Shown: positions 1 to 49,772 of the stretch, piece after piece
Layout: every line of letters starts with the position of its first letter
Position numbering within the stretch: position 1 is the first letter of the stretch
From: a virus
Virus record (IMG/VR): IMGVR_UViG_3300020430_000972
Coordinates: 1 to 49,772 of that record
Length of the DNA: 49,772 nt
Reading direction: 5' to 3' (one strand)
The notes under the pieces: generated by a model
Told to the model about the DNA's origin: nothing
Seen by the model: only the letters and a program-made list of their open reading frames with translations
Databases searched by the model: none
Made by a program: the position numbers and the translations under genes

Positions 1-66
1 TCACGGATTCGAACCGCGGACCTACTGATTACAAATCAGTTGCTCTACCAACTGAGCTAAAGCGGC
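1..66 (-). tRNA. tRNA-Thr (anticodon TGT), 3' end cut by window edge
   Basis: Read on the minus strand, the sequence starts GCCGCTT (acceptor 5' side) followed by a D arm, an anticodon stem ACTGA/TCAGT with a 7-nt loop centred on TGT, and a T arm containing GGTTCGAATCC. The anticodon reads ACA (Thr). The 3' acceptor strand and any CCA lie outside the window. Confidence 0.93.
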
Positions 67-202
67 CAACATCAATGTGTAGGCATATCTGTTCTAAAAC
101 ATAGTAGTTCAAATATGTCTATTGAGAATAGATATCCAAGATAAAAAGTTCCAATGTATGTTAAAGCTAGAAACAATCCAATTATAAAGTATTTCATTAT
201 CA

Positions 203-409
203 TTAATCAAACTCCGATCTAACAATGTGTTTTCTTAATGCTCGAACAAGTTCTTCAATCTTGTCAATCATTGCAATCAAACTTTTGTCTGTTATATAAG
301 ATTGTCTTTCACGTAGCTTATCGTATTCCCTTAATGGAATACTTACAGTACCGCCTTCATTTTCGTAGCTATGGTCTTCTGATCTTGAATTTTCATCAGT
401 CTCTGTCAT
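203..409 (-). CDS. Small acidic hypothetical protein
   Basis: A 68-aa protein I do not recognise. The N-terminal third is acidic and polar; the C-terminal half (about residues 28-65) is amphipathic and looks helical. An AAGGGG ribosome binding site 5-6 nt before the ATG supports the start. The start overlaps the end of the upstream gene by 14 nt, so it belongs to the same minus-strand transcription unit of small early-type genes. Confidence 0.7.
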   Translation of the reverse strand: MTETDENSRSEDHSYENEGGTVSIPLREYDKLRERQSYITDKSLIAMIDKIEELVRALRKHIVRSEFD

Positions 410-602
410 AAATCCCCTTTAGTTCGTTGACTCTGTCTTCCATCCAACCAATGGCAGTATGTATATGGCCCGTGTCTTCAGGTAGCAAACAACTTTTGGC
501 ATACTCGATTTCTTGTTCGAGTATATTAACCTTTATCAGGTTGCCCGGGAAGTCCTTGTGCTTCTTCTTCACTGCCTCTTGTTTGGTCTTCTGCTTCGTC
601 AT
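396..602 (-). CDS. Small hypothetical protein, T4-like marine phage type
   Basis: 68 aa with a basic N-terminus followed by a segment EDTGHIHTAIGWMEDRV (about residues 42-58) of the sort I associate with short conserved proteins of T4-like cyanophages. It overlaps the end of the upstream gene by 77 nt in another frame, unusually long; a GAGG sequence about 11 nt before the ATG is the only ribosome binding site candidate. Function unknown. Confidence 0.6.
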   Translation of the reverse strand: MTKQKTKQEAVKKKHKDFPGNLIKVNILEQEIEYAKSCLLPEDTGHIHTAIGWMEDRVNELKGIYDRD

Positions 603-810
603 CGTTATTACTTACCTCTGGCATTGTGCCGTTGACCGCTCTTTCGAGTAAACCATCAACGTCAATATCGTGATGCTCTAACATTTGTAATCCTTCAACA
701 GGAGTCTTGCACAATTTTTCTTTGACCATTTGCCTTACGACATAAATGATATTATATTTTGATAAATTTTCAAACTTTTGATATAAATCTTGACTAAAAA
801 CTCTACCCAT
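526..810 (-). CDS. Hypothetical protein with acidic tail
   Basis: 94 aa. Residues 1-60 look folded and helical; residues 65-94 are Asp/Glu-rich and probably disordered. The start codon shares a base with the stop of the upstream gene (TAATG), preceded by GAGGAA, which indicates translational coupling. Not recognised; no motif supports a function. Confidence 0.7.
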   Translation of the reverse strand: MGRVFSQDLYQKFENLSKYNIIYVVRQMVKEKLCKTPVEGLQMLEHHDIDVDGLLERAVNGTMPEVSNNDDEAEDQTRGSEEEAQGLPGQPDKG

Positions 811-1082
811 TATTCCTCAACTTTCTGCACTCTGTCATAAACAAATGATCTCCAGCCCTTCGCATTAAGGTCCCAGACAGTTATGTTTGTGTCGTGTGCT
901 TTTGGATTTGTTTTTGGGTGGTTCTCTTTTGGAATTATACTTAATGATTTAGTACAAGTCATCACCCGTTGATCTCCATTTAATTTTGTAAATGTGACCA
1001 CTGCTTGTTTTTCTTTAAGTAATTTTAGTAAGTTGTCTTTGGTAGGTATGCCTTTTAGTTCTGCTATTTGATCTAAACTCAT
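810..1082 (-). CDS. WYL_2/DUF2693-like Sm-fold phage protein
   Basis: 90 aa. The core AVVTFTKLNGDQRVM (about residues 27-41) followed by CTKSLSIIP, and the C-terminal WRSFVYDRV, match small beta-barrel proteins I know as the WYL_2 (DUF2693) family in T4-like cyanophages. The family is thought to be Sm/SH3-like and may bind nucleic acid or modulate other proteins; no activity is established here. It overlaps both neighbours by 1-4 nt and is part of the early operon. Confidence 0.75.
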   Translation of the reverse strand: MSLDQIAELKGIPTKDNLLKLLKEKQAVVTFTKLNGDQRVMTCTKSLSIIPKENHPKTNPKAHDTNITVWDLNAKGWRSFVYDRVQKVEE

Positions 1083-1306
1083 ACGCCACGTCCTTGCTTT
1101 ATGTCATATATAGCCGGACCTTTGGTTGTAAATTCTAATCCTGATTTGTTTCCTACATACACGGAACCGTTCCATAGTAGTTTCAATTTGTTTTGTGCAA
1201 TAAACACTTCAACAAATTGCTTTTCTTCAAATCTGTCTACTTCTGCTTCGTTGGTTATGTCGTTATCGGTACAAGTGATAACACATTTATTGTCATAGTC
1301 TTTCAT
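1079..1306 (-). CDS. Small conserved phage protein
   Basis: 75 aa. The C-terminal half contains LLWNGSVYVGNKSGLEFT, a pattern common in short T4-like cyanophage proteins of unknown function. The stop overlaps the next start (ATGA), so translation is coupled. No catalytic residues or membrane segments are evident. Confidence 0.7.
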   Translation of the reverse strand: MKDYDNKCVITCTDNDITNEAEVDRFEEKQFVEVFIAQNKLKLLWNGSVYVGNKSGLEFTTKGPAIYDIKQGRGV

Positions 1307-1554
1307 TATTCACCCCACATATTGTTTATTTTTATTTTATAACTTCTATATATGAAATAGTCAACCAGTAAATAATTCATACCCAATCCTACCACTGTTA
1401 AGGACAATCCAAACAATGCAGGAAGTAAAAATAAAAACAATAAAATTTTTACTACATAATCGACAACCAGAAAGCCAGGCACAATAAAAAACGGCCAATC
1501 TCCTAGCTCTGGTTTCTTGGGCGGTTTTCTAAAGTCTTCAACTTCGTATTGCAT
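1306..1554 (-). CDS. Small membrane protein
   Basis: 82 aa from the ATG at 1554; a TTG two codons upstream is less likely. Residues about 22-65 form one or two strongly hydrophobic helices flanked by polar ends, so it is probably an inner-membrane protein. It overlaps the end of the acetyltransferase-like gene by 17 nt and lacks an obvious ribosome binding site, consistent with coupled translation. Function unknown. Confidence 0.65.
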   Translation of the reverse strand: MQYEVEDFRKPPKKPELGDWPFFIVPGFLVVDYVVKILLFLFLLPALFGLSLTVVGLGMNYLLVDYFIYRSYKIKINNMWGE

Positions 1555-2029
1555 ATTCAAAATTCTGTGTTGTGTCGTTTATGCTGATTTGTTTTGCACC
1601 ATTACGTATATGGAAGTGTGTTGCCATTGGAGTAAGGGGAGAAAGTGTAACAACTCTCTCAATGCCTGCGTCCTTGGCATGGTCCAACACCTTTTGTATG
1701 ATCTCTCTACCTGCTCCACGTTTACGTGACCAAACTGTATATGCAATAGCAATCTTTGGTTGTTCCTTTTTCATATGAACAAGTTCACTCATCATATCAA
1801 GTTCTTTCACACTATGCGGTACTTCATTGGTATATGCAATACAAATGATGCCTTCTATTTCGTCTTGGTATTTAAGCCCGTAGATTTTACGGCCTTTTGT
1901 GATACGCCAGCCCAGTGTTAATTCTGGCCTAACTGGATCCTCAGATACGTCAATGTCATCAAGTTCTACTAGTTCTGTCCCTTTGACCCATCTGAAAAAA
2001 TCGTCTGTTTTATTTTTAAAAAATTTCAC
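1538..2029 (-). CDS. GNAT-fold N-acetyltransferase-like protein
   Basis: 163 aa. The segment IAIAYTVWSRKRGAGREII (about residues 93-111) looks like beta4 plus the acetyl-CoA pyrophosphate-binding loop of GNAT enzymes (R-x-x-G-x-G, residues 102-107), followed by a helix and a terminal HFHIRNGAKQ strand. The family transfers an acetyl group from acetyl-CoA to an amine; the acceptor cannot be told from sequence. The N-terminal 90 residues are divergent. It lies just downstream of the bS21 gene in the same direction, so modification of a ribosomal or host regulatory protein is conceivable but is inference only. Confidence 0.7.
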   Translation of the reverse strand: MKFFKNKTDDFFRWVKGTELVELDDIDVSEDPVRPELTLGWRITKGRKIYGLKYQDEIEGIICIAYTNEVPHSVKELDMMSELVHMKKEQPKIAIAYTVWSRKRGAGREIIQKVLDHAKDAGIERVVTLSPLTPMATHFHIRNGAKQISINDTTQNFEYAIRS

Positions 2030-2044
2030 AGAAACCTCTTATAG

Positions 2045-2242
2045 TTAATTTTTTCTATCTCTGTCTCTTTGTGCCTTTAATGCTCTTTTAATACCACGTT
2101 TTTTAGCCAAACGTTTTTTCTCACTTGGCTTTTGATAGTATTGTCTTTCTTTTAATTCAATTAGCAATCCAGATTTTTTAATCTTTCTTTTTAATTGTCT
2201 TAATGCCTTTTCAACATTATTGTTTCGTACTATGATTTCCAT
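2045..2242 (-). CDS. rpsU: Ribosomal protein bS21
   Basis: 65 aa, the usual bS21 length. It starts MEIIVRNNNVEKALRQLKR, continues KSGLLIELKERQYYQKPSEKK and ends in a very basic tail, all typical of bS21. The protein sits at the 30S platform near the anti-Shine-Dalgarno and helps translation initiation. Marine phages often carry it, presumably to replace the host copy and favour phage mRNAs. A second, longer bS21 is encoded at 14224-14460. Confidence 0.93.
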   Translation of the reverse strand: MEIIVRNNNVEKALRQLKRKIKKSGLLIELKERQYYQKPSEKKRLAKKRGIKRALKAQRDRDRKN

Positions 2243-2249
2243 TTGCCTC

Positions 2250-2474
2250 CTAGTGTAATGTACGATTTTCTAAATCGTCTTTAAATACATCGTCATCATT
2301 AAAGTCAACTCCAAAGTATTTCTTGCAAATTTGATACAAGCTCTCTGGCACAACTGACTCTTCTGATCCTCTAGGTATATAAAGACCTTTTAGATCACCT
2401 TTTTTATCAAAAATCAACGCCCAATCATCATCGTCAAGGGCTTCGTTTATTGTAATATACTTGCCTTTTGCCAT
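2250..2474 (-). CDS. Hypothetical protein, promoter-proximal
   Basis: 74 aa from the ATG at 2474, chosen because GGAGG lies 8 nt upstream; a start 36 nt further up has no such site. The protein is acidic at its C-terminus (FNDDDVFKDDLEN). Unrecognised. It is the first gene after the promoter at 2517-2545, leading the run bS21-GNAT-small genes. Confidence 0.72.
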   Translation of the reverse strand: MAKGKYITINEALDDDDWALIFDKKGDLKGLYIPRGSEESVVPESLYQICKKYFGVDFNDDDVFKDDLENRTLH

Positions 2475-2516
2475 TTTCAAACCTCCAACAAGTTTACAAT
2501 AAGTTGACATTGTTTA

Positions 2517-2545
2517 ATAATACATTAGTCTTTGATATTTGTCAA
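2517..2545 (-). promoter_or_regulatory. Sigma70-like promoter
   Basis: TTGACA and TATTAT separated by exactly 17 bp on the minus strand. The -35 box contains the TGA stop codon of the upstream gene (2542-2544). It should drive the bS21/GNAT early operon. Confidence 0.82.
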
Positions 2546-3231
2546 CCTATTCTTACGTAGTTTAATATAGTTTCAGGGAATTTGGTAATAAAGTTTTCAC
2601 CATGTCTTTTGATCTTTCCCTTTATTTTGAAAGTAGTTCCTTCTTTTGGTAAGTCTTTGGTTTGATCAAAGTTTTTGAAAAAACTAACAAGGTTACCTTC
2701 AACCGATCCATTTAATACGTGACAAGTATATCTCTCAACAAACCTAATTTCATTAAGAGTAAACTGTCCAGAAAAATTACTTCCAACTGTACTTATGTGT
2801 TTTGAGCCTCTGTACTTTTCTTTAAGGTCTGTTTTCAATGCCTTTTTTCTTTTGCCTTCAAAGTATATTCTTGGCAATGGTGCAACGATACCAAACTCAT
2901 TAATGGAAAGTTCTTTTGAATTGATACATTCCATAAGTTGTTTCATGTAGTCTGACAAGGTATCACTGATGACCTGCAAAGCAAAAGCCTTGTTGATCCA
3001 TTCTACAGATGCAATACTGTTCTTTGTATCCTCTTCTGTGATCTTCATAGGTTGCCAGTCATTTGGAATCTTATAATCTTCTTCTGCAAATTGCAAACCA
3101 ATACATTCTTTGTTGGAAAATTGTGTAGGAACGTCTTCACTGAATCTTCTTGTGTCCCTGTAATAGTCGCCGTTGATTCTGTGTGCGGCGAATGATGCCT
3201 CTAATATTTGTATCAAACTGTATTTTTTCAT
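2542..3231 (-). CDS. Hypothetical protein, possible C-terminal OB-like domain
   Basis: 229 aa. Not recognised by name. The last about 90 residues alternate strands with segments such as GTTFKIKGKIKRHGENF, a pattern seen in OB-fold domains of phage DNA-metabolism proteins; this is a weak fold guess. The N-terminal part contains an FAAHRINGDYY segment. It has its own promoter at 3261-3289 and a short leader, so it is a separate early transcript start. Confidence 0.7.
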   Translation of the reverse strand: MKKYSLIQILEASFAAHRINGDYYRDTRRFSEDVPTQFSNKECIGLQFAEEDYKIPNDWQPMKITEEDTKNSIASVEWINKAFALQVISDTLSDYMKQLMECINSKELSINEFGIVAPLPRIYFEGKRKKALKTDLKEKYRGSKHISTVGSNFSGQFTLNEIRFVERYTCHVLNGSVEGNLVSFFKNFDQTKDLPKEGTTFKIKGKIKRHGENFITKFPETILNYVRIG

Positions 3232-3260
3232 TGTAGCCCCGTATGCCTAATTATGTTTAT

Positions 3261-3289
3261 AATATAGCATCACAAAATGGTTTTGTCAA
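3261..3289 (-). promoter_or_regulatory. Sigma70-like promoter
   Basis: TTGACA, 17-bp spacer, TATATT on the minus strand, about 30 nt before the start of the 229-aa gene. Confidence 0.82.
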
Positions 3290-3296
3290 CCATTAA

Positions 3297-3857
3297 TTAT
3301 AGTATGTGATCTGCTATTTTTAAATCAATTAATTGCTTGGCTGTAAAGTATTGATCAGAGGGATTGTTGAATTTCTTACGTACATCTGATAAACTATACC
3401 CAGTTGCGTCTCTAAGGATTTGCATACATCTCTGTTCACAGTTTGTATTCTCTTTCATCTGTGCTTTCATGTCATGCATCTTAGATTCCATAGTGTCAGA
3501 ATGTTGGTGGTTCATAATACCTGTGTTTTTACCAACATATCTTTCTCCATGTTTACCACTTGCTAAAATTAAAAATCCTGCACTCATCACTGCACCAATA
3601 CCTATTGTGCTGATATGATGGTAGCTGGATTTCATTACATCAATGAGTGCGAATGTTTCATACAAATCTCCGCCCACTGTGTTTAGATAAAGTTTGAGAG
3701 TCTTCTTTGGCTTCTTGGATAAGTTTGCCGAAAGGATCCATTTGATACATTTACTAATATTTTCCTCAGATAACTCTCCATTCAAGTAATGAATATCGTT
3801 GTCCTGTAGACTTACATCTACTCTGTCATCTGCGGTATATTGTTCGTATTTTTTCAT
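3297..3857 (-). CDS. clpP: ClpP-like serine peptidase
   Basis: 186 aa, close to the size of mature ClpP. The catalytic triad is visible: Ser92 in GAVMSAGFLILASG, His117 in GIMNHQHS and Asp168 in PSDQYFTAKQ; the oligomer-packing GGDLYETFALIDVM segment is also present. ClpP forms a double-heptamer chamber that degrades proteins fed by ClpX or ClpA. No Clp ATPase gene is in the window, so it would have to work with a host ATPase or mix with host ClpP. The same genome piece encodes ClpS and tmRNA, both of which deliver substrates to Clp. A late-type promoter box lies just upstream. Confidence 0.9.
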   Translation of the reverse strand: MKKYEQYTADDRVDVSLQDNDIHYLNGELSEENISKCIKWILSANLSKKPKKTLKLYLNTVGGDLYETFALIDVMKSSYHHISTIGIGAVMSAGFLILASGKHGERYVGKNTGIMNHQHSDTMESKMHDMKAQMKENTNCEQRCMQILRDATGYSLSDVRKKFNNPSDQYFTAKQLIDLKIADHIL

Positions 3858-3876
3858 ATTAGGTAATTATGTATGT

Positions 3877-3884
3877 ATTTATCC
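3877..3884 (-). promoter_or_regulatory. T4-type late promoter box
   Basis: GATAAATA on the minus strand, 19 nt before the ClpP start codon, overlapping the end of the SprT gene. Confidence 0.5.
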
Positions 3885-4364
3885 ACGTTCGTTTTCTTGC
3901 GTCCATTTTAAGTGTCCTAGCTTATTTGCCTCAGCCCAACGTACAAATAGGCCTAATTCACGGCCATGAGCTTCAATTTCCCATGGTCTATCGAAGTAAT
4001 CTTCCTTGACTAGATTGTACCTTTTGCCATTGTAGCTGACTCTCTCAGCACCAGCTAGATCTCGCATTTCGCCCTTGGCAAACTGCTTGACGTGTACCAT
4101 CTCGTGGCATACACTTTGTAGCACCCTGCGAAGAGTCAAATTAGGATCTATCTCTAATAGGAATTCTCTGGGTCTCACGTTGTCATCTTCCCACACACAA
4201 TTACCAGCTTGATTGTACTCTGACAAAAGCCCTTTTACAAATTGCACTCTAATGGTTAGATTGTTTGCTAATCTTTTAGACATCAGCTTGTCTGCACAAA
4301 ATCTAATGATATCTTTTGTGTATTTCTTCTGACTTTTTGATCCGCCTCTAACAGAGATTTCCAT
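3879..4364 (-). CDS. SprT-like zinc metallopeptidase
   Basis: 161 aa. The zinc motif HEMVH (His87, Glu88, His91) sits in VLQSVCHEMVHVKQFAKG, and a downstream segment DRPWEIEAHG could supply the third ligand (Glu or His). SprT-like domains are related to Spartan-type proteases that cleave DNA-crosslinked proteins; T4-like marine phages commonly carry one. It is led by its own strong promoter (4393-4421) and a leader containing CGAGGAC. Confidence 0.85.
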   Translation of the reverse strand: MEISVRGGSKSQKKYTKDIIRFCADKLMSKRLANNLTIRVQFVKGLLSEYNQAGNCVWEDDNVRPREFLLEIDPNLTLRRVLQSVCHEMVHVKQFAKGEMRDLAGAERVSYNGKRYNLVKEDYFDRPWEIEAHGRELGLFVRWAEANKLGHLKWTQENERG

Positions 4365-4392
4365 AGTTTTGTCCTCGTTTGATTGTTATTAT

Positions 4393-4421
4393 ATTATATA
4401 GAAATTTACACGAAAAGTCAA
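4393..4421 (-). promoter_or_regulatory. Sigma70-like promoter
   Basis: TTGACT, 17-bp spacer, perfect TATAAT on the minus strand, upstream of the SprT-like gene. Confidence 0.83.
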
Positions 4422-4479
4422 CCAAATAGGCTCAGATAAAACCTTGCAATTTCAATGGTTTAAAAAACTATATTACCAA

Positions 4480-4671
4480 TTACTTTTTTTCGTATGGTTG
4501 TCTATCAGCACCAATCAGTCGACACATATATTGGATGTCTTCTTTAAGACTTTTAATCTCATCTTCATGACGTAGTTGTTTGGGAGTATTGTACTTCAAT
4601 TGACGTAATTCATCAGATTTTTTCTTGATTACATCTATTCGATCACAAAGCTCTGATATCTTATGTAACAT
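4480..4671 (-). CDS. Small coiled-coil protein
   Basis: 63 aa, Lys/Glu/Leu-rich, probably a single long helix or helical hairpin. Unrecognised. It is a stand-alone gene with its own promoter (4704-4732); the ribosome binding site TAGGT is weak. Confidence 0.62.
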   Translation of the reverse strand: MLHKISELCDRIDVIKKKSDELRQLKYNTPKQLRHEDEIKSLKEDIQYMCRLIGADRQPYEKK

Positions 4672-4699
4672 TTTTTTACCTATGTAACTTTTACTATAT

Positions 4700-4707
4700 T
4701 ATAAATA
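4700..4707 (+). promoter_or_regulatory. T4-type late promoter box facing the DUF3307 gene
   Basis: Perfect TATAAATA on the plus strand, about 47 nt upstream of the ATG at 4754. It overlaps the -10 box of the early promoter on the opposite strand (4704-4709). Confidence 0.5.
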
Positions 4708-4732
4708 TAACAACAAACAAGGTAATTGTCAA
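4704..4732 (-). promoter_or_regulatory. Sigma70-like promoter
   Basis: TTGACA, 17-bp spacer, TATATT on the minus strand, upstream of the 63-aa coiled-coil gene. Confidence 0.8.
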
Positions 4733-4753
4733 GTGGAAATTTTTCTCTTTTTA

Positions 4754-5086
4754 ATGATTAAACACGCCTTAATTGATTTGGGTTTACAACCTTTCAACAT
4801 AGGCCAAAACAAACTCCAATATTTTGGTAGGATAGCACACCTCCAACATTATGCACCACACGGGGTCTTAACTGCTTTCGTAATGGGCTTTTATTCAAGC
4901 ATAGAGGTCTGTATACTGCTTGGTTTACTGGATTACGTACTACACTGGCATACCGACTATATCAAGACGCATACACGCAGTTATTTCGGTTTAGTGCCAA
5001 AACAAAGAGCTTATTGGTTGCTCAATACCGCAGACCAAATCTGCCATTTCTTAGGTTATTATCTGATTATTATTTTAGGAACTTAA
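4754..5086 (+). CDS. DUF3307-family membrane protein
   Basis: 110 aa from the ATG at 4754; a GTG at 4733 is possible but would add only a hydrophobic stub. The pattern IKHALIDLGLQP, then H-x-x-H-HGVLTAFVM, DYVLHWHTDYIK and ADQICHFLGYYLIII matches DUF3307, a phage and bacterial integral membrane family rich in conserved histidines. Three to four membrane helices are likely. Function is unknown. It is one of few plus-strand genes here and overlaps the convergent 453-aa gene by 17 nt. Confidence 0.72.
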   Translation: MIKHALIDLGLQPFNIGQNKLQYFGRIAHLQHYAPHGVLTAFVMGFYSSIEVCILLGLLDYVLHWHTDYIKTHTRSYFGLVPKQRAYWLLNTADQICHFLGYYLIIILGT

Positions 5087-6431
5087 ACGCAAACTTGCCG
5101 CCAATTCGCGAACTGTAATAGTTTTTACTTCCATCAAGAGCAATCTGTCCTTGGAAGTTTGGTGGATACACCGCATCGTATCCTGTGACAACTGCATCAT
5201 CTCCTTTACGTCCTACTTTGGTGTAAAGCTGAATGATACTTGCAGTATTAAGAAGTGCTATTGCACCCTTAGAAAATTCTGGATTTTTGTTAACATGGTT
5301 GGCAACCTTTTTGGCAACCGCACTTGTAATTGCGTAACCTGTATTGAAACCTTGTACATTTGTATCAAAGTTAATGTCTTTCATAATATCTTTTGCTTCA
5401 TCACTGATGTCAGTTAATTCTTGTTTGCCTGCCCTTGCATAAGCATCAGCTTCTTTTTTAAGTTCAGGAGTAATCAAACCGTATTCTTCTCCTAGAATAA
5501 AAGGAGCATCTTTGGAAGTATTTTCTGCAATGGTTGTAACAACCTTTCTAGTGTAGGCAACGTTCTTCATAAGCTCTTCGTTGTCTTTGTTTTTTTGCAC
5601 GGAATCGTATAAGTTCTTTGCACTAGCAGAAGCACCGCCGCCACCTTTTGAACTGATACCTATTTGTTTGCCATCTGGTGCAACAAAGATACTATCCATC
5701 AAGTTGTAGTTCATAGACTGTGGCCAAAATATATTAAGGTCTTTCCATTCAGCACCGCCAGCCAATTCACGTCTAGCATCTTCCGCCTGTCCTTTGACTG
5801 CTCCACCCATCATTGCAACAGGTCCCATTATCTCACCAAAGTAATCTCTTATTGCAGATAGCACTTGTATTTGTCCTGGGAACACAGCCATCTTGCCTTC
5901 TGCAGAGTCTTGAAGTGCTTTTACTAAAATATCTTTTGTATCACCCTTTGCATTTGCTTCTACTGTTTTAATAATTTGATCAGTACCTTTCATGTACTTA
6001 GGTGATGCGATCAATGTTTGTGGATCAAGTCCTGAATCTAATTTTGTAGCACCCTTGGTTCCAAGTTTCCATCCTGCTGGTATTTCCTTGTTACCCCAGG
6101 TACCCATCATGTCAGGCTTTACTTGGCGTAGATATCTGCCCCAATATATGTCTTTGCCATCTGATGTTCTAATTTGTGCAACACCAAATGCTAACATACC
6201 AGCATTTGCTGAGTTGGTCCATTCTATTTGTGCGTTTTGATTCTTTTCAAAGTCTGCTATTGCTTCGTCTCTTTGGTCTGGTGTTTCAAACTTACCACCT
6301 TGTGAGATATCAGGTATCGCAACCACTTGAACAAATTCAGCAGTTTCACCACTGTCGCTCATGTAAGGCTCACCTGGCTTACGACCAAATATACCTTTAG
6401 ATTCTACTATTTTAAATTCAAAGAAACGCAT
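5070..6431 (-). CDS. 453-aa phage protein with T4-CTS-like N-terminus, nuclease-like motif
   Basis: 453 aa, unrecognised. It begins MRFFEFKIVESKG, an acidic/aromatic N-terminus shared with several proteins of the 32-40 kb virion block. Residues about 244-290 contain LMDSIFVAPDGKQIGISSKGGG, which loosely resembles a PD-(D/E)XK or restriction-enzyme core (Asp, then x-S-x-K); this is a guess. The rest is mixed alpha/beta without membrane segments. A late promoter box ends 8 nt before its ATG and no ribosome binding site is visible. A virion-associated or injected protein is a reasonable hypothesis. Confidence 0.75.
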   Translation of the reverse strand: MRFFEFKIVESKGIFGRKPGEPYMSDSGETAEFVQVVAIPDISQGGKFETPDQRDEAIADFEKNQNAQIEWTNSANAGMLAFGVAQIRTSDGKDIYWGRYLRQVKPDMMGTWGNKEIPAGWKLGTKGATKLDSGLDPQTLIASPKYMKGTDQIIKTVEANAKGDTKDILVKALQDSAEGKMAVFPGQIQVLSAIRDYFGEIMGPVAMMGGAVKGQAEDARRELAGGAEWKDLNIFWPQSMNYNLMDSIFVAPDGKQIGISSKGGGGASASAKNLYDSVQKNKDNEELMKNVAYTRKVVTTIAENTSKDAPFILGEEYGLITPELKKEADAYARAGKQELTDISDEAKDIMKDINFDTNVQGFNTGYAITSAVAKKVANHVNKNPEFSKGAIALLNTASIIQLYTKVGRKGDDAVVTGYDAVYPPNFQGQIALDGSKNYYSSRIGGKFAFKFLK

Positions 6432-6439
6432 AACACTAT

Positions 6440-6447
6440 TATTTATG
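6440..6447 (-). promoter_or_regulatory. T4-type late promoter box
   Basis: CATAAATA on the minus strand. Its last base is 9 nt from the A of the start codon of the 453-aa gene, where a late transcript would be expected to begin. Confidence 0.5.
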
Positions 6448-7144
6448 CTATTTTAGGGAACAGGGCATTAGTGCAAAACTCATCTACATCAGCTTCATTA
6501 AGTCCTAAAGACTTCATTACACGTGGTGTATGTGGGTTTTGTTGCTGGTTATGGCAGTAATAGTCTTGCGATCCAGCAGTAAAATCAACAGGTTGCTCTC
6601 CAGCATACTCAGGCACACTTTCAAACCATACCTTCAAATTATCTACTGCAAGTTTGCAGATAGCAACTGCTTCTTCTTCAGTGGCCACATTACCAGCGGC
6701 AATCATTCCTTCACTAAAGATATTCTTTGCCCACTCAGGCAGTTCACGTTTTTTAGTAGGAATAAAATCTTTCACTGCATCTAAATACCATTCACACAAC
6801 GGATGATCTTCTCCTCCACTAGATGCTGAAAAGTCGTGAAAGGCACCTGTCATCTTACGTTTGCCTGCTATAACATCAAAGCCGTAAATAGGTGATCCGT
6901 TGTCTAATGTTGGAAAACAACAAACGTGCATCATCCATAGTCCTTTGGATTCACGCACATCAACAACATCAATATGAGCCCTGCGTACATTGTTGTTAGC
7001 CCAAACTCTATTAATCCAACCGTTCTCAGGTTGATTAAACTTGTTAAGGCCTTTCTCTTCTATTTCTTCAGCATACTGATTAAAGATATCAAGTATGTCA
7101 TCTTGACATTTTATCAAAGTATCCCATATGATTGATTCGCTCAT
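6443..7144 (-). CDS. pcyX: Ferredoxin-dependent bilin reductase (PcyX-like)
   Basis: 233 aa, normal for this family. The core WMMHVCCFPTLDNGSPIYG followed by FDVIAGKRKMTGAFHDFSAS (about residues 69-107) matches ferredoxin-dependent bilin reductases (PcyA/PebS type), which reduce biliverdin to phycobilins; Asp in YGFDV and AFHDFS are candidate catalytic residues. PcyX-type reductases are known from uncultured marine phages thought to infect alphaproteobacteria and make phycoerythrobilin. The 4-nt overlap with the halogenase and the heme oxygenase one gene further up support biliverdin as substrate. It could also be PebS- or PcyA-like; the exact product cannot be read from sequence. Confidence 0.85.
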   Translation of the reverse strand: MSESIIWDTLIKCQDDILDIFNQYAEEIEEKGLNKFNQPENGWINRVWANNNVRRAHIDVVDVRESKGLWMMHVCCFPTLDNGSPIYGFDVIAGKRKMTGAFHDFSASSGGEDHPLCEWYLDAVKDFIPTKKRELPEWAKNIFSEGMIAAGNVATEEEAVAICKLAVDNLKVWFESVPEYAGEQPVDFTAGSQDYYCHNQQQNPHTPRVMKSLGLNEADVDEFCTNALFPKIA

Positions 7145-8634
7145 CTATTTCCCCATTGTCTATTACCCATTCCTGGATATGAAATCTTTTTGTTATCAGC
7201 TCTCATTTTACTTAAGATATCTATTGCTTCTTTGCTATCTAATTTGGCTGTTGCAGTTTTAATGCCTACAGAGTTTAGCCATAGTTTCCAATTGATGTCT
7301 TGGAATATTTCTGTATTGCGTGGAAAGAACTGTTCATCAACTGTTGGTGTGTAATTTCTTGCATAGTTTGTTGCAATAGTTTCTAGCTTTTCAGTTTCAG
7401 TAAAATGTTTGTCAACGTGTTTCCAAAACTTGCTTTGTCTTTTGTTATTAAAGTAGTGTAATGCAACAAAGTTCATGCTGTCTTCATATACGTTGCTCAT
7501 GTCAAAGTTAAATGTATCAGCATCTTCCTGTGTGTATCCACCCTTCTTAAGATATTTTAGTCCTGTTGATCCTATTACTAATAGTGCAAGTCCAGTTGAC
7601 TCTAGTGGTTCAATAAATCCACTTGCAAGTCCTACACTAAAACAATTACTTCTCCAGTTGTTTTTGTTATATTCAGGTTTGAATGGCACATGATTAAACA
7701 CTCCAGTTCTTAATCTATGTTCTCCCCAATGTTGTACAAAATAATCTTCTGCTTCTTGTTTGCTTGTAATATCACTGTTGTAACATAAGCCACTGCCTAT
7801 CCTATCTTTGACAGGAGTTTTCCATATCCAACCATGGTCACAAGCCTGTGCAGTTACATAAGGTACCTGTGCTTCGTCCTGTGTTTCATAATTAATTTGA
7901 CTAGCCACTGCGGCATTTGTAAACAACATATGATCTCTATTGATCCATTCACTGTTGCCTAATGCATTTGATAATAATCTTTTGAATCCTGTACAGTCAA
8001 CAAAAAAGTCTCCTGTAACCATATCACCGTTTTCTAATTGCACATGATCTATCTTGCCATCAACCACAACAGGTGTGTCTATGTGTGCTTTGATGTGTCT
8101 TAATCTTGGATACTTCTTGTTACAATATTCACTCAAGAAGTTTGCCAACTTAATTGCATCTAAATGATATCCTACATGAGCATCACCGCCTAGTGCAGTT
8201 GTATTAGCGGCAACCTTTTTATCTACAACACTTACATCATACCAGGCTGTCCATTGTTCAAAGTCTTTGTTATCTATGTTTCCATCTCTACATAAGTCTA
8301 CAAAGTCTGCAAAGTTATCTTTTGAAGTTTTTTCAATTGGAAAATAAAAAGGTTGCCATATGTTGACACCATCATCTCTCCAATTAGGAAAATATGTTCC
8401 TAACTTAATTGTTGCATCACATGACTTTGTCCATAGTTCTTTGCTGATACCACATTCATCTAAGAAATGATCAAAGCCTAATATGGTTGCTTCTCCTACA
8501 CCAACTGTTGGAACGTTAGGACTTTCTATTAAGGTAATTTGTATGTTGGGTAAATTGTATAAGGCATAGGCGGCTGTGAGCCAACCTGCACTACCTCCTC
8601 CAACTATAACAATCTTATTGACTGTCGACAACAT
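7141..8634 (-). CDS. Flavin-dependent (tryptophan-type) halogenase
   Basis: 497 aa. An N-terminal FAD-binding IVIVGGGSAGW (GxGxxG, residues 12-17) is followed by TVGVGEAT, and Lys77 in CDATIKLGTYF aligns with the catalytic Lys79 of PrnA/RebH. The signature WxWxIP appears as WIWKTP (269-274). These enzymes use FADH2 and O2 to make HOCl or HOBr and halogenate aromatic rings, needing a partner flavin reductase not seen here. The gene overlaps heme oxygenase by 20 nt and the bilin reductase by 4 nt, so a bilin or other pyrrole may be the substrate (inference). Related viral halogenases are known in cyanophages. Confidence 0.9.
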   Translation of the reverse strand: MLSTVNKIVIVGGGSAGWLTAAYALYNLPNIQITLIESPNVPTVGVGEATILGFDHFLDECGISKELWTKSCDATIKLGTYFPNWRDDGVNIWQPFYFPIEKTSKDNFADFVDLCRDGNIDNKDFEQWTAWYDVSVVDKKVAANTTALGGDAHVGYHLDAIKLANFLSEYCNKKYPRLRHIKAHIDTPVVVDGKIDHVQLENGDMVTGDFFVDCTGFKRLLSNALGNSEWINRDHMLFTNAAVASQINYETQDEAQVPYVTAQACDHGWIWKTPVKDRIGSGLCYNSDITSKQEAEDYFVQHWGEHRLRTGVFNHVPFKPEYNKNNWRSNCFSVGLASGFIEPLESTGLALLVIGSTGLKYLKKGGYTQEDADTFNFDMSNVYEDSMNFVALHYFNNKRQSKFWKHVDKHFTETEKLETIATNYARNYTPTVDEQFFPRNTEIFQDINWKLWLNSVGIKTATAKLDSKEAIDILSKMRADNKKISYPGMGNRQWGNR

Positions 8635-9163
8635 CCATCATCTCCTGAAAGGTCCTAGTAGCAAAGTCAAAACATATCTTGGCTTCGTCAGCCATGCTGT
8701 CATCTAGCTTTGATCTAATAGCAGTTTTAAGAGTATCTGGATCTTCAAACTGATACAGTCTACCTTCGCCAGGTACACGTTTACGTATCATTTGTCCGCC
8801 ACTTAGGTCGCCCATGTGTCTTGTGTAAATGTGTGCGAACAATTTATTTTCATCATCACTAATTTTCATAATGTGATCTGTGTATTCTTTTGTAACGTTG
8901 AGCAGTTTAGGTGGGTTGTCTTTGTCCTCCCACAGTTCTTCATAGTCTGCAAATATTGCCGGAGCTCTTCTGATGTCTCCTAGTTCACCTAGCAAACCTT
9001 TTGCCATTGCGTGGACTTCTAAAATATTATATTGCGGATGTTGATTGTACAGAAAGGTTGCATATATTTCAGGAGATATCTTTCCTCCTAATAATACCTT
9101 AACAAATTTTTGTCTTTCTGCGTTTCTGTGATGTTCCCAAGTAAGTTCTTTTAGTTTGCTCAT
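8615..9163 (-). CDS. ho1: Heme oxygenase
   Basis: 182 aa. The proximal-histidine region TWEHHRNAERQ (residues 8-18) and the family signature MGDLSGGQ (117-124) are clear HO-1 type marks; a YNQHPQYNILE segment follows the first helix. It opens heme with three O2 to give biliverdin, CO and Fe2+, using ferredoxin or another donor. It is coupled upstream to ClpS (4-nt overlap) and downstream to the halogenase and bilin reductase. Besides bilin supply it could release iron for the many iron enzymes encoded nearby. Confidence 0.94.
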   Translation of the reverse strand: MSKLKELTWEHHRNAERQKFVKVLLGGKISPEIYATFLYNQHPQYNILEVHAMAKGLLGELGDIRRAPAIFADYEELWEDKDNPPKLLNVTKEYTDHIMKISDDENKLFAHIYTRHMGDLSGGQMIRKRVPGEGRLYQFEDPDTLKTAIRSKLDDSMADEAKICFDFATRTFQEMMDVVDSQ

Positions 9164-9468
9164 TCCTTTTCCAATTCGACTTTCAATGGAAATCCATTTG
9201 ATCGAGCCAAATTGGTAGTTTCTAAGCCTTTTTGTTCTGCTATCTCAAAGGTGTAGACTCCAACTATTGCGGAACCTTCGTTATGTATACTGGTTGTCAA
9301 ATCTCTAGCAGTTTCGGTGCTGTGTTTGAAAATTGATACAAGAACATCGATCACGAAATCCATAGGTGTTAGGTCGTCATTAAGCATAATGACTTTATAA
9401 AGATCGGGTTCAGCGATCTTCTGCTTTATTTTTTCGTCTATTTGAACGTCCATAACATTACTTATCAT
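9160..9468 (-). CDS. clpS: ClpS adaptor
   Basis: 102 aa, typical ClpS length. YKVIMLNDDLTPMDFVIDVL (about residues 24-43) carries the Asn-Asp-Asp N-degron pocket motif, followed by the helix with STETARDL and the terminal FPLKVELE strand. ClpS recognises Leu/Phe/Tyr/Trp N-termini and passes those proteins to ClpA-ClpP. The start has GGAG 6 nt upstream. A phage copy could redirect host N-degron degradation; ClpP is encoded about 5.5 kb away. Confidence 0.92.
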   Translation of the reverse strand: MISNVMDVQIDEKIKQKIAEPDLYKVIMLNDDLTPMDFVIDVLVSIFKHSTETARDLTTSIHNEGSAIVGVYTFEIAEQKGLETTNLARSNGFPLKVELEKE

Positions 9469-9500
9469 CTACTTCTCCGTGACCGATGTTAAAAGGTTGA

Positions 9501-11390
9501 TTAGTCTTTCTTAACTTCTTCAAATTCAGCATCTACTACATTGTCGTCTTTTGGTTTAGACTCCTGTGCAGTATCCTTTTGCTCTGATTCTTGTTGTTGC
9601 TTATAGATAGCTTCTCCAAGTTTCATTGCACTTTGAGTCAATGCTTCGGTTTTTGTTTTCATATCCTCTACATTCGACCCTTTCAATGCTTCTTTCAAAT
9701 CATTAATACTAGATTCTACTTTGGTTTTATCCTCTGCTGATAACTTGTCTCCGTGTTCTTTAAGTTGTTTTTCTACATTGTGAACCATTGCATCTGCATT
9801 GTTTCTTGTATCAACACCTTCACGTTTCTTTTGATCAGCTTCTTTGTTTGCTTCAGCTTCTTTGACCATTTTGTCAATTTCACTTTCAGATAAACCACCT
9901 GATGCTTGTATTGTAATCTTTTGTTCTTTGCCTGTGCCTTTGTCTTTTGCACTTACATTTACAATACCATTTGCATCAATATCAAATGTTACTTCAATCT
10001 GTGGCATACCTCTTGGTGCTGGAGCAATACCGTCAAGCATAAAGTTACCTAGTGGCTTATTGTCTGCCGCCATTTCTCTTTCACCCTGCACGACTACAAT
10101 GTTCACGCCTGGTTGATTATCTTCAGCAGTTGAAAACACTTGACTTTTCTTTGTAGGAATAGTTGTGTTCTTTTCAATAAGTTTTGTAGCAACTCCACCC
10201 AATGTTTCAATACCAAGTGATAAAGGTGTTACATCTAACAACAAGACATCCTTGACATCTCCTTGCAATACACCACCTTGAATTGCGGCACCTATTGCTA
10301 CCACTTCATCTGGGTTAACACCTTTGTGTGGCTCCTTGCCAAAGAAACTTTGTACAGTTTTTTGTACTAGAGGCATTCTTGTCATACCACCCACTAATAT
10401 CACTTCACTGATATCACCAGCAGTAAGGTCTGCATCTTTCAACGCAGTTTTACAAGGCTCCAATGTTCTTTCAACAAGTTCTTCTACAAGTGATTCAAAC
10501 TTTGCTCTTGTTAATTTAAGATTCAAGTGCTTTGGTCCACTTGCATCAGCAGTTATAAATGGCAAACTGATATCAGTTTGTGTTGCTGACGAAAGTTCAC
10601 ACTTGGCCTTTTCAGCTGATTCTCTAACACGTTGTAGTGCTAAATTATCTTTGGTTAGATCCACTCCTTGTTCTTTCTTGAACTCGTCACAGATGTAAGT
10701 AACCAATGTGTTATCAAAGTCCTCACCACCTAGTGATGTGTCACCATTGGTTGACTTTACTTCAAACACACCGTCACCTATTTCCAAGATAGAAATATCA
10801 AATGTACCTCCACCTAAGTCATATACTGCTACTGTGCCTGTTTTCTTTTTATCAAGTCCATATGCAAGTGCGGCCGCAGTTGGTTCGTTTACAATACGTT
10901 CAACTTCTAGTCCTGCAATCTTACCTGCGTCCTTGGTTGCTTGTCTTTGTGAATCATTAAAGTATGCTGGTACTGTGATTACTGCTTTCTTTACTTCACT
11001 GCCTAAATATTTTTCAGCAGTTTCTTTCATCTTCTGTAAAGTGAATGCAGATATCTGACTAGGAGAATATTCCTCGTCTTTCGCTTTTACCCAAGCATCT
11101 CCGTTTGATGATTTGATTATTTTATAAGGGCTTGTCTTTATATCTTTTTGTACAGACTTGTCCTCATATTTTTTTCCTATTAGTCTTTTGACTGCGAAGA
11201 TTGTATTTTCTGGATTAGTCACTGCTTGTCTTTTAGCAGGAACACCCACTAGCCTTTCATCGCCGAAAGCTACTATTGATGGTGTCGTTCTTGCACCTTC
11301 TGTATTTTCTATTACCTTGGCACCGCCGCCTTCCATTACTGATACGCAAGAATTGGTAGTACCTAAGTCAATACCGATTATTTTGCTCAT
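9501..11390 (-). CDS. dnaK: Hsp70 chaperone DnaK
   Basis: 629 aa from the ATG at 11390, chosen because AAGGAGGAG precedes it and the protein then begins [21 protein letters not shown] as in DnaK. The ATPase domain (about 1-385, with [13 protein letters not shown]), the substrate domain and an acidic C-terminal EEVKKD tail are intact. DnaK binds exposed hydrophobic peptides in an ATP cycle with DnaJ and GrpE, neither of which is in the window, so host co-chaperones must serve. A full-length dnaK is unusual in a phage and looks host-derived. A GC-rich hairpin separates it from hsp20. Confidence 0.97.
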
Positions 11391-11418
11391 AGTTTTCTCC
11401 TCCTTATTAAGCAAAGAG

Positions 11419-11440
11419 TAGGGTGGGTTTCCCCACCCTA
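11419..11440 (-). other. Hairpin between hsp20 and dnaK
   Basis: TAGGGTGGG and CCCACCCTA form a perfect 9-bp stem with a GAAA tetraloop in the minus-strand RNA. It is followed by only a few Us (CTCTTTGC), so it may be a weak terminator or an mRNA stabiliser giving more hsp20 than dnaK. Confidence 0.7.
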
Positions 11441-11447
11441 TCATTTG

Positions 11448-11894
11448 TTATTTGATTTCGATAGTTCTTGGTTTTTTAGACTCTGGAATAATTCTTTCCA
11501 AAGAAATTGTCAATAAACCATCTTTCAACTCAGCACCCTTGACTTCAACGTCATCAGCGATGCTGAAAGATTTAGTAAACATTCTCTTACTAATTCCTTT
11601 GTGCAATACGCCGGCTTGTTCTCCGTCTTGTTTTGCTTCTTGAATTGATTTAACAGTAATTACACCGTCCTCATAACTTACGTCGATGTCTTTCTTACTG
11701 AAACCAGCTAGTGCGATTTCAATGTTGTAAGTGTAGTCACCAGTTTTCATAATGTTATATGGTGGGTAGTTCTGATGTGTTTGATGAGCAAAAAAGTCAT
11801 CATTAAACATCGATTCGAATCTATCAAAGATAGGATCGAAACCTACTGTTACGGGTCTTAGTTGATTAAAAATTGATAGGTGTGATTTAGTCAT
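11448..11894 (-). CDS. Small heat-shock protein, Hsp20/IbpA type
   Basis: 148 aa from the ATG at 11894 (AAGGAGGAC upstream). It starts LSIFNQLRPVTVGFD, then has PPYNIMKTGDYTYNIEIALAG leading into an alpha-crystallin domain and ends with an I-P-E-S-KPRTIEIK tail, all like IbpA. Such proteins hold unfolding proteins for DnaK. Small Hsp20 proteins are common in T4-like marine phages. It is first in the hsp20-dnaK-clpS-bilin operon and is preceded by both a sigma70-like promoter and a late box. Confidence 0.95.
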   Translation of the reverse strand: MTKSHLSIFNQLRPVTVGFDPIFDRFESMFNDDFFAHQTHQNYPPYNIMKTGDYTYNIEIALAGFSKKDIDVSYEDGVITVKSIQEAKQDGEQAGVLHKGISKRMFTKSFSIADDVEVKGAELKDGLLTISLERIIPESKKPRTIEIK

Positions 11895-11962
11895 TGTCTT
11901 GTCCTCCTTTATTAAGCAAGTTAAAGTCAAAGAACCCTATCAGGCATTCTTTAACATATTAG

Positions 11963-11970
11963 TATTTATC
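11963..11970 (-). promoter_or_regulatory. T4-type late promoter box
   Basis: GATAAATA on the minus strand, about 69 nt before the hsp20 start and just downstream of the sigma70-like -10. Confidence 0.5.
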
Positions 11971-11981
11971 ATACTACTTAT

Positions 11982-12010
11982 AATATAGTGTAAAAGAGGC
12001 GATTTTGCAA
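11982..12010 (-). promoter_or_regulatory. Sigma70-like promoter of hsp20 operon
   Basis: TTGCAA, 17-bp spacer, TATATT on the minus strand. Confidence 0.68.
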
Positions 12011-12028
12011 GTATAGACCCAACCAATT

Positions 12029-12583
12029 CTATCTAATTTGGACAAAAAAGAACTGATTCAAGCTAAAACGACCCTTGCCTTTGATGTGCTTAACTTCGTG
12101 TTGTTCGAAGCTGGGAAACAATATGGTTGTGTTGTTATCCATTTTAGGTGTATAGCCATAGTCACTAAAACAAAGCTCTCCTCCTGTGAACTGCTTTGGT
12201 TCTTTGTACAACAATGTCACTGCTGACATCACTGCAAGGTCTGGGTGTGAAGCATAACTACCATCGCCATTATAACAGTTTAATTGTGTAACATCAAGAT
12301 TGCACATCTTAATATAGTTGCCAAACACATTGTCCTGTAAATCTATGTCAAATATCTTTCTATTGTATCTAAGAATACTGCTTACGTGTCTATCTTGTTT
12401 GTAGTGCTTGTCTAAATGCACGGCAGTCATATTACTGCTTTTAGGATCACCATTGTTTTGTGTGTCCTGGCTATGTTTATTAAGATAGTCTATTTCAGAA
12501 AATACACTTGGAAGTTCTGATTCTTCAAAGTAATTGTTGATTATGGTATGTACAAACGGAACTTTGTATGTATTAATCTGCAT
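12029..12583 (-). CDS. 2OG-Fe(II) oxygenase-like protein
   Basis: 184 aa. YNGDGSYASHPDLAVMSAVTLLY provides an H-x-D iron motif, TGGELCF the following strand, and HEVKHI plus GRFSLNQFF the distal His and the 2-oxoglutarate-binding Arg. The prolyl-hydroxylase-like fold uses Fe(II), 2-oxoglutarate and O2 to oxidise a protein, nucleotide or small molecule; the substrate is unknown. The start overlaps the end of guaC by 11 nt. One of five such genes in the window. Confidence 0.82.
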   Translation of the reverse strand: MQINTYKVPFVHTIINNYFEESELPSVFSEIDYLNKHSQDTQNNGDPKSSNMTAVHLDKHYKQDRHVSSILRYNRKIFDIDLQDNVFGNYIKMCNLDVTQLNCYNGDGSYASHPDLAVMSAVTLLYKEPKQFTGGELCFSDYGYTPKMDNNTTILFPSFEQHEVKHIKGKGRFSLNQFFFVQIR

Positions 12584-13625
12584 TGTACTGATTGAACACT
12601 TGGTTCACCTGTTGTGTACATCTTACAAAGGTTGTACACTTAGGCATATCCTTTAGACGTCTTGCACCAATGTAAGTACAAGCTGATCTAACACCGCCAA
12701 GTATCTCAGTAATTGTTGCTTCTACAGGTCCTTTGTGCGGAAGTTCTACTACCTTGCCTTCAGCACCACGATATCCATCTTTCCTACGACCATGTTTGGC
12801 CATTGCCGCATCTGAGCTCATTCCGTAGAACTGTATCTTACCATCAACAACTTCTCCTTCTGACTCATCATGACCTGCTAACATACCTCCAAGCATCACC
12901 ATATGAGCACCTGCTCCAAATGCCTTGGCAACATCTCCTGGATACACACAGCCACCATCTGCAATCACGTGTCCGCCAATACCGTTTGCGGCATCAACAC
13001 ATTCTATTACACCTGATAGTTGCGGAACTCCTACGCCTGTTTGTAATCTAGTTGTGCATACTGAACCTGGACCAATGCCTACTTTTACAATGTCAGCACC
13101 ACGAATGATAAGTTCTTCTGTCATCTCTCCAGTCACAACATTACCAGCAATTATAGTTTTGTCAGGATATGAATCTCTCATTCTTCCAATAAACTCTCCA
13201 AAGTTTTCATGATAAGCATTTGCTACATCAACTGTGATAAACTTAATGTCTGGAAATGCTTTTAATACCTGTTGCATTGTGTTATAATCTTTTGCGTTCT
13301 CGTCCCAAATATAACCTGTGCCTGTGCAAACACTAATGTATTTCATTTTGATACCAGAACCTATTGCAGTTTTCCAATCATCAAAGTCGTTGTGTTTACC
13401 AATGACTGTTAGCATTTTGTGATCTTGTAAAACTTTTGCCATACTAAATGTTCCAACTCCATCCATGTTGCTTGATAGAATAGGAACTCCAGTCCATGTG
13501 TTTCCACTACTGTGGAAGTTAAATGTTCTCATTAGATCAACATCTCTACGACTTTCAAGTTTTGATCTTTTAGGTTTAAACAATACGTCTTTGTAATCTA
13601 ATTTTACATCGTGTTCAATTCTCAT
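12573..13625 (-). CDS. guaC: GMP reductase
   Basis: 350 aa. GIGPGSVCTTRLQTGVGVPQ with the catalytic Cys190, IADGGCVYPGDVAKAFGAGA, and FYGMSSDAAMAKH plus a C-terminal ILGGVRSACTYIGA match GMP reductase (GuaC) rather than IMP dehydrogenase; there is no CBS domain pair, also as in GuaC. It converts GMP to IMP with NADPH, releasing ammonia. This would turn guanine nucleotides towards adenine nucleotides, useful for an AT-rich genome. Coupled by overlap to oxygenase genes on both sides. Confidence 0.92.
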   Translation of the reverse strand: MRIEHDVKLDYKDVLFKPKRSKLESRRDVDLMRTFNFHSSGNTWTGVPILSSNMDGVGTFSMAKVLQDHKMLTVIGKHNDFDDWKTAIGSGIKMKYISVCTGTGYIWDENAKDYNTMQQVLKAFPDIKFITVDVANAYHENFGEFIGRMRDSYPDKTIIAGNVVTGEMTEELIIRGADIVKVGIGPGSVCTTRLQTGVGVPQLSGVIECVDAANGIGGHVIADGGCVYPGDVAKAFGAGAHMVMLGGMLAGHDESEGEVVDGKIQFYGMSSDAAMAKHGRRKDGYRGAEGKVVELPHKGPVEATITEILGGVRSACTYIGARRLKDMPKCTTFVRCTQQVNQVFNQYNAD

Positions 13626-14224
13626 TTTTCCACTCCATAGTTAAATGATAAAGCAATCCTGTTCGTACTAGATCGATTTTGTTTGACGGCGTGTTTAACC
13701 CATGATGGAAAAACTACAAGCATACCTGGTTTAGGAGGATAAGTTGCCATCGTACTTGTAATAGTGTTGTAGGTGCTTAAATTATCTGGTATGTAGTATT
13801 GTGCATCATCACCACGATAAAATTGCAAGTCACCTTGATTCTCCTCTGGCACATCAATATAAAACACTCCACTCATCATTGCATCTTGATGATTGTGTAG
13901 TGTGTGATATGCTCCAGGTTGATTAATGTTTATCCACAAATTCTGAAATACAAGTTTAGGAAATCCTGCACTCTTTGTACAATATTCTATTGCCTTGTCT
14001 AGTTCTATAATCAGTTTGTTAAATGTTGGTTGTATGTTGGGAGGTAACAGGTCTACGTTCTCAATACTTCTGCTATGCCAACCACCTTCGTTGCTATTAC
14101 CAGCAAGGTCGGGCTCTGCCTTTTGCCATGCTTCTGCTATGGCTTTAAGATCAGCTCTTGGTATAACATCATTGACTCCTGCAAATACAATACTAGGAAA
14201 CCAAAGATCAGCTTTTAACTCCAT
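13622..14224 (-). CDS. 2OG-Fe(II) oxygenase (PF13759-like)
   Basis: 200 aa. NLWININQPGAYHTLHNHQDAMMSGVFY... carries the H-x-H type iron site typical of the phage 2OG-FeII_Oxy_5 group; PGMLVVFPSWVKHAV gives the distal His and RIALSFNYG the cosubstrate Arg. The gene lies between bS21 and GMP reductase with 1-4 nt overlaps, so it is co-translated with both. A ribosomal protein or nucleotide target is possible but not shown. Confidence 0.85.
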   Translation of the reverse strand: MELKADLWFPSIVFAGVNDVIPRADLKAIAEAWQKAEPDLAGNSNEGGWHSRSIENVDLLPPNIQPTFNKLIIELDKAIEYCTKSAGFPKLVFQNLWININQPGAYHTLHNHQDAMMSGVFYIDVPEENQGDLQFYRGDDAQYYIPDNLSTYNTITSTMATYPPKPGMLVVFPSWVKHAVKQNRSSTNRIALSFNYGVEK

Positions 14225-14460
14225 TAATAACCTTCCTCTAACATTCTTCTTCGCATGGCCTTTTTGTGCCTTGCTATTCCGGCCGCTTTTTCTTTGGCCT
14301 TCTTTGTGCTTGGCTTTTCAAAATACCTTTTGGATTTGTATTCCATCAAGATACCGTCCTGCGAAACTTTCTTCTTAAATCTTCTTAAAGCACCATTGAA
14401 GTCACCGTTACGAACTGCAACGTATAAACCTTCAGGCTTTTTTTGTTTGAACTTTGGCAA
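14224..14460 (-). CDS. rpsU: Ribosomal protein bS21 (second copy)
   Basis: 78 aa. LYVAVRNGDFNGALRRFKKK and DGILMEYKSKRYFEKPS are bS21 marks; it has an 11-residue basic N-terminal extension compared with the 65-aa copy at 2045-2242 and ends RRRMLEEGY. The stop shares a base with the next start (TAATG). Two divergent bS21 genes in one phage segment suggest different timing or partner specificity. Confidence 0.92.
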   Translation of the reverse strand: MPKFKQKKPEGLYVAVRNGDFNGALRRFKKKVSQDGILMEYKSKRYFEKPSTKKAKEKAAGIARHKKAMRRRMLEEGY

Positions 14461-14833
14461 AGTTGTCTCCTTCTGCTAATTGTCCAACGTCGAAAATTCT
14501 CTGATTACTAATCATATTATAATGCATAGACTCTGCACTTGTCAAGTAAAAAGTTTTATCAAACGATAAAATTTTGCCAATAATCCATTTATGGTTGTTA
14601 GGCACGTTGTCTATGTCTAGTATGATGCAATCTGAACTATTACAAACGTCTAGTAACCAACCCAAGTCATCTGTTTCCTCAAACAGATATACATTTAAAT
14701 TTTGTCCTAATTGCTTTGCCATTTTATTGAATTGTTCTTTTGTATTGGTATTTGGGTACACCAATGTAAAACTTTTATTATTGTTATATAATTTATCAGG
14801 TGGCGTGATTAAATTTAGCACAGGTTGTTTCAT
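14432..14833 (-). CDS. Conserved T4-like phage protein of unknown function
   Basis: 133 aa with an alpha/beta pattern (FTLVYPNTNT, NVYLFEETDDLGWLLDVCNSSD, CIILDIDNVP). Proteins with this N-terminus and a nearby bS21 gene occur in cyanophages, without known function. The bS21 gene starts 29 nt inside its end, indicating coupling. It is the promoter-proximal gene of the bS21-oxygenase-guaC-oxygenase run, though no clear promoter is visible in the 81-nt gap upstream. Confidence 0.7.
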   Translation of the reverse strand: MKQPVLNLITPPDKLYNNNKSFTLVYPNTNTKEQFNKMAKQLGQNLNVYLFEETDDLGWLLDVCNSSDCIILDIDNVPNNHKWIIGKILSFDKTFYLTSAESMHYNMISNQRIFDVGQLAEGDNFAKVQTKKA

Positions 14834-14914
14834 AGTATTACTTATTGTTTCTTATTTTGTGCCAAATAGAGTTCTGATTTTGTTCTTGGTTTTGAACGTA
14901 CTCTGTTGGATCTA

Positions 14915-16684
14915 CTAGTTCTGTGAAGTCGGGTCGGAGTCTTCCGGGTTGGTCGTTTGACGTATCTGCTTGTTGCTTACCTTTGTTATGTAATTGGTTC
15001 CGCTCACCGTTTTTTTTTGAGCTTCGTCTAGTTGTTTGATCTCTTCACCGTAGAAGATTCTGTTTGCAGTATCTGGATATTCTTTGTCTTTTTCTTCTTG
15101 GTCTTCTTTGATAGCTTCTTTTTCTGCGGCATCTACCCACTGGTTCCATTTGTCAACATCTTTGACTTCATCTAATATGTCTGTGTCTTCTTTTTGTTTT
15201 TCAGGTTCATATTTTTTGTTGAACTCTTCGTAGCCTTCTACCTCAGCTGGATCAAATCCATCAGTAACTTCCTTTATGATCTTTTCTTCAAGCTCTTGCT
15301 TCATATCAAGTTCTTCATTGATATCAATGTCTGGCTTCTCTTCTGGCAATGGTTCTAGATCTTCTTGCATTGTTTCGCTGAAACTTTTGCCTTGTGATAC
15401 TGCACCAACAGGCGAACCTATCACTGGCGGAATGTTTTTAGCAATCTTGTCTGCACGAAGTTGTTCTTGTTCACGACGTTCTTCTTCGAACAGTTCTTCT
15501 GGACTTACATCTTCGAATTGTTCTTTAGGGTCGTTAGGATCTTCTGGATCCGGATCGGACTTTGGGGGCAACTTCCCGCCCTTGTCCTCTCTCACATATT
15601 GGAATGTATATTGAGAAGCAATCAAGAGCAATACTGCAAGTGGATCAAATACAAATATAATTATGATTATAACCCAACGTACAGCCGACTCTAATAAATT
15701 TTGGTCTGCTTGTTCGCCATATATAAACTCTGCAATATATTTGATTGGTCCTACTTCAGCTTCTAGTTGTCTATAAGTTTTTTCGTAGTTAAATTTTTCT
15801 TCCCTGACACCATCGATAATTAGTTGTTCTTTATCTATGAATGTTTCTAGTTCTTCAATCCTAGCATCTAGGTCTTCTGTCTTAGCATTAGCTTGGCTTC
15901 TAAGATCTTGTATTCTATCTTGTATTGCTTTTATGTCGTCAGCATACTTGGCATCTACGGCCGCAAGTGCTTCATTAAGTTTAGCATTAATGTTTCTAAT
16001 TTCTCTTTGTGCCGAACTTGCCACTGACAGTTCGTTTGCTTTTGCCTCTTCTACTGCTTTATCAAACTTGGCACCACCACCAAAGGATCCTTCAAATCTA
16101 TCCTTGGCCGCTTGTATGTCTGCTTCTTTACGTTCTTTTGCTTGTTCAATACGTTTGTTTTGTAATTCTATTTGTTTATCAAAGTCTTTACGTATGTCGT
16201 CTTTTTCAGCTTTGATAAGAACATTAATTTTGTCTAGTTCTACTTGTTCACGATCAATTAGGTTGTCTACACGAATATCTTCACCGCCCAATAGACGATT
16301 CATTTCAGTAGTCCAACGTTCTATCTTACCTTCTGATCTTGTTATTTTGTCATCAATAGTTTTGATTAGAGCAACCTGCTCTTGGCTCATTGATGTTTGT
16401 TCTATATGTGCTTTAGATAAGAAACCAAAGATACCCATTGATGTAATAAACATTAATACAATGACGGCTATTGATAGATATGTTTTAAGCCACCAGGCGG
16501 CACGTTGCCAATGACGGTGTAACCATACCGCAGTAACTAGTTTCCCTACTTCTAGAGAAACACCCATAATAATGATTGGAATCACAGCCGCGGCAAATAT
16601 AGCCGCCAATCCTGCCACCGAATAGTAAATTGCTACCGCACTAATTGTCAGTGCAGATAGAAATGTTAGTATTCCTAATAACAT
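14915..16684 (-). CDS. Membrane-anchored coiled-coil protein
   Basis: 589 aa from the ATG at 16684 (CAGAGG upstream, late box 30 nt further up). Three hydrophobic helices lie near the N-terminus (about 3-25, 30-52, 68-90), then a long Glu/Lys/Gln-rich coiled coil (about 100-325), another membrane helix (about 344-368, WVIIIIIFVFDPLAVLLLI) and an acidic Pro/Glu-rich tail. Similar architectures are seen in uncharacterised proteins of T4-like marine phages. It probably sits in the host inner membrane or is a virion protein that enters it; the role is unknown. Confidence 0.75.
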   Translation of the reverse strand: MLLGILTFLSALTISAVAIYYSVAGLAAIFAAAVIPIIIMGVSLEVGKLVTAVWLHRHWQRAAWWLKTYLSIAVIVLMFITSMGIFGFLSKAHIEQTSMSQEQVALIKTIDDKITRSEGKIERWTTEMNRLLGGEDIRVDNLIDREQVELDKINVLIKAEKDDIRKDFDKQIELQNKRIEQAKERKEADIQAAKDRFEGSFGGGAKFDKAVEEAKANELSVASSAQREIRNINAKLNEALAAVDAKYADDIKAIQDRIQDLRSQANAKTEDLDARIEELETFIDKEQLIIDGVREEKFNYEKTYRQLEAEVGPIKYIAEFIYGEQADQNLLESAVRWVIIIIIFVFDPLAVLLLIASQYTFQYVREDKGGKLPPKSDPDPEDPNDPKEQFEDVSPEELFEEERREQEQLRADKIAKNIPPVIGSPVGAVSQGKSFSETMQEDLEPLPEEKPDIDINEELDMKQELEEKIIKEVTDGFDPAEVEGYEEFNKKYEPEKQKEDTDILDEVKDVDKWNQWVDAAEKEAIKEDQEEKDKEYPDTANRIFYGEEIKQLDEAQKKTVSGTNYITKVSNKQIRQTTNPEDSDPTSQN

Positions 16685-16713
16685 ACTACTACCTCTGTAT
16701 TCTTTGTATAACA

Positions 16714-16721
16714 TATTTATC
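16714..16721 (-). promoter_or_regulatory. T4-type late promoter box
   Basis: GATAAATA on the minus strand, 30 nt before the start of the 589-aa membrane coiled-coil gene. Confidence 0.55.
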
Positions 16722-16727
16722 CTAATT

Positions 16728-17171
16728 TTATCTAATAAAACGCCATCCTTCGTGGCCTGTTTCCCTACAAGCAACCTCCTTAAAGTTACGTTGTTTGCCT
16801 TTGTAGTTTAATACAGATAAAATTGTTCTACAATACCCACTTCCCATTGGATATGTGTTTGCAACAAACACTTCACCATTTGTTCCTGTGTCGTTATTAT
16901 ACCAACTTGTTGTTTGACCGTTTTCGTTGTTGTCTAGAGCAAAGTAAATGGCTTGTTCTTGTTTTACCCTATCCTTTGCAGGTAATCTGTACCAATGCCA
17001 TTTAGTAAGATTTACAATTACTCCTACATAACCATTGCTAGGTTGATATGTTGATTGTACACTTGATGTTGTGGTGTCACTAGTGTTGTATGTTTGAATG
17101 TTCTTTGTAGAACTACAAGCCCCTAATATACTAAAAAGGGCTAGTAACAATATACCATTTACTAGTTTCAT
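16728..17171 (-). CDS. Surface-antigen-like lipoprotein
   Basis: 147 aa from the ATG at 17171 (AAGGAAAAG upstream). A lipoprotein signal peptide ends in the lipobox ILGAC. The C-terminal 80 residues (FALDNNENGQTTSWYNNDTG, then GYCRTILS, VACRETGHEGWRFI) resemble the C-terminal domain of rickettsial/alphaproteobacterial 17-kDa-type surface antigens. It is the last of three consecutive lipoprotein genes. A role in changing the host outer membrane, for example blocking other phages, is inference. Confidence 0.8.
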   Translation of the reverse strand: MKLVNGILLLALFSILGACSSTKNIQTYNTSDTTTSSVQSTYQPSNGYVGVIVNLTKWHWYRLPAKDRVKQEQAIYFALDNNENGQTTSWYNNDTGTNGEVFVANTYPMGSGYCRTILSVLNYKGKQRNFKEVACRETGHEGWRFIR

Positions 17172-17475
17172 AGTCTTTTCCTTGGAATAGACAAGCATAG
17201 CCTTTTCTTTCAACCATCCTGCCGTTTATGTTTACACTATACCAATGTTCGCGACATTCCTTTGCCATACCCATCTTTGGGGGTAATAACTTCTTAACAG
17301 GATTGTCGCTACACTCAGTTGTTTGGGTACTATTAACAACACCGTTATTATCAACGATAGTCTTGTTAGTATCACAGTACTGGTGACCGGATTCCTCCAA
17401 TGTAAGTTTAGTCTCAGTAGACGCACATCCAGTACATATCAATACCAGAGTTAGTGTGTATAAAAGACTCCTCAT
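17131..17475 (-). CDS. Small lipoprotein
   Basis: 114 aa. The signal peptide MRSLLYTLTLVLICTGCAS ends with lipobox CTGC, with Ala-Ser following the Cys. The mature part has five more cysteines and the tail segments CREHWYSVN and GYACLFQGKDYETSKWYIV. It overlaps the next lipoprotein by 41 nt. Not recognised otherwise. Confidence 0.75.
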   Translation of the reverse strand: MRSLLYTLTLVLICTGCASTETKLTLEESGHQYCDTNKTIVDNNGVVNSTQTTECSDNPVKKLLPPKMGMAKECREHWYSVNINGRMVERKGYACLFQGKDYETSKWYIVTSPF

Positions 17476-17484
17476 AGGATCCTC

Positions 17485-18054
17485 CTAGTCTATTTGTTTA
17501 GCAGACTTGTTGATTGAATTAGTATTAACTTTGTTGTTCTTTACTGCCCATTTACCTTGAGCTTCAGAAACAAGTTCGTCAACAATTTCTTTATTCAACT
17601 TCAACATTACAAAGTAATGATACTTGCCATTTCTTTTGTACAAGTAACCATCAGTTGTAGAATAATGTCTTACTACCGTATCTGTGATTTTGTTTACAAC
17701 CAATACTTGAGATTGTGTAGAAGAAACCAAACTTTCTTCGCTACCTGAATCATTGTATTCGATTGTTGTTCTCTTGTTTACTGCACCATTAATTCTATCA
17801 GCAATTTTTGTCTTTGCTAATTGTAGTGCTTTGTCAAAAGCGGCCTCTTTGAAACCACTTACTGAACTACCACAAGCATAGTAGTAATCTTTAGACCACC
17901 ATAACCAACCTTCGGTTCCAGTGTCCTTACATTTCATATACCAATTAGGTACAACGTCTTGTTGTTTTTCAACAACCGTAGTCATAGTTGAACAAGCAGA
18001 CATCATAATAGCCATTAGTGCTACCAATATCGTGCTTTTAAAGTGCCTTGTCAT
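17485..18054 (-). CDS. LPP20-like lipoprotein
   Basis: 189 aa from the ATG at 18054 (GGAGGCTGTA region upstream). Signal peptide with lipobox MSAC, then VVPNWYMKC and YYACGSSVSGFKEAAFDKALQLAKTKIA, the pattern of LPP20-type lipoproteins. First gene after the strong promoter at 18089-18117, followed by two more lipoproteins. Likely an outer-membrane lipoprotein made in the host; function unknown. Confidence 0.75.
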   Translation of the reverse strand: MTRHFKSTILVALMAIMMSACSTMTTVVEKQQDVVPNWYMKCKDTGTEGWLWWSKDYYYACGSSVSGFKEAAFDKALQLAKTKIADRINGAVNKRTTIEYNDSGSEESLVSSTQSQVLVVNKITDTVVRHYSTTDGYLYKRNGKYHYFVMLKLNKEIVDELVSEAQGKWAVKNNKVNTNSINKSAKQID

Positions 18055-18088
18055 TACAGCCTCCATAAGTTTCGTTCATTATGTTTAT

Positions 18089-18117
18089 ATAATAGCACCA
18101 GAATAGAATAATGTCAA
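18089..18117 (-). promoter_or_regulatory. Sigma70-like promoter of lipoprotein operon
   Basis: TTGACA, 17-bp spacer, TATTAT on the minus strand. Confidence 0.83.
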
Positions 18118-18135
18118 TAACAATTTTGCCAAAAG

Positions 18136-18588
18136 TTAGTTTCTACGCATAGTGGCAATTTCGGTTGCCGCCTTACGTCCTGACTTGTCTTCTTCGTCAT
18201 CTGCAAAAATTGGAACCATATTGGATTTGTGCATAGTTGCAATACCAATTAGTCTACGTTCTCCTGTGTATTGCATAGGAGTTCTTCTAGTAGCAGGTCC
18301 AAAACTTCTGTGTGTGTTTGCACTTGGAATATGTGGCGTTTCTCTCCGAAAAGTAGTTTCTGAGTGATGCCAAGGTGTGCTTACAATAGTTGTTCTAGCT
18401 TTTGGTTTGAACTTGCCGTGAACGTAATCGATATATTCGGATAGTGTCAGAGTGTCCAACTTGGCGTTTTTCAAAAACTTGTTGTGCTTACGCCAACCTT
18501 CTTCATAGAAGCTAGGATCTTTTCGTTTTTTGGGTTTACGTTTCTTTGTGTTTAAAGTGGTAAGTCCACGTGCCAAATGCATTGTCAT
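18136..18588 (-). CDS. Conserved basic phage protein
   Basis: 150 aa. It starts MTMHLARGLTTLNTKKRKPKK and ends with MHKSNMVPIFADDEE...IATMRRN, segments I associate with a conserved T4-like cyanophage protein of unknown function. Strongly basic N-terminus. GAGG lies upstream of the ATG and its own promoter is at 18614-18642. Confidence 0.75.
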   Translation of the reverse strand: MTMHLARGLTTLNTKKRKPKKRKDPSFYEEGWRKHNKFLKNAKLDTLTLSEYIDYVHGKFKPKARTTIVSTPWHHSETTFRRETPHIPSANTHRSFGPATRRTPMQYTGERRLIGIATMHKSNMVPIFADDEEDKSGRKAATEIATMRRN

Positions 18589-18613
18589 ATTGAGCCTCTT
18601 TCGTTATTGTTAT

Positions 18614-18642
18614 ATTTTACTATAACAGACTTAATATGTCAA
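18614..18642 (-). promoter_or_regulatory. Sigma70-like promoter
   Basis: TTGACA, 17-bp spacer, TAAAAT on the minus strand, upstream of the 150-aa gene. Confidence 0.75.
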
Positions 18643-18645
18643 GTA

Positions 18646-18912
18646 TTAAATTGATGTTTTGTTTGCAGGTGGTCCGTCTTCTAATGGAACCAATTCTGTA
18701 GGAAGTTTTGAACTATCAACACAAAGAACTTGTTCGATAGGTCTGAAGCCGTAAGATTGAGCTACTCTTAATTGTATTTCTTGTGGATTGTTCTTTACGT
18801 ATGAAATGCATTGTTCTGTGGTTTCAAATATTGGTTGTGTAAAGACAAATAGATTTCGTTCACCGCCCTGACCTATTCCGACCATGACAGCAACGATTAA
18901 AATTTTTAACAT
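18646..18912 (-). CDS. Small possibly secreted protein
   Basis: 88 aa. A short hydrophobic N-terminus (LKILIVAVMVGIGQGG) could act as a signal or anchor; the rest is soluble with two cysteines. The start codon overlaps the stop of the SNase gene by one base. Unrecognised. Confidence 0.65.
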   Translation of the reverse strand: MLKILIVAVMVGIGQGGERNLFVFTQPIFETTEQCISYVKNNPQEIQLRVAQSYGFRPIEQVLCVDSSKLPTELVPLEDGPPANKTSI

Positions 18913-19343
18913 TACAGGGTTACCTTTCCTTCTTTTATAAGTTTCTTCCTATTATTTAGATGTTGTTGCTGAACTTTATCTTTGTTCTGGCCGTGATAAG
19001 CAACACCGTAACCCTCTTTGATCATTATGTCTGTAAGTTTCTTTCCGTCAATTAAAAAGTCTCCAAGTATTCTGCCGAACTTACCTTTTTTGTCTTCTCC
19101 ACTCTTGTCAATGGTTGTCTTTAAAACTTGTTTGGATCCAATTGGCATTTTGTCCTTGACATATTGTTTTGATGCCAAGCCAAACTTCTTTTCAACTTTA
19201 TCTCTTGTTCTGGATTCAGGAGTGTCTATGCCCATCATACGAACACGTTCTTTGTGCATCCACATACCAAAGCCTAAGTCAATGTCAACATCAACTGTAT
19301 CACCGTCTACAACTCTAAGGATCTTGCACCTGTACTCGTACAT
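18912..19343 (-). CDS. Staphylococcal-nuclease-like (TNase) protein
   Basis: 143 aa. KILRVVDGDTVDVDIDLGF, VRMMGIDTPESR and KFGRILGDF match the SNase fold; Arg35, Glu43 and Arg91 correspond to the catalytic residues of staphylococcal nuclease (Arg35, Glu43, Arg87). It is a Ca-dependent DNA/RNA endonuclease family. No signal peptide, so it should act in the cytoplasm, perhaps on host DNA or RNA. Its ATG overlaps the stop of the upstream 48-aa gene. Confidence 0.9.
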   Translation of the reverse strand: MYEYRCKILRVVDGDTVDVDIDLGFGMWMHKERVRMMGIDTPESRTRDKVEKKFGLASKQYVKDKMPIGSKQVLKTTIDKSGEDKKGKFGRILGDFLIDGKKLTDIMIKEGYGVAYHGQNKDKVQQQHLNNRKKLIKEGKVTL

Positions 19344-19489
19344 TATCTACCTTGACCTCTGTAGAACTTGTGGCTTCTTTTCTTGTGTTTGTTCATTGAG
19401 GACATCTTGCAAGATCTTTTGCGACCTGCTTGAGATGTTCCTTTAGGTTTACTAACGTGAACTGTAACACTTGTGCCCCACTTGGCCAT
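19343..19489 (-). CDS. Small basic protein (48 aa)
   Basis: A 48-aa gene found by reading the minus strand: it begins MAKWGTSVTVHVSKPKG and ends SSMNKHKKRSHKFYRGQGR. AAGGAGCAGTT precedes the ATG and the stop overlaps the SNase start (TAATG). Short, very basic proteins with this KHKKRSHK...YRGQG ending occur in T4-like cyanophages. A nucleic-acid-binding role is likely by composition only. Confidence 0.78.
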   Translation of the reverse strand: MAKWGTSVTVHVSKPKGTSQAGRKRSCKMSSMNKHKKRSHKFYRGQGR

Positions 19490-19541
19490 AACTGCTCCTT
19501 AATTAACTACACAGTTATTTAGCACATATTGGATAGAATAC

Positions 19542-19617
19542 TGGCGGAGCATACGGGAATCGAACCCGTGGTCTTCGCCGTGACAGGGCGACGTGTTAAC
19601 CGCTACACTAATGCTCC
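19542..19617 (-). tRNA. tRNA-Asp (anticodon GTC)
   Basis: 76 nt on the minus strand with acceptor GGAGCAT/ATGCTCC, anticodon stem TCGCC/GGCGA, loop CTGTCAC (anticodon GTC), T arm with GGTTCGATTCC, discriminator G and an encoded CCA. Confidence 0.96.
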
Positions 19618-19618
19618 G

Positions 19619-19723
19619 TTAGTTACAACCGGATACACAAATAAAAACTTGATGACCTGTTACTGCTACATGAATGGCTTGTATTAATACTGCCGCTCCT
19701 AATATTGCAAGGTATGTAGACAT
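19619..19723 (-). CDS. Tiny membrane protein (34 aa)
   Basis: ATG at 19723 with AGAAGGATT upstream gives a 34-aa product starting MSTYLAILGAAVLIQAIHVAV, a single hydrophobic helix, and ending VFICVSGCN. Its stop codon is 1 nt from the 5' end of tRNA-Asp, so message and tRNA share one transcript and must be separated by processing. Confidence 0.6.
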   Translation of the reverse strand: MSTYLAILGAAVLIQAIHVAVTGHQVFICVSGCN

Positions 19724-19763
19724 CTTGTAAATCCTTCTAACAATTTTAGTTATATCTAGATTA

Positions 19764-19792
19764 AGTATAACAGATATTGTTAAGGATGTCAA
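19764..19792 (-). promoter_or_regulatory. Sigma70-like promoter
   Basis: TTGACA, 17-bp spacer, TATACT on the minus strand, for the 34-aa gene, tRNA-Asp and genes beyond. The -35 box contains the TGA stop of the Rieske-oxygenase-like gene. Confidence 0.83.
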
Positions 19793-20868
19793 CCACGTAA
19801 TGGATTGGCAGGATCCACTTCTAAGAACTTACCCCATTCAGCATAGTAATGACGCATACCAACTTCATCATGTATTGTGCCATTTTCATGTCTACCATGT
19901 AATATGTTCCTTGCTTCTGTACCTTCACGCATGGTTGTACCTTGTCCGGCTACACCAATTAGATCTTCGTGTAGATTACGTCCAAATGGTCCCCATATAC
20001 TATTGTGATGGTTAATCCGTGTGCGTCTTTCTTCTGGTGTGTCGTTACGTAATCCATATCCTCTGAATTCAATAAGAACTTTGTTAGGTCCTAATGGAGT
20101 CACTGCATCACTGCGATATGCACTACCACGTAGGTTAAAGTTGAAACCAGGAAACAAGTCTACCATGTACCATTGATTGGGTGGTAGATTAGGAAAGGAC
20201 AGTTCTCCTCTGTCTTCAAAGCCATCATACTCCTCATAATTGACAGTGAACGAACTAACATTCACATGACCATTATCGAACGGAATATTCTTTCTTGCAA
20301 AGTATTCATCATTGAATCCACTCACTCTGTTAAAGTAGTGCATGAAGTCATGATAAAATTCACTGTTGGTATCATGCCACAGTTTATAATTTGTGTCTAT
20401 TACTGCTTTGTGATAATGAAACACTTCAAGCTCTTCTGTGTCAATGGCATCAGCAATACAATCAAATGCACCTGCCGTCCATTGTTCTACGGTTTGTGTA
20501 GGGTTAGGATCTAGTGTTACCCAAACCATACCTCCGTGCTTGACTTCACAATGCAAAGGCTTTTCTGTAGTTGCAAAATCCCAAGTGTATGTTCCTGCAG
20601 GTTTTCTTATGTCTATGTCATTGGTGTTATGATATGCTTGTACGTTTGTGCCATCAATGTTGATTGCAATGACTCTTACGTCTGCAATCTTTGTGGTTCT
20701 AAAGTCACCTTTGTTTCGCATTTCACTGATATGGCACATAGGTATCCATACCTTCTTAAAGATTTGTTTTTGTTCTTGTTCATATATTTGATAATTGTTA
20801 TAACATTCGCTACTGATAAATTCTACTGTTGGACGAGATTTCCAACTCCTATGATTGCGTGGGGGCAT
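19789..20868 (-). CDS. Rieske-type ring-hydroxylase alpha subunit homologue lacking the Rieske site
   Basis: 359 aa from the ATG at 20868 (AAGGAGAC upstream). The catalytic half looks intact: YKLWHDTNSEFYHDFMH supplies His173 and His177, and HEDLIGVAGQG the Asp302 ligand of the mononuclear iron. The N-terminal half resembles the Rieske domain (KVWIPMCHISEM, VRVIAINIDGTNVQAYHN, GGMVWVTLDP), but the stretch that should hold C-x-H and C-x-x-H is about 50 residues short and both motifs are absent. Family members normally oxidise aromatic or quaternary ammonium substrates with electrons passing through the Rieske cluster; this one must differ or be inactive. Confidence 0.8.
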   Translation of the reverse strand: MPPRNHRSWKSRPTVEFISSECYNNYQIYEQEQKQIFKKVWIPMCHISEMRNKGDFRTTKIADVRVIAINIDGTNVQAYHNTNDIDIRKPAGTYTWDFATTEKPLHCEVKHGGMVWVTLDPNPTQTVEQWTAGAFDCIADAIDTEELEVFHYHKAVIDTNYKLWHDTNSEFYHDFMHYFNRVSGFNDEYFARKNIPFDNGHVNVSSFTVNYEEYDGFEDRGELSFPNLPPNQWYMVDLFPGFNFNLRGSAYRSDAVTPLGPNKVLIEFRGYGLRNDTPEERRTRINHHNSIWGPFGRNLHEDLIGVAGQGTTMREGTEARNILHGRHENGTIHDEVGMRHYYAEWGKFLEVDPANPLRG

Positions 20869-20895
20869 GGCAGTCTCCTTCATTATATTTAAATT

Positions 20896-20924
20896 ATTAT
20901 AACACTGAAAAAAGATAAAGTCTA
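20896..20924 (-). promoter_or_regulatory. Sigma70-like promoter
   Basis: TAGACT, 17-bp spacer, perfect TATAAT on the minus strand, before the Rieske-oxygenase-like gene. Confidence 0.68.
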
Positions 20925-20939
20925 ATAGGAAATGTCTAT

Positions 20940-21232
20940 GTGGTAATAGGCGCAACGTTTCTGTTGCTAGGTACGTTGCCAACCCCGAGCGATTATGCCG
21001 CTAAGGCAAAATCCTCATTTACAACGGATTTCTGTTTACCGAAGTTAACAAAAGTCACGTTGTTTAGTGCATTATCGTTTGCATCTATACGTTTGTTCGC
21101 GTTAACCGAGCTTACATCCGGACAGTCTCCTTCAACCTTAACAAGCCAATCGATCCTAATTCCACCCCGACGGGGGTATATTGAATTGGTGGAGTGGCCG
21201 GGAATTGCACCCGGGTCTTGCTCTTGTGACAT
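20940..21232 (-). ncRNA. ssrA: tmRNA, circularly permuted (two-piece) type
   Basis: On the minus strand the T arm (CCGGGTGCAATTCCCGG) and the 3' acceptor strand CCACTCC-A-CCA come first (21187-21220), then an 18-nt spacer, then the 5' part GGGGTGGAATTAGGATCGA starting at 21168. GGGGTGG pairs with CCACTCC. A tag reading frame follows the resume context TAGAT|GCA (21082 down to 20993); the tag begins ANDNALNN, ends NEDFALAA and then TAA. This acceptor-first order is the permuted tmRNA layout of alphaproteobacteria. tmRNA rescues stalled ribosomes and tags products for Clp proteolysis. The tag is 29 codons, long for this group. The outer ends are approximate. Confidence 0.88.
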
Positions 21233-21256
21233 ACGTTGCTATCATCAATTGCTATG

Positions 21257-21264
21257 TATTTATA
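21257..21264 (-). promoter_or_regulatory. T4-type late promoter box upstream of tmRNA
   Basis: Perfect TATAAATA on the minus strand, about 25-35 nt before the acceptor piece of the tmRNA. Confidence 0.55.
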
Positions 21265-21319
21265 GCCTTATTTGTATAGTATGTAGTTAATTGTGATAAC
21301 TAATGTCAAAGGAAATATT

Positions 21320-21523
21320 ATGCCAAAAATGAGAACGTTTACTTTCTACGATGGTGATAATGTAGAAACAAAAGAGTCAACAAGCTATAAGAAAGCAGTC
21401 AAGTCATATCAGGGCAGTACTAAAAGCAAAATGGTACGTGTTGAATGGGAAGCCAAAAAAGGCGGACTGTATGAAATGCAACAAAGACTACCACTAGGTA
21501 GAAGCAAAAAGATAGGAAGATAA
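21320..21523 (+). CDS. Small hypothetical protein
   Basis: 67 aa from the ATG at 21320 (AAAGGAAAT upstream); an upstream ATT/ATG-rich extension lacks a ribosome binding site. Basic protein starting MPKMRTFTFYDGDNVETK. Unrecognised. One of two short plus-strand genes, one base before the next. Confidence 0.65.
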   Translation: MPKMRTFTFYDGDNVETKESTSYKKAVKSYQGSTKSKMVRVEWEAKKGGLYEMQQRLPLGRSKKIGR

Positions 21524-21524
21524 A

Positions 21525-21722
21525 ATGGCTGGGATAAAACAACGAGGGCCTATCTCTGTGCAACACAAAAGAACAGTGATCAGAGATGGTGAGGAAATAG
21601 AAATCAAACCAGTAAGATATTATGGTCCTGGAGCTAATGGTCGTATGTGCGGAGCTTATGCAGATACTGGCGATTTGATCATGGGGTCAGATGGACTTCC
21701 AAAACCTTTTAAAAGCATCTAA
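21525..21722 (+). CDS. Small hypothetical protein
   Basis: 65 aa, starting one base after the preceding stop (TAAAATGG), hence coupled. Contains VRYYGPGANGRMCGAYAD. Unrecognised; it ends exactly where the convergent cold-shock gene ends. Confidence 0.65.
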   Translation: MAGIKQRGPISVQHKRTVIRDGEEIEIKPVRYYGPGANGRMCGAYADTGDLIMGSDGLPKPFKSI

Positions 21723-21950
21723 TTATCTGTTAAAATTTTCGGGACGTGTAAGGTTACCTGCTATCATTCGTCCTCTGTTGTCAACAAGTTCGAATTCAAG
21801 TAACATCTTGTTAGATATGTTTTTGATCTGAGCCGCTTCAAAGGCACTTATGTGAACAAATACATCTTGTGAATTGTCCATAGGTGTTATAAAGCCGTAA
21901 CCTTTTTTGGAGTCAAACCATTTCAGTTTGCCTGTGATTCTTTCACTCAT
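21723..21950 (-). CDS. Cold-shock domain protein
   Basis: 75 aa from the ATG at 21950, which gives the canonical start MSERITGKLKWFDSKKGYGFI. RNP1 (KGYGFI) and RNP2 (VFVHIS) are present. CspA-type proteins bind single-stranded RNA/DNA and melt RNA structure. A longer in-frame start at 21995 would add 15 residues without family support. A 14-bp hairpin lies in the region upstream (22045-22077). Confidence 0.9.
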   Translation of the reverse strand: MSERITGKLKWFDSKKGYGFITPMDNSQDVFVHISAFEAAQIKNISNKMLLEFELVDNRGRMIAGNLTRPENFNR

Positions 21951-22044
21951 ATTCTTTTTATTTCTCTCTGTATTAGTAAGTTCGTAGTCATACATTTACT
22001 ACACGAATATTTACCAAATTGTTACGGATTATTATCTGCATACA

Positions 22045-22077
22045 GATATAGCACGGACACTTTTGTCGTGCTATATC
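22045..22077 (-). other. Strong hairpin between the 59-aa gene and the cold-shock gene
   Basis: GATATAGCACG...CGTGCTATATC, extended by ACA/TGT with one bulged G to about 14 bp. No U-tract follows on the minus strand, so it is either a U-less terminator, a processing site or a 5' leader structure for the cold-shock mRNA. Confidence 0.65.
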
Positions 22078-22088
22078 ATATATGGATC

Positions 22089-22268
22089 TTATAATGAGTT
22101 TTTCTTTTCTTGGATTTCTTTTCTACGTTCTTTTGCAAGTTTGCCCATGTTACCTAAGGCTTTTCTTGCTCTTGCCGCCGCGGCCTTTACTGACTTTGAT
22201 TCGAAAGATTCTGATTCTTTCATATAGTTTTCGTATTCCGCTACGATCTGTTCATGTACAGTTGACAT
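22089..22268 (-). CDS. Small Ala/Lys/Glu-rich helical protein (59 aa)
   Basis: ATG at 22268 with AGGAGA 10 nt upstream gives 59 aa: MSTVHEQIVAEYENYMKES, then KAAAARARKALGNMGKLAKERRKEI. Highly helical with a basic Ala/Arg centre, similar to short conserved proteins of T4-like cyanophages. It may bind DNA by analogy of composition; function unknown. A TATAAT sequence about 40 nt upstream may be a promoter without a good -35. Confidence 0.75.
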   Translation of the reverse strand: MSTVHEQIVAEYENYMKESESFESKSVKAAAARARKALGNMGKLAKERRKEIQEKKNSL

Positions 22269-22354
22269 AATATTTCTCCTATGTTCTTAATTAATTATTA
22301 TAAGTTGTGAATGTATGTGTATAATCTGGCTTTACGATGCCTTAATTGGCGAAA

Positions 22355-22648
22355 TTAGTTTGCGAACACGTTTCCGGATCCAGATGCTGATGCATTTGGT
22401 ACCCAACTGCCATGTCCTGCTGTCGCATCTCCAATTCTATGCACGGCAATATTGTTTGCAAAAACATTTGGACTACCACCTGCCGCTGGATCACCGCAAC
22501 CTGTTACGTCTCCAATTCTAACAACCTTTGCTGAATTGATAAACACATCACCTGATCCTGTTGCATATGGTGTTTGGTGAAATGGATTGGGTGTAGGACT
22601 TGCATGACCTACGTGTGAATCTAATCCTACTCTGCTTATTCCTGGCAT
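22355..22648 (-). CDS. PAAR-repeat tail-spike tip protein
   Basis: 97 aa. MPGISRVGLDSHVGHA, PNPFHQTPYATGSGDVFINSAKVVRIGDVTGCG and SPNVFANNIAVHRIGDATAGHGS are PAAR repeats. In contractile tails (T4 gp5.4) such a cone-shaped protein with a metal-binding tip caps the spike and helps pierce the host outer membrane. Late box CTAAATA ends 6 nt before the ATG and no ribosome binding site is visible. Confidence 0.92.
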   Translation of the reverse strand: MPGISRVGLDSHVGHASPTPNPFHQTPYATGSGDVFINSAKVVRIGDVTGCGDPAAGGSPNVFANNIAVHRIGDATAGHGSWVPNASASGSGNVFAN

Positions 22649-22653
22649 AGTAT

Positions 22654-22660
22654 TATTTAG
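22654..22660 (-). promoter_or_regulatory. Late promoter box overlapping PAAR start region
   Basis: CTAAATA on the minus strand; its last base is 6 nt from the A of the PAAR start codon, so a late transcript would begin at or near AUG. Confidence 0.4.
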
Positions 22661-22663
22661 TTG

Positions 22664-22984
22664 TTATTTTTTAACGATATCTGCCATGCCCGGAGGTGCT
22701 GGCATAATGTTAGAAGTTTGCGATGTGTATGCATCTGCAAATTCTTTTCTTGTAATATGTATTAGGGATATTGCTGATTGCTTAATTCTGTAAGAGCGAT
22801 TCATATCAGCAGTAAACAAAAACTGTTGTAAGCCAATACCTTTTTGTCCTGCTACTAAAGTTAATGGTTTGTTTACTTTGATTGTTTTATCATCTTCTTC
22901 TTCAAACTTTCCTACAAGTTCTTCACCTGATGATAGTTTGATTGTAATTACGTCTCCAATTTTGTATGGTGCTTCAATTAGCAT
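22664..22984 (-). CDS. Sm-like small phage protein
   Basis: 106 aa. YKIGDVITIKLSSGEELVGKFEEEDDKTIKV has the Sm1-like pattern (strand-turn-strand with a G-D-V and S-G-E-E), followed by KPLTLV. Similar proteins occur in T4-like marine phages next to PAAR or RNR genes. RNA binding is possible by fold analogy only. Downstream of glutaredoxin with an 8-nt gap. Confidence 0.65.
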   Translation of the reverse strand: MLIEAPYKIGDVITIKLSSGEELVGKFEEEDDKTIKVNKPLTLVAGQKGIGLQQFLFTADMNRSYRIKQSAISLIHITRKEFADAYTSQTSNIMPAPPGMADIVKK

Positions 22985-22992
22985 TATGTCTC

Positions 22993-23277
22993 CTAGTGGT
23001 TATGGTTCATGCCATGGTTTTCCATGTGTTCAACCAAATTTTCATATCCTCCAACATACTTACCGTGCAAAATAATCTGCGGAGCAGTTCTTGGCATAGG
23101 TAATCCGTTGATTTCAAACTCTTTCATGAGTGTTTCAACTTGGATGTCCTTACCTATAATGCTTTCAGTAAAAGGAATGTTCTTGTTTTTTAAAAGCATC
23201 TTAGCTTTTACACAAGAAGGACAATTAGGTTTACTATAGACAACTGTGGTGCTTGGAGTAGCTTGTTTAGTATCCAT
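22993..23277 (-). CDS. grx: Glutaredoxin
   Basis: 94 aa with the redox site CPSC (Cys19, Cys22) in VVYSKPNCPSCVKAK, then PRTAPQIILHGKYVGGYENL with the cis-Pro and GGYE glutathione-binding segments. Reduces ribonucleotide reductase; coupled to nrdB by a 1-base overlap (TAATG). Confidence 0.92.
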   Translation of the reverse strand: MDTKQATPSTTVVYSKPNCPSCVKAKMLLKNKNIPFTESIIGKDIQVETLMKEFEINGLPMPRTAPQIILHGKYVGGYENLVEHMENHGMNHNH

Positions 23278-24380
23278 TATAATTTAAATCCTTTGAGCTT
23301 ATCTGTGTTTACATCTTGTTTGATTCCACCAACAATATAACTTTCAACTTCAGTCTCTTGTGGAGCAACTTGAAGTCCTGCTGAACTCAACCAATGTTGT
23401 GTCCATGGTAAAGGGTTTTGTGTAGTTGGTGTATCAAAGATTGGTTTGTAACCTAATGCTTTTAATCTTCTGTTGGCAATGTATTCTACATAACTGCCTA
23501 ACAGTCTTTCATTAAGTCCAATGATTGATCCGTCTTTCATCAAATGTTTTGCCCATGCTTTTTCTTCATTGACACAGGTCTTCCACATTTCATAAACTTC
23601 TTCTTCACACTCTTTGGCAATCTTTGCCATCTCTGGATCGTCTTCTCCACGCATCCAGTTCTTTAGTACGTGTGAACTTAATGCAAGATGTTGTGCTTCA
23701 TCTCTTGCAATTAAGGAAATAATCTTAGCTGAACCTTCCATAAGTTTTAGTTCACCAAATGCAAATGTACAAGCAAATGATACATAGAATCTTAAGCCTT
23801 CTAGTATGTTTACATTCATCATTGCGAGATACATTTTCTTTTTAACATCTCTCATTGAACCTTTTTTATGATGTGTCCAGTTATCAGCCGCTTCAGTAAA
23901 TGCGTCATAGTTTTTAGTAACTGAAATAGCTCTTTCAATAATCTTGTCATCTTCTAAAATAGTATCCAACACTTCACTTGGATCTGCATACACGTTCTTC
24001 ATGATGTGTGTATAAGAACGTGAGTGAATTGTTTCAAAGAAATCCCAAGTAACAATACAACCTTCAAGCTCTGGAATACTAACGTGTGGTAAGAAAGCCA
24101 AACATGGACCTCTACCTTGTACACTATCTAATAGTGTTTGATATTTTAAATTAGCAGTGAATATGTGTTTCTGCTCTGGACGGAAGTTTGCATAATCTGA
24201 TCTATCTTTCTGTAGACTAACTTCTTCTGGTCTCCAAAAATACCCAAGCATTGTTTGGTTAAGTTTATCAAACACAGGGAACTTGAATACATCATATCTC
24301 TGTGTGTTTTGGTCTGCTCCAAAAAACATATATTGTTTTGTGAAGTCAATTTTTTCTCTATTAAATACTGTCTTTGCCAT
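23277..24380 (-). CDS. nrdB: Ribonucleotide reductase class Ia, beta subunit
   Basis: 367 aa. WDFFETIHSRSYTHI holds the di-iron ligands Glu116/His119 and the radical Tyr123; GELKLMEGSAKIISLIARDEAQH holds the second Glu and Glu-x-x-His ligands. Provides the tyrosyl radical for NrdA. It has its own promoter (24412-24440) immediately after nrdA, so nrdB-grx can be made separately from nrdA. Confidence 0.96.
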   Translation of the reverse strand: MAKTVFNREKIDFTKQYMFFGADQNTQRYDVFKFPVFDKLNQTMLGYFWRPEEVSLQKDRSDYANFRPEQKHIFTANLKYQTLLDSVQGRGPCLAFLPHVSIPELEGCIVTWDFFETIHSRSYTHIMKNVYADPSEVLDTILEDDKIIERAISVTKNYDAFTEAADNWTHHKKGSMRDVKKKMYLAMMNVNILEGLRFYVSFACTFAFGELKLMEGSAKIISLIARDEAQHLALSSHVLKNWMRGEDDPEMAKIAKECEEEVYEMWKTCVNEEKAWAKHLMKDGSIIGLNERLLGSYVEYIANRRLKALGYKPIFDTPTTQNPLPWTQHWLSSAGLQVAPQETEVESYIVGGIKQDVNTDKLKGFKL

Positions 24381-24411
24381 GTCTCTTCTTTCTATTATCT
24401 ACCATTACTTT

Positions 24412-24440
24412 AAATTAACATCACAATACAATTTTGTCAA
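24412..24440 (-). promoter_or_regulatory. Sigma70-like promoter of nrdB
   Basis: TTGACA, 17-bp spacer, TAATTT on the minus strand. Confidence 0.7.
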
Positions 24441-24443
24441 CAA

Positions 24444-26789
24444 CTAAATTGCACATGATTCACAAACTTCGTCATCTTCCTCTGTTTTAACTTGACTATC
24501 AGTTAAACCAACTTGTGGTTCAAAAGGTTGTTCTTTATAAGCAATCTCAGTTTTGATATCATCTTCACTTGGATCAGTCTTATAATCATATGTGTTTTGG
24601 TAATAAGAAGTTTTCCAACCATACTTGTATGTTGTTAACATATCTTGTAACATCACACTCATTGGCACTTCGTTGTTTTCGAAGTGTGTAGGATTGTAAC
24701 TCCAATTACCGGATATTGCCTGATCGAAAAACTTCTGCATCACGGCAACAATCTTTATATATCCCTCGTTGCTCGGCATATCCCATAACAACGTGTAATT
24801 ATTCTTTAACGTTTGATACTGTGGAACAATCTGCTTAAGAGGCCCTTTTTTGGACTTCTTAATGGACAAGAACCCTCTAGGCGGTTCAATTCCATTTGTG
24901 GCATTTGACACAATAGAACTGCTCTCCGATGGCATCTGTGCGGACAATGTAGAGTGGCGTAGGCCATGTTCTCTAATGCTCTCACGAAGATGATCCCAGT
25001 CATACTTTAATGTAATACTGCATACTTCGTCCAGTTCCTTTTTGTAAGTATCAATCGGTAATACACCGTCGCTATATTTAGTACGATCGAAGTAATCACA
25101 CTTACCTTTCTCCTGTGCTAACTTATTACTTGCTACCAATAGATAGTATTGGAATGCTTCTGTTAGCTCATGTACCTTAGTAAGTGCTTTCTTATCTTCG
25201 TACTTAACACCATTCTTTGCAAGATAGTGTGCTAATCCTATATAACCAACACCTAAACTTCTTCTTGCTTTTGTAGATATCTCTGCGGCTTTCACTGGGT
25301 AACGTTGATAGTCAATCACTTCGTCCAATGCTCTTACTGCCAAGTCGCATAAGTCTTCAAGTTCGTCTAAGTTTTTAAGTACACCAACATTGATAGCACT
25401 TAAAATACATAATGCAATCTCGCCTTCTGGGTCATCAATGTGTTGTAATGGTTTGGTTGGTAATGTAATCTCTTGACATAGGTTGCTCATGAACACAGGA
25501 TCTTTGAATGAACTGTGTGTGTTTGCATGATCAACATTCATAATATAAATTCTTCCTGTTTCTGCACGTTCTTTGATTAATGCAGAAAACAATTCCATTG
25601 CTTTTATTTTCTTTTTCTTTATAGAAGTTTTACGTTCATACTTCTCGTACAACTCTGCAAATTTTTCTTGATCGGCATAAAAGGCATCATAAAGTTCTGG
25701 TACGTCATGTGGTGAAAACAAAGTAATGTCTCCATCAGCTAAAAGTCTTTCGTACATAATTTTGTTGAGTTGAATAGAATAATCTAAACGTCTTACTCTG
25801 TTGTCTTCTGTACCTTTGTTGTTCTTTAATACAAGGATGTCTTCAATCTCATAATGCCAAATAGGAAAGTGTGTTGTAGCATTTCCACCACGTACACCAT
25901 TCTGTGTGCAACATCTTACAGTTGATTCGAATTTTTTTAGAAACGGAATCACGCCAGTGTGTGCAACCTCACCTCCTCGTATCTTAGAATTGATTGCTCT
26001 GATTCTTCCTGAGTTGATTCCAATACCGGCTCTTTGTGCAGTATATCTACCAATGGCCATATCGCTTGAAAAGATGCTGTCTAGTGTATCATCAATATCA
26101 ACTAGAACGCAAGAAGCAAATTGTCTAAGTGGAGTTCTTACTCCTGCCATAATGGGAGTAGGAATATTAATTTTAAATAAACTGGTCGCATCATAATATC
26201 TTCTTACCACTGACATTCTTTGATCTTTAGGATAGTCAGCAAATAGTGTTGCCGCAATCATCATGTACATAACTTGTGGTGATTCATGTATGTCACCTGT
26301 GCTTCTGTCTTGTACAAGATACTTGTCAACAATTTGTCTTAGTCCTGCATAGGTAAAGTTTTCATCTCTGCTATGTTTGATCCAACTGTTTAATTTTTTT
26401 AATTCTGTTTGAGTATATTTTTCTTTGATAGAAGGATCATAAACACCTCTATCAATGTTTCTGTTAATAACTTTTGTAAGTGGAATAGGATTGTATTGTC
26501 CAAACGTTTCTTTGTATATCGGATAAAGCAATAGTCTTGCCGCAACATATTGATAATTTGGATTATCAAGTGTAATTAAATCGTTTGCCGACTTGATTAA
26601 TATTTCCTGTATTTCTTCTGTAGACATCCCATCGTAAAATTGTATGTTTGCAGTCATCTCAACTTGCGAAGCACTTACGTTTGATAGTCCTTCACAGGCT
26701 TCTTCAACTACAAAATGAATTTTATTGATATCTAATGGTACACTTGTTCCGTCACGTTTAATGATATGAATTCCGACGCCGTTTGACAT
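24444..26789 (-). CDS. nrdA: Ribonucleotide reductase class Ia, alpha subunit
   Basis: 781 aa from the ATG at 26789 (a TTG two codons up is closer to AGGAG and is an alternative). An N-terminal ATP cone (HIIKRDGTSVPLDINKIHF), active-site cysteines in ASCVLVDI and SNLCQEITLPT, PSESSSIVSNATNGIEPPRG and a C-terminal CESCAI redox pair identify NrdA. Reduces ribonucleoside diphosphates to dNDPs with NrdB and glutaredoxin. A late-type box lies upstream at 26835-26842. Confidence 0.96.
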   Translation of the reverse strand: MSNGVGIHIIKRDGTSVPLDINKIHFVVEEACEGLSNVSASQVEMTANIQFYDGMSTEEIQEILIKSANDLITLDNPNYQYVAARLLLYPIYKETFGQYNPIPLTKVINRNIDRGVYDPSIKEKYTQTELKKLNSWIKHSRDENFTYAGLRQIVDKYLVQDRSTGDIHESPQVMYMMIAATLFADYPKDQRMSVVRRYYDATSLFKINIPTPIMAGVRTPLRQFASCVLVDIDDTLDSIFSSDMAIGRYTAQRAGIGINSGRIRAINSKIRGGEVAHTGVIPFLKKFESTVRCCTQNGVRGGNATTHFPIWHYEIEDILVLKNNKGTEDNRVRRLDYSIQLNKIMYERLLADGDITLFSPHDVPELYDAFYADQEKFAELYEKYERKTSIKKKKIKAMELFSALIKERAETGRIYIMNVDHANTHSSFKDPVFMSNLCQEITLPTKPLQHIDDPEGEIALCILSAINVGVLKNLDELEDLCDLAVRALDEVIDYQRYPVKAAEISTKARRSLGVGYIGLAHYLAKNGVKYEDKKALTKVHELTEAFQYYLLVASNKLAQEKGKCDYFDRTKYSDGVLPIDTYKKELDEVCSITLKYDWDHLRESIREHGLRHSTLSAQMPSESSSIVSNATNGIEPPRGFLSIKKSKKGPLKQIVPQYQTLKNNYTLLWDMPSNEGYIKIVAVMQKFFDQAISGNWSYNPTHFENNEVPMSVMLQDMLTTYKYGWKTSYYQNTYDYKTDPSEDDIKTEIAYKEQPFEPQVGLTDSQVKTEEDDEVCESCAI

Positions 26790-26834
26790 TCTCAATAACT
26801 CCTGTTAATTTTAATTTACTACGTGATGATAATG

Positions 26835-26842
26835 TATTTATT
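26835..26842 (-). promoter_or_regulatory. T4-type late promoter box
   Basis: AATAAATA on the minus strand, about 45 nt before the nrdA start and overlapping the end of the 141-aa gene. Confidence 0.45.
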
Positions 26843-27263
26843 GTAATGCTGGCATCGTGTAAATGCGTTGTGAAACAAAATTTGTGGGTAAGTCATTCTT
26901 TTGAACAACTTCATTATATTTGTAACACAAAACGTAATTTCCAATACAAACAGGATAACATAATTCGTCATCTTCGTAGTCCTTAACTATATGTATCTCG
27001 AACTTGCTCCGAGAAAACCTATTAGTTAATTGTAAAGTGTAACACACTCCAAGGCTGTTTGTCAAGTCGCAAATGCTGTTTTGAGCGAGAAGCTCCCATG
27101 GAGTGGGCCAAGTGTCCATATTCCATGGATCACAACCTAACTTACTCCTTGGCATCTTGTTGTAATATTCTATTACGTCCTGGAACGGACGCAGACTTAC
27201 CTCTAGTTGTTTTCTAAAATTGGACCAGTGAACGAGTTTTACCTCGTAATCATTGTGGGGCAT
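26838..27263 (-). CDS. Conserved phage protein, tail-region type
   Basis: 141 aa. Contains DPWNMDTWPTPWELL (about residues 45-59) and GVCYTLQLTNRF; I associate these with a conserved protein of T4-like cyanophages found near tail fibre genes. The gene starts directly after the beta-helix gene stop. Function unknown. Confidence 0.7.
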   Translation of the reverse strand: MPHNDYEVKLVHWSNFRKQLEVSLRPFQDVIEYYNKMPRSKLGCDPWNMDTWPTPWELLAQNSICDLTNSLGVCYTLQLTNRFSRSKFEIHIVKDYEDDELCYPVCIGNYVLCYKYNEVVQKNDLPTNFVSQRIYTMPALQ

Positions 27264-27264
27264 T

Positions 27265-28893
27265 CTAAGTTTTATATCTTAAATTGAATAGTATGTCGCC
27301 GGTGTCAGATGTTGTCGTGTTCTTCATTGATATTACAACCGTGTCGTTAGTTGCATCACTATTTTCATCTGCTAGTGCAACAGAAAATTCTATGTTAGTT
27401 GCGTATGTACTTCCGCCTAGGTATGAATAGTCATCTGTCAATGTTGCAGTACCATCAGCAAGGTTAACCAATATGTCTAACTTACCTTCTCTAACTGCAT
27501 TAACTTGACTTGACTTGTAAATGTATTCTACTACAACATTTCTAGTTGCATATCCAGGACATCTTAAAATTCTTACTGCGGCATTTTGTTGTGTTACAGG
27601 AAATCTATAACTGAAAGCATTATCAAATACTCCTGGACCTTCTACTTCAGGAACATAAACGTAACCTGATATAAAGTTTTGATCGTAACTTAAATTGCCT
27701 GTTCTATCAAACCAATCATTTGTTGAACTATTACTTAAGGCAGTACCATCTGTAAATTTAATAATACTGTGAGTCGCATTACCTTCGTTACCGCCATTGT
27801 TACCTACACTTATAAATCTATTGTTGCTTGAAGAATTGAAGTTACCTTTGTGTACAAATATTCCTTGTTGATCGATGTCATGGAATTCACAGTTTGAAAA
27901 AACATTTCTTACTGGACCAGTTGCCATACCTTGTTGTCCAATGGTTGTGTTCTCTCCAAAGTATACTCCGTACTTGAGTGTATCAAATTCACAATGATCA
28001 AATGTGTTTTCAGTTACATCAAAGTCTGACTTAACTGCTACACCATATCCTTTGAACTTGATGTTTTCAAACTTGTTTCTGTTACAGCTTACTGCTGTCG
28101 ATAAACTATCCATCTTGATTGCATTTTGCAATGACCCTGCAATAGTTCCGCTTGTCCAACCACCATGTATAATCAAGTCTTCGAATCTACTTTCTTTACA
28201 AGAAACTAAATGTAAACCTGTGTTGGTAGTATTTTGTACGAGCGTCATACCTTTTAACAATATATGTTGTGCTTGGTTTAAAGTTGTGCTTGAACTGTCT
28301 TGTGCATAACTGCCTGGAGTAGATCCACTGTTGACTGTTTCAAATATAGGTGTGTTCGCACCTTGTGTAATTTTTACTTTATCTTGCCCTGCACCAACTA
28401 TTGTTGCATAAGGTGGTAATTTTAAACTTGCTGATAGTAAATATTCTCCTGCAGGTATTTCTAATGTGACTCTACTTGCAGTTGATCCTTTTGTTGCACT
28501 ATTTAGATATAGTTGGTCGATTGCTCTTTGCATCACTTCAGTTTGATCTGAACCATCACCTAATGCACCAAATGATTTTACACTTACTTTTTCATCTAAT
28601 CTATCTTGGAGTGTTCTTGCAACAGGCAACATAGCAGTTGCTCCTGTTTGCATAGTTGCAGTATTTTTTTGATATGAATATTGATCTGCGAAACTGAACA
28701 AGTTATCATGTTCTGTAAGTACCTTACTATTACCTACTGCTGGAGATCCTTCTGATACTGATCCGTTACCTATGAAAAGTTCACGTGTATCTACTGCCCA
28801 ACCAAACTCACCACCTGCTAGTTGTGGTACGCCTGACCCTACGTTTTTTTGACCTCTACGTACTTGAATTCTTGATATTTGTACTATTGCCAC
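27265..28893 (-). CDS. Beta-helix tail spike/fibre protein (pectate-lyase-like)
   Basis: 542 aa from a GTG at 28893 with AAGGAG 9 nt upstream. The N-terminal 60 residues (IQVRRGQKNVGSGVPQLAGGEFGWAVD..., ELFIGNG) are the structural head found in many phage fibre proteins. VKSFGALGDGSDQTEVMQRAID starts a pectate-lyase-superfamily beta helix with many N-x-F and F-x-N-C-x-F rungs to about residue 350, then a beta-rich C-terminal domain. Probably a receptor-binding or polysaccharide-degrading virion protein. Led by a late promoter box. Confidence 0.88.
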   Translation of the reverse strand: MAIVQISRIQVRRGQKNVGSGVPQLAGGEFGWAVDTRELFIGNGSVSEGSPAVGNSKVLTEHDNLFSFADQYSYQKNTATMQTGATAMLPVARTLQDRLDEKVSVKSFGALGDGSDQTEVMQRAIDQLYLNSATKGSTASRVTLEIPAGEYLLSASLKLPPYATIVGAGQDKVKITQGANTPIFETVNSGSTPGSYAQDSSSTTLNQAQHILLKGMTLVQNTTNTGLHLVSCKESRFEDLIIHGGWTSGTIAGSLQNAIKMDSLSTAVSCNRNKFENIKFKGYGVAVKSDFDVTENTFDHCEFDTLKYGVYFGENTTIGQQGMATGPVRNVFSNCEFHDIDQQGIFVHKGNFNSSSNNRFISVGNNGGNEGNATHSIIKFTDGTALSNSSTNDWFDRTGNLSYDQNFISGYVYVPEVEGPGVFDNAFSYRFPVTQQNAAVRILRCPGYATRNVVVEYIYKSSQVNAVREGKLDILVNLADGTATLTDDYSYLGGSTYATNIEFSVALADENSDATNDTVVISMKNTTTSDTGDILFNLRYKT

Positions 28894-28913
28894 TGCATAA
28901 CTCCTTATAGTTA

Positions 28914-28921
28914 TATTTATG
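28914..28921 (-). promoter_or_regulatory. T4-type late promoter box
   Basis: CATAAATA on the minus strand, about 20 nt before the start of the beta-helix gene, overlapping the stop of the nuclease gene. Confidence 0.55.
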
Positions 28922-29597
28922 CAAATTGGTCATAGTATAGATACACCCTATCCCACCATTTAGACTCCCATGATTTAAACTCATCTGGGTACACGTCAAA
29001 TTGCTGATATTCGTTGTTTCTACTACACATAAACACATGACCTTCTTGTATGTTTGTGCCATACAATTCATTGTGTGCTAATGCATAGGCAGTAAGCTGA
29101 AGTTTGTAATCTTCTACCCACTCTTCCTTTTTAGGCTTGTTTGTCTGTTTAAAGTCCATGATGCATTCTTTACCGTTAAAGACGCCTACGAGGTCTGTAG
29201 TGCCGGCATAAATCTTAGGGTGGTATAGTTGTACCTCAGAACCCCATATTTCGTCTATTTTAGAAAGAGCATTGTCTTTTATGGTCGTTGCCATCTTGTT
29301 TGCTTGTTGGCTGTAAGGGTTTGATCCTGCAGACGGCCAGTTGCCACTTTCAACATAATCCTCTAGGAATTTGTGCATACGTGTTCCTATACTTGCGGCC
29401 TCTGTAACAATTTCCTGTGCTTTGGCATCACCAACTCTTTTACGCCATTCAATCAAACCTGTTTTGTCTTTTGTTTTATCTAGTATCGTTGTTACACTTG
29501 CAACACTATTGCCATCAGGACAAGCATATAATCTTTTGCCATTGACACTTTCTTTTTTAATTTCTTCGTAGTTAAACTTTTTAGTTAATAGTGTCAT
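28917..29597 (-). CDS. PD-(D/E)XK nuclease (RecB/Cas4-like)
   Basis: 226 aa. Motifs in order: GTRMHKFLE (His75), Glu121, IYAGTTDLVGVFNGKECIMDFK with Asp135, Asp148 and Lys150, and the QLTAYA motif (167-172) typical of RecB-family nucleases. No iron-sulfur cysteine set as in true Cas4. Common in T4-like marine phages as an exonuclease for DNA processing or host DNA breakdown. It overlaps an oxygenase gene by 17 nt. Confidence 0.83.
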   Translation of the reverse strand: MTLLTKKFNYEEIKKESVNGKRLYACPDGNSVASVTTILDKTKDKTGLIEWRKRVGDAKAQEIVTEAASIGTRMHKFLEDYVESGNWPSAGSNPYSQQANKMATTIKDNALSKIDEIWGSEVQLYHPKIYAGTTDLVGVFNGKECIMDFKQTNKPKKEEWVEDYKLQLTAYALAHNELYGTNIQEGHVFMCSRNNEYQQFDVYPDEFKSWESKWWDRVYLYYDQFA

Positions 29598-30114
29598 CTG
29601 ATTTCCATTTCGCTTTAAAATTAATTACCAATACACTTCTAGGTTTTGCACTTGGGTATGTCAAATGGTTTACGTTGCCATTGAGTATTACAAGTTTACC
29701 TGGTGTAGGATTTATTTCTATGTGTTGTACTTCTGTGTTTGAATGCCCTAACAATGTTACAAGACTGCCATCAGATTCCTCAAAATACATCACTGTGCTA
29801 ATCAATGAATCTTCATTAGTGTGGTTGTGTATTTTTTGATATCCATGTGGTTTGTAATCTATGTACCAACTGTGTATAGCATCTATTTTTTCTATAGGTA
29901 TTTCATTCTCTTGTATTTTCTTTAATGTAAATTCATAAAAGCCTAAAGATATATTATTGATGTCGCAGGTGTTTTGTGTTCTATCTTCGTAGTCTGTGGT
30001 TTCCACAAAACTTCTTATCATTACGTGTTTGATATTTTCCCAATCAGGGTATTCTGTTTCTAATACAAATTGTCCTGGAGCAAAGTAACTATTTTCCATC
30101 TTGCATCCAGTCAT
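29581..30114 (-). CDS. 2OG-Fe(II) oxygenase-like protein
   Basis: 177 aa (172 from an internal ATG at 30099). YQKIHNHTNEDSLISTVMYFEES gives the H-x-H/D type site, PGKLVILNGNVNHLTYPS the distal His, and KPRSVLVINF the Arg. Fold and motif spacing resemble the neighbouring 30089-30949 gene, suggesting an old duplication. Overlaps both neighbours; start uncertain between the two ATGs. Confidence 0.75.
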   Translation of the reverse strand: MTGCKMENSYFAPGQFVLETEYPDWENIKHVMIRSFVETTDYEDRTQNTCDINNISLGFYEFTLKKIQENEIPIEKIDAIHSWYIDYKPHGYQKIHNHTNEDSLISTVMYFEESDGSLVTLLGHSNTEVQHIEINPTPGKLVILNGNVNHLTYPSAKPRSVLVINFKAKWKSDDTIN

Positions 30115-30949
30115 GTCTGTCAGGGTCTAATTTATGTACCATGCCTGGAATGGATTCATCTGGAGCATAATATTCAAAATCAAAATCAACAACAAATGTC
30201 CTACGTGGTTTCTTAGCAGGATAAACACCATGCCATACCCTACCGTCCATGATTACGGTTCTTCCTGGGTAAGGACCAAACTGTGTCATTACCTGTGTGC
30301 CATCTGGGTTGGGCATCAATGTGTATAACATACCATTGTCTGCTGATTGTTCATTGGTACCTGTTGTTGGTTGAGAGTCCATTGCCATTACCATACTAAT
30401 ACATAGTGGGCCATGGTTGTGTATTGCTTGATAACCTCCGTCATCATAATCAACACACCAACACTTGCTTACCTTTACGGACTTAACAGGTATGTAGTTT
30501 TTTCTAATCTGTTTCATTACCCAGTCTAATAGTTTGTCCCAATTGATGTTGTCAAACTTGTTTTGATCTATAGGTGGAAAGTGTGATCCTTTGTTGTCAG
30601 GATTAACTTCAAACTCCGTTTCATTTAATGATTGACTGCTAGGAAATCCTTTTTGCTCAGGACTGTCTGGATTCATCTTGTCTGATCTTACAACCTTGCC
30701 TCCCCACTCTGGCAAGTTCTTAGGAGTAACATCATATTGGTATCCTCTGAATGTAGTTTTAATTTTGCTTTCGTCTTCGCCCTTAAATTTATCATCTTCA
30801 AACAGTTGTAAAAACTCCTCATAGAAAGGACACTTCACATCTATAATCCATTGGTTCATTGCACTATGAAATCCTACATTTGAATTAGGATCTCTGTTAG
30901 GTGATCCTTGATATGGATCAGGTGCAATATGTTCTGTCTTGTCAACCAT
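30089..30949 (-). CDS. 2OG-Fe(II) oxygenase-like protein, larger
   Basis: 286 aa from the ATG at 30949 (AAAGG upstream). YQAIHNHGPLCISMVMAMD is the iron-site strand, GRTVIMDGRVWHGVYPAKKPRRTFVVDF the distal His and Arg. The 130 residues in front are unusual and polar. Its start overlaps the endonuclease III stop by 8 nt, so oxygenase and repair enzyme are co-translated. Confidence 0.78.
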   Translation of the reverse strand: MVDKTEHIAPDPYQGSPNRDPNSNVGFHSAMNQWIIDVKCPFYEEFLQLFEDDKFKGEDESKIKTTFRGYQYDVTPKNLPEWGGKVVRSDKMNPDSPEQKGFPSSQSLNETEFEVNPDNKGSHFPPIDQNKFDNINWDKLLDWVMKQIRKNYIPVKSVKVSKCWCVDYDDGGYQAIHNHGPLCISMVMAMDSQPTTGTNEQSADNGMLYTLMPNPDGTQVMTQFGPYPGRTVIMDGRVWHGVYPAKKPRRTFVVDFDFEYYAPDESIPGMVHKLDPDRHDWMQDGK

Positions 30950-31622
30950 TAACAACCTTTCTCAGTTGTGACTTTGGAACGTTAATGTGTCTTCCATCAC
31001 AAACTGTCTCTATAACACAGATGCCACACTTTGGTTTTTTACTTTTACATACTCTCTTAGCATGAGTAATCAACTGCATATGAGCGGCGTACTTGTACTT
31101 ATCGGGTGTTGTTGTGTTGACAACAATACTTGATTTGCCTTCGTCCAAAGAATCAGTCCAACCTAATCTCCATAACAATCTAAACACATGAGTATCAACT
31201 GCTATGTAAGGCTTGTTGAATACAAATCTCATAACAATGTCGCTTGACTTCTTACCAACACCTGGTAGTTTCATTAATTCTTTTTGTGTATCAGGAACTT
31301 GTCCGTCATACTCTTCCAATAACTTTTTGCTTGTTGCCAATATGTTTTTTGATTTTGCATTGTATAACCCTGCAGGTTTGATTGCTTCAATGACTTGTTC
31401 CTGTGTAAGTTTTATCATGTCAGCAGGATTGTCAGCCAATGCAAATAATTGTTTACAAGCCACTGCCGTCCTAGCATCTTGGCTCTGTGCAGACAACATG
31501 ACTCCTATCAAACTTTGATAAGCTCGTCTATGTATCTTTGCGGCTGGCTTGGCATTTTTATACTTAGGCCAATACTCAGATAGTCTTGTGTAGATCGTAT
31601 TAATCTCTTGGCTTGTCTTCAT
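30942..31622 (-). CDS. nth: Endonuclease III
   Basis: 226 aa. The helix-hairpin-helix LMKLPGVGKKSSD carries the Schiff-base Lys (124 or 125), VDTHVFR the catalytic Asp143, and the C-x6-C-x2-C-x5-C set that binds a 4Fe-4S cluster is intact. Removes oxidised pyrimidines and nicks abasic sites. It lies directly after an NfuA-like Fe-S carrier gene, 23-nt overlap, which may help to fill its cluster. Confidence 0.94.
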   Translation of the reverse strand: MKTSQEINTIYTRLSEYWPKYKNAKPAAKIHRRAYQSLIGVMLSAQSQDARTAVACKQLFALADNPADMIKLTQEQVIEAIKPAGLYNAKSKNILATSKKLLEEYDGQVPDTQKELMKLPGVGKKSSDIVMRFVFNKPYIAVDTHVFRLLWRLGWTDSLDEGKSSIVVNTTTPDKYKYAAHMQLITHAKRVCKSKKPKCGICVIETVCDGRHINVPKSQLRKVVNG

Positions 31623-31989
31623 CTTTCGTAACTTCTTGTTCTAGTTCGTCTAACATTTCATCGTACGACTTGCCAGTGCTATTCCAAGGGTGATACATTT
31701 CTGGCTCTGGTTTGTAGTATGGATCATTGAATTCAGGATCGTCCATACCAGTTACACGTTTGACTTCAGGTATGTAATGCTTCAGCATATTTTCGACACC
31801 CATCTTTAATGTCTGTGAACTTGCGGCACAACCTGAACAAGCACCACTCATTAACATTAGTGCATCTCCAGTTTCCATATCAAAGTCCTGTAACTTAACA
31901 ACTCCTCCATGCATCTCTACACTCGGTTGAATACTCTTTTCAACGATTGCATCGATCTCTTTCATTATTTCTTCTTTAGTTCTACTCAT
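31600..31989 (-). CDS. NfuA/NifU C-terminal-type Fe-S carrier
   Basis: 129 aa. VEKSIQPSVEMHGGVVKLQDFD and MLMSGACSGCAASSQTLKMGVENML contain the C-x-x-C pair (Cys51, Cys54) of NifU-like domains that hold and pass a 4Fe-4S cluster. The C-terminal 45 residues are an acidic extension. The position just before nth suggests delivery of clusters to endonuclease III or other phage enzymes. Confidence 0.92.
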   Translation of the reverse strand: MSRTKEEIMKEIDAIVEKSIQPSVEMHGGVVKLQDFDMETGDALMLMSGACSGCAASSQTLKMGVENMLKHYIPEVKRVTGMDDPEFNDPYYKPEPEMYHPWNSTGKSYDEMLDELEQEVTKDEDKPRD

Positions 31990-32579
31990 AATATAATATT
32001 ATTTCTATCTCTTCCATCTGTGTTTATTGTAAATGTAATCCTATCGCCTGTGCTTCTACTTGCCTGTGTCTTGTGTGTCATCCAGCCCGGAAACAACACA
32101 ACATCATTTGTTTGCACGTTTACTTCCTTCCAATAATCATGTATTGTATTTTCAGGAATCCTTGAGTAGTGTGTCCAGTTTGTTCTCATCAGTTGTTCAA
32201 ACATCAAGTTGCCACTATCCTCTGGAACTTGCACGTATGCTGATACCACCACATTGGTTGAACCATGATCATGAGGTAATGTATGAGCATTTATATTGTG
32301 TATATTGGTCCAACTTCCTGTGGCTACTATATCTGTATACTGAACGTCCCATTCACGTAAACAAATCTCTATCTTTGGCCTTAGCCACATCATAAAATCT
32401 CTATTGCACTCCCACTCGTGTGGTGGGTTTGGATGTCCTGCTGTGGACTTGCCTCCATCAGCTTCTGTCTGATGTAACTCTGCTTCTTTGGATTGGTAAT
32501 CTAAAAATGCCTGAACATCAAATCCAGGTTCATAATTGTATTTCCAAACTAGGTTGGGTAGAATCTTTACTTCGCTCAT
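31986..32579 (-). CDS. 2OG-Fe(II) oxygenase (PF13759-like)
   Basis: 197 aa. ATGSWTNIHNINAHTLPHDHGSTNVVVSAYVQVP has the H-x-H iron site, DVVLFPGWMTHKT the distal His and DRITFTINTDG the Arg. First gene after the promoter at 32601-32629, leading the oxygenase-NfuA-nth-oxygenase-oxygenase-nuclease operon. Confidence 0.85.
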   Translation of the reverse strand: MSEVKILPNLVWKYNYEPGFDVQAFLDYQSKEAELHQTEADGGKSTAGHPNPPHEWECNRDFMMWLRPKIEICLREWDVQYTDIVATGSWTNIHNINAHTLPHDHGSTNVVVSAYVQVPEDSGNLMFEQLMRTNWTHYSRIPENTIHDYWKEVNVQTNDVVLFPGWMTHKTQASRSTGDRITFTINTDGRDRNNIIL

Positions 32580-32600
32580 TAATATACCTCATTCTTACAA

Positions 32601-32629
32601 AGTATATAACAAAAACTAGGTTATGTCAA
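32601..32629 (-). promoter_or_regulatory. Sigma70-like promoter
   Basis: TTGACA, 17-bp spacer, TATACT on the minus strand. Confidence 0.83.
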
Positions 32630-32640
32630 GTGGTTAATGA

Positions 32641-32925
32641 TTAAAGAGCGGCGTTGGTTGCTCTTTTTGCCATTTGGTCAACAGTTGCATCTGCTGGATC
32701 AGTTGTCTTTGTTGGAGTATCACTGTCAGCTTCTTGTTTGGTTGAGAGTGTTATACCTTTGTCATCAAAGTTTTTTACAAGATTTTGAACATCTGGGTTC
32801 GCATCATAAATTTGTTTGAAGCCATCATAATCAAATTGTTGTAGATCCATGTTTTGCATTATTTGATTCAATGCTTCAAATGATAGATAGGCAGACTGAC
32901 TTTTATTGTCAGCACTACCTATCAT
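32641..32925 (-). CDS. Hypothetical protein of the virion block
   Basis: 94 aa. A helical first half (LSFEALNQIMQNMDLQQFDYDG) and a Thr/Asp-rich tail. Unrecognised; it follows the 381-aa putative virion protein and is probably expressed with it. Confidence 0.65.
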   Translation of the reverse strand: MIGSADNKSQSAYLSFEALNQIMQNMDLQQFDYDGFKQIYDANPDVQNLVKNFDDKGITLSTKQEADSDTPTKTTDPADATVDQMAKRATNAAL

Positions 32926-32972
32926 ATTTCTAAATGTTGAAATTATTGCTTCTTTGGAATTTGTTGCTTCAG

Positions 32973-34118
32973 TTACTTTGGTTCCTGTGGAGCCTTTTTT
33001 TTTGAGTCAGTTAATAACTGACCTAGTCTTCTGCTTCGTTCAACGGATTCTCGTTTTTCTCTATCCGCCATTTCTTCACCGCCTGTTGCCGGTTCACTTG
33101 CTCCGAACTCATCATCTGTTGCTACTGGTTCTTCAGCACCTGGCGCCTCCTGATCAACTGTTGGTTCCATTGGTTCCTCAGCTGGAGCTTCTGGGTCAGC
33201 ACCCATTGGCTCTGGAGCACCTTCGCCTGTTACGATAGCTACGCCACCTGTTAGTGCTTCTCTTGTAGTTTCAAAAACTGTGTATAAATTTTCAAGTGCT
33301 GGTTTTACAGTATTGATAAACTCTTCGCTTTTTTCACTACCTAATTCATCTCTGATCTTATCGCCTAATTCAAGCATTGATTCAGTTTGCATTTCTGCTG
33401 TGTCTTCCATCCAGCCTGTAAGTCTATCTACCATGTCCTTTGCGGCCATAACTAAAGTTGCTTTGTCTTCTTCACCTTCAATTAATTTAATGTAGCCTTC
33501 AAGTGCTTCATTCATTTCTTTTTTGCAGTCGTCAATCATTGCTTTTAATTTACCTTGATCGCAATCTGGGTGCATCTTACAAATTTCTTCTTTTGTTTTT
33601 CCATCTTTGCACATTTTCATGATGTGTGCTTTTGACGGCATTTTACCCTTTTCATCTGCTGGTGCTTCTTTGATGTCTTTAGCCTCATCGTCTTTACCTT
33701 GCTTTTTAAGAATTGCTTTCTTTAAACCTGCTGGTAATTTCTCTTGGCCTTTTGTTAAATCTTCATCAGCTACATCTTCTTTTTTAGCTTCTTTATCTTT
33801 AGCGGCCTTCTTCATTGGCTCTTTCTTGTCGCCATCACCATCTATATCGATATAGTCTGGTTTTGCTTTAGCTCTTTCTTCAATTTCACGGTTGATTGTG
33901 TCTAGCATCATTTTGCCTTTTTGATAAGCATCGCTAGTATGAACGGTTTCAAAACTTTCATTAGTTTCTACTTGACTTAATTGTGTTCTAAGTTTGTTAC
34001 GAGCATCTTCTAATTGCTCATTAGTAAAATCATTCAAACGTAACTTCGTTCCGAATGTTTTAGCCAAAGACTCATTCAAGTCATTTGCTGAAGTAATTTT
34101 AAGTTCATCTAATTTCAT
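32973..34118 (-). CDS. Putative virion protein, acidic coiled coil with DxDxD loop
   Basis: 381 aa. Starts MKLDELKITSANDLNESL; about residues 88-100 contain IDIDGDGDKKEPM, a dockerin/EF-hand-like calcium loop. A Lys/Glu-rich region follows, then a helical domain (MNEALEGYIKLIEGEEDKA...) and an Ala/Glu/Pro-rich tail. I associate this with structural proteins of T4-like cyanophages, possibly a prohead core protein. A late box lies 25 nt upstream. Confidence 0.7.
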   Translation of the reverse strand: MKLDELKITSANDLNESLAKTFGTKLRLNDFTNEQLEDARNKLRTQLSQVETNESFETVHTSDAYQKGKMMLDTINREIEERAKAKPDYIDIDGDGDKKEPMKKAAKDKEAKKEDVADEDLTKGQEKLPAGLKKAILKKQGKDDEAKDIKEAPADEKGKMPSKAHIMKMCKDGKTKEEICKMHPDCDQGKLKAMIDDCKKEMNEALEGYIKLIEGEEDKATLVMAAKDMVDRLTGWMEDTAEMQTESMLELGDKIRDELGSEKSEEFINTVKPALENLYTVFETTREALTGGVAIVTGEGAPEPMGADPEAPAEEPMEPTVDQEAPGAEEPVATDDEFGASEPATGGEEMADREKRESVERSRRLGQLLTDSKKKAPQEPK

Positions 34119-34142
34119 AGCACCGTTCCTATATGTTATTAT

Positions 34143-34150
34143 TATTTATC
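34143..34150 (-). promoter_or_regulatory. T4-type late promoter box
   Basis: GATAAATA on the minus strand, 25 nt before the 381-aa virion gene. Confidence 0.55.
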
Positions 34151-34151
34151 A

Positions 34152-34589
34152 TCAATCATCAAATATATATTCGTCTAATTGGCAGATATACTCGTAAGTA
34201 TGGTCTTTTGATAGTTCAAACCGCATATACGCCGCCTCTCTGCGGGTATCATCGCTGGTTTTTTCAATGGTATTCTTGTGGAACAAGCTATCCATATAGT
34301 GCTTATTAAGTTTTGAATCCAGTGTTAGCACTCTATTAATAGTGTGTTCATCTTCATTAGCCCTTGCTTTGGCATAAGCGATTGCTCCACGTTTACTAAA
34401 AGTTGTAGCAACCCTTTTATGTGAGCCAACATCAAATAGCAAGAAGCCTCCATCTTTTTTGGATTCTCTGAATATTGTATTCTTGATACGTACAGACTTG
34501 CCCTTGCCCTTGACATATGGCATATGAACTTTTTGTAGCCCATGCTCCATAATATCGTCTAGATCTTTTTGTAGTTTAGTAGGATTCAT
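34152..34589 (-). CDS. Conserved phage protein
   Basis: 145 aa from the ATG at 34589 (a TTG two codons up is less likely). Contains DDIMEHGLQKVHMPYVKGKGKSV and FSKRGAIAYAKARAN; mixed alpha/beta, unrecognised function, similar to short virion-region proteins in marine myoviruses. Overlaps the upstream gene by 14 nt. Confidence 0.68.
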   Translation of the reverse strand: MNPTKLQKDLDDIMEHGLQKVHMPYVKGKGKSVRIKNTIFRESKKDGGFLLFDVGSHKRVATTFSKRGAIAYAKARANEDEHTINRVLTLDSKLNKHYMDSLFHKNTIEKTSDDTRREAAYMRFELSKDHTYEYICQLDEYIFDD

Positions 34590-34785
34590 TTGCAATTACC
34601 ATAACACTCCCGTTATTGGTAATTTTACTTACCAAGGCTTTTCTGATAAGCCCTTCAATAACGAAACGTTCACGCTCAGGAAAAGCAATGATTGGCATTG
34701 GATAGTCTTTTAATCTGCCAAGTACTTCCTTTTCCTCATTGGTTGTGTGGATACTGAATTCTCCAACTAGTTCATTTAATTTCAT
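34576..34785 (-). CDS. Small virion-block protein with CTS-like N-terminus
   Basis: 69 aa starting MKLNELVGEFSIHTTNEEKEV, then a helix with FPERERFVIEGLIRKALVSKI. Winged-helix-like pattern is possible but unproven. The start codon overlaps the stop of the 150-aa gene (TAATG). Confidence 0.65.
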   Translation of the reverse strand: MKLNELVGEFSIHTTNEEKEVLGRLKDYPMPIIAFPERERFVIEGLIRKALVSKITNNGSVMVIANESY

Positions 34786-35237
34786 TATACTACCTTACCT
34801 GCCATAGAATTACCTGCGGCTTGATCAGCTTTCTGTTTTACTATTTGATCTAGTTCTTTTTTGTTGTACACGAATGCTTGTGGCTCTCCAGGTTTTGCTT
34901 CTGGATTCTTAAGTGTTACTTGATCGCCTTTAACATCGTCAATATCAAATTCAGTTTCTTTTCCGCTTTGCGTTGGTATTGCAAGTTGGCTACCTTTTTT
35001 CAAGATAGCATTAGAAACTTTGCTTTGTGCTTTTTGCACGGCTTTCACTGCCGCCTGACCAATTCCTTTGGCCTTGTTGGCTCCGACCTTTCCTAGTTGA
35101 GCACCAACCTTAACACCAGCCTTCGCCGCCGCGGATCCCATCTTAGCACCTACACGACCTAAGGCCGCTCCTATTGCCGGTACTACTTCGTTTACTGTCC
35201 CGTCTTCCTTGGGCTTGGTGAATTCATATGCTCTCAT
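34785..35237 (-). CDS. Ala/Gly/Lys-rich basic protein of virion block
   Basis: 150 aa, starting MRAYEFTKPKEDG, then a low-complexity Ala/Gly/Lys region (about 20-85) resembling histone-tail or amphipathic repeats, then a folded C-terminal domain (FDIDDVKGDQVTLKNPE). Likely virion-internal, DNA- or membrane-interacting. Overlaps the next upstream gene by 4 nt. Confidence 0.65.
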   Translation of the reverse strand: MRAYEFTKPKEDGTVNEVVPAIGAALGRVGAKMGSAAAKAGVKVGAQLGKVGANKAKGIGQAAVKAVQKAQSKVSNAILKKGSQLAIPTQSGKETEFDIDDVKGDQVTLKNPEAKPGEPQAFVYNKKELDQIVKQKADQAAGNSMAGKVV

Positions 35238-35593
35238 TTCTTGGTCCTTCTACCTGGTTTAAACTTACGTGCCTTCTTGGCTTTGATAGGTTTATACCTT
35301 TTTTGAGTGTTCTGTACGTTTGCTTTTGTTAGACGTTTTGTTAATCCTCCAGCTCTTTTAATACGTCCGGATTTAATTTTCATAACACTTCCACGTCTAG
35401 CCTTTGCTCTTTTTATATTAATAGCACTACCTACTTTCTTCTGTGCATTACAGGTACTAGGTTGTGCAACAATTCTCCCTTTACGTGTACCACTGGTACA
35501 TCTATATTTACGTACAAGTTTACCTTTGTTTCGGCCCCAAATCTGTACGACACCTTCTTTGATAGATTCTGTCATTATTTCTTTAATCAACAT
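35234..35593 (-). CDS. Highly basic histone-like protein, paralogue 1
   Basis: 119 aa, about one third Lys/Arg. MLIKEIMTESIKEG is followed by LVRKYRCTSGTRKGRIVAQPSTC, which is clearly homologous to VVRKYRCTVGRRKGRIVKQMSQC in the 94-aa gene just upstream. After that comes a Lys/Arg-rich tail. Probably packaged with or bound to phage DNA. Coupled by one-base overlap to its paralogue. Confidence 0.78.
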   Translation of the reverse strand: MLIKEIMTESIKEGVVQIWGRNKGKLVRKYRCTSGTRKGRIVAQPSTCNAQKKVGSAINIKRAKARRGSVMKIKSGRIKRAGGLTKRLTKANVQNTQKRYKPIKAKKARKFKPGRRTKK

Positions 35594-35877
35594 TATCTTC
35601 TCGATGCCTTGTTCAATGCTTGTACTCTACGACTTGCAGGATTTACTCGTTTGGTCCTACGTGCCTTTCTCATCATCTTTGCTCCAACTCTAGCTCTTGT
35701 ACGTTTCATTGTAATTCTAGCTTTCATGTTGGGTGATGCAAAGCATTGACTCATTTGCTTTACTATACGTCCTTTGCGTCTGCCTACAGTACAACGGTAC
35801 TTACGCACGACCTTCTTACCAGATCTTGCCCATATTTGTTTCTCAGACAGGTTCTCATATATTTCACGTACTAGCAT
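35593..35877 (-). CDS. Highly basic histone-like protein, paralogue 2
   Basis: 94 aa, very Arg/Lys-rich. N-terminus MLVREIYENLSEK aligns with MLIKEIMTESIKE of the adjacent paralogue. Two cysteines are conserved between them (YRC and about 18 residues later). The late box ends 6 nt before its ATG with no ribosome binding site. Role as above. Confidence 0.78.
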   Translation of the reverse strand: MLVREIYENLSEKQIWARSGKKVVRKYRCTVGRRKGRIVKQMSQCFASPNMKARITMKRTRARVGAKMMRKARRTKRVNPASRRVQALNKASRR

Positions 35878-35882
35878 ACGTG

Positions 35883-35890
35883 TATTTATG
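35883..35890 (-). promoter_or_regulatory. T4-type late promoter box at a start codon
   Basis: CATAAATA on the minus strand; its last base is 6 nt from the A of the 94-aa gene ATG. Confidence 0.5.
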
Positions 35891-35920
35891 TTGTTTTTGA
35901 AGTTATGTATTTAGGGTGGA

Positions 35921-36157
35921 TTATGAAATGTTAATAAGGATTACTACGATTGTGGAAAGTAGACCAGCTATAATTGTGCCAGTTGCACCAACAATAACCT
36001 TAACCATTGACTTATTGCCGTTTGTTATATCGGCGTGAACGTGTTCAACTTTCGCTTCGATCTTGCTTAGACGAAGTTCTAAGTTGTTATATCTTTGTTC
36101 GCACAAATCAACGTGTGCTTCTAAGTTTTCTTTTTCTAAACTAGTGGCTCTTGCCAT
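35921..36157 (-). CDS. Coiled coil plus C-terminal membrane helix, holin-like
   Basis: 78 aa. Residues 1-50 form a coiled coil (SLEKENLEAHVDLCEQRYNNL...), residues about 53-77 a single membrane helix (VIVGATGTIIAGLLSTIVVILIN). This XhlA-like layout is conserved in T4-like cyanophages. Candidate holin or spanin-like accessory; no endolysin is visible beside it. GGAATGGAGAG precedes the start. Confidence 0.72.
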   Translation of the reverse strand: MARATSLEKENLEAHVDLCEQRYNNLELRLSKIEAKVEHVHADITNGNKSMVKVIVGATGTIIAGLLSTIVVILINIS

Positions 36158-36239
36158 GCTAATATCTCTCCATTCCTTATTCTATCGTGGAAGGGGCCTA
36201 TAATCAAATCGCCTATTGTAAGTTTGCCTCGTACTTAAT

Positions 36240-36246
36240 TATTTAG
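36240..36246 (-). promoter_or_regulatory. Possible late promoter box
   Basis: CTAAATA on the minus strand, about 80 nt before the holin-like gene. Weak match. Confidence 0.3.
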
Positions 36247-36252
36247 CCTGTG

Positions 36253-36678
36253 CTACTCATCTTTATCTACCAACTTAAAGATGATATTCTTGCTTTCACC
36301 GTTGGTTCTAAATGCGTTATTGTTTGTGGTAATAGATTCAGTCAACCCTGCTATCACAGGCACAAGGTTAAAATCATCTGTCAAAGCACCCACACTCAAA
36401 GCACCTTCCTGTTCTATTCTAAACTTGAAATGCCATACTTTGTGTTTACCTTTGTAAGAATTACCAAATTCGCTGTCGCTTATATCTAGGTCTTCAACCA
36501 CACTAGGCTTTTGGTCAAAGTAAGGATTAGCTCTAAGTCCTATCACCTGTAGAAACGTGTTCCAATTTGCTTGTTGGTTAATAGCCAAACGATCTTCACT
36601 GCGGAATTTAGTTTGTCCAGTGTTGGTGATATCAATTAGTGTTGCTACTTCGAAGTTCATACTCTTACTTATTGCCAT
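36253..36678 (-). CDS. Conserved T4-like virion-region protein
   Basis: 141 aa. MAISKSMNFEVATLIDITNTGQTKF, then LQVIGLRANPYFDQKP and KGKHKVWHFKFRIEQEGAL, similar to a conserved structural-region protein of T4-like cyanophages; function unknown. Its ATG follows directly on the U-tract of a terminator (36679-36711), leaving no ribosome binding site; an ATG at 36660 is an alternative start. Confidence 0.75.
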   Translation of the reverse strand: MAISKSMNFEVATLIDITNTGQTKFRSEDRLAINQQANWNTFLQVIGLRANPYFDQKPSVVEDLDISDSEFGNSYKGKHKVWHFKFRIEQEGALSVGALTDDFNLVPVIAGLTESITTNNNAFRTNGESKNIIFKLVDKDE

Positions 36679-36711
36679 AAAAAAAGGGCTCGAATAAATC
36701 CGAGCCCTTTT
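36679..36711 (-). terminator. Bidirectional-looking intrinsic terminator
   Basis: GGGCTCG/CGAGCCC stem extended by an A/T run, 7 U on the minus strand and TTTT on the plus strand. It follows the 120-aa gene and its U-tract touches the ATG of the next gene. Confidence 0.88.
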
Positions 36712-36749
36712 ATATCTTTTAAGATAGCTACTGCTAAATTAACTTTGGA

Positions 36750-37112
36750 TTACGCCGCTGTTAATGTAGAAGCCGCCGCAACTGTTGTACCAGTAAAGTC
36801 GATGTCGTTTGGTCCAACTGCTGATCCTAAGTGTCTTAGAGCCGCTTGTAAAGAAGCCGCGTCCCACTGAGTTGAATCAACTAAAAGTGTTCCAACACCT
36901 GTGTTCGCATCTGCGAAAGATGATCCAATTGCGTTTGTTGCCATCATGATTGCTTCAATAGCCTCATTAGCCGCATCGTCTTCTGCTCTTAAGTCTTGAG
37001 CAGAGTTTGAACCGTTTTTTACAGTTACTAAAAATGCACCAATGTTTGCTGTTGATCTGTAAGATCCTACAACGTAGTTGCCGAATCCTGTTACTCTTGC
37101 TATTCCAGCCAT
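36750..37112 (-). CDS. Putative abundant virion protein
   Basis: 120 aa, Ala/Thr/Asn-rich, starting MAGIARVTGFGNYVVGSYRS; contains LVTVKNGSNSAQDLRAED and a helical LRHLGSAVGPNDIDF. The gene stands alone between a perfect late promoter and a strong terminator, with a hairpin leader and an AGGAGA ribosome binding site, the layout expected for a very abundant late protein such as a head decoration protein. The identity is not proven. Confidence 0.75.
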   Translation of the reverse strand: MAGIARVTGFGNYVVGSYRSTANIGAFLVTVKNGSNSAQDLRAEDDAANEAIEAIMMATNAIGSSFADANTGVGTLLVDSTQWDAASLQAALRHLGSAVGPNDIDFTGTTVAAASTLTAA

Positions 37113-37170
37113 TTTATTTCTCCTATTTTCTAATGACTTATATGCGTTTCTCTTGCATATATGTTATTAG

Positions 37171-37178
37171 TATTTATA
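37171..37178 (-). promoter_or_regulatory. T4-type late promoter, perfect box
   Basis: TATAAATA on the minus strand, 59 nt before the 120-aa gene. The leader between contains ATATGC/GCATAT and CTAAT/ATTAG stems. Confidence 0.7.
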
Positions 37179-37199
37179 AGATTTTGGTAAAAATAATGA

Positions 37200-38066
37200 T
37201 TAACGGTTCTTTTTGGCTCTATTTTCTAAACTTCTTAGCATTTGCACGTATCCTGGCCCTGCTTTAACTATGTTATCAACTAATATAATTGCAGGCAAAT
37301 AACTTTTAACAAACTGTGAAGGAATGCTTTTACCGTCTTTGGCCATTTCTAAAAACTTTTTTGTGCCTACTAAATTCTTAGAGCCAACTAAGAATCTATA
37401 TAATGATAAGTCTTTTGCAGTAACACTTACATCTGGTACACTTACAAGAGGTTCGTTGTCCTTGACTGTGTTTGTTTCTAGATCTCTTTGTGCAACAAGT
37501 TCTTCCATGTGCATGATCAAATCGCTTGATCTAAGTTTTGCTCTTACGGCAATGGCAAGTCTTGTTGATATTCTTTTCTTTTCCATTGTGGTAGCATCTT
37601 GATAACTCATCAATGATCTTCTAATTGATTTGTAATCAGTGTTGCTAATTTTTAATGCAGACTCAATAGATAAAAACGTGTCGCTTGTTCTTGATGCTTG
37701 TCCGTTGCCTAGTGTGGTAAGGTATCTGTTCAATGCCATCAAAGGCACAGACATTCTCCTTGCCACTAGCCTAGCACTATCAGGATCTTTTAGTTTGGAA
37801 AGAGCTTCATCATCTCCATTAGCGAAGTAGATGAAATTGTGCAAGTCTGTGCCATGTATTTGAAAACGTTTATAGGATTGATCAATTGTTTTCTTTGCAT
37901 AAGCCATAGCAATAGGCACATACCTTGGGTACTTCCTCAATAGTTCTAGGACTAGTAAAGACAAGTATAGTTTCTCGCAACAGTCATTGTAAGTGAGTTT
38001 CTTAACATCACTCGAGTTACGAGTCATTCTTGCTTCATAGATTTCTTCTATAAAATCAAGTTGCAT
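37200..38066 (-). CDS. 288-aa virion-block protein
   Basis: 288 aa, mostly helical, starting MQLDFIEEIYEARMTRNSSDV; contains CCEKLYLSLLVLELLRKYP and a long Lys/Arg-rich C-terminal half. Found in the same place in T4-like marine phages as far as I recall, without function. Four-nt spacing after the ligase-like gene. Confidence 0.7.
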   Translation of the reverse strand: MQLDFIEEIYEARMTRNSSDVKKLTYNDCCEKLYLSLLVLELLRKYPRYVPIAMAYAKKTIDQSYKRFQIHGTDLHNFIYFANGDDEALSKLKDPDSARLVARRMSVPLMALNRYLTTLGNGQASRTSDTFLSIESALKISNTDYKSIRRSLMSYQDATTMEKKRISTRLAIAVRAKLRSSDLIMHMEELVAQRDLETNTVKDNEPLVSVPDVSVTAKDLSLYRFLVGSKNLVGTKKFLEMAKDGKSIPSQFVKSYLPAIILVDNIVKAGPGYVQMLRSLENRAKKNR

Positions 38067-38069
38067 TAA

Positions 38070-39608
38070 TTAGGCTCCTTGTGCGTAACTTGTAGCCATT
38101 TTGTCGATGTCAGCATCGCTTGGATTAAACTCGTTGTCATCATCTGCATCATCGTCACTTGGCTCAGGATCTTTTACAGAACCTATAGCTGGATCAGGCA
38201 TCTTTTGCCCAACTGCCATTGCTTGTTTGATAGTTTTGATATCAAGCTCACTTACCTTTTGTAAGTCGCCAAAGCTAGTTGGTCCGCCTGGTGTGCCGAA
38301 ACGTGTTAATGCATCACCTAACTTCGATAGTTTATTTCCTAAGGCAATCGCTTCATCGTCTTTGTTCATCTTCATGCCCATGTCCATGATGACTCTACCA
38401 ATCTTTGCCATTTTGTTTTCTTGTGATTGATTGCCTGTCATTCTTGGATCTTCTGGAATAAATTCAGTCGCTTTCATGTTTGCTCCTTCCCTTTTTATTT
38501 TTCTGTTAGCCGCACTAAATCCTGCACGGTTAACAAATTTAAGGTCTCCACCTTGGCGTGACATTACATAACCTTCACCGCCTGGTGTATCACCTATAGA
38601 TGCTTTCACATCAGTTGATTGTTGATCAAGTTGTTTAATTATATTGTCCTTAACATTCATTATGCCGGACACCACTTGCCATAAAGCACCAAAGGCTTTC
38701 ATGTTGGTGTTGATATAATTTATGATCTTTTCTTGTTTAGGTTTGCTGACTACACTACTTTGTAACCAACGAACGAAATCTCTGCCTAAGTTGTTTAAGC
38801 CTGTATCTACTTTACTGTTTGTATATGTGTAAAGAATGTTTGAAAAGTCTGATACTTTCATATCTCTTAATTTGTTTTTATCCAATAAAGAATCTATTGC
38901 ACTTGCATTAGCCTTAATGGTAGCACTTAATTTGTTTACACCACTCATATCTACCTGTGGCGATTGTTGTGCAGTGACTGGTGGCAACACCAACAAACTG
39001 TTACCTTGAAATATATCGTAATCTTGTAAAGGTTTCTCTGACCCATCTGGTTCGACTATTCTATGAATAACGACCCCCGCCTTGCTGACTGAAATCTTTT
39101 TACCTATGTCACTGTCTTCCTGAACGGTATAGGTAACAAGATTTGGTTTGAAAACAAATGCTCCATTCTTACTAGGTGGTGTAGTGAAATATAATAAGTC
39201 GCCTTTGAAATAGCCTCGATGATCTTCTGGTATTGATTTTTCAAATATAGGAAATACATTTTTCATATTACTTGCAAAGGCCTTGTATGACTCAGGCTTG
39301 TCTCCGCCTTTGCCTCTGCTCAACAACATTTTTTCAATGTCATCTCCTGATTTACTTTTACCGTCATAGCCTTTAGCAACAAAGCCTGACTTGTCTGTAA
39401 AAATAAATTGACCTTTTTCATCTCTACCAAATATCACTGCTGGTGATCCGTCCCACTTGATAGTGGTTGATGCAGTATCACCTTCTGCCAAATCTTTGAA
39501 AGCTTCTAAAACTCTCAAGGCACCTTTACTACCTTCCCAGAAGATAACATCTTCTGCGTGTTGTATACGAGCTTCTTCTTTTATGATTTCGATTTCAGCA
39601 AATTTCAT
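38070..39608 (-). CDS. Nucleotidyl-ligase-like protein (KxDG superfamily)
   Basis: 512 aa. TTIKWDGSPAVIFGR (Lys51-x-Asp-Gly-Ser) matches motif I of the covalent nucleotidyltransferase/ligase superfamily, FKGDLLYF (134-141) a motif III-like strand, GGEGYVMSR (343-351) motif IV, and GGDLKFVNRAGF with Lys357 motif V. That order and spacing are those of ATP-dependent RNA/DNA ligases, although the III-IV gap is filled by about 200 extra residues. The N-terminus MKFAEIEIIKEEA resembles a capsid-targeting sequence. Adjacent to a pol-beta-type nucleotidyltransferase gene, 2 nt apart, suggesting one two-step RNA or DNA end-repair pathway. Confidence 0.72.
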   Translation of the reverse strand: MKFAEIEIIKEEARIQHAEDVIFWEGSKGALRVLEAFKDLAEGDTASTTIKWDGSPAVIFGRDEKGQFIFTDKSGFVAKGYDGKSKSGDDIEKMLLSRGKGGDKPESYKAFASNMKNVFPIFEKSIPEDHRGYFKGDLLYFTTPPSKNGAFVFKPNLVTYTVQEDSDIGKKISVSKAGVVIHRIVEPDGSEKPLQDYDIFQGNSLLVLPPVTAQQSPQVDMSGVNKLSATIKANASAIDSLLDKNKLRDMKVSDFSNILYTYTNSKVDTGLNNLGRDFVRWLQSSVVSKPKQEKIINYINTNMKAFGALWQVVSGIMNVKDNIIKQLDQQSTDVKASIGDTPGGEGYVMSRQGGDLKFVNRAGFSAANRKIKREGANMKATEFIPEDPRMTGNQSQENKMAKIGRVIMDMGMKMNKDDEAIALGNKLSKLGDALTRFGTPGGPTSFGDLQKVSELDIKTIKQAMAVGQKMPDPAIGSVKDPEPSDDDADDDNEFNPSDADIDKMATSYAQGA

Positions 39609-39610
39609 TA

Positions 39611-40300
39611 TTATAACTCAAGTCCATCTTTAGCAAAATACTCTTTTGCGTCCTTAACTAAATTTTCATAATTAGGATCTGATTTAATTTTATTATTAAT
39701 TGTTTCAACACTTCTTAAGTCTTGTGCAGTCGCATTATCTCCTAACAATGTTTTAGCAACTTCTTCTGGATCTTTAGTTACTGTTTGATTTGTTAATCTA
39801 TCAACAAGTCCGTTAGTAGGTGACCACTTATAGCCAAGTGCTTTTGCCACACTGGCTATCATTATCATTCTATGTTGACCTTTAAACTCGCTGTCTGCCG
39901 CACCACGCAGGGCAAACTGCATAAATTTAGGATCGCCAAACATAAGATCAGTTTGTACGAATCCATTCTTAGCATTACCTTTGATAGGTGTTTTGAAGTG
40001 TACACTTACGCCAGACTTTTTAATCCAATCCTTTGGATCTTCCTTTGTATTACTTTGTACCCATGCTGATAGCTTTCCTACCAAATCATCTTTGCTGACC
40101 TTTTCTTTGTCAATGGCAACATCAAGATCGCCACTGGTAGGTTTGATACCTGTGCTACCTAACATATTGTCTACGTGATTAAGTCCTGTAATTTTTTCTA
40201 GCCACTTTAGTGTAGGCTCAACATCAGCTTGATTTATTCTCTGTGTTGCGTCTTGCCCATCGGCTGTTTTGAATACGTTACCGCCTTCATTTAGTATCAT
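39611..40300 (-). CDS. Pol-beta-superfamily nucleotidyltransferase-like protein
   Basis: 229 aa from the ATG at 40300 (AAAAAGGACC upstream). DNMLGSTGIKPTSGDLDVAID gives the G-S...D-x-D motif (Gly48-Ser49, Asp58, Asp60) and FVQTDLMFG the third Asp117, the metal-binding triad of this superfamily (CCA-adding enzymes, poly(A) polymerases, kanamycin nucleotidyltransferase). Substrate unknown. The overlap with the 90-aa gene and the 2-nt gap to the ligase-like gene place all three in one late operon. Confidence 0.78.
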   Translation of the reverse strand: MILNEGGNVFKTADGQDATQRINQADVEPTLKWLEKITGLNHVDNMLGSTGIKPTSGDLDVAIDKEKVSKDDLVGKLSAWVQSNTKEDPKDWIKKSGVSVHFKTPIKGNAKNGFVQTDLMFGDPKFMQFALRGAADSEFKGQHRMIMIASVAKALGYKWSPTNGLVDRLTNQTVTKDPEEVAKTLLGDNATAQDLRSVETINNKIKSDPNYENLVKDAKEYFAKDGLEL

Positions 40301-40559
40301 TGTTTGGGTCCTTTTTTTCTTCAATAATCTTGTCTACGCCACGTTTGAATTTTCTAGGATCACCACTTCTAATGCTGTTTATGAAACGTCTTTCTAACTC
40401 CTGCGATACTTCAGGATCGTAAGATTCAGATATTCTGTTTAATAGATTGATTGCACTCTCTATCAAATTGTTGCCTGTAGATTGTATTAAGGCATCGTTA
40501 TTGCTAGTTCTATGGATAGAACTCAATTCCTGTAATATTGATCTCGTACGTTTTTTCAT
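40287..40559 (-). CDS. Small helical virion-block protein
   Basis: 90 aa, starting MKKRTRSILQELSSIHRTSN, with AINLLNRISESYDPEVSQELERRFINSI, a helical pattern. First gene after a late box (40580-40586); AGGGATATAAGCC precedes the ATG. Unrecognised. Confidence 0.7.
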   Translation of the reverse strand: MKKRTRSILQELSSIHRTSNNDALIQSTGNNLIESAINLLNRISESYDPEVSQELERRFINSIRSGDPRKFKRGVDKIIEEKKDPNNDTK

Positions 40560-40579
40560 GGCTTATATCCCTATAACTG

Positions 40580-40586
40580 TATTTAG
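40580..40586 (-). promoter_or_regulatory. Late promoter box
   Basis: CTAAATA (ACTAAATACAG) on the minus strand, 21 nt before the 90-aa gene. Confidence 0.45.
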
Positions 40587-40618
40587 TGTTATCAAAATAA
40601 AATATTTGCCGTATTCGG

Positions 40619-40648
40619 TTGACATTTCATACACTCTTATTATATACT
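40619..40648 (+). promoter_or_regulatory. Sigma70-like promoter of tRNA-Gly
   Basis: TTGACA, 18-bp spacer, TATACT on the plus strand. The expected start of transcription falls within a few nt of the tRNA 5' end. Confidence 0.78.
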
Positions 40649-40658
40649 ATATGCAAAA

Positions 40659-40732
40659 GCGGGTGTAGTATAATGGTATTATGACAGCCTTCCAAGCTGA
40701 TGATAGGGGTTCGATTCCCCTCACCCGCTCCA
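40659..40732 (+). tRNA. tRNA-Gly (anticodon TCC)
   Basis: 74 nt: acceptor GCGGGTG/CACCCGC, anticodon stem-loop with CTTCCAA (anticodon TCC), T arm GGTTCGATTCC, discriminator T and encoded CCA. Own promoter directly upstream. Confidence 0.96.
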
Positions 40733-40747
40733 AAAATTAAAAACCCA

Positions 40748-40755
40748 TATAAATA
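40748..40755 (+). promoter_or_regulatory. T4-type late promoter, perfect box
   Basis: TATAAATA on the plus strand, 15 nt after tRNA-Gly and 22 nt before the DUF1353 gene start. Confidence 0.65.
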
Positions 40756-40776
40756 CATTTGCACGAAAGGTATTAT

Positions 40777-41262
40777 ATGGGACAGTTCAATAATAAAATC
40801 ATGGCAGAGTTTAATCCACCAAGGAAGTGGGTACTAGGTAGAGATCTATCTTACACCACATCTGATTTGTCTGTTGAAGACATCAAGTCATTGCAGGCAG
40901 TTGGAGTAAAGATTAAACGTGACACGAACAAAACAGAAACTATCACAGTACCAAAAGGATTTGTAACAGATTTAGCATCAGTGCCAAGAGCTATGTGGGC
41001 CTTTATTGCTCCATTTGATGTGGCAAGAGCGGCGATCATTCACGACCTACTATACAAAACTATAAGACAGTATCGTTGGAAGATGAAAGATAAAGAAGAT
41101 AAGGAACTTATCAAGAAAGCCAAGGTAGCATCAGACAAAGTTTTCTTACTTGGTATGCACGATGCAGAGCCTAAGATTCCAGGATGGAAAAGTTATTCAT
41201 CATGGAAGGCTGTTGACTTGTTTGGAAATGGTTCAATAGTTCCAAACAAAGACAACATCTAA
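40777..41262 (+). CDS. DUF1353-family phage protein
   Basis: 161 aa from the ATG at 40777 (GAAAGG upstream; a TTG 18 nt earlier is less likely). ITVPKGFVTDLASVPRAMW and ARAAIIHDLLYKT are the DUF1353 signature, and a conserved D-K-x-F-x-x-G-M-H element follows. The family occurs in many tailed phages; a peptidase- or lysis-related role has been suggested by context in the family but is not shown. Driven by a perfect late promoter. Confidence 0.83.
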   Translation: MGQFNNKIMAEFNPPRKWVLGRDLSYTTSDLSVEDIKSLQAVGVKIKRDTNKTETITVPKGFVTDLASVPRAMWAFIAPFDVARAAIIHDLLYKTIRQYRWKMKDKEDKELIKKAKVASDKVFLLGMHDAEPKIPGWKSYSSWKAVDLFGNGSIVPNKDNI

Positions 41263-41264
41263 TC

Positions 41265-41447
41265 CTAGCCTACTGGTCTAGCTTCTACAACAGGAAAGTC
41301 CGTGCCCTTCTGAACATCGTTGGCTGGAGTAACTTCAATAGCAGGCGGTACCTCTATTTCATCTTTTTCAAACCAACTGGCTATCTCAATTGCTATGTTG
41401 TAGGCCAACCAGCCAAACAATACTAATTCTAAACTTAATGTTTTCAT
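41265..41447 (-). CDS. Small membrane protein
   Basis: 60 aa from the ATG at 41447: a hydrophobic helix (LSLELVLFGWLAYNIAIEIASWF) then an acidic/Pro-rich tail. Stop-start overlap (TAATG) with the upstream gene. Unknown. Confidence 0.65.
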   Translation of the reverse strand: MKTLSLELVLFGWLAYNIAIEIASWFEKDEIEVPPAIEVTPANDVQKGTDFPVVEARPVG

Positions 41448-41650
41448 TATAGCAAACTCCCAGTTAAAGGTTCCTTCCATGTGCCGTGTTTGTCGTAATG
41501 CTTTTTGATGTTTCTCATTTGAGCACCATGATGGTTTTGCATCTCAAAAAATTTGTTAAGCATTTCGTTATTTGGGTCTAACCTTAGAAGTTCACAGGTT
41601 AGTACTTCTTGAATATGCCAGTCCATTGCTTGTTTGATACTTTGTGACAT
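41447..41650 (-). CDS. Small hypothetical protein
   Basis: 67 aa from the ATG at 41650 (AAAGGAG 6-7 nt upstream). Starts MSQSIKQAMDWHIQEVLTC; helical. Unrecognised. Transcribed from 41706-41734 through a leader hairpin. Confidence 0.68.
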   Translation of the reverse strand: MSQSIKQAMDWHIQEVLTCELLRLDPNNEMLNKFFEMQNHHGAQMRNIKKHYDKHGTWKEPLTGSLL

Positions 41651-41669
41651 ATTAACTCCTTTCAAAAAG

Positions 41670-41693
41670 ATAGGGCCGTGTGTACGACCCTAT
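41670..41693 (-). terminator. Hairpin with short U-tract between promoter and gene
   Basis: ATAGGGTCGT/ACGGCCCTAT, 10 bp with one G-U pair and an ACAC loop, followed by CTTTTT. It lies about 12 nt downstream of the predicted transcription start, so it is either a terminator for the phosphate-transporter message or an attenuator in the leader. Confidence 0.7.
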
Positions 41694-41705
41694 TGATTAA
41701 ATTAT

Positions 41706-41734
41706 AATATACTACACTTTTATAGATGTGTCAA
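41706..41734 (-). promoter_or_regulatory. Sigma70-like promoter
   Basis: TTGACA, 17-bp spacer, TATATT on the minus strand, directly after the PiT-like gene. Confidence 0.82.
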
Positions 41735-41741
41735 CTATTTT

Positions 41742-42701
41742 TTACCAACCGTTTGGAACTATTACGTAATGGATTGCTAAAACTACTCCTACTGATGCTC
41801 CTAGCCCTACGATCATCTTAAAGAAGTCTCTTCCTATTAAAGGAAACACAACTTTAAACTTTTCCTTGCCTGTGACAGTTGCCATAGCAAGTTCTCTACC
41901 ACAAAGTAATCCTACGAATACCCAAGTCGTTGACATTGGCACATCATTGAGTTCTTTGAAGAACCAAAGTATAAGAAAGTAAACACAATCAATAATTGTT
42001 GCACTACGGACATATCTTGTATTGTGTTTCTCCAACACAATCTTTTGTATCTTACCTCCGCCTTCTTTAAACATAAAGCCAAGTCCTGCTATGAAAACTA
42101 CTGATATGATTACCATTAGTTCCCAGGGTATCTGTCTTGGTAGGAACACGGCAATATTCGCCATGTCATGACTTAACCAAGTAAACCAAAGGAAGCCTGT
42201 TGTAATCCATTGACCTATACGCCAATAAAGTTTATGTTCTTCCTTGACTGGTTTTGCTTCGTCAAGTATTTTGCTAACAACAATCCAAATACAATATGCC
42301 GCCACAGCCGCGACTGCATATCCCATCATAGATTTCATTAGCATTTTTTCTAATACAAACGTACTAGCGAATGCACTTAACACTAGGAACGAGGTACTGA
42401 CTGGTACTCCTATCCTTGTTAACCATAATAGTAGTGCTGGTGCCATTGCATGATACCATTGTATCTCTTGAAAAGGTATCCTGTTCAATCTACCATAACT
42501 GATGTCCCCACCATTTGTGGTCCACCCATACCATAGAGTGTATAACAGAACTGCCGAAGCGGCTCCCCACATGATCTTCCAGTTTACTTTTTCGTTGTTT
42601 GATGCGATCCAAGTGCCTAATGTTTGTACTGAATCGTTTGCGATGACGGCATATCCGGCAAACAAAAAGCCCATTGCCATCCACAGAGTGACTGCATCCA
42701 T
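41742..42701 (-). CDS. PiT-family phosphate transporter-like protein
   Basis: 319 aa with about 8-9 membrane helices. The PiT signature appears twice in degenerate form: GYAVIANDSVQTLGTWIAS near the N-terminus (G-A-N-D...G-T motif) and LSHDMANIAVFLP in the middle; VPVSTSFLVLSAF and VPMSTTWVFVGLLCG are the matching inverted-repeat segments. PiT proteins import phosphate with H+ or Na+. A phage copy would raise phosphate supply for DNA synthesis in poor seawater. It has its own promoter and an 80-nt structured leader. Confidence 0.85.
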   Translation of the reverse strand: MDAVTLWMAMGFLFAGYAVIANDSVQTLGTWIASNNEKVNWKIMWGAASAVLLYTLWYGWTTNGGDISYGRLNRIPFQEIQWYHAMAPALLLWLTRIGVPVSTSFLVLSAFASTFVLEKMLMKSMMGYAVAAVAAYCIWIVVSKILDEAKPVKEEHKLYWRIGQWITTGFLWFTWLSHDMANIAVFLPRQIPWELMVIISVVFIAGLGFMFKEGGGKIQKIVLEKHNTRYVRSATIIDCVYFLILWFFKELNDVPMSTTWVFVGLLCGRELAMATVTGKEKFKVVFPLIGRDFFKMIVGLGASVGVVLAIHYVIVPNGW

Positions 42702-42752
42702 TTTTTATCTCCTTGGTGTCCGCTTTTACCACGCAACACCTGTAAAGTGAGA

Positions 42753-42775
42753 GCAGGCTCGATAACCTTGCCTGC
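42753..42775 (-). promoter_or_regulatory. 5' leader hairpin of the phosphate transporter mRNA
   Basis: GCAGGC/GCCTGC stem at the very start of the predicted transcript; a second stem GGTGT/ACACC lies just before the AAGGAG site at about 42710-42735. Confidence 0.55.
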
Positions 42776-42788
42776 CTGTATTATATTA

Positions 42789-42817
42789 CTAATACACTCT
42801 TATTTACAAAATGTCAA
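42789..42817 (-). promoter_or_regulatory. Sigma70-like promoter of the phosphate transporter gene
   Basis: TTGACA, 17-bp spacer, TATTAG on the minus strand. Confidence 0.7.
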
Positions 42818-42862
42818 GAAAAGTTTTGTTACAGTTTGATTACAATGTGGATAAAGTGTTAA

Positions 42863-43117
42863 TTACCTTCTTGGCTTCAACCATCTTTTGCAAAGATCAT
42901 ACCAGTAAATGCCACTGTCACGTAATAGCTCATTTTGTTCTCTAAGACGTTCAAGTCTTTTGCACAGTTGATCAAGCTGAAACTGTGTAAAGTTTCTTTC
43001 GCCACGTTGGAAGTTTTCAATGCGTTTGATAATCTCATCAATTTGAGGGCAGGTATGATCAGGAACCTTGGGTGCCTTGCGTTTTAATTTTTGCCAATGT
43101 TTCTTGTCCAGTGCCAT
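42863..43117 (-). CDS. Small basic coiled-coil protein
   Basis: 84 aa, Lys/Arg/Glu/Gln-rich, with a long helix (RIENFQRGERNFTQFQLDQL and CKRLERLREQNELL) and a terminal DLCKRWLKPRR. Unrecognised; no clear ribosome binding site. Confidence 0.6.
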   Translation of the reverse strand: MALDKKHWQKLKRKAPKVPDHTCPQIDEIIKRIENFQRGERNFTQFQLDQLCKRLERLREQNELLRDSGIYWYDLCKRWLKPRR

Positions 43118-43141
43118 TAATATTATTTAAAGAGTGCAATC

Positions 43142-43180
43142 AAAATGTTAAGCGACCGCTTAACTTATTCATAACATTTT
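43142..43180. repeat. Nested inverted repeats between divergent genes
   Basis: Inner perfect repeat GTTAAGCG-AC-CGCTTAAC (43147-43164) and an outer pair AAAATGTTA (43142-43150) with TAACATTTT (43172-43180). The left arm is shared, so only one of the two pairings can form at a time in RNA. Confidence 0.7.
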
Positions 43181-43228
43181 AGCAAGTCAGCCTTGCTTCA
43201 ATTAAACACCAACTTTTCTGACCATTGA

Positions 43229-43236
43229 TATAAATA
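43229..43236 (+). promoter_or_regulatory. T4-type late promoter, perfect box
   Basis: TATAAATA on the plus strand, start of the 43.2-44.2 kb transcript. Confidence 0.65.
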
Positions 43237-43248
43237 CGAATGTCGACG

Positions 43249-43405
43249 CAAAAGCTTCTCAAGTTTTTCCGATGACACACATACACACTGGGATAGACCA
43301 GGGCATGATCCATGCCTTACAAGAGATTGACGGTGGAAAAGACCACTGACGCCTAGAAAAGACTAGGGGTATTGCTTTCCTTAAGCATCCAATACATAGG
43401 AGAAA
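43249..43405 (+). ncRNA. Structured leader or small RNA candidate
   Basis: About 160 nt between the late box and the first gene (43409) with no credible ORF. Short stems are visible: GGCATG/CATGCC (about 43302-43316), GGT/ACC around 43332-43346, CCTAG/CTAGG (about 43352-43367) and TGCTT/AAGCA (about 43372-43386), ending in AGGAG. This may be a riboswitch, a leader for mRNA stability or a small RNA. No known family is recognised. Confidence 0.45.
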
Positions 43406-43408
43406 AAA

Positions 43409-43609
43409 ATGACACACTTTTGGAGTGGTCTTGTGTCTTGGATGAATCTTGGGTCTGAAGATAGACGCCAAGCTGAGTTTGAGAAATGGGCCAAAACAGA
43501 ATATAAAAAAGATTGGAAGTTTGCGTACAATCATATGTTAGCTACCAACGGGAAACCCCCACAAACCAATTACACACCAGAGCAGTTCAGTAAGAAGGAG
43601 GCGGCCTAA
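43409..43609 (+). CDS. Small hypothetical protein, host-like cassette
   Basis: 66 aa with ATAGGAG upstream. Starts MTHFWSGLVSWMNLGSEDRR, contains FEKWAKTEYKKDWKFAYNHML. Unrecognised. First of four tiny genes in one transcript; it stops directly before the next ATG (TAAATG). Confidence 0.68.
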   Translation: MTHFWSGLVSWMNLGSEDRRQAEFEKWAKTEYKKDWKFAYNHMLATNGKPPQTNYTPEQFSKKEAA

Positions 43610-43798
43610 ATGCGTTTTCTTATTGAATTACTTAAAAAACTTAACTCAGCGATGTTTAGAAGTCAACGAAGTTGGGAGGAGGACTATTTGTCTCAGTCTG
43701 TCGATCACGTTGATCTTGAGCGTCGTATTAAACAACTCGACCGCGGCCAGATCGAGGTTGGGCCATTTGGCAATAGAATCAAATCGGTTAGATATTAG
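43610..43798 (+). CDS. DUF3563-like small protein
   Basis: 62 aa. SWEEDYLSQSVDHVDLERRIKQLDRG (about residues 21-46) matches the DUF3563 core (E-x-Y-L-x-x-S-x-D-x-x-D-L-E-R-R), a family of short proteobacterial proteins of unknown function. AAGGAGG lies in the end of the preceding gene. A phage homologue points to acquisition from a proteobacterial host. Confidence 0.78.
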   Translation: MRFLIELLKKLNSAMFRSQRSWEEDYLSQSVDHVDLERRIKQLDRGQIEVGPFGNRIKSVRY

Positions 43799-43813
43799 GA
43801 AAGGATCAGAAAA

Positions 43814-44074
43814 ATGCTGTTATTTAAACGTTTATTAAATTGGTGCGAACTGGTAGGCTATGTGAAAGCATCAGCTGAACTTTCACGCCAGGGCTTTCAT
43901 GCTGAAGCAAAAGCTCTAATGCTAGAAAAAACAAATCTACAAGGCAGAAGAGAAAGAGCTTTGGTAAGACTAGAGAAGATCAAAAAGTTTAAGGCGGACT
44001 ATGATCCTGCTAATCACTATATGAGAGGAAAATCAGTTGCTACTTGGAGTGGTAAGAAAGGTATGGTTGCATAA
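43814..44074 (+). CDS. Small hypothetical protein, host-like cassette
   Basis: 86 aa with AGGAAAGGATC upstream. Contains VKASAELSRQGFHAEAKALMLEK, reminiscent of short proteins in alphaproteobacteria, then a basic helix and a Gly/Lys tail. Function unknown. Confidence 0.68.
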   Translation: MLLFKRLLNWCELVGYVKASAELSRQGFHAEAKALMLEKTNLQGRRERALVRLEKIKKFKADYDPANHYMRGKSVATWSGKKGMVA

Positions 44075-44075
44075 G

Positions 44076-44129
44076 ATGTGGCCATATACCAACGAAGAGA
44101 TAGACTGGATATCCGGTAGAAAAAAATAA
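44076..44129 (+). CDS. 17-aa microprotein candidate
   Basis: ATG one base after the previous stop (TAAGATG) opens MWPYTNEEIDWISGRKK and stops. No separate ribosome binding site, so it would be translated by re-initiation. The Trp-Pro-Tyr-Thr...Glu-Glu composition is not random-looking, but evidence is thin. Confidence 0.35.
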   Translation: MWPYTNEEIDWISGRKK

Positions 44130-44130
44130 A

Positions 44131-44150
44131 TTTGTGTAAATTGAATATAG
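44131..44150. repeat. 20-bp direct repeat, copy A
   Basis: Identical to 45041-45060 (TTTGTGTAAATTGAATATAG). This copy is non-coding, just before the terminator. Confidence 0.9.
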
Positions 44151-44179
44151 GGCGATGCAAAACACCGCCCTATTTTTTT
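44147..44179 (+). terminator. Intrinsic terminator
   Basis: ATAGGGCG/CGCCCTAT stem followed by seven T on the plus strand; ends the 43.2-44.1 kb transcript facing the convergent outer-membrane gene. Confidence 0.92.
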
Positions 44180-44185
44180 GACTTG

Positions 44186-44791
44186 TTAGAAGTTGACTGT
44201 AAATCCTACTGATGCTTCAGTATCAGTAGAGTTCCAATCCTTATCCATTTCTCTGTTTACACTAACACTCATTGAAGTGTTGTCACTCAATGTGATTAAA
44301 GTTCCTACAGACGCATATGAATCAGCACGATCAAAGTCAGTAAAGTCTCCTTCTAATGACTTCCAATCATAGCCCATTTCAACAAATGGAGTTAAGTTTG
44401 TTCCCATAGATGTCTCTGCACCAATGAACGGAGATAATCTCATCTCGTCTTTAGTCAAGGTGTCACCATGGGTATAGTGAATGTCACCGCCACCATATAG
44501 ATTCATACTGCCAACGGTAGCAAGATCTCTTTCACCACCTGCTGTGTATCTATAATCTGTGTTGGTTCCATCATCAATGTAAGCAACTCCTAGGTCGATT
44601 GCATTGCCGTTTGTGTGAACTTCAATCACTTGAGCATCATCTGAAAAGTCAGCAGTTGCTCCTGTTCCAATTGATAGTCCATATTTTTCTCCCTCTGCAT
44701 TCATAGAGAAGCCTGTGTTGTCATAGTTTTTTGCATACACAGGTCCGCTTAGAATCGCCAAAGAGAACATTACTAATAATATATGTTTCAT
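44186..44791 (-). CDS. Outer-membrane beta-barrel-like protein
   Basis: 201 aa with a signal peptide (MKHILLVMFSLAILSGPVYA, cleavage after VYA). The mature part alternates amphipathic strands and Asn/Asp/Gly turns (IDLGVAYIDDGTNTDYRYTAG, MNLYGGGDIHYTHGD, SMSVSVNREM) and ends in Phe (VGFTVNF), as beta-barrel assembly substrates do. About eight strands are likely. A phage-encoded outer-membrane protein could change receptors or exclude other phages (inference). No family assigned. Confidence 0.72.
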   Translation of the reverse strand: MKHILLVMFSLAILSGPVYAKNYDNTGFSMNAEGEKYGLSIGTGATADFSDDAQVIEVHTNGNAIDLGVAYIDDGTNTDYRYTAGGERDLATVGSMNLYGGGDIHYTHGDTLTKDEMRLSPFIGAETSMGTNLTPFVEMGYDWKSLEGDFTDFDRADSYASVGTLITLSDNTSMSVSVNREMDKDWNSTDTEASVGFTVNF

Positions 44792-44811
44792 ATTATCCTT
44801 TCTTGATTGTA

Positions 44812-44834
44812 TAGGGCAGTGAAGTACTGCCCTA
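44812..44834. other. Perfect 9-bp hairpin
   Basis: TAGGGCAGT/ACTGCCCTA with a 5-nt loop between the 36-aa gene and the outer-membrane gene; no long U-tract on the minus strand. Confidence 0.7.
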
Positions 44835-44845
44835 CTTTGATTTGA

Positions 44846-44956
44846 TTACTGAGCTACCTCAGGAGCAGGTTGCCCTGTCCACATAAAATAGCCTACAGCA
44901 ATTATTACGATAGCAACAGCTATCCATACTTTTTTATTTTTTAACATCTTCTTCAT
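44846..44956 (-). CDS. Tiny membrane protein (36 aa)
   Basis: ATG at 44956 with AAAAGGAAC upstream gives MKKMLKNKKVWIAVAIVIIA... and ends MWTGQPAPEVAQ: a basic start, one membrane helix, short periplasmic tail. Unknown role; flanked by hairpins on both sides. Confidence 0.65.
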   Translation of the reverse strand: MKKMLKNKKVWIAVAIVIIAVGYFMWTGQPAPEVAQ

Positions 44957-44978
44957 GTCTAGTTCCTTTTCATTGATC

Positions 44979-45006
44979 GTGGCAAGATGATTGTATTACT
45001 TGCCAC
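44979..45006. other. Hairpin between small membrane genes
   Basis: GTGGCAAG/CTTGCCAC 8-bp stem with a 12-nt loop. Confidence 0.65.
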
Positions 45007-45033
45007 AATCGAGATTAGATTGTTTCTATACTA

Positions 45034-45267
45034 TTATTTTTTTGTGTAAATTGAATATAGAACCCATACAGCAACTAAACCAACTAAACCTTGTGCAGAA
45101 AAACCTGCAACAATGTTTTGAATGTTGCCTATTACGTTAATGTTAGGCCAGAACGGAATGTTCTGTCCGTTGAAAAGGACCTCTAGTATCACTCCAAGTG
45201 CAATTAAACTCACACCCACTTCAGCTAATGCAGAAGCCCAATTTTTTACTTTAGTTAAGATATCCAT
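45034..45267 (-). CDS. Small membrane protein (77 aa)
   Basis: Two hydrophobic helices (about 15-32 and 53-73) around a loop with FNGQNIPFWPNINVIGN. Similar short two-helix proteins seem widespread in marine bacteria and phages. GGAAAGGAGATCC precedes the start, with a 15-bp palindrome just upstream. The last codons overlap copy B of the 20-bp repeat. Confidence 0.7.
   Translation of the reverse strand: MDILTKVKNWASALAEVGVSLIALGVILEVLFNGQNIPFWPNINVIGNIQNIVAGFSAQGLVGLVAVWVLYSIYTKK
45041..45060. repeat. 20-bp direct repeat, copy B
   Basis: Same 20 bases as 44131-44150; here it encodes, on the minus strand, YSIYTK near the C-terminus of the 77-aa membrane protein. Confidence 0.9.
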
Positions 45268-45282
45268 TTGGATCTCCTTTCC

Positions 45283-45297
45283 TATCGTTTAACGATA
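45283..45297. promoter_or_regulatory. 15-bp perfect palindrome upstream of 77-aa gene
   Basis: TATCGTT-T-AACGATA, immediately before the GGAAAGGAG ribosome binding site of the minus-strand gene. Could be an operator or an RNA hairpin controlling translation. Confidence 0.5.
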
Positions 45298-45406
45298 ATA
45301 CGTACTCATTGTAAGATCGTTGTAATATTTAAATAGCTGATCTGCAGAATTATAGTAGCATATATGGTTTAAGAAGCCTATTTTGGCTATCCTATTTGTT
45401 GATTTC

Positions 45407-45414
45407 TATAAATA
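45407..45414 (+). promoter_or_regulatory. T4-type late promoter, perfect box
   Basis: TATAAATA on the plus strand, 60 nt before the 90-aa gene. Confidence 0.65.
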
Positions 45415-45473
45415 GATGTGTTATAGTAACAAATACTATACATTTTATACACAGACACACATAGGAGAATAAA

Positions 45474-45746
45474 ATGAATATCAAAGATAAACCGTTGAAT
45501 TCTATCAAATTCAATAAAAACGGATATGAAATAAGAACAGAAGTATTAGGCATGGCCAAACAATTTACCGAGTTTGAATTCTCAAGTAATTGGATGGGCT
45601 TTGAAACATCTGCAAAACGAGATGAAAAGACTGGTCAAATAATAAACAAAGTGGCAATGCCAAACGTGCCAACAGTTGATGATGTTCTGCACAATGCAGA
45701 AAAGTTCTACGACTTTGTTAACGGCGCCGAAAAGAAAGTAGACTAA
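45474..45746 (+). CDS. Small hypothetical protein
   Basis: 90 aa with ATAGGAGAA upstream. Starts MNIKDKPLNSIKFNKNGYEI; contains FEFSSNWMGFETSAKRD. Soluble, unrecognised. First gene after a perfect late promoter. Confidence 0.7.
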   Translation: MNIKDKPLNSIKFNKNGYEIRTEVLGMAKQFTEFEFSSNWMGFETSAKRDEKTGQIINKVAMPNVPTVDDVLHNAEKFYDFVNGAEKKVD

Positions 45747-45812
45747 TGTAACACCAATGATAAAACAAAGGGTGCATAGCATCTAGTATAACGCAATTTT
45801 ATAGAGAGCGGG

Positions 45813-45863
45813 AGCCCGGGTATTAAACAATAGTGTGTGACACCATTATGTTTAGCCTGGGCT
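45813..45863 (+). other. Long imperfect stem-loop
   Basis: AGCCCGGG/CCTGGGCT outer stem enclosing TAAACA/TGTTTA and a further short stem (GTG/CAC). Followed by TTTAAAG. Located in the 139-nt gap between the 90-aa and 53-aa genes; may be a terminator for the first or a leader for the second. Confidence 0.6.
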
Positions 45864-45885
45864 TTAAAGTCTAATAAGTATCTAC

Positions 45886-46047
45886 ATGAAAAACCTCGAT
45901 CAAATTAATTCTAATTTAAACAACAATTATCCAAAATTGTTACAAGCCGTCAGTTCCAAAATGCCAGAAAAGAAAAAACTTGCCATTGTACACAGATTCA
46001 TAGAGGACCTAAATGATCTGAAAGAAGCATTGGAAAATGACAAATAA
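45886..46047 (+). CDS. Small helical protein (53 aa)
   Basis: ATG at 45886 opens MKNLDQINSNLNNNYPKLL and ends DLNDLKEALENDK. Its end overlaps the methyltransferase start by 11 nt, which supports it as a real coupled gene. No strong ribosome binding site. Unrecognised. Confidence 0.55.
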   Translation: MKNLDQINSNLNNNYPKLLQAVSSKMPEKKKLAIVHRFIEDLNDLKEALENDK

Positions 46048-46837
46048 ATTATCACAGAAAGAACAAGACGAATTATTTGCCAAGCTACAAAGCTCTAGCC
46101 AAAAGACAATGGACATCAGAGCTGAGAAAACCAAATTAAACAACCCACCTATAAACCTTTCCAATGATGAATTGTTTGATCATCATGTGGCTTTTCAAGA
46201 TTGGAAACCATTACAAAATCACGGCCTAAATGATTCTAGTATTGAGTTAAATGCAGAGGACATGGACTGGCCAATGCAAGTTAGATCATATCTTAACCTT
46301 GTGAAAGATGTTGATATACAGGGCAAGAAGATAGTTGATATGGGCTGTGGTTGGGGTAGAGGTGTTGACACAATAGCCAAGTATCATGATGCAAGTGTAA
46401 CTGGTATTGATAACAACTTACGATACGTGCAATATGCAAGGACGCATTATCCACACAGGAGATTCCTTTGTGCAGATCACATTGAACATGAATATGATAT
46501 TGTTATATCAAACTGTTCAGCACATCTTCTCATGGAAGGTGACTTCTTTGATAACAAATATAGTACAGTCATTCTTACTGATTTCTTTACAAGAACTTCA
46601 ATCAATGAGTTCAAGGACAAGCTATTAGGCAAAGGTCATTGCAAAATAGTAAACGAAGTTGACTTATCACAACAAACAATAGAAGCCATGCAATACGATA
46701 TTGCAACTATTGATGATAGATTCAAAGATATTAGTCAACATTCAAGAAATGTTTTTAAAGACATAGCACATAGTAGACTCCATCAATTTAGAATGGGGGC
46801 AAACAGACAATATAAATACATTATACAATATGCTTAA
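46037..46837 (+). CDS. SAM-dependent methyltransferase
   Basis: 266 aa. KIVDMGCGWGRGVDTIAKYH (about residues 98-117) is motif I of class I methyltransferases, VTGIDNN the acidic strand-2 end, and YDIVISNCSAHLL a motif IV-like strand. The preceding 95 residues are a distinct helical extension. Small-molecule or lipid targets are more likely than DNA because no base-flipping (D/N)PPY motif is seen. First large gene before 5-aminolevulinate synthase. Confidence 0.83.
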   Translation: MTNKLSQKEQDELFAKLQSSSQKTMDIRAEKTKLNNPPINLSNDELFDHHVAFQDWKPLQNHGLNDSSIELNAEDMDWPMQVRSYLNLVKDVDIQGKKIVDMGCGWGRGVDTIAKYHDASVTGIDNNLRYVQYARTHYPHRRFLCADHIEHEYDIVISNCSAHLLMEGDFFDNKYSTVILTDFFTRTSINEFKDKLLGKGHCKIVNEVDLSQQTIEAMQYDIATIDDRFKDISQHSRNVFKDIAHSRLHQFRMGANRQYKYIIQYA

Positions 46838-47039
46838 TTGGATTAAAAACTTTATAAAGACGTGCAATCAAATAGAAAAAGAAGTCCGTGACGCCGGCTA
46901 CATCTATCATTGTGCACCAGGATACCCAGACGTAATTGTTCAGAAGGTCCAAAAACCTAAAAACCACAAGGTAAATACTAAACATGATAGATTTAAAGCC
47001 GTTCAAACAAAAGATACAAGAACTAAAAGACAACGGTAA
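46830..47039 (+). CDS. Small basic protein overlapping hemA start
   Basis: 69 aa; the ATG overlaps the methyltransferase stop by 8 nt (ATGCTTAA), and the last 56 nt overlap the start of the synthase gene in another frame. Starts [19 protein letters not shown] and has [14 protein letters not shown]. The overlaps suggest coupling, but a chance ORF is possible. Confidence 0.5.
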
Positions 47040-48171
47040 CTACCGAGTCTTCAATGATATTCTTCGCGAGAGGGGAGACTATCCTCATGCCATTTGGTAT
47101 GGAAAGTACGCAATCAAAAACATTGTCAACTGGTGTTCTAATGATTATCTTGGAATGGGACAGCATAAAGTGGTGCTCGATGCCATGCATACCGCCCTAG
47201 ATCAAACAGGTGCAGGTTCGGGTGGAACTAGGAACATCGCGGGTACAAGTCATTATCATGTCGCACTAGAGCATGAGCTGGCTAAACTGCATAGCAAACA
47301 GTCAGCTCTGCTTTTTACATCAGCCTATGTGGCAAACGAATGGACACTAATTGCTTTAAAACGTATCATTCCCGACATTGTTTTTCTGAGCGATTCAAAG
47401 AATCATGCTTCACTAATTCAAGGAATTAGAAACAGTGGTGCTGAAAAGAAAATCTTTAAGCATAATGATCTCGAGCAACTAGAACAACTACTGCGAGACG
47501 TCAAAGGCACTCCTTGCATAGTCTTTGAATCTGTGTATAGCATGGATGGATACGTCAGTAAGATTCCAGAAATTGTTGCATTGGCTAAAAAATATAATGC
47601 CATAACTTATATCGATGAGGTCCACGCCGTTGGCCTGTATGGTGAAACAGGTGCAGGAATGTCTGCCAAGCTAAGATCACAGGATCAAATCGATATCATT
47701 AACGGCACACTTGGTAAAGCCTTTGGAGTACAGGGTGGATATATTGCAGGGAAGTCAGATGTAATTGACGCAATTCGTTCAGTCTCCTCAGGCTTTATCT
47801 TTACAACATCAATGAGTCCTGTGATTGTTGCTGGTGCTTTGGCAAGTGTCAAGTATCTAAGAGATCACAATGAACTTAGAATAAAACATCAAGAAAGAGC
47901 AAAGAGGCTTAAAACTTTATTACGCAACAGAGACATAGAGATTTTTGAGAACGAAACTCATATTGTTCCTGTCAAGGTAGGAGATGCTAAGAAGTGTAAA
48001 GCATTCAGTGATGAACTAATAAACGAATACGGAATTTATTGCCAAGCAATAAACTATCCGACTGTAGACGTAGGAACAGAGCGACTGCGTTTTGCACCAA
48101 CACCATTTCATACAAATGCAATGATGCATAGTTTGTGTGACGCTCTAGAGAAAGTAATCAAAGATGTTTGA
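46984..48171 (+). CDS. hemA: 5-aminolevulinate synthase
   Basis: 395 aa, full length. [17 protein letters not shown] holds Thr82 and Asn84 and the start region YRVFND has Arg21, matching succinyl-CoA-binding residues of the alphaproteobacterial enzyme; [10 protein letters not shown] has the PLP-ring Asp211, NGTLGKAFG the Schiff-base Lys245. Condenses glycine and succinyl-CoA to 5-aminolevulinate, the first step of heme synthesis by the C4 pathway. Related 2-amino-3-ketobutyrate ligase is excluded by the TRNIAGT segment. Upstream GGTAAATACT could be a weak late box. It feeds the pathway that ends in heme oxygenase and bilin reductase on this genome. Confidence 0.94.
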
Positions 48172-48583
48172 TATAAAACGTAATCTATACAGAGGGCTAG
48201 GCTTTCTGTGTGTGGGTATCGCCTATATAGGATTCATTACTCCGGGCATACCTTTTTCAATATTTTTAGTGATAGCCGCTTGGGCCTTTGCTAAAAGCTC
48301 ACCTAAGATGGAGAAGTGGTTGTACAATCACCCATGGTTTGGACCTTTCCTAACCAACTGGGTCAAGAAGAGAGTATTCCCACAGAAGGGCAAGTATGCA
48401 ATGATACTTGTGATGTCTTCAACTCTAGTGTTTACTTGGTTCGCAACTGAGAACATGAAAGCTATCCTATGGAGCGGAGGTTTCATGGCACTTGTGGCAA
48501 TATGGGCTTGGAGATATCCTAGCACAGTCGCAGAACACGACAAAAGAATCAAACTCGGCCAAAAGATAGGCTGGATCAAATAA
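48164..48583 (+). CDS. DUF454/YbaN-like inner-membrane protein
   Basis: 139 aa. [39 protein letters not shown]... and [13 protein letters not shown] match the DUF454 (YbaN) family: two N-terminal helices, the conserved P-G-I-P and F-A-K-S-S-P segments, then two more helices. Function unknown. The 8-nt overlap with hemA implies coupled expression with heme synthesis. Confidence 0.88.
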
Positions 48584-48586
48584 TAC

Positions 48587-48607
48587 AAGGCGTCTTTATG
48601 GCGCCTT
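48587..48607 (+). terminator. Hairpin after DUF454 gene
   Basis: AAGGCGTC/GGCGCCTT 8-bp stem (one G-T pair) with a TTTAT loop, right after the stop codon but without a following T-tract; probable weak terminator or 3' end stabiliser. Confidence 0.5.
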
Positions 48608-48624
48608 AAACAACGATTCCTGGA

Positions 48625-48709
48625 ACAAAAAATTGACGGTGTTAAAAATTTGACGGTGCCAACCTAACAAATTATTTTTCACGGATAACCCTTACAAAAA
48701 ATTGACGGT
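48625..48709 (+). repeat. Three copies of TTGACGGT with A-tracts
   Basis: ACAAAAAATTGACGGT occurs exactly at 48625-48640 and 48694-48709; a third TTGACGGT lies at 48650-48657. The last copy directly adjoins a late promoter box. Confidence 0.8.
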
Positions 48710-48710
48710 A

Positions 48711-48718
48711 GATAAATA
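48711..48718 (+). promoter_or_regulatory. T4-type late promoter box
   Basis: GATAAATA on the plus strand, about 41 nt before the secreted 185-aa gene. Confidence 0.55.
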
Positions 48719-48758
48719 TATGTACAGGGCACAACTTTACCAGGAGTAAGAAAATTAT

Positions 48759-49316
48759 ATGAAATCTTTGAACAAGTGGCTACTAATTTTAGCAACAGCG
48801 TCTTGCGTGGTACTTTTTAGCACAAATGCAAATGCTGAAACAAACACAGTTACCAGTACCGTAACAGGTACTACCACGGTGGATAAAACACCACCTACAG
48901 CCTCAGCACCAAATGTCATGATAAACAATCAAGACGTTTGTTCAACTGGTACGAGTGCCGCGGTACAGACACAGGTGTTTGGAATTGCTGGTGGAACCAC
49001 AATCAGAGATTTAAACTGTGAAAGACTGAAACTATCCAGATCATTATATGGTATGGGCATGAAGGTTGCCGCAGTCAGTCTACTATGTCAAGATGCAAGA
49101 GTATTTGAAGCCATGGAAATGGCAGGAACACCTTGTCCATACAAAGGTAAAATTGGTATTGAAGCCGCAAAAGCATGGGCTGAGAATCCAGAGAAACGTC
49201 CTGATTATGAGAAATGGTTAAAAGAAAATGATCTTGAAGCATTCGAAAAAGAGTGGAAGAATAAGGCAACTACTTGGAGCATTGGTATTGGTGCTCTGTT
49301 GTTGTTCTTACTCTAA
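48759..49316 (+). CDS. Secreted/membrane Thr-rich N-terminus protein
   Basis: 185 aa with AGGAGTAAG upstream. Signal peptide (LNKWLLILATASCVVLF...) with cleavage after ANA. The mature start has NTVTSTVTGTTTVDKT, a motif shared with the next protein; the middle has four cysteines in two pairs (DVC...LNC, LLCQD...TPC); the C-terminus ends with a hydrophobic SIGIGALLLFLL. May be a host-envelope or adhesin-assembly protein. Unrecognised family. Confidence 0.7.
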   Translation: MKSLNKWLLILATASCVVLFSTNANAETNTVTSTVTGTTTVDKTPPTASAPNVMINNQDVCSTGTSAAVQTQVFGIAGGTTIRDLNCERLKLSRSLYGMGMKVAAVSLLCQDARVFEAMEMAGTPCPYKGKIGIEAAKAWAENPEKRPDYEKWLKENDLEAFEKEWKNKATTWSIGIGALLLFLL

Positions 49317-49772
49317 TCTTGCACTAGCATATACACAACAATATAACGTAGGCGATACAGGACCTAACGGTGGGACTGTACAATCTGTCACGGTAACATC
49401 TACAGTTACAGGTACAGAGGTTGCTCTCAATGGTGGCTTCGAAGAAACAACTACAACAACTCAATACACAGAAACAGTCATAGAACAAATTTCAACAACA
49501 CAAACAGTAACCAATTCAACTACGACCTCAGTAGAAACTACAACTACAAATACTTTACCAGGTATAGAAGCCACTGACTGGACAGCAACAGGAACAGCAG
49601 GTGGAGTAAATTCTAATTCTTGTAGTTACAGTGGAGGTATAGCGGCCGGTGAAGCCTGTATGGGTAAGATGAAGAACGTAAACAACAATCTTGTTACCAC
49701 TGACAACTATAACGTAAACACACTAGGAGGCGGACAGGTAGTCTCGGAGTATGTAGAACTAGGAACTAATCT
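49228..49772 (+). CDS. Thr-rich secreted adhesin-like protein, partial (3' end beyond window)
   Basis: An open frame in the +1 frame relative to the 185-aa gene starts at an ATG at 49228 (weak AAAAGAAA before it) and runs open to the window edge, at least 181 codons. It begins MILKHSKKSGRIRQLLGAL and continues VLVLCCCSYSNLALA|YTQQ, a textbook signal peptide. The mature protein has VTVTSTVTGTEVA, a Thr/Ser/Val-rich repeat stretch and Asn/Gly-rich strands, like surface or virion adhesins. The first 89 nt overlap the end of the upstream gene. Confidence 0.68.
   Translation, partial: MILKHSKKSGRIRQLLGALVLVLCCCSYSNLALAYTQQYNVGDTGPNGGTVQSVTVTSTVTGTEVALNGGFEETTTTTQYTETVIEQISTTQTVTNSTTTSVETTTTNTLPGIEATDWTATGTAGGVNSNSCSYSGGIAAGEACMGKMKNVNNNLVTTDNYNVNTLGGGQVVSEYVELGTN

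Follow-up and report, generated by a model that had tools for sequence, protein, structure and literature searches.

Is the 5-aminolevulinate synthase (ALAS) gene read on a marine viral DNA genuine, and is it tied to the genes for heme breakdown that the same genome carries? Alphaproteobacteria commit to heme synthesis at the step that ALAS catalyzes, so the presence of the gene in a phage points to tetrapyrrole supply as a limiting factor in some marine infections. The DNA analyzed here (the window) is an IMG/VR virus record of 49,772 bases with 37.6% GC, carrying genes common to T4-like phages and cyanomyoviruses. No terminal repeats were found in the 49,772-base contig, so it is likely a piece of a larger genome.

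Identity of the window AlaS and its place on a viral contig

The alaS gene (hemA of the Shemin/C4 pathway) extends from 46984 to 48171 on the plus strand. It has an ATG start and no internal stop, giving a protein of 395 aa. The product matched PF00155 and scored 569.6 bits with the NCBIfam model TIGR01821 (5aminolev_synth; cut-off 338.55), and the closest solved structures were ALAS 7x98 and R. capsulatus ALAS 2bwn, with which it shares family and catalytic residues. The fold and the catalytic core are common to other alpha-oxoamine synthases (2-amino-3-ketobutyrate CoA ligase, KBL; BioF; serine palmitoyltransferase-like enzymes), and the NCBIfam profiles of KBL and BioF did match the window protein, but with lower scores: 317.7 bits for bioF (cut-off 426.45), and 317.5 and 255.7 bits for the KBL models (cut-offs 460 and 493, respectively). 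The ALAS equivalog cut-off was the only one reached, and an identity as KBL, the case that the sequence-only reading had named as fatal to its assignment, or as BioF was ruled out by profile scores below cut-off. The protein was mostly 49-58% identical to alphaproteobacterial ALAS versus about 32% to KBL, and KBL and BioF fell outside in the tree, which makes it very improbable that another alpha-oxoamine synthase is encoded here.

Five key residues, Arg21, Thr82, Asn84, Asp211 and Lys245, had been listed in the same reading, and all were found exactly where it placed them. They correspond to R21, T83, N85, D214 and K248 of R. capsulatus AlaS, and each is invariant in the alignment with 104 viral and 45-46 bacterial homologues. 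Invariant among the 104 viral and 46 bacterial homologues are R21, N54, T83, N85, S137, H142, E185, S189, D214, H217, K248, T365 and R374 (R. capsulatus numbering), the sole exception being gaps in one shortened bacterial sequence. The window AlaS has the PLP lysine and the substrate residues (R21, T83, N85, D214, H217, K248, T365, R374 in the same numbering). As judged from its sequence, the ORF is a real, full-length ALAS with an intact active site, as had been claimed.

ALAS is an ordinary gene of alphaproteobacteria, and its presence here would also be accounted for by a recent chance pick-up from the host or by a bacterial contig mis-classed as viral. Such an origin has next to no probability: the contig shares genes with T4-like phages, many viral contigs show the same gene order, and a branch with 100/100 support divides phage from bacterial AlaS, so that the tree and the common gene order already contradict it. 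Lying on a virus record with this gene content, the window alaS is classed from sequence as a phage auxiliary metabolic gene (valaS). One scan of viral contigs confirmed at least 502 viral relatives of the window AlaS, the best 80 of which, 71-97% identical, were kept. Annotated phage records contained no close AlaS match; all matches were below 36% identity and several were annotated as KBL or BioF.

Phage alaS is known and widespread, and the window gene is a further example. According to the main text of Wegner et al. (2024, Nat Commun 15:8783; PMC11480375), phage contigs from both marine and freshwater sources bear alaS, in some cases together with hemO and pcyA/X and in others without them; phage AlaS cluster apart from bacterial ones and often miss heme-regulatory residues, and Pelagibacteraceae are stated to be closest. 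The same text reports that the CB_2 phage ALAS complements the 5-ALA auxotroph E. coli ST18 and makes 5-ALA, and that co-expression of phage heme oxygenase and ferredoxin-dependent bilin reductase (FDBR) in E. coli did not reduce porphyrin build-up. The novelty implied by the sequence-only reading was consequently lost, phage alaS having been published and shown functional in 2024, and the checks it had proposed (complementation of a hemA mutant, a survey of viral metagenomes, an AlaS tree) had in substance been carried out there (PMC11480375); the ALAS identity, the phage clade and the presence of heme oxygenase and bilin reductase on the same genome stood. The window, which may itself be among the contigs of PMC11480375, has in common with the described valaS a Shemin-pathway ALAS on a phage contig with hemO and pcyA/X type genes. 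It differs in having alaS beside a DUF454 gene and a halogenase homologue between heme oxygenase and reductase, neither of which is named in the main text of that paper. Added here beyond that main text are the DUF454 neighbour, the late-promoter motifs, the missing feedback residues of bacterial relatives, and the alaS of the symbiont PsAf.

Phylogeny of phage AlaS and the heme-feedback residues

In a tree of 64 proteins, a branch with 100/100 support separated 25 bacterial AlaS from phage AlaS, which were joined by four sequences binned in bacterial MAGs and one chromosomal bacterial gene. The four MAG-binned sequences look like phage contigs and have DUF454 alongside in 4/4 cases. A larger rooted tree put the phage group, including the window AlaS, within the diversity of alphaproteobacterial-type AlaS; this topology fits a single capture, although the deeper forks were weakly supported. 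The separation of phage from bacterial AlaS was obtained with a set that excluded the published phage sequences, and no sequence in the AlaS trees was identified as Pelagibacter.

The chromosomal gene belongs to the Neisseriaceae bacterium PsAf (L084:3001-4188, WNLJ01000010.1), and its position inside the phage clade was supported at 99/95 and 98/93. PsAf, a betaproteobacterium, lives in symbiosis with Polyplax serrata, a louse that feeds on blood (PMC9376444). Its alaS lies in an ordinary-looking chromosomal setting, as far as neighbours judged by eye can tell. In the PsAf draft genome neither enzyme searched for passed its cut-off, with 44.9 versus 209.55 bits for GluTR and 138 versus 527 bits for GSAM. 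From these sequences it looks as if a phage-type ALAS replaced the C5 pathway in PsAf, a reading limited by the draft state of the genome and by the long branch.

The published heme-feedback site is missing from the window AlaS, which has Lys in place of His342 and lacks Cys400. Both residues are present in R. capsulatus ALAS, unlike the window AlaS and all sampled bacterial relatives: His342 was replaced in 103/104 viral and 46/46 bacterial-genome AlaS of the alignment (mostly by Leu, Lys or Gln), and Cys occupied position 400 in 0/46 bacterial-genome versus 12/104 viral sequences. The 46 bacterial sequences were chosen by similarity to the phage gene, not at random, and five of them belong to the phage clade. 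The first eight and the last seven residues of the R. capsulatus AlaS reference are provisional. Its Cys400 agrees with the numbering of PMC11480375. In the text of Wegner et al. (2024; PMC11480375) the loss of His342 and Cys400 is read as a phage advantage. A phage-specific loss was unsupported in the present set because the sampled bacterial relatives lack the residues too, and their lack, as far as these alignments indicate, cannot by itself count as a phage adaptation.

Neighbours of alaS and its putative late expression

The alaS stop codon is overlapped by 8 nt by the start of a gene for a small DUF454 (YbaN-like) membrane protein (48164-48583, plus strand; PF04304, 99.6 bits, cut-off 35.1). 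Upstream, the alaS start is overlapped by a small conserved ORF of 69 aa (46830-47039, plus strand), a homologue of which, 42-76% identical, occupies the same place in the close relatives L002-L009. It is preceded by a gene for a methyltransferase-domain protein (46037-46837, plus strand; PF13649, 35.1 bits, cut-off 27), found upstream of alaS in the closer relatives only.

Among the 80 viral alaS loci (the best 80 of at least 502 relatives), 57 had DUF454 close to alaS and in the same orientation, lying downstream in 52 and upstream in 5, the latter with the order DUF454-alaS-FDBR. The 41 bacterial alaS loci L087-L127, for which flanks of up to 3 kb were covered, all lacked it beside alaS. 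The idea of DUF454 as a partner of alaS only was weakened by a separate set of 80 viral DUF454 loci, 57 of which lacked alaS out to a distance of 8 kb; genes for ribonucleotide reductase and cold-shock proteins were the neighbours there, and some longer records of this ribonucleotide reductase type carried alaS elsewhere. The 30 best-scoring bacterial DUF454 loci had priC, phosphoribosyltransferase and dnaX-type genes as neighbours, and the heme-oxygenase family was not among their 25 most frequent neighbour families. Links of DUF454 with heme come from the literature: DUF454 and haem oxygenase each co-occur with T11SS genes (PMC12282271), and iron restriction raises DUF454 in Avibacterium (PMC7970244); the bacterial neighbourhoods sampled yielded none. 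Because DUF454 is often apart from alaS and its heme links are from the literature alone, a DUF454-AlaS partnership is a reasonable but weak suggestion.

A phage-type alaS with DUF454 is also present on PBPT01000016.1, a 335-kb contig binned as Neomarinimicrobiota that is perhaps phage DNA in a MAG; an ORF near these genes (L083:5656-6249) reads, by eye, like an alternative oxidase.

The late promoter of T4-like cyanophages is NATAAATA (PMC2984593). A strong T4-type late-promoter match, TATAAATA, lies at 46811-46818 on the plus strand, 11 nt upstream of the 69-aa ORF, and relatives keep the motif upstream of alaS; the motif scan also gave a weak late-promoter-like match, GGTAAATA, at 46970-46977 on the same strand, 6 nt before alaS begins. 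Across 33 dereplicated viral loci (differing by more than 8% in protein), the 25 nt preceding alaS contained TAAATA in 18 and the full NATAAATA in 11, versus 1.1% and 0.26%, respectively, of random 25-nt stretches from these loci. Over the whole window the number of late-promoter motifs was not above chance (7 versus 4.3 expected), and sigma-70-type promoters and terminators near alaS showed no excess over shuffles. Because the motif is conserved upstream of alaS in relatives, transcription of alaS is likely late and driven by a T4-type late promoter.

The heme oxygenase-bilin reductase operon and its relation to alaS

The heme oxygenase and bilin reductase that the sequence-only reading had placed on the same genome as alaS were located at 8615-9163 and 6443-7144, both on the minus strand. 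The heme oxygenase matched PF01126 with 75.5 bits (cut-off 23) and is 42.9% identical to the heme oxygenase of the pelagiphage Mosig. It is preceded by a gene for a ClpS adaptor (9160-9468, minus strand; PF02617, 101.7 bits) and followed by one for a tryptophan-halogenase homologue of the FAD-dependent family (7141-8634, minus strand; PF04820, 310 bits), which has the same place in close relatives. ClpS is the first gene of a conserved ClpS-heme oxygenase-(halogenase)-FDBR run; in this run the gene ends overlap the following starts on the minus strand, forming one operon.

The ferredoxin-dependent reductase (PF05996, 57.7 bits, cut-off 31) found its best solved structure in PcyX 5owg, with 284 bits versus about 53 bits for PcyA. 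In its RRAHIDVVD stretch it has Asp, as does PcyX, where PcyA has Glu; by the alignments, this Asp59 of the window reductase corresponds to Asp55 of PcyX, the numbering being in part provisional. The enzyme is PcyX-like rather than PcyA-like by these comparisons, and its activity is predicted accordingly from sequence. Unlike PcyX 5owg, it shares its operon with the gene for the halogenase homologue immediately upstream, and a halogenated bilin as the product is an open guess.

Across 80 viral heme oxygenase loci the usual order was ClpS-heme oxygenase-FDBR, and in most related phages ClpS stands directly before heme oxygenase, as in the window. A halogenase lay between heme oxygenase and FDBR in about 17 of the 80 (by subtraction), and 12 had the three-gene order heme oxygenase-FDBR-alaS. 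Mosig EXVC030M (MT647606, Kyanoviridae) has an overlapping pair of heme oxygenase and FDBR genes, the FDBR being 54.8% identical to that of the window; it differs in having no alaS match and in lacking a halogenase within the pair. Close to the pair is a gene with the annotation putative ferrochelatase (L377:910-1680); none was noticed in the window.

The sequence-only reading had suggested a survey for hemA co-occurring with heme oxygenase and bilin reductase. Here, 46 alaS records were searched over their whole length; of the 11 that reach 50 kb, 9 carried heme oxygenase, bilin reductase or both, and 9 carried DUF454. The data did not support alaS being a core gene throughout the phage group: about 836 kb of nrdA-selected records (about 6 genome equivalents) contained two copies, and one record of 117.5 kb lacked it.

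In the window, heme oxygenase and FDBR lie together, but 37.8 kb from alaS and on the opposite strand, which argues against coupling of alaS with heme oxygenase. It could be, with a probability clearly below even, that alaS supplies heme and cytochromes only, and that the heme oxygenase/PcyX operon is a separate bilin or iron module whose co-occurrence with it reflects no more than the frequency of both in this group of phages. Besides the distinct operons, DUF454 being a commoner partner of alaS than heme oxygenase, and the occurrence of both DUF454 and heme oxygenase away from alaS, agree with such independence; the 12 loci with the heme oxygenase-FDBR-alaS order, and the many relatives with FDBR directly after alaS, speak against it.

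We hold with considerable confidence that the window alaS is a valaS for a working ALAS in a T4-like myovirus, probably expressed late with DUF454, and that heme oxygenase and PcyX from the separate operon would turn part of the heme into bilin and iron. Against this reading stand the distance and the opposite strands of alaS and the heme oxygenase operon, the porphyrin build-up left unreduced by co-expressed phage heme oxygenase and FDBR in E. coli (PMC11480375), and the lack of alaS in some related phages. The enzyme identity, active site, viral context, linkage, conserved promoter-like motif and phylogeny were established here; ALAS activity and complementation are expected by analogy with the related phage enzyme in the text of PMC11480375. 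The T4-like myovirus would infect a marine bacterium, the presumed host, and alaS would probably be transcribed late together with the DUF454 gene, its presumed partner. The phage heme oxygenase and PcyX-type reductase would then convert part of the heme to biliverdin and probably on to phycoerythrobilin, with release of iron. A rise in heme flux through this ALAS in the natural host, like the direction and use of that flux toward bilins or iron release that the sequence-only reading had also envisaged, is proposed.

A broader and rather unlikely combination is that marine T4-like phages possess a larger tetrapyrrole kit than published, consisting of a late alaS-DUF454 unit, with DUF454 helping at the membrane to handle heme or tetrapyrroles, and a ClpS-heme oxygenase-halogenase-PcyX operon maybe making a halogenated bilin, and that, in addition, a phage alaS moved to the louse symbiont and replaced its C5 pathway. 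The timing of alaS expression, the DUF454 partnership, feedback loss as a phage trait and core-pathway replacement in the symbiont are useful and testable points.

Two other window ORFs, both on the minus strand, were observed. The ORF at 44186-44791 gave a weak Phage_OMP match (cyanophage outer-membrane-like beta-barrel; 22.6 bits versus a cut-off of 27). The one at 19789-20982 carries a ring-hydroxylating (Rieske-type) oxygenase alpha-subunit domain (PF00848, 31.2 bits), and a similar ORF is found downstream of DUF454 in related phages.
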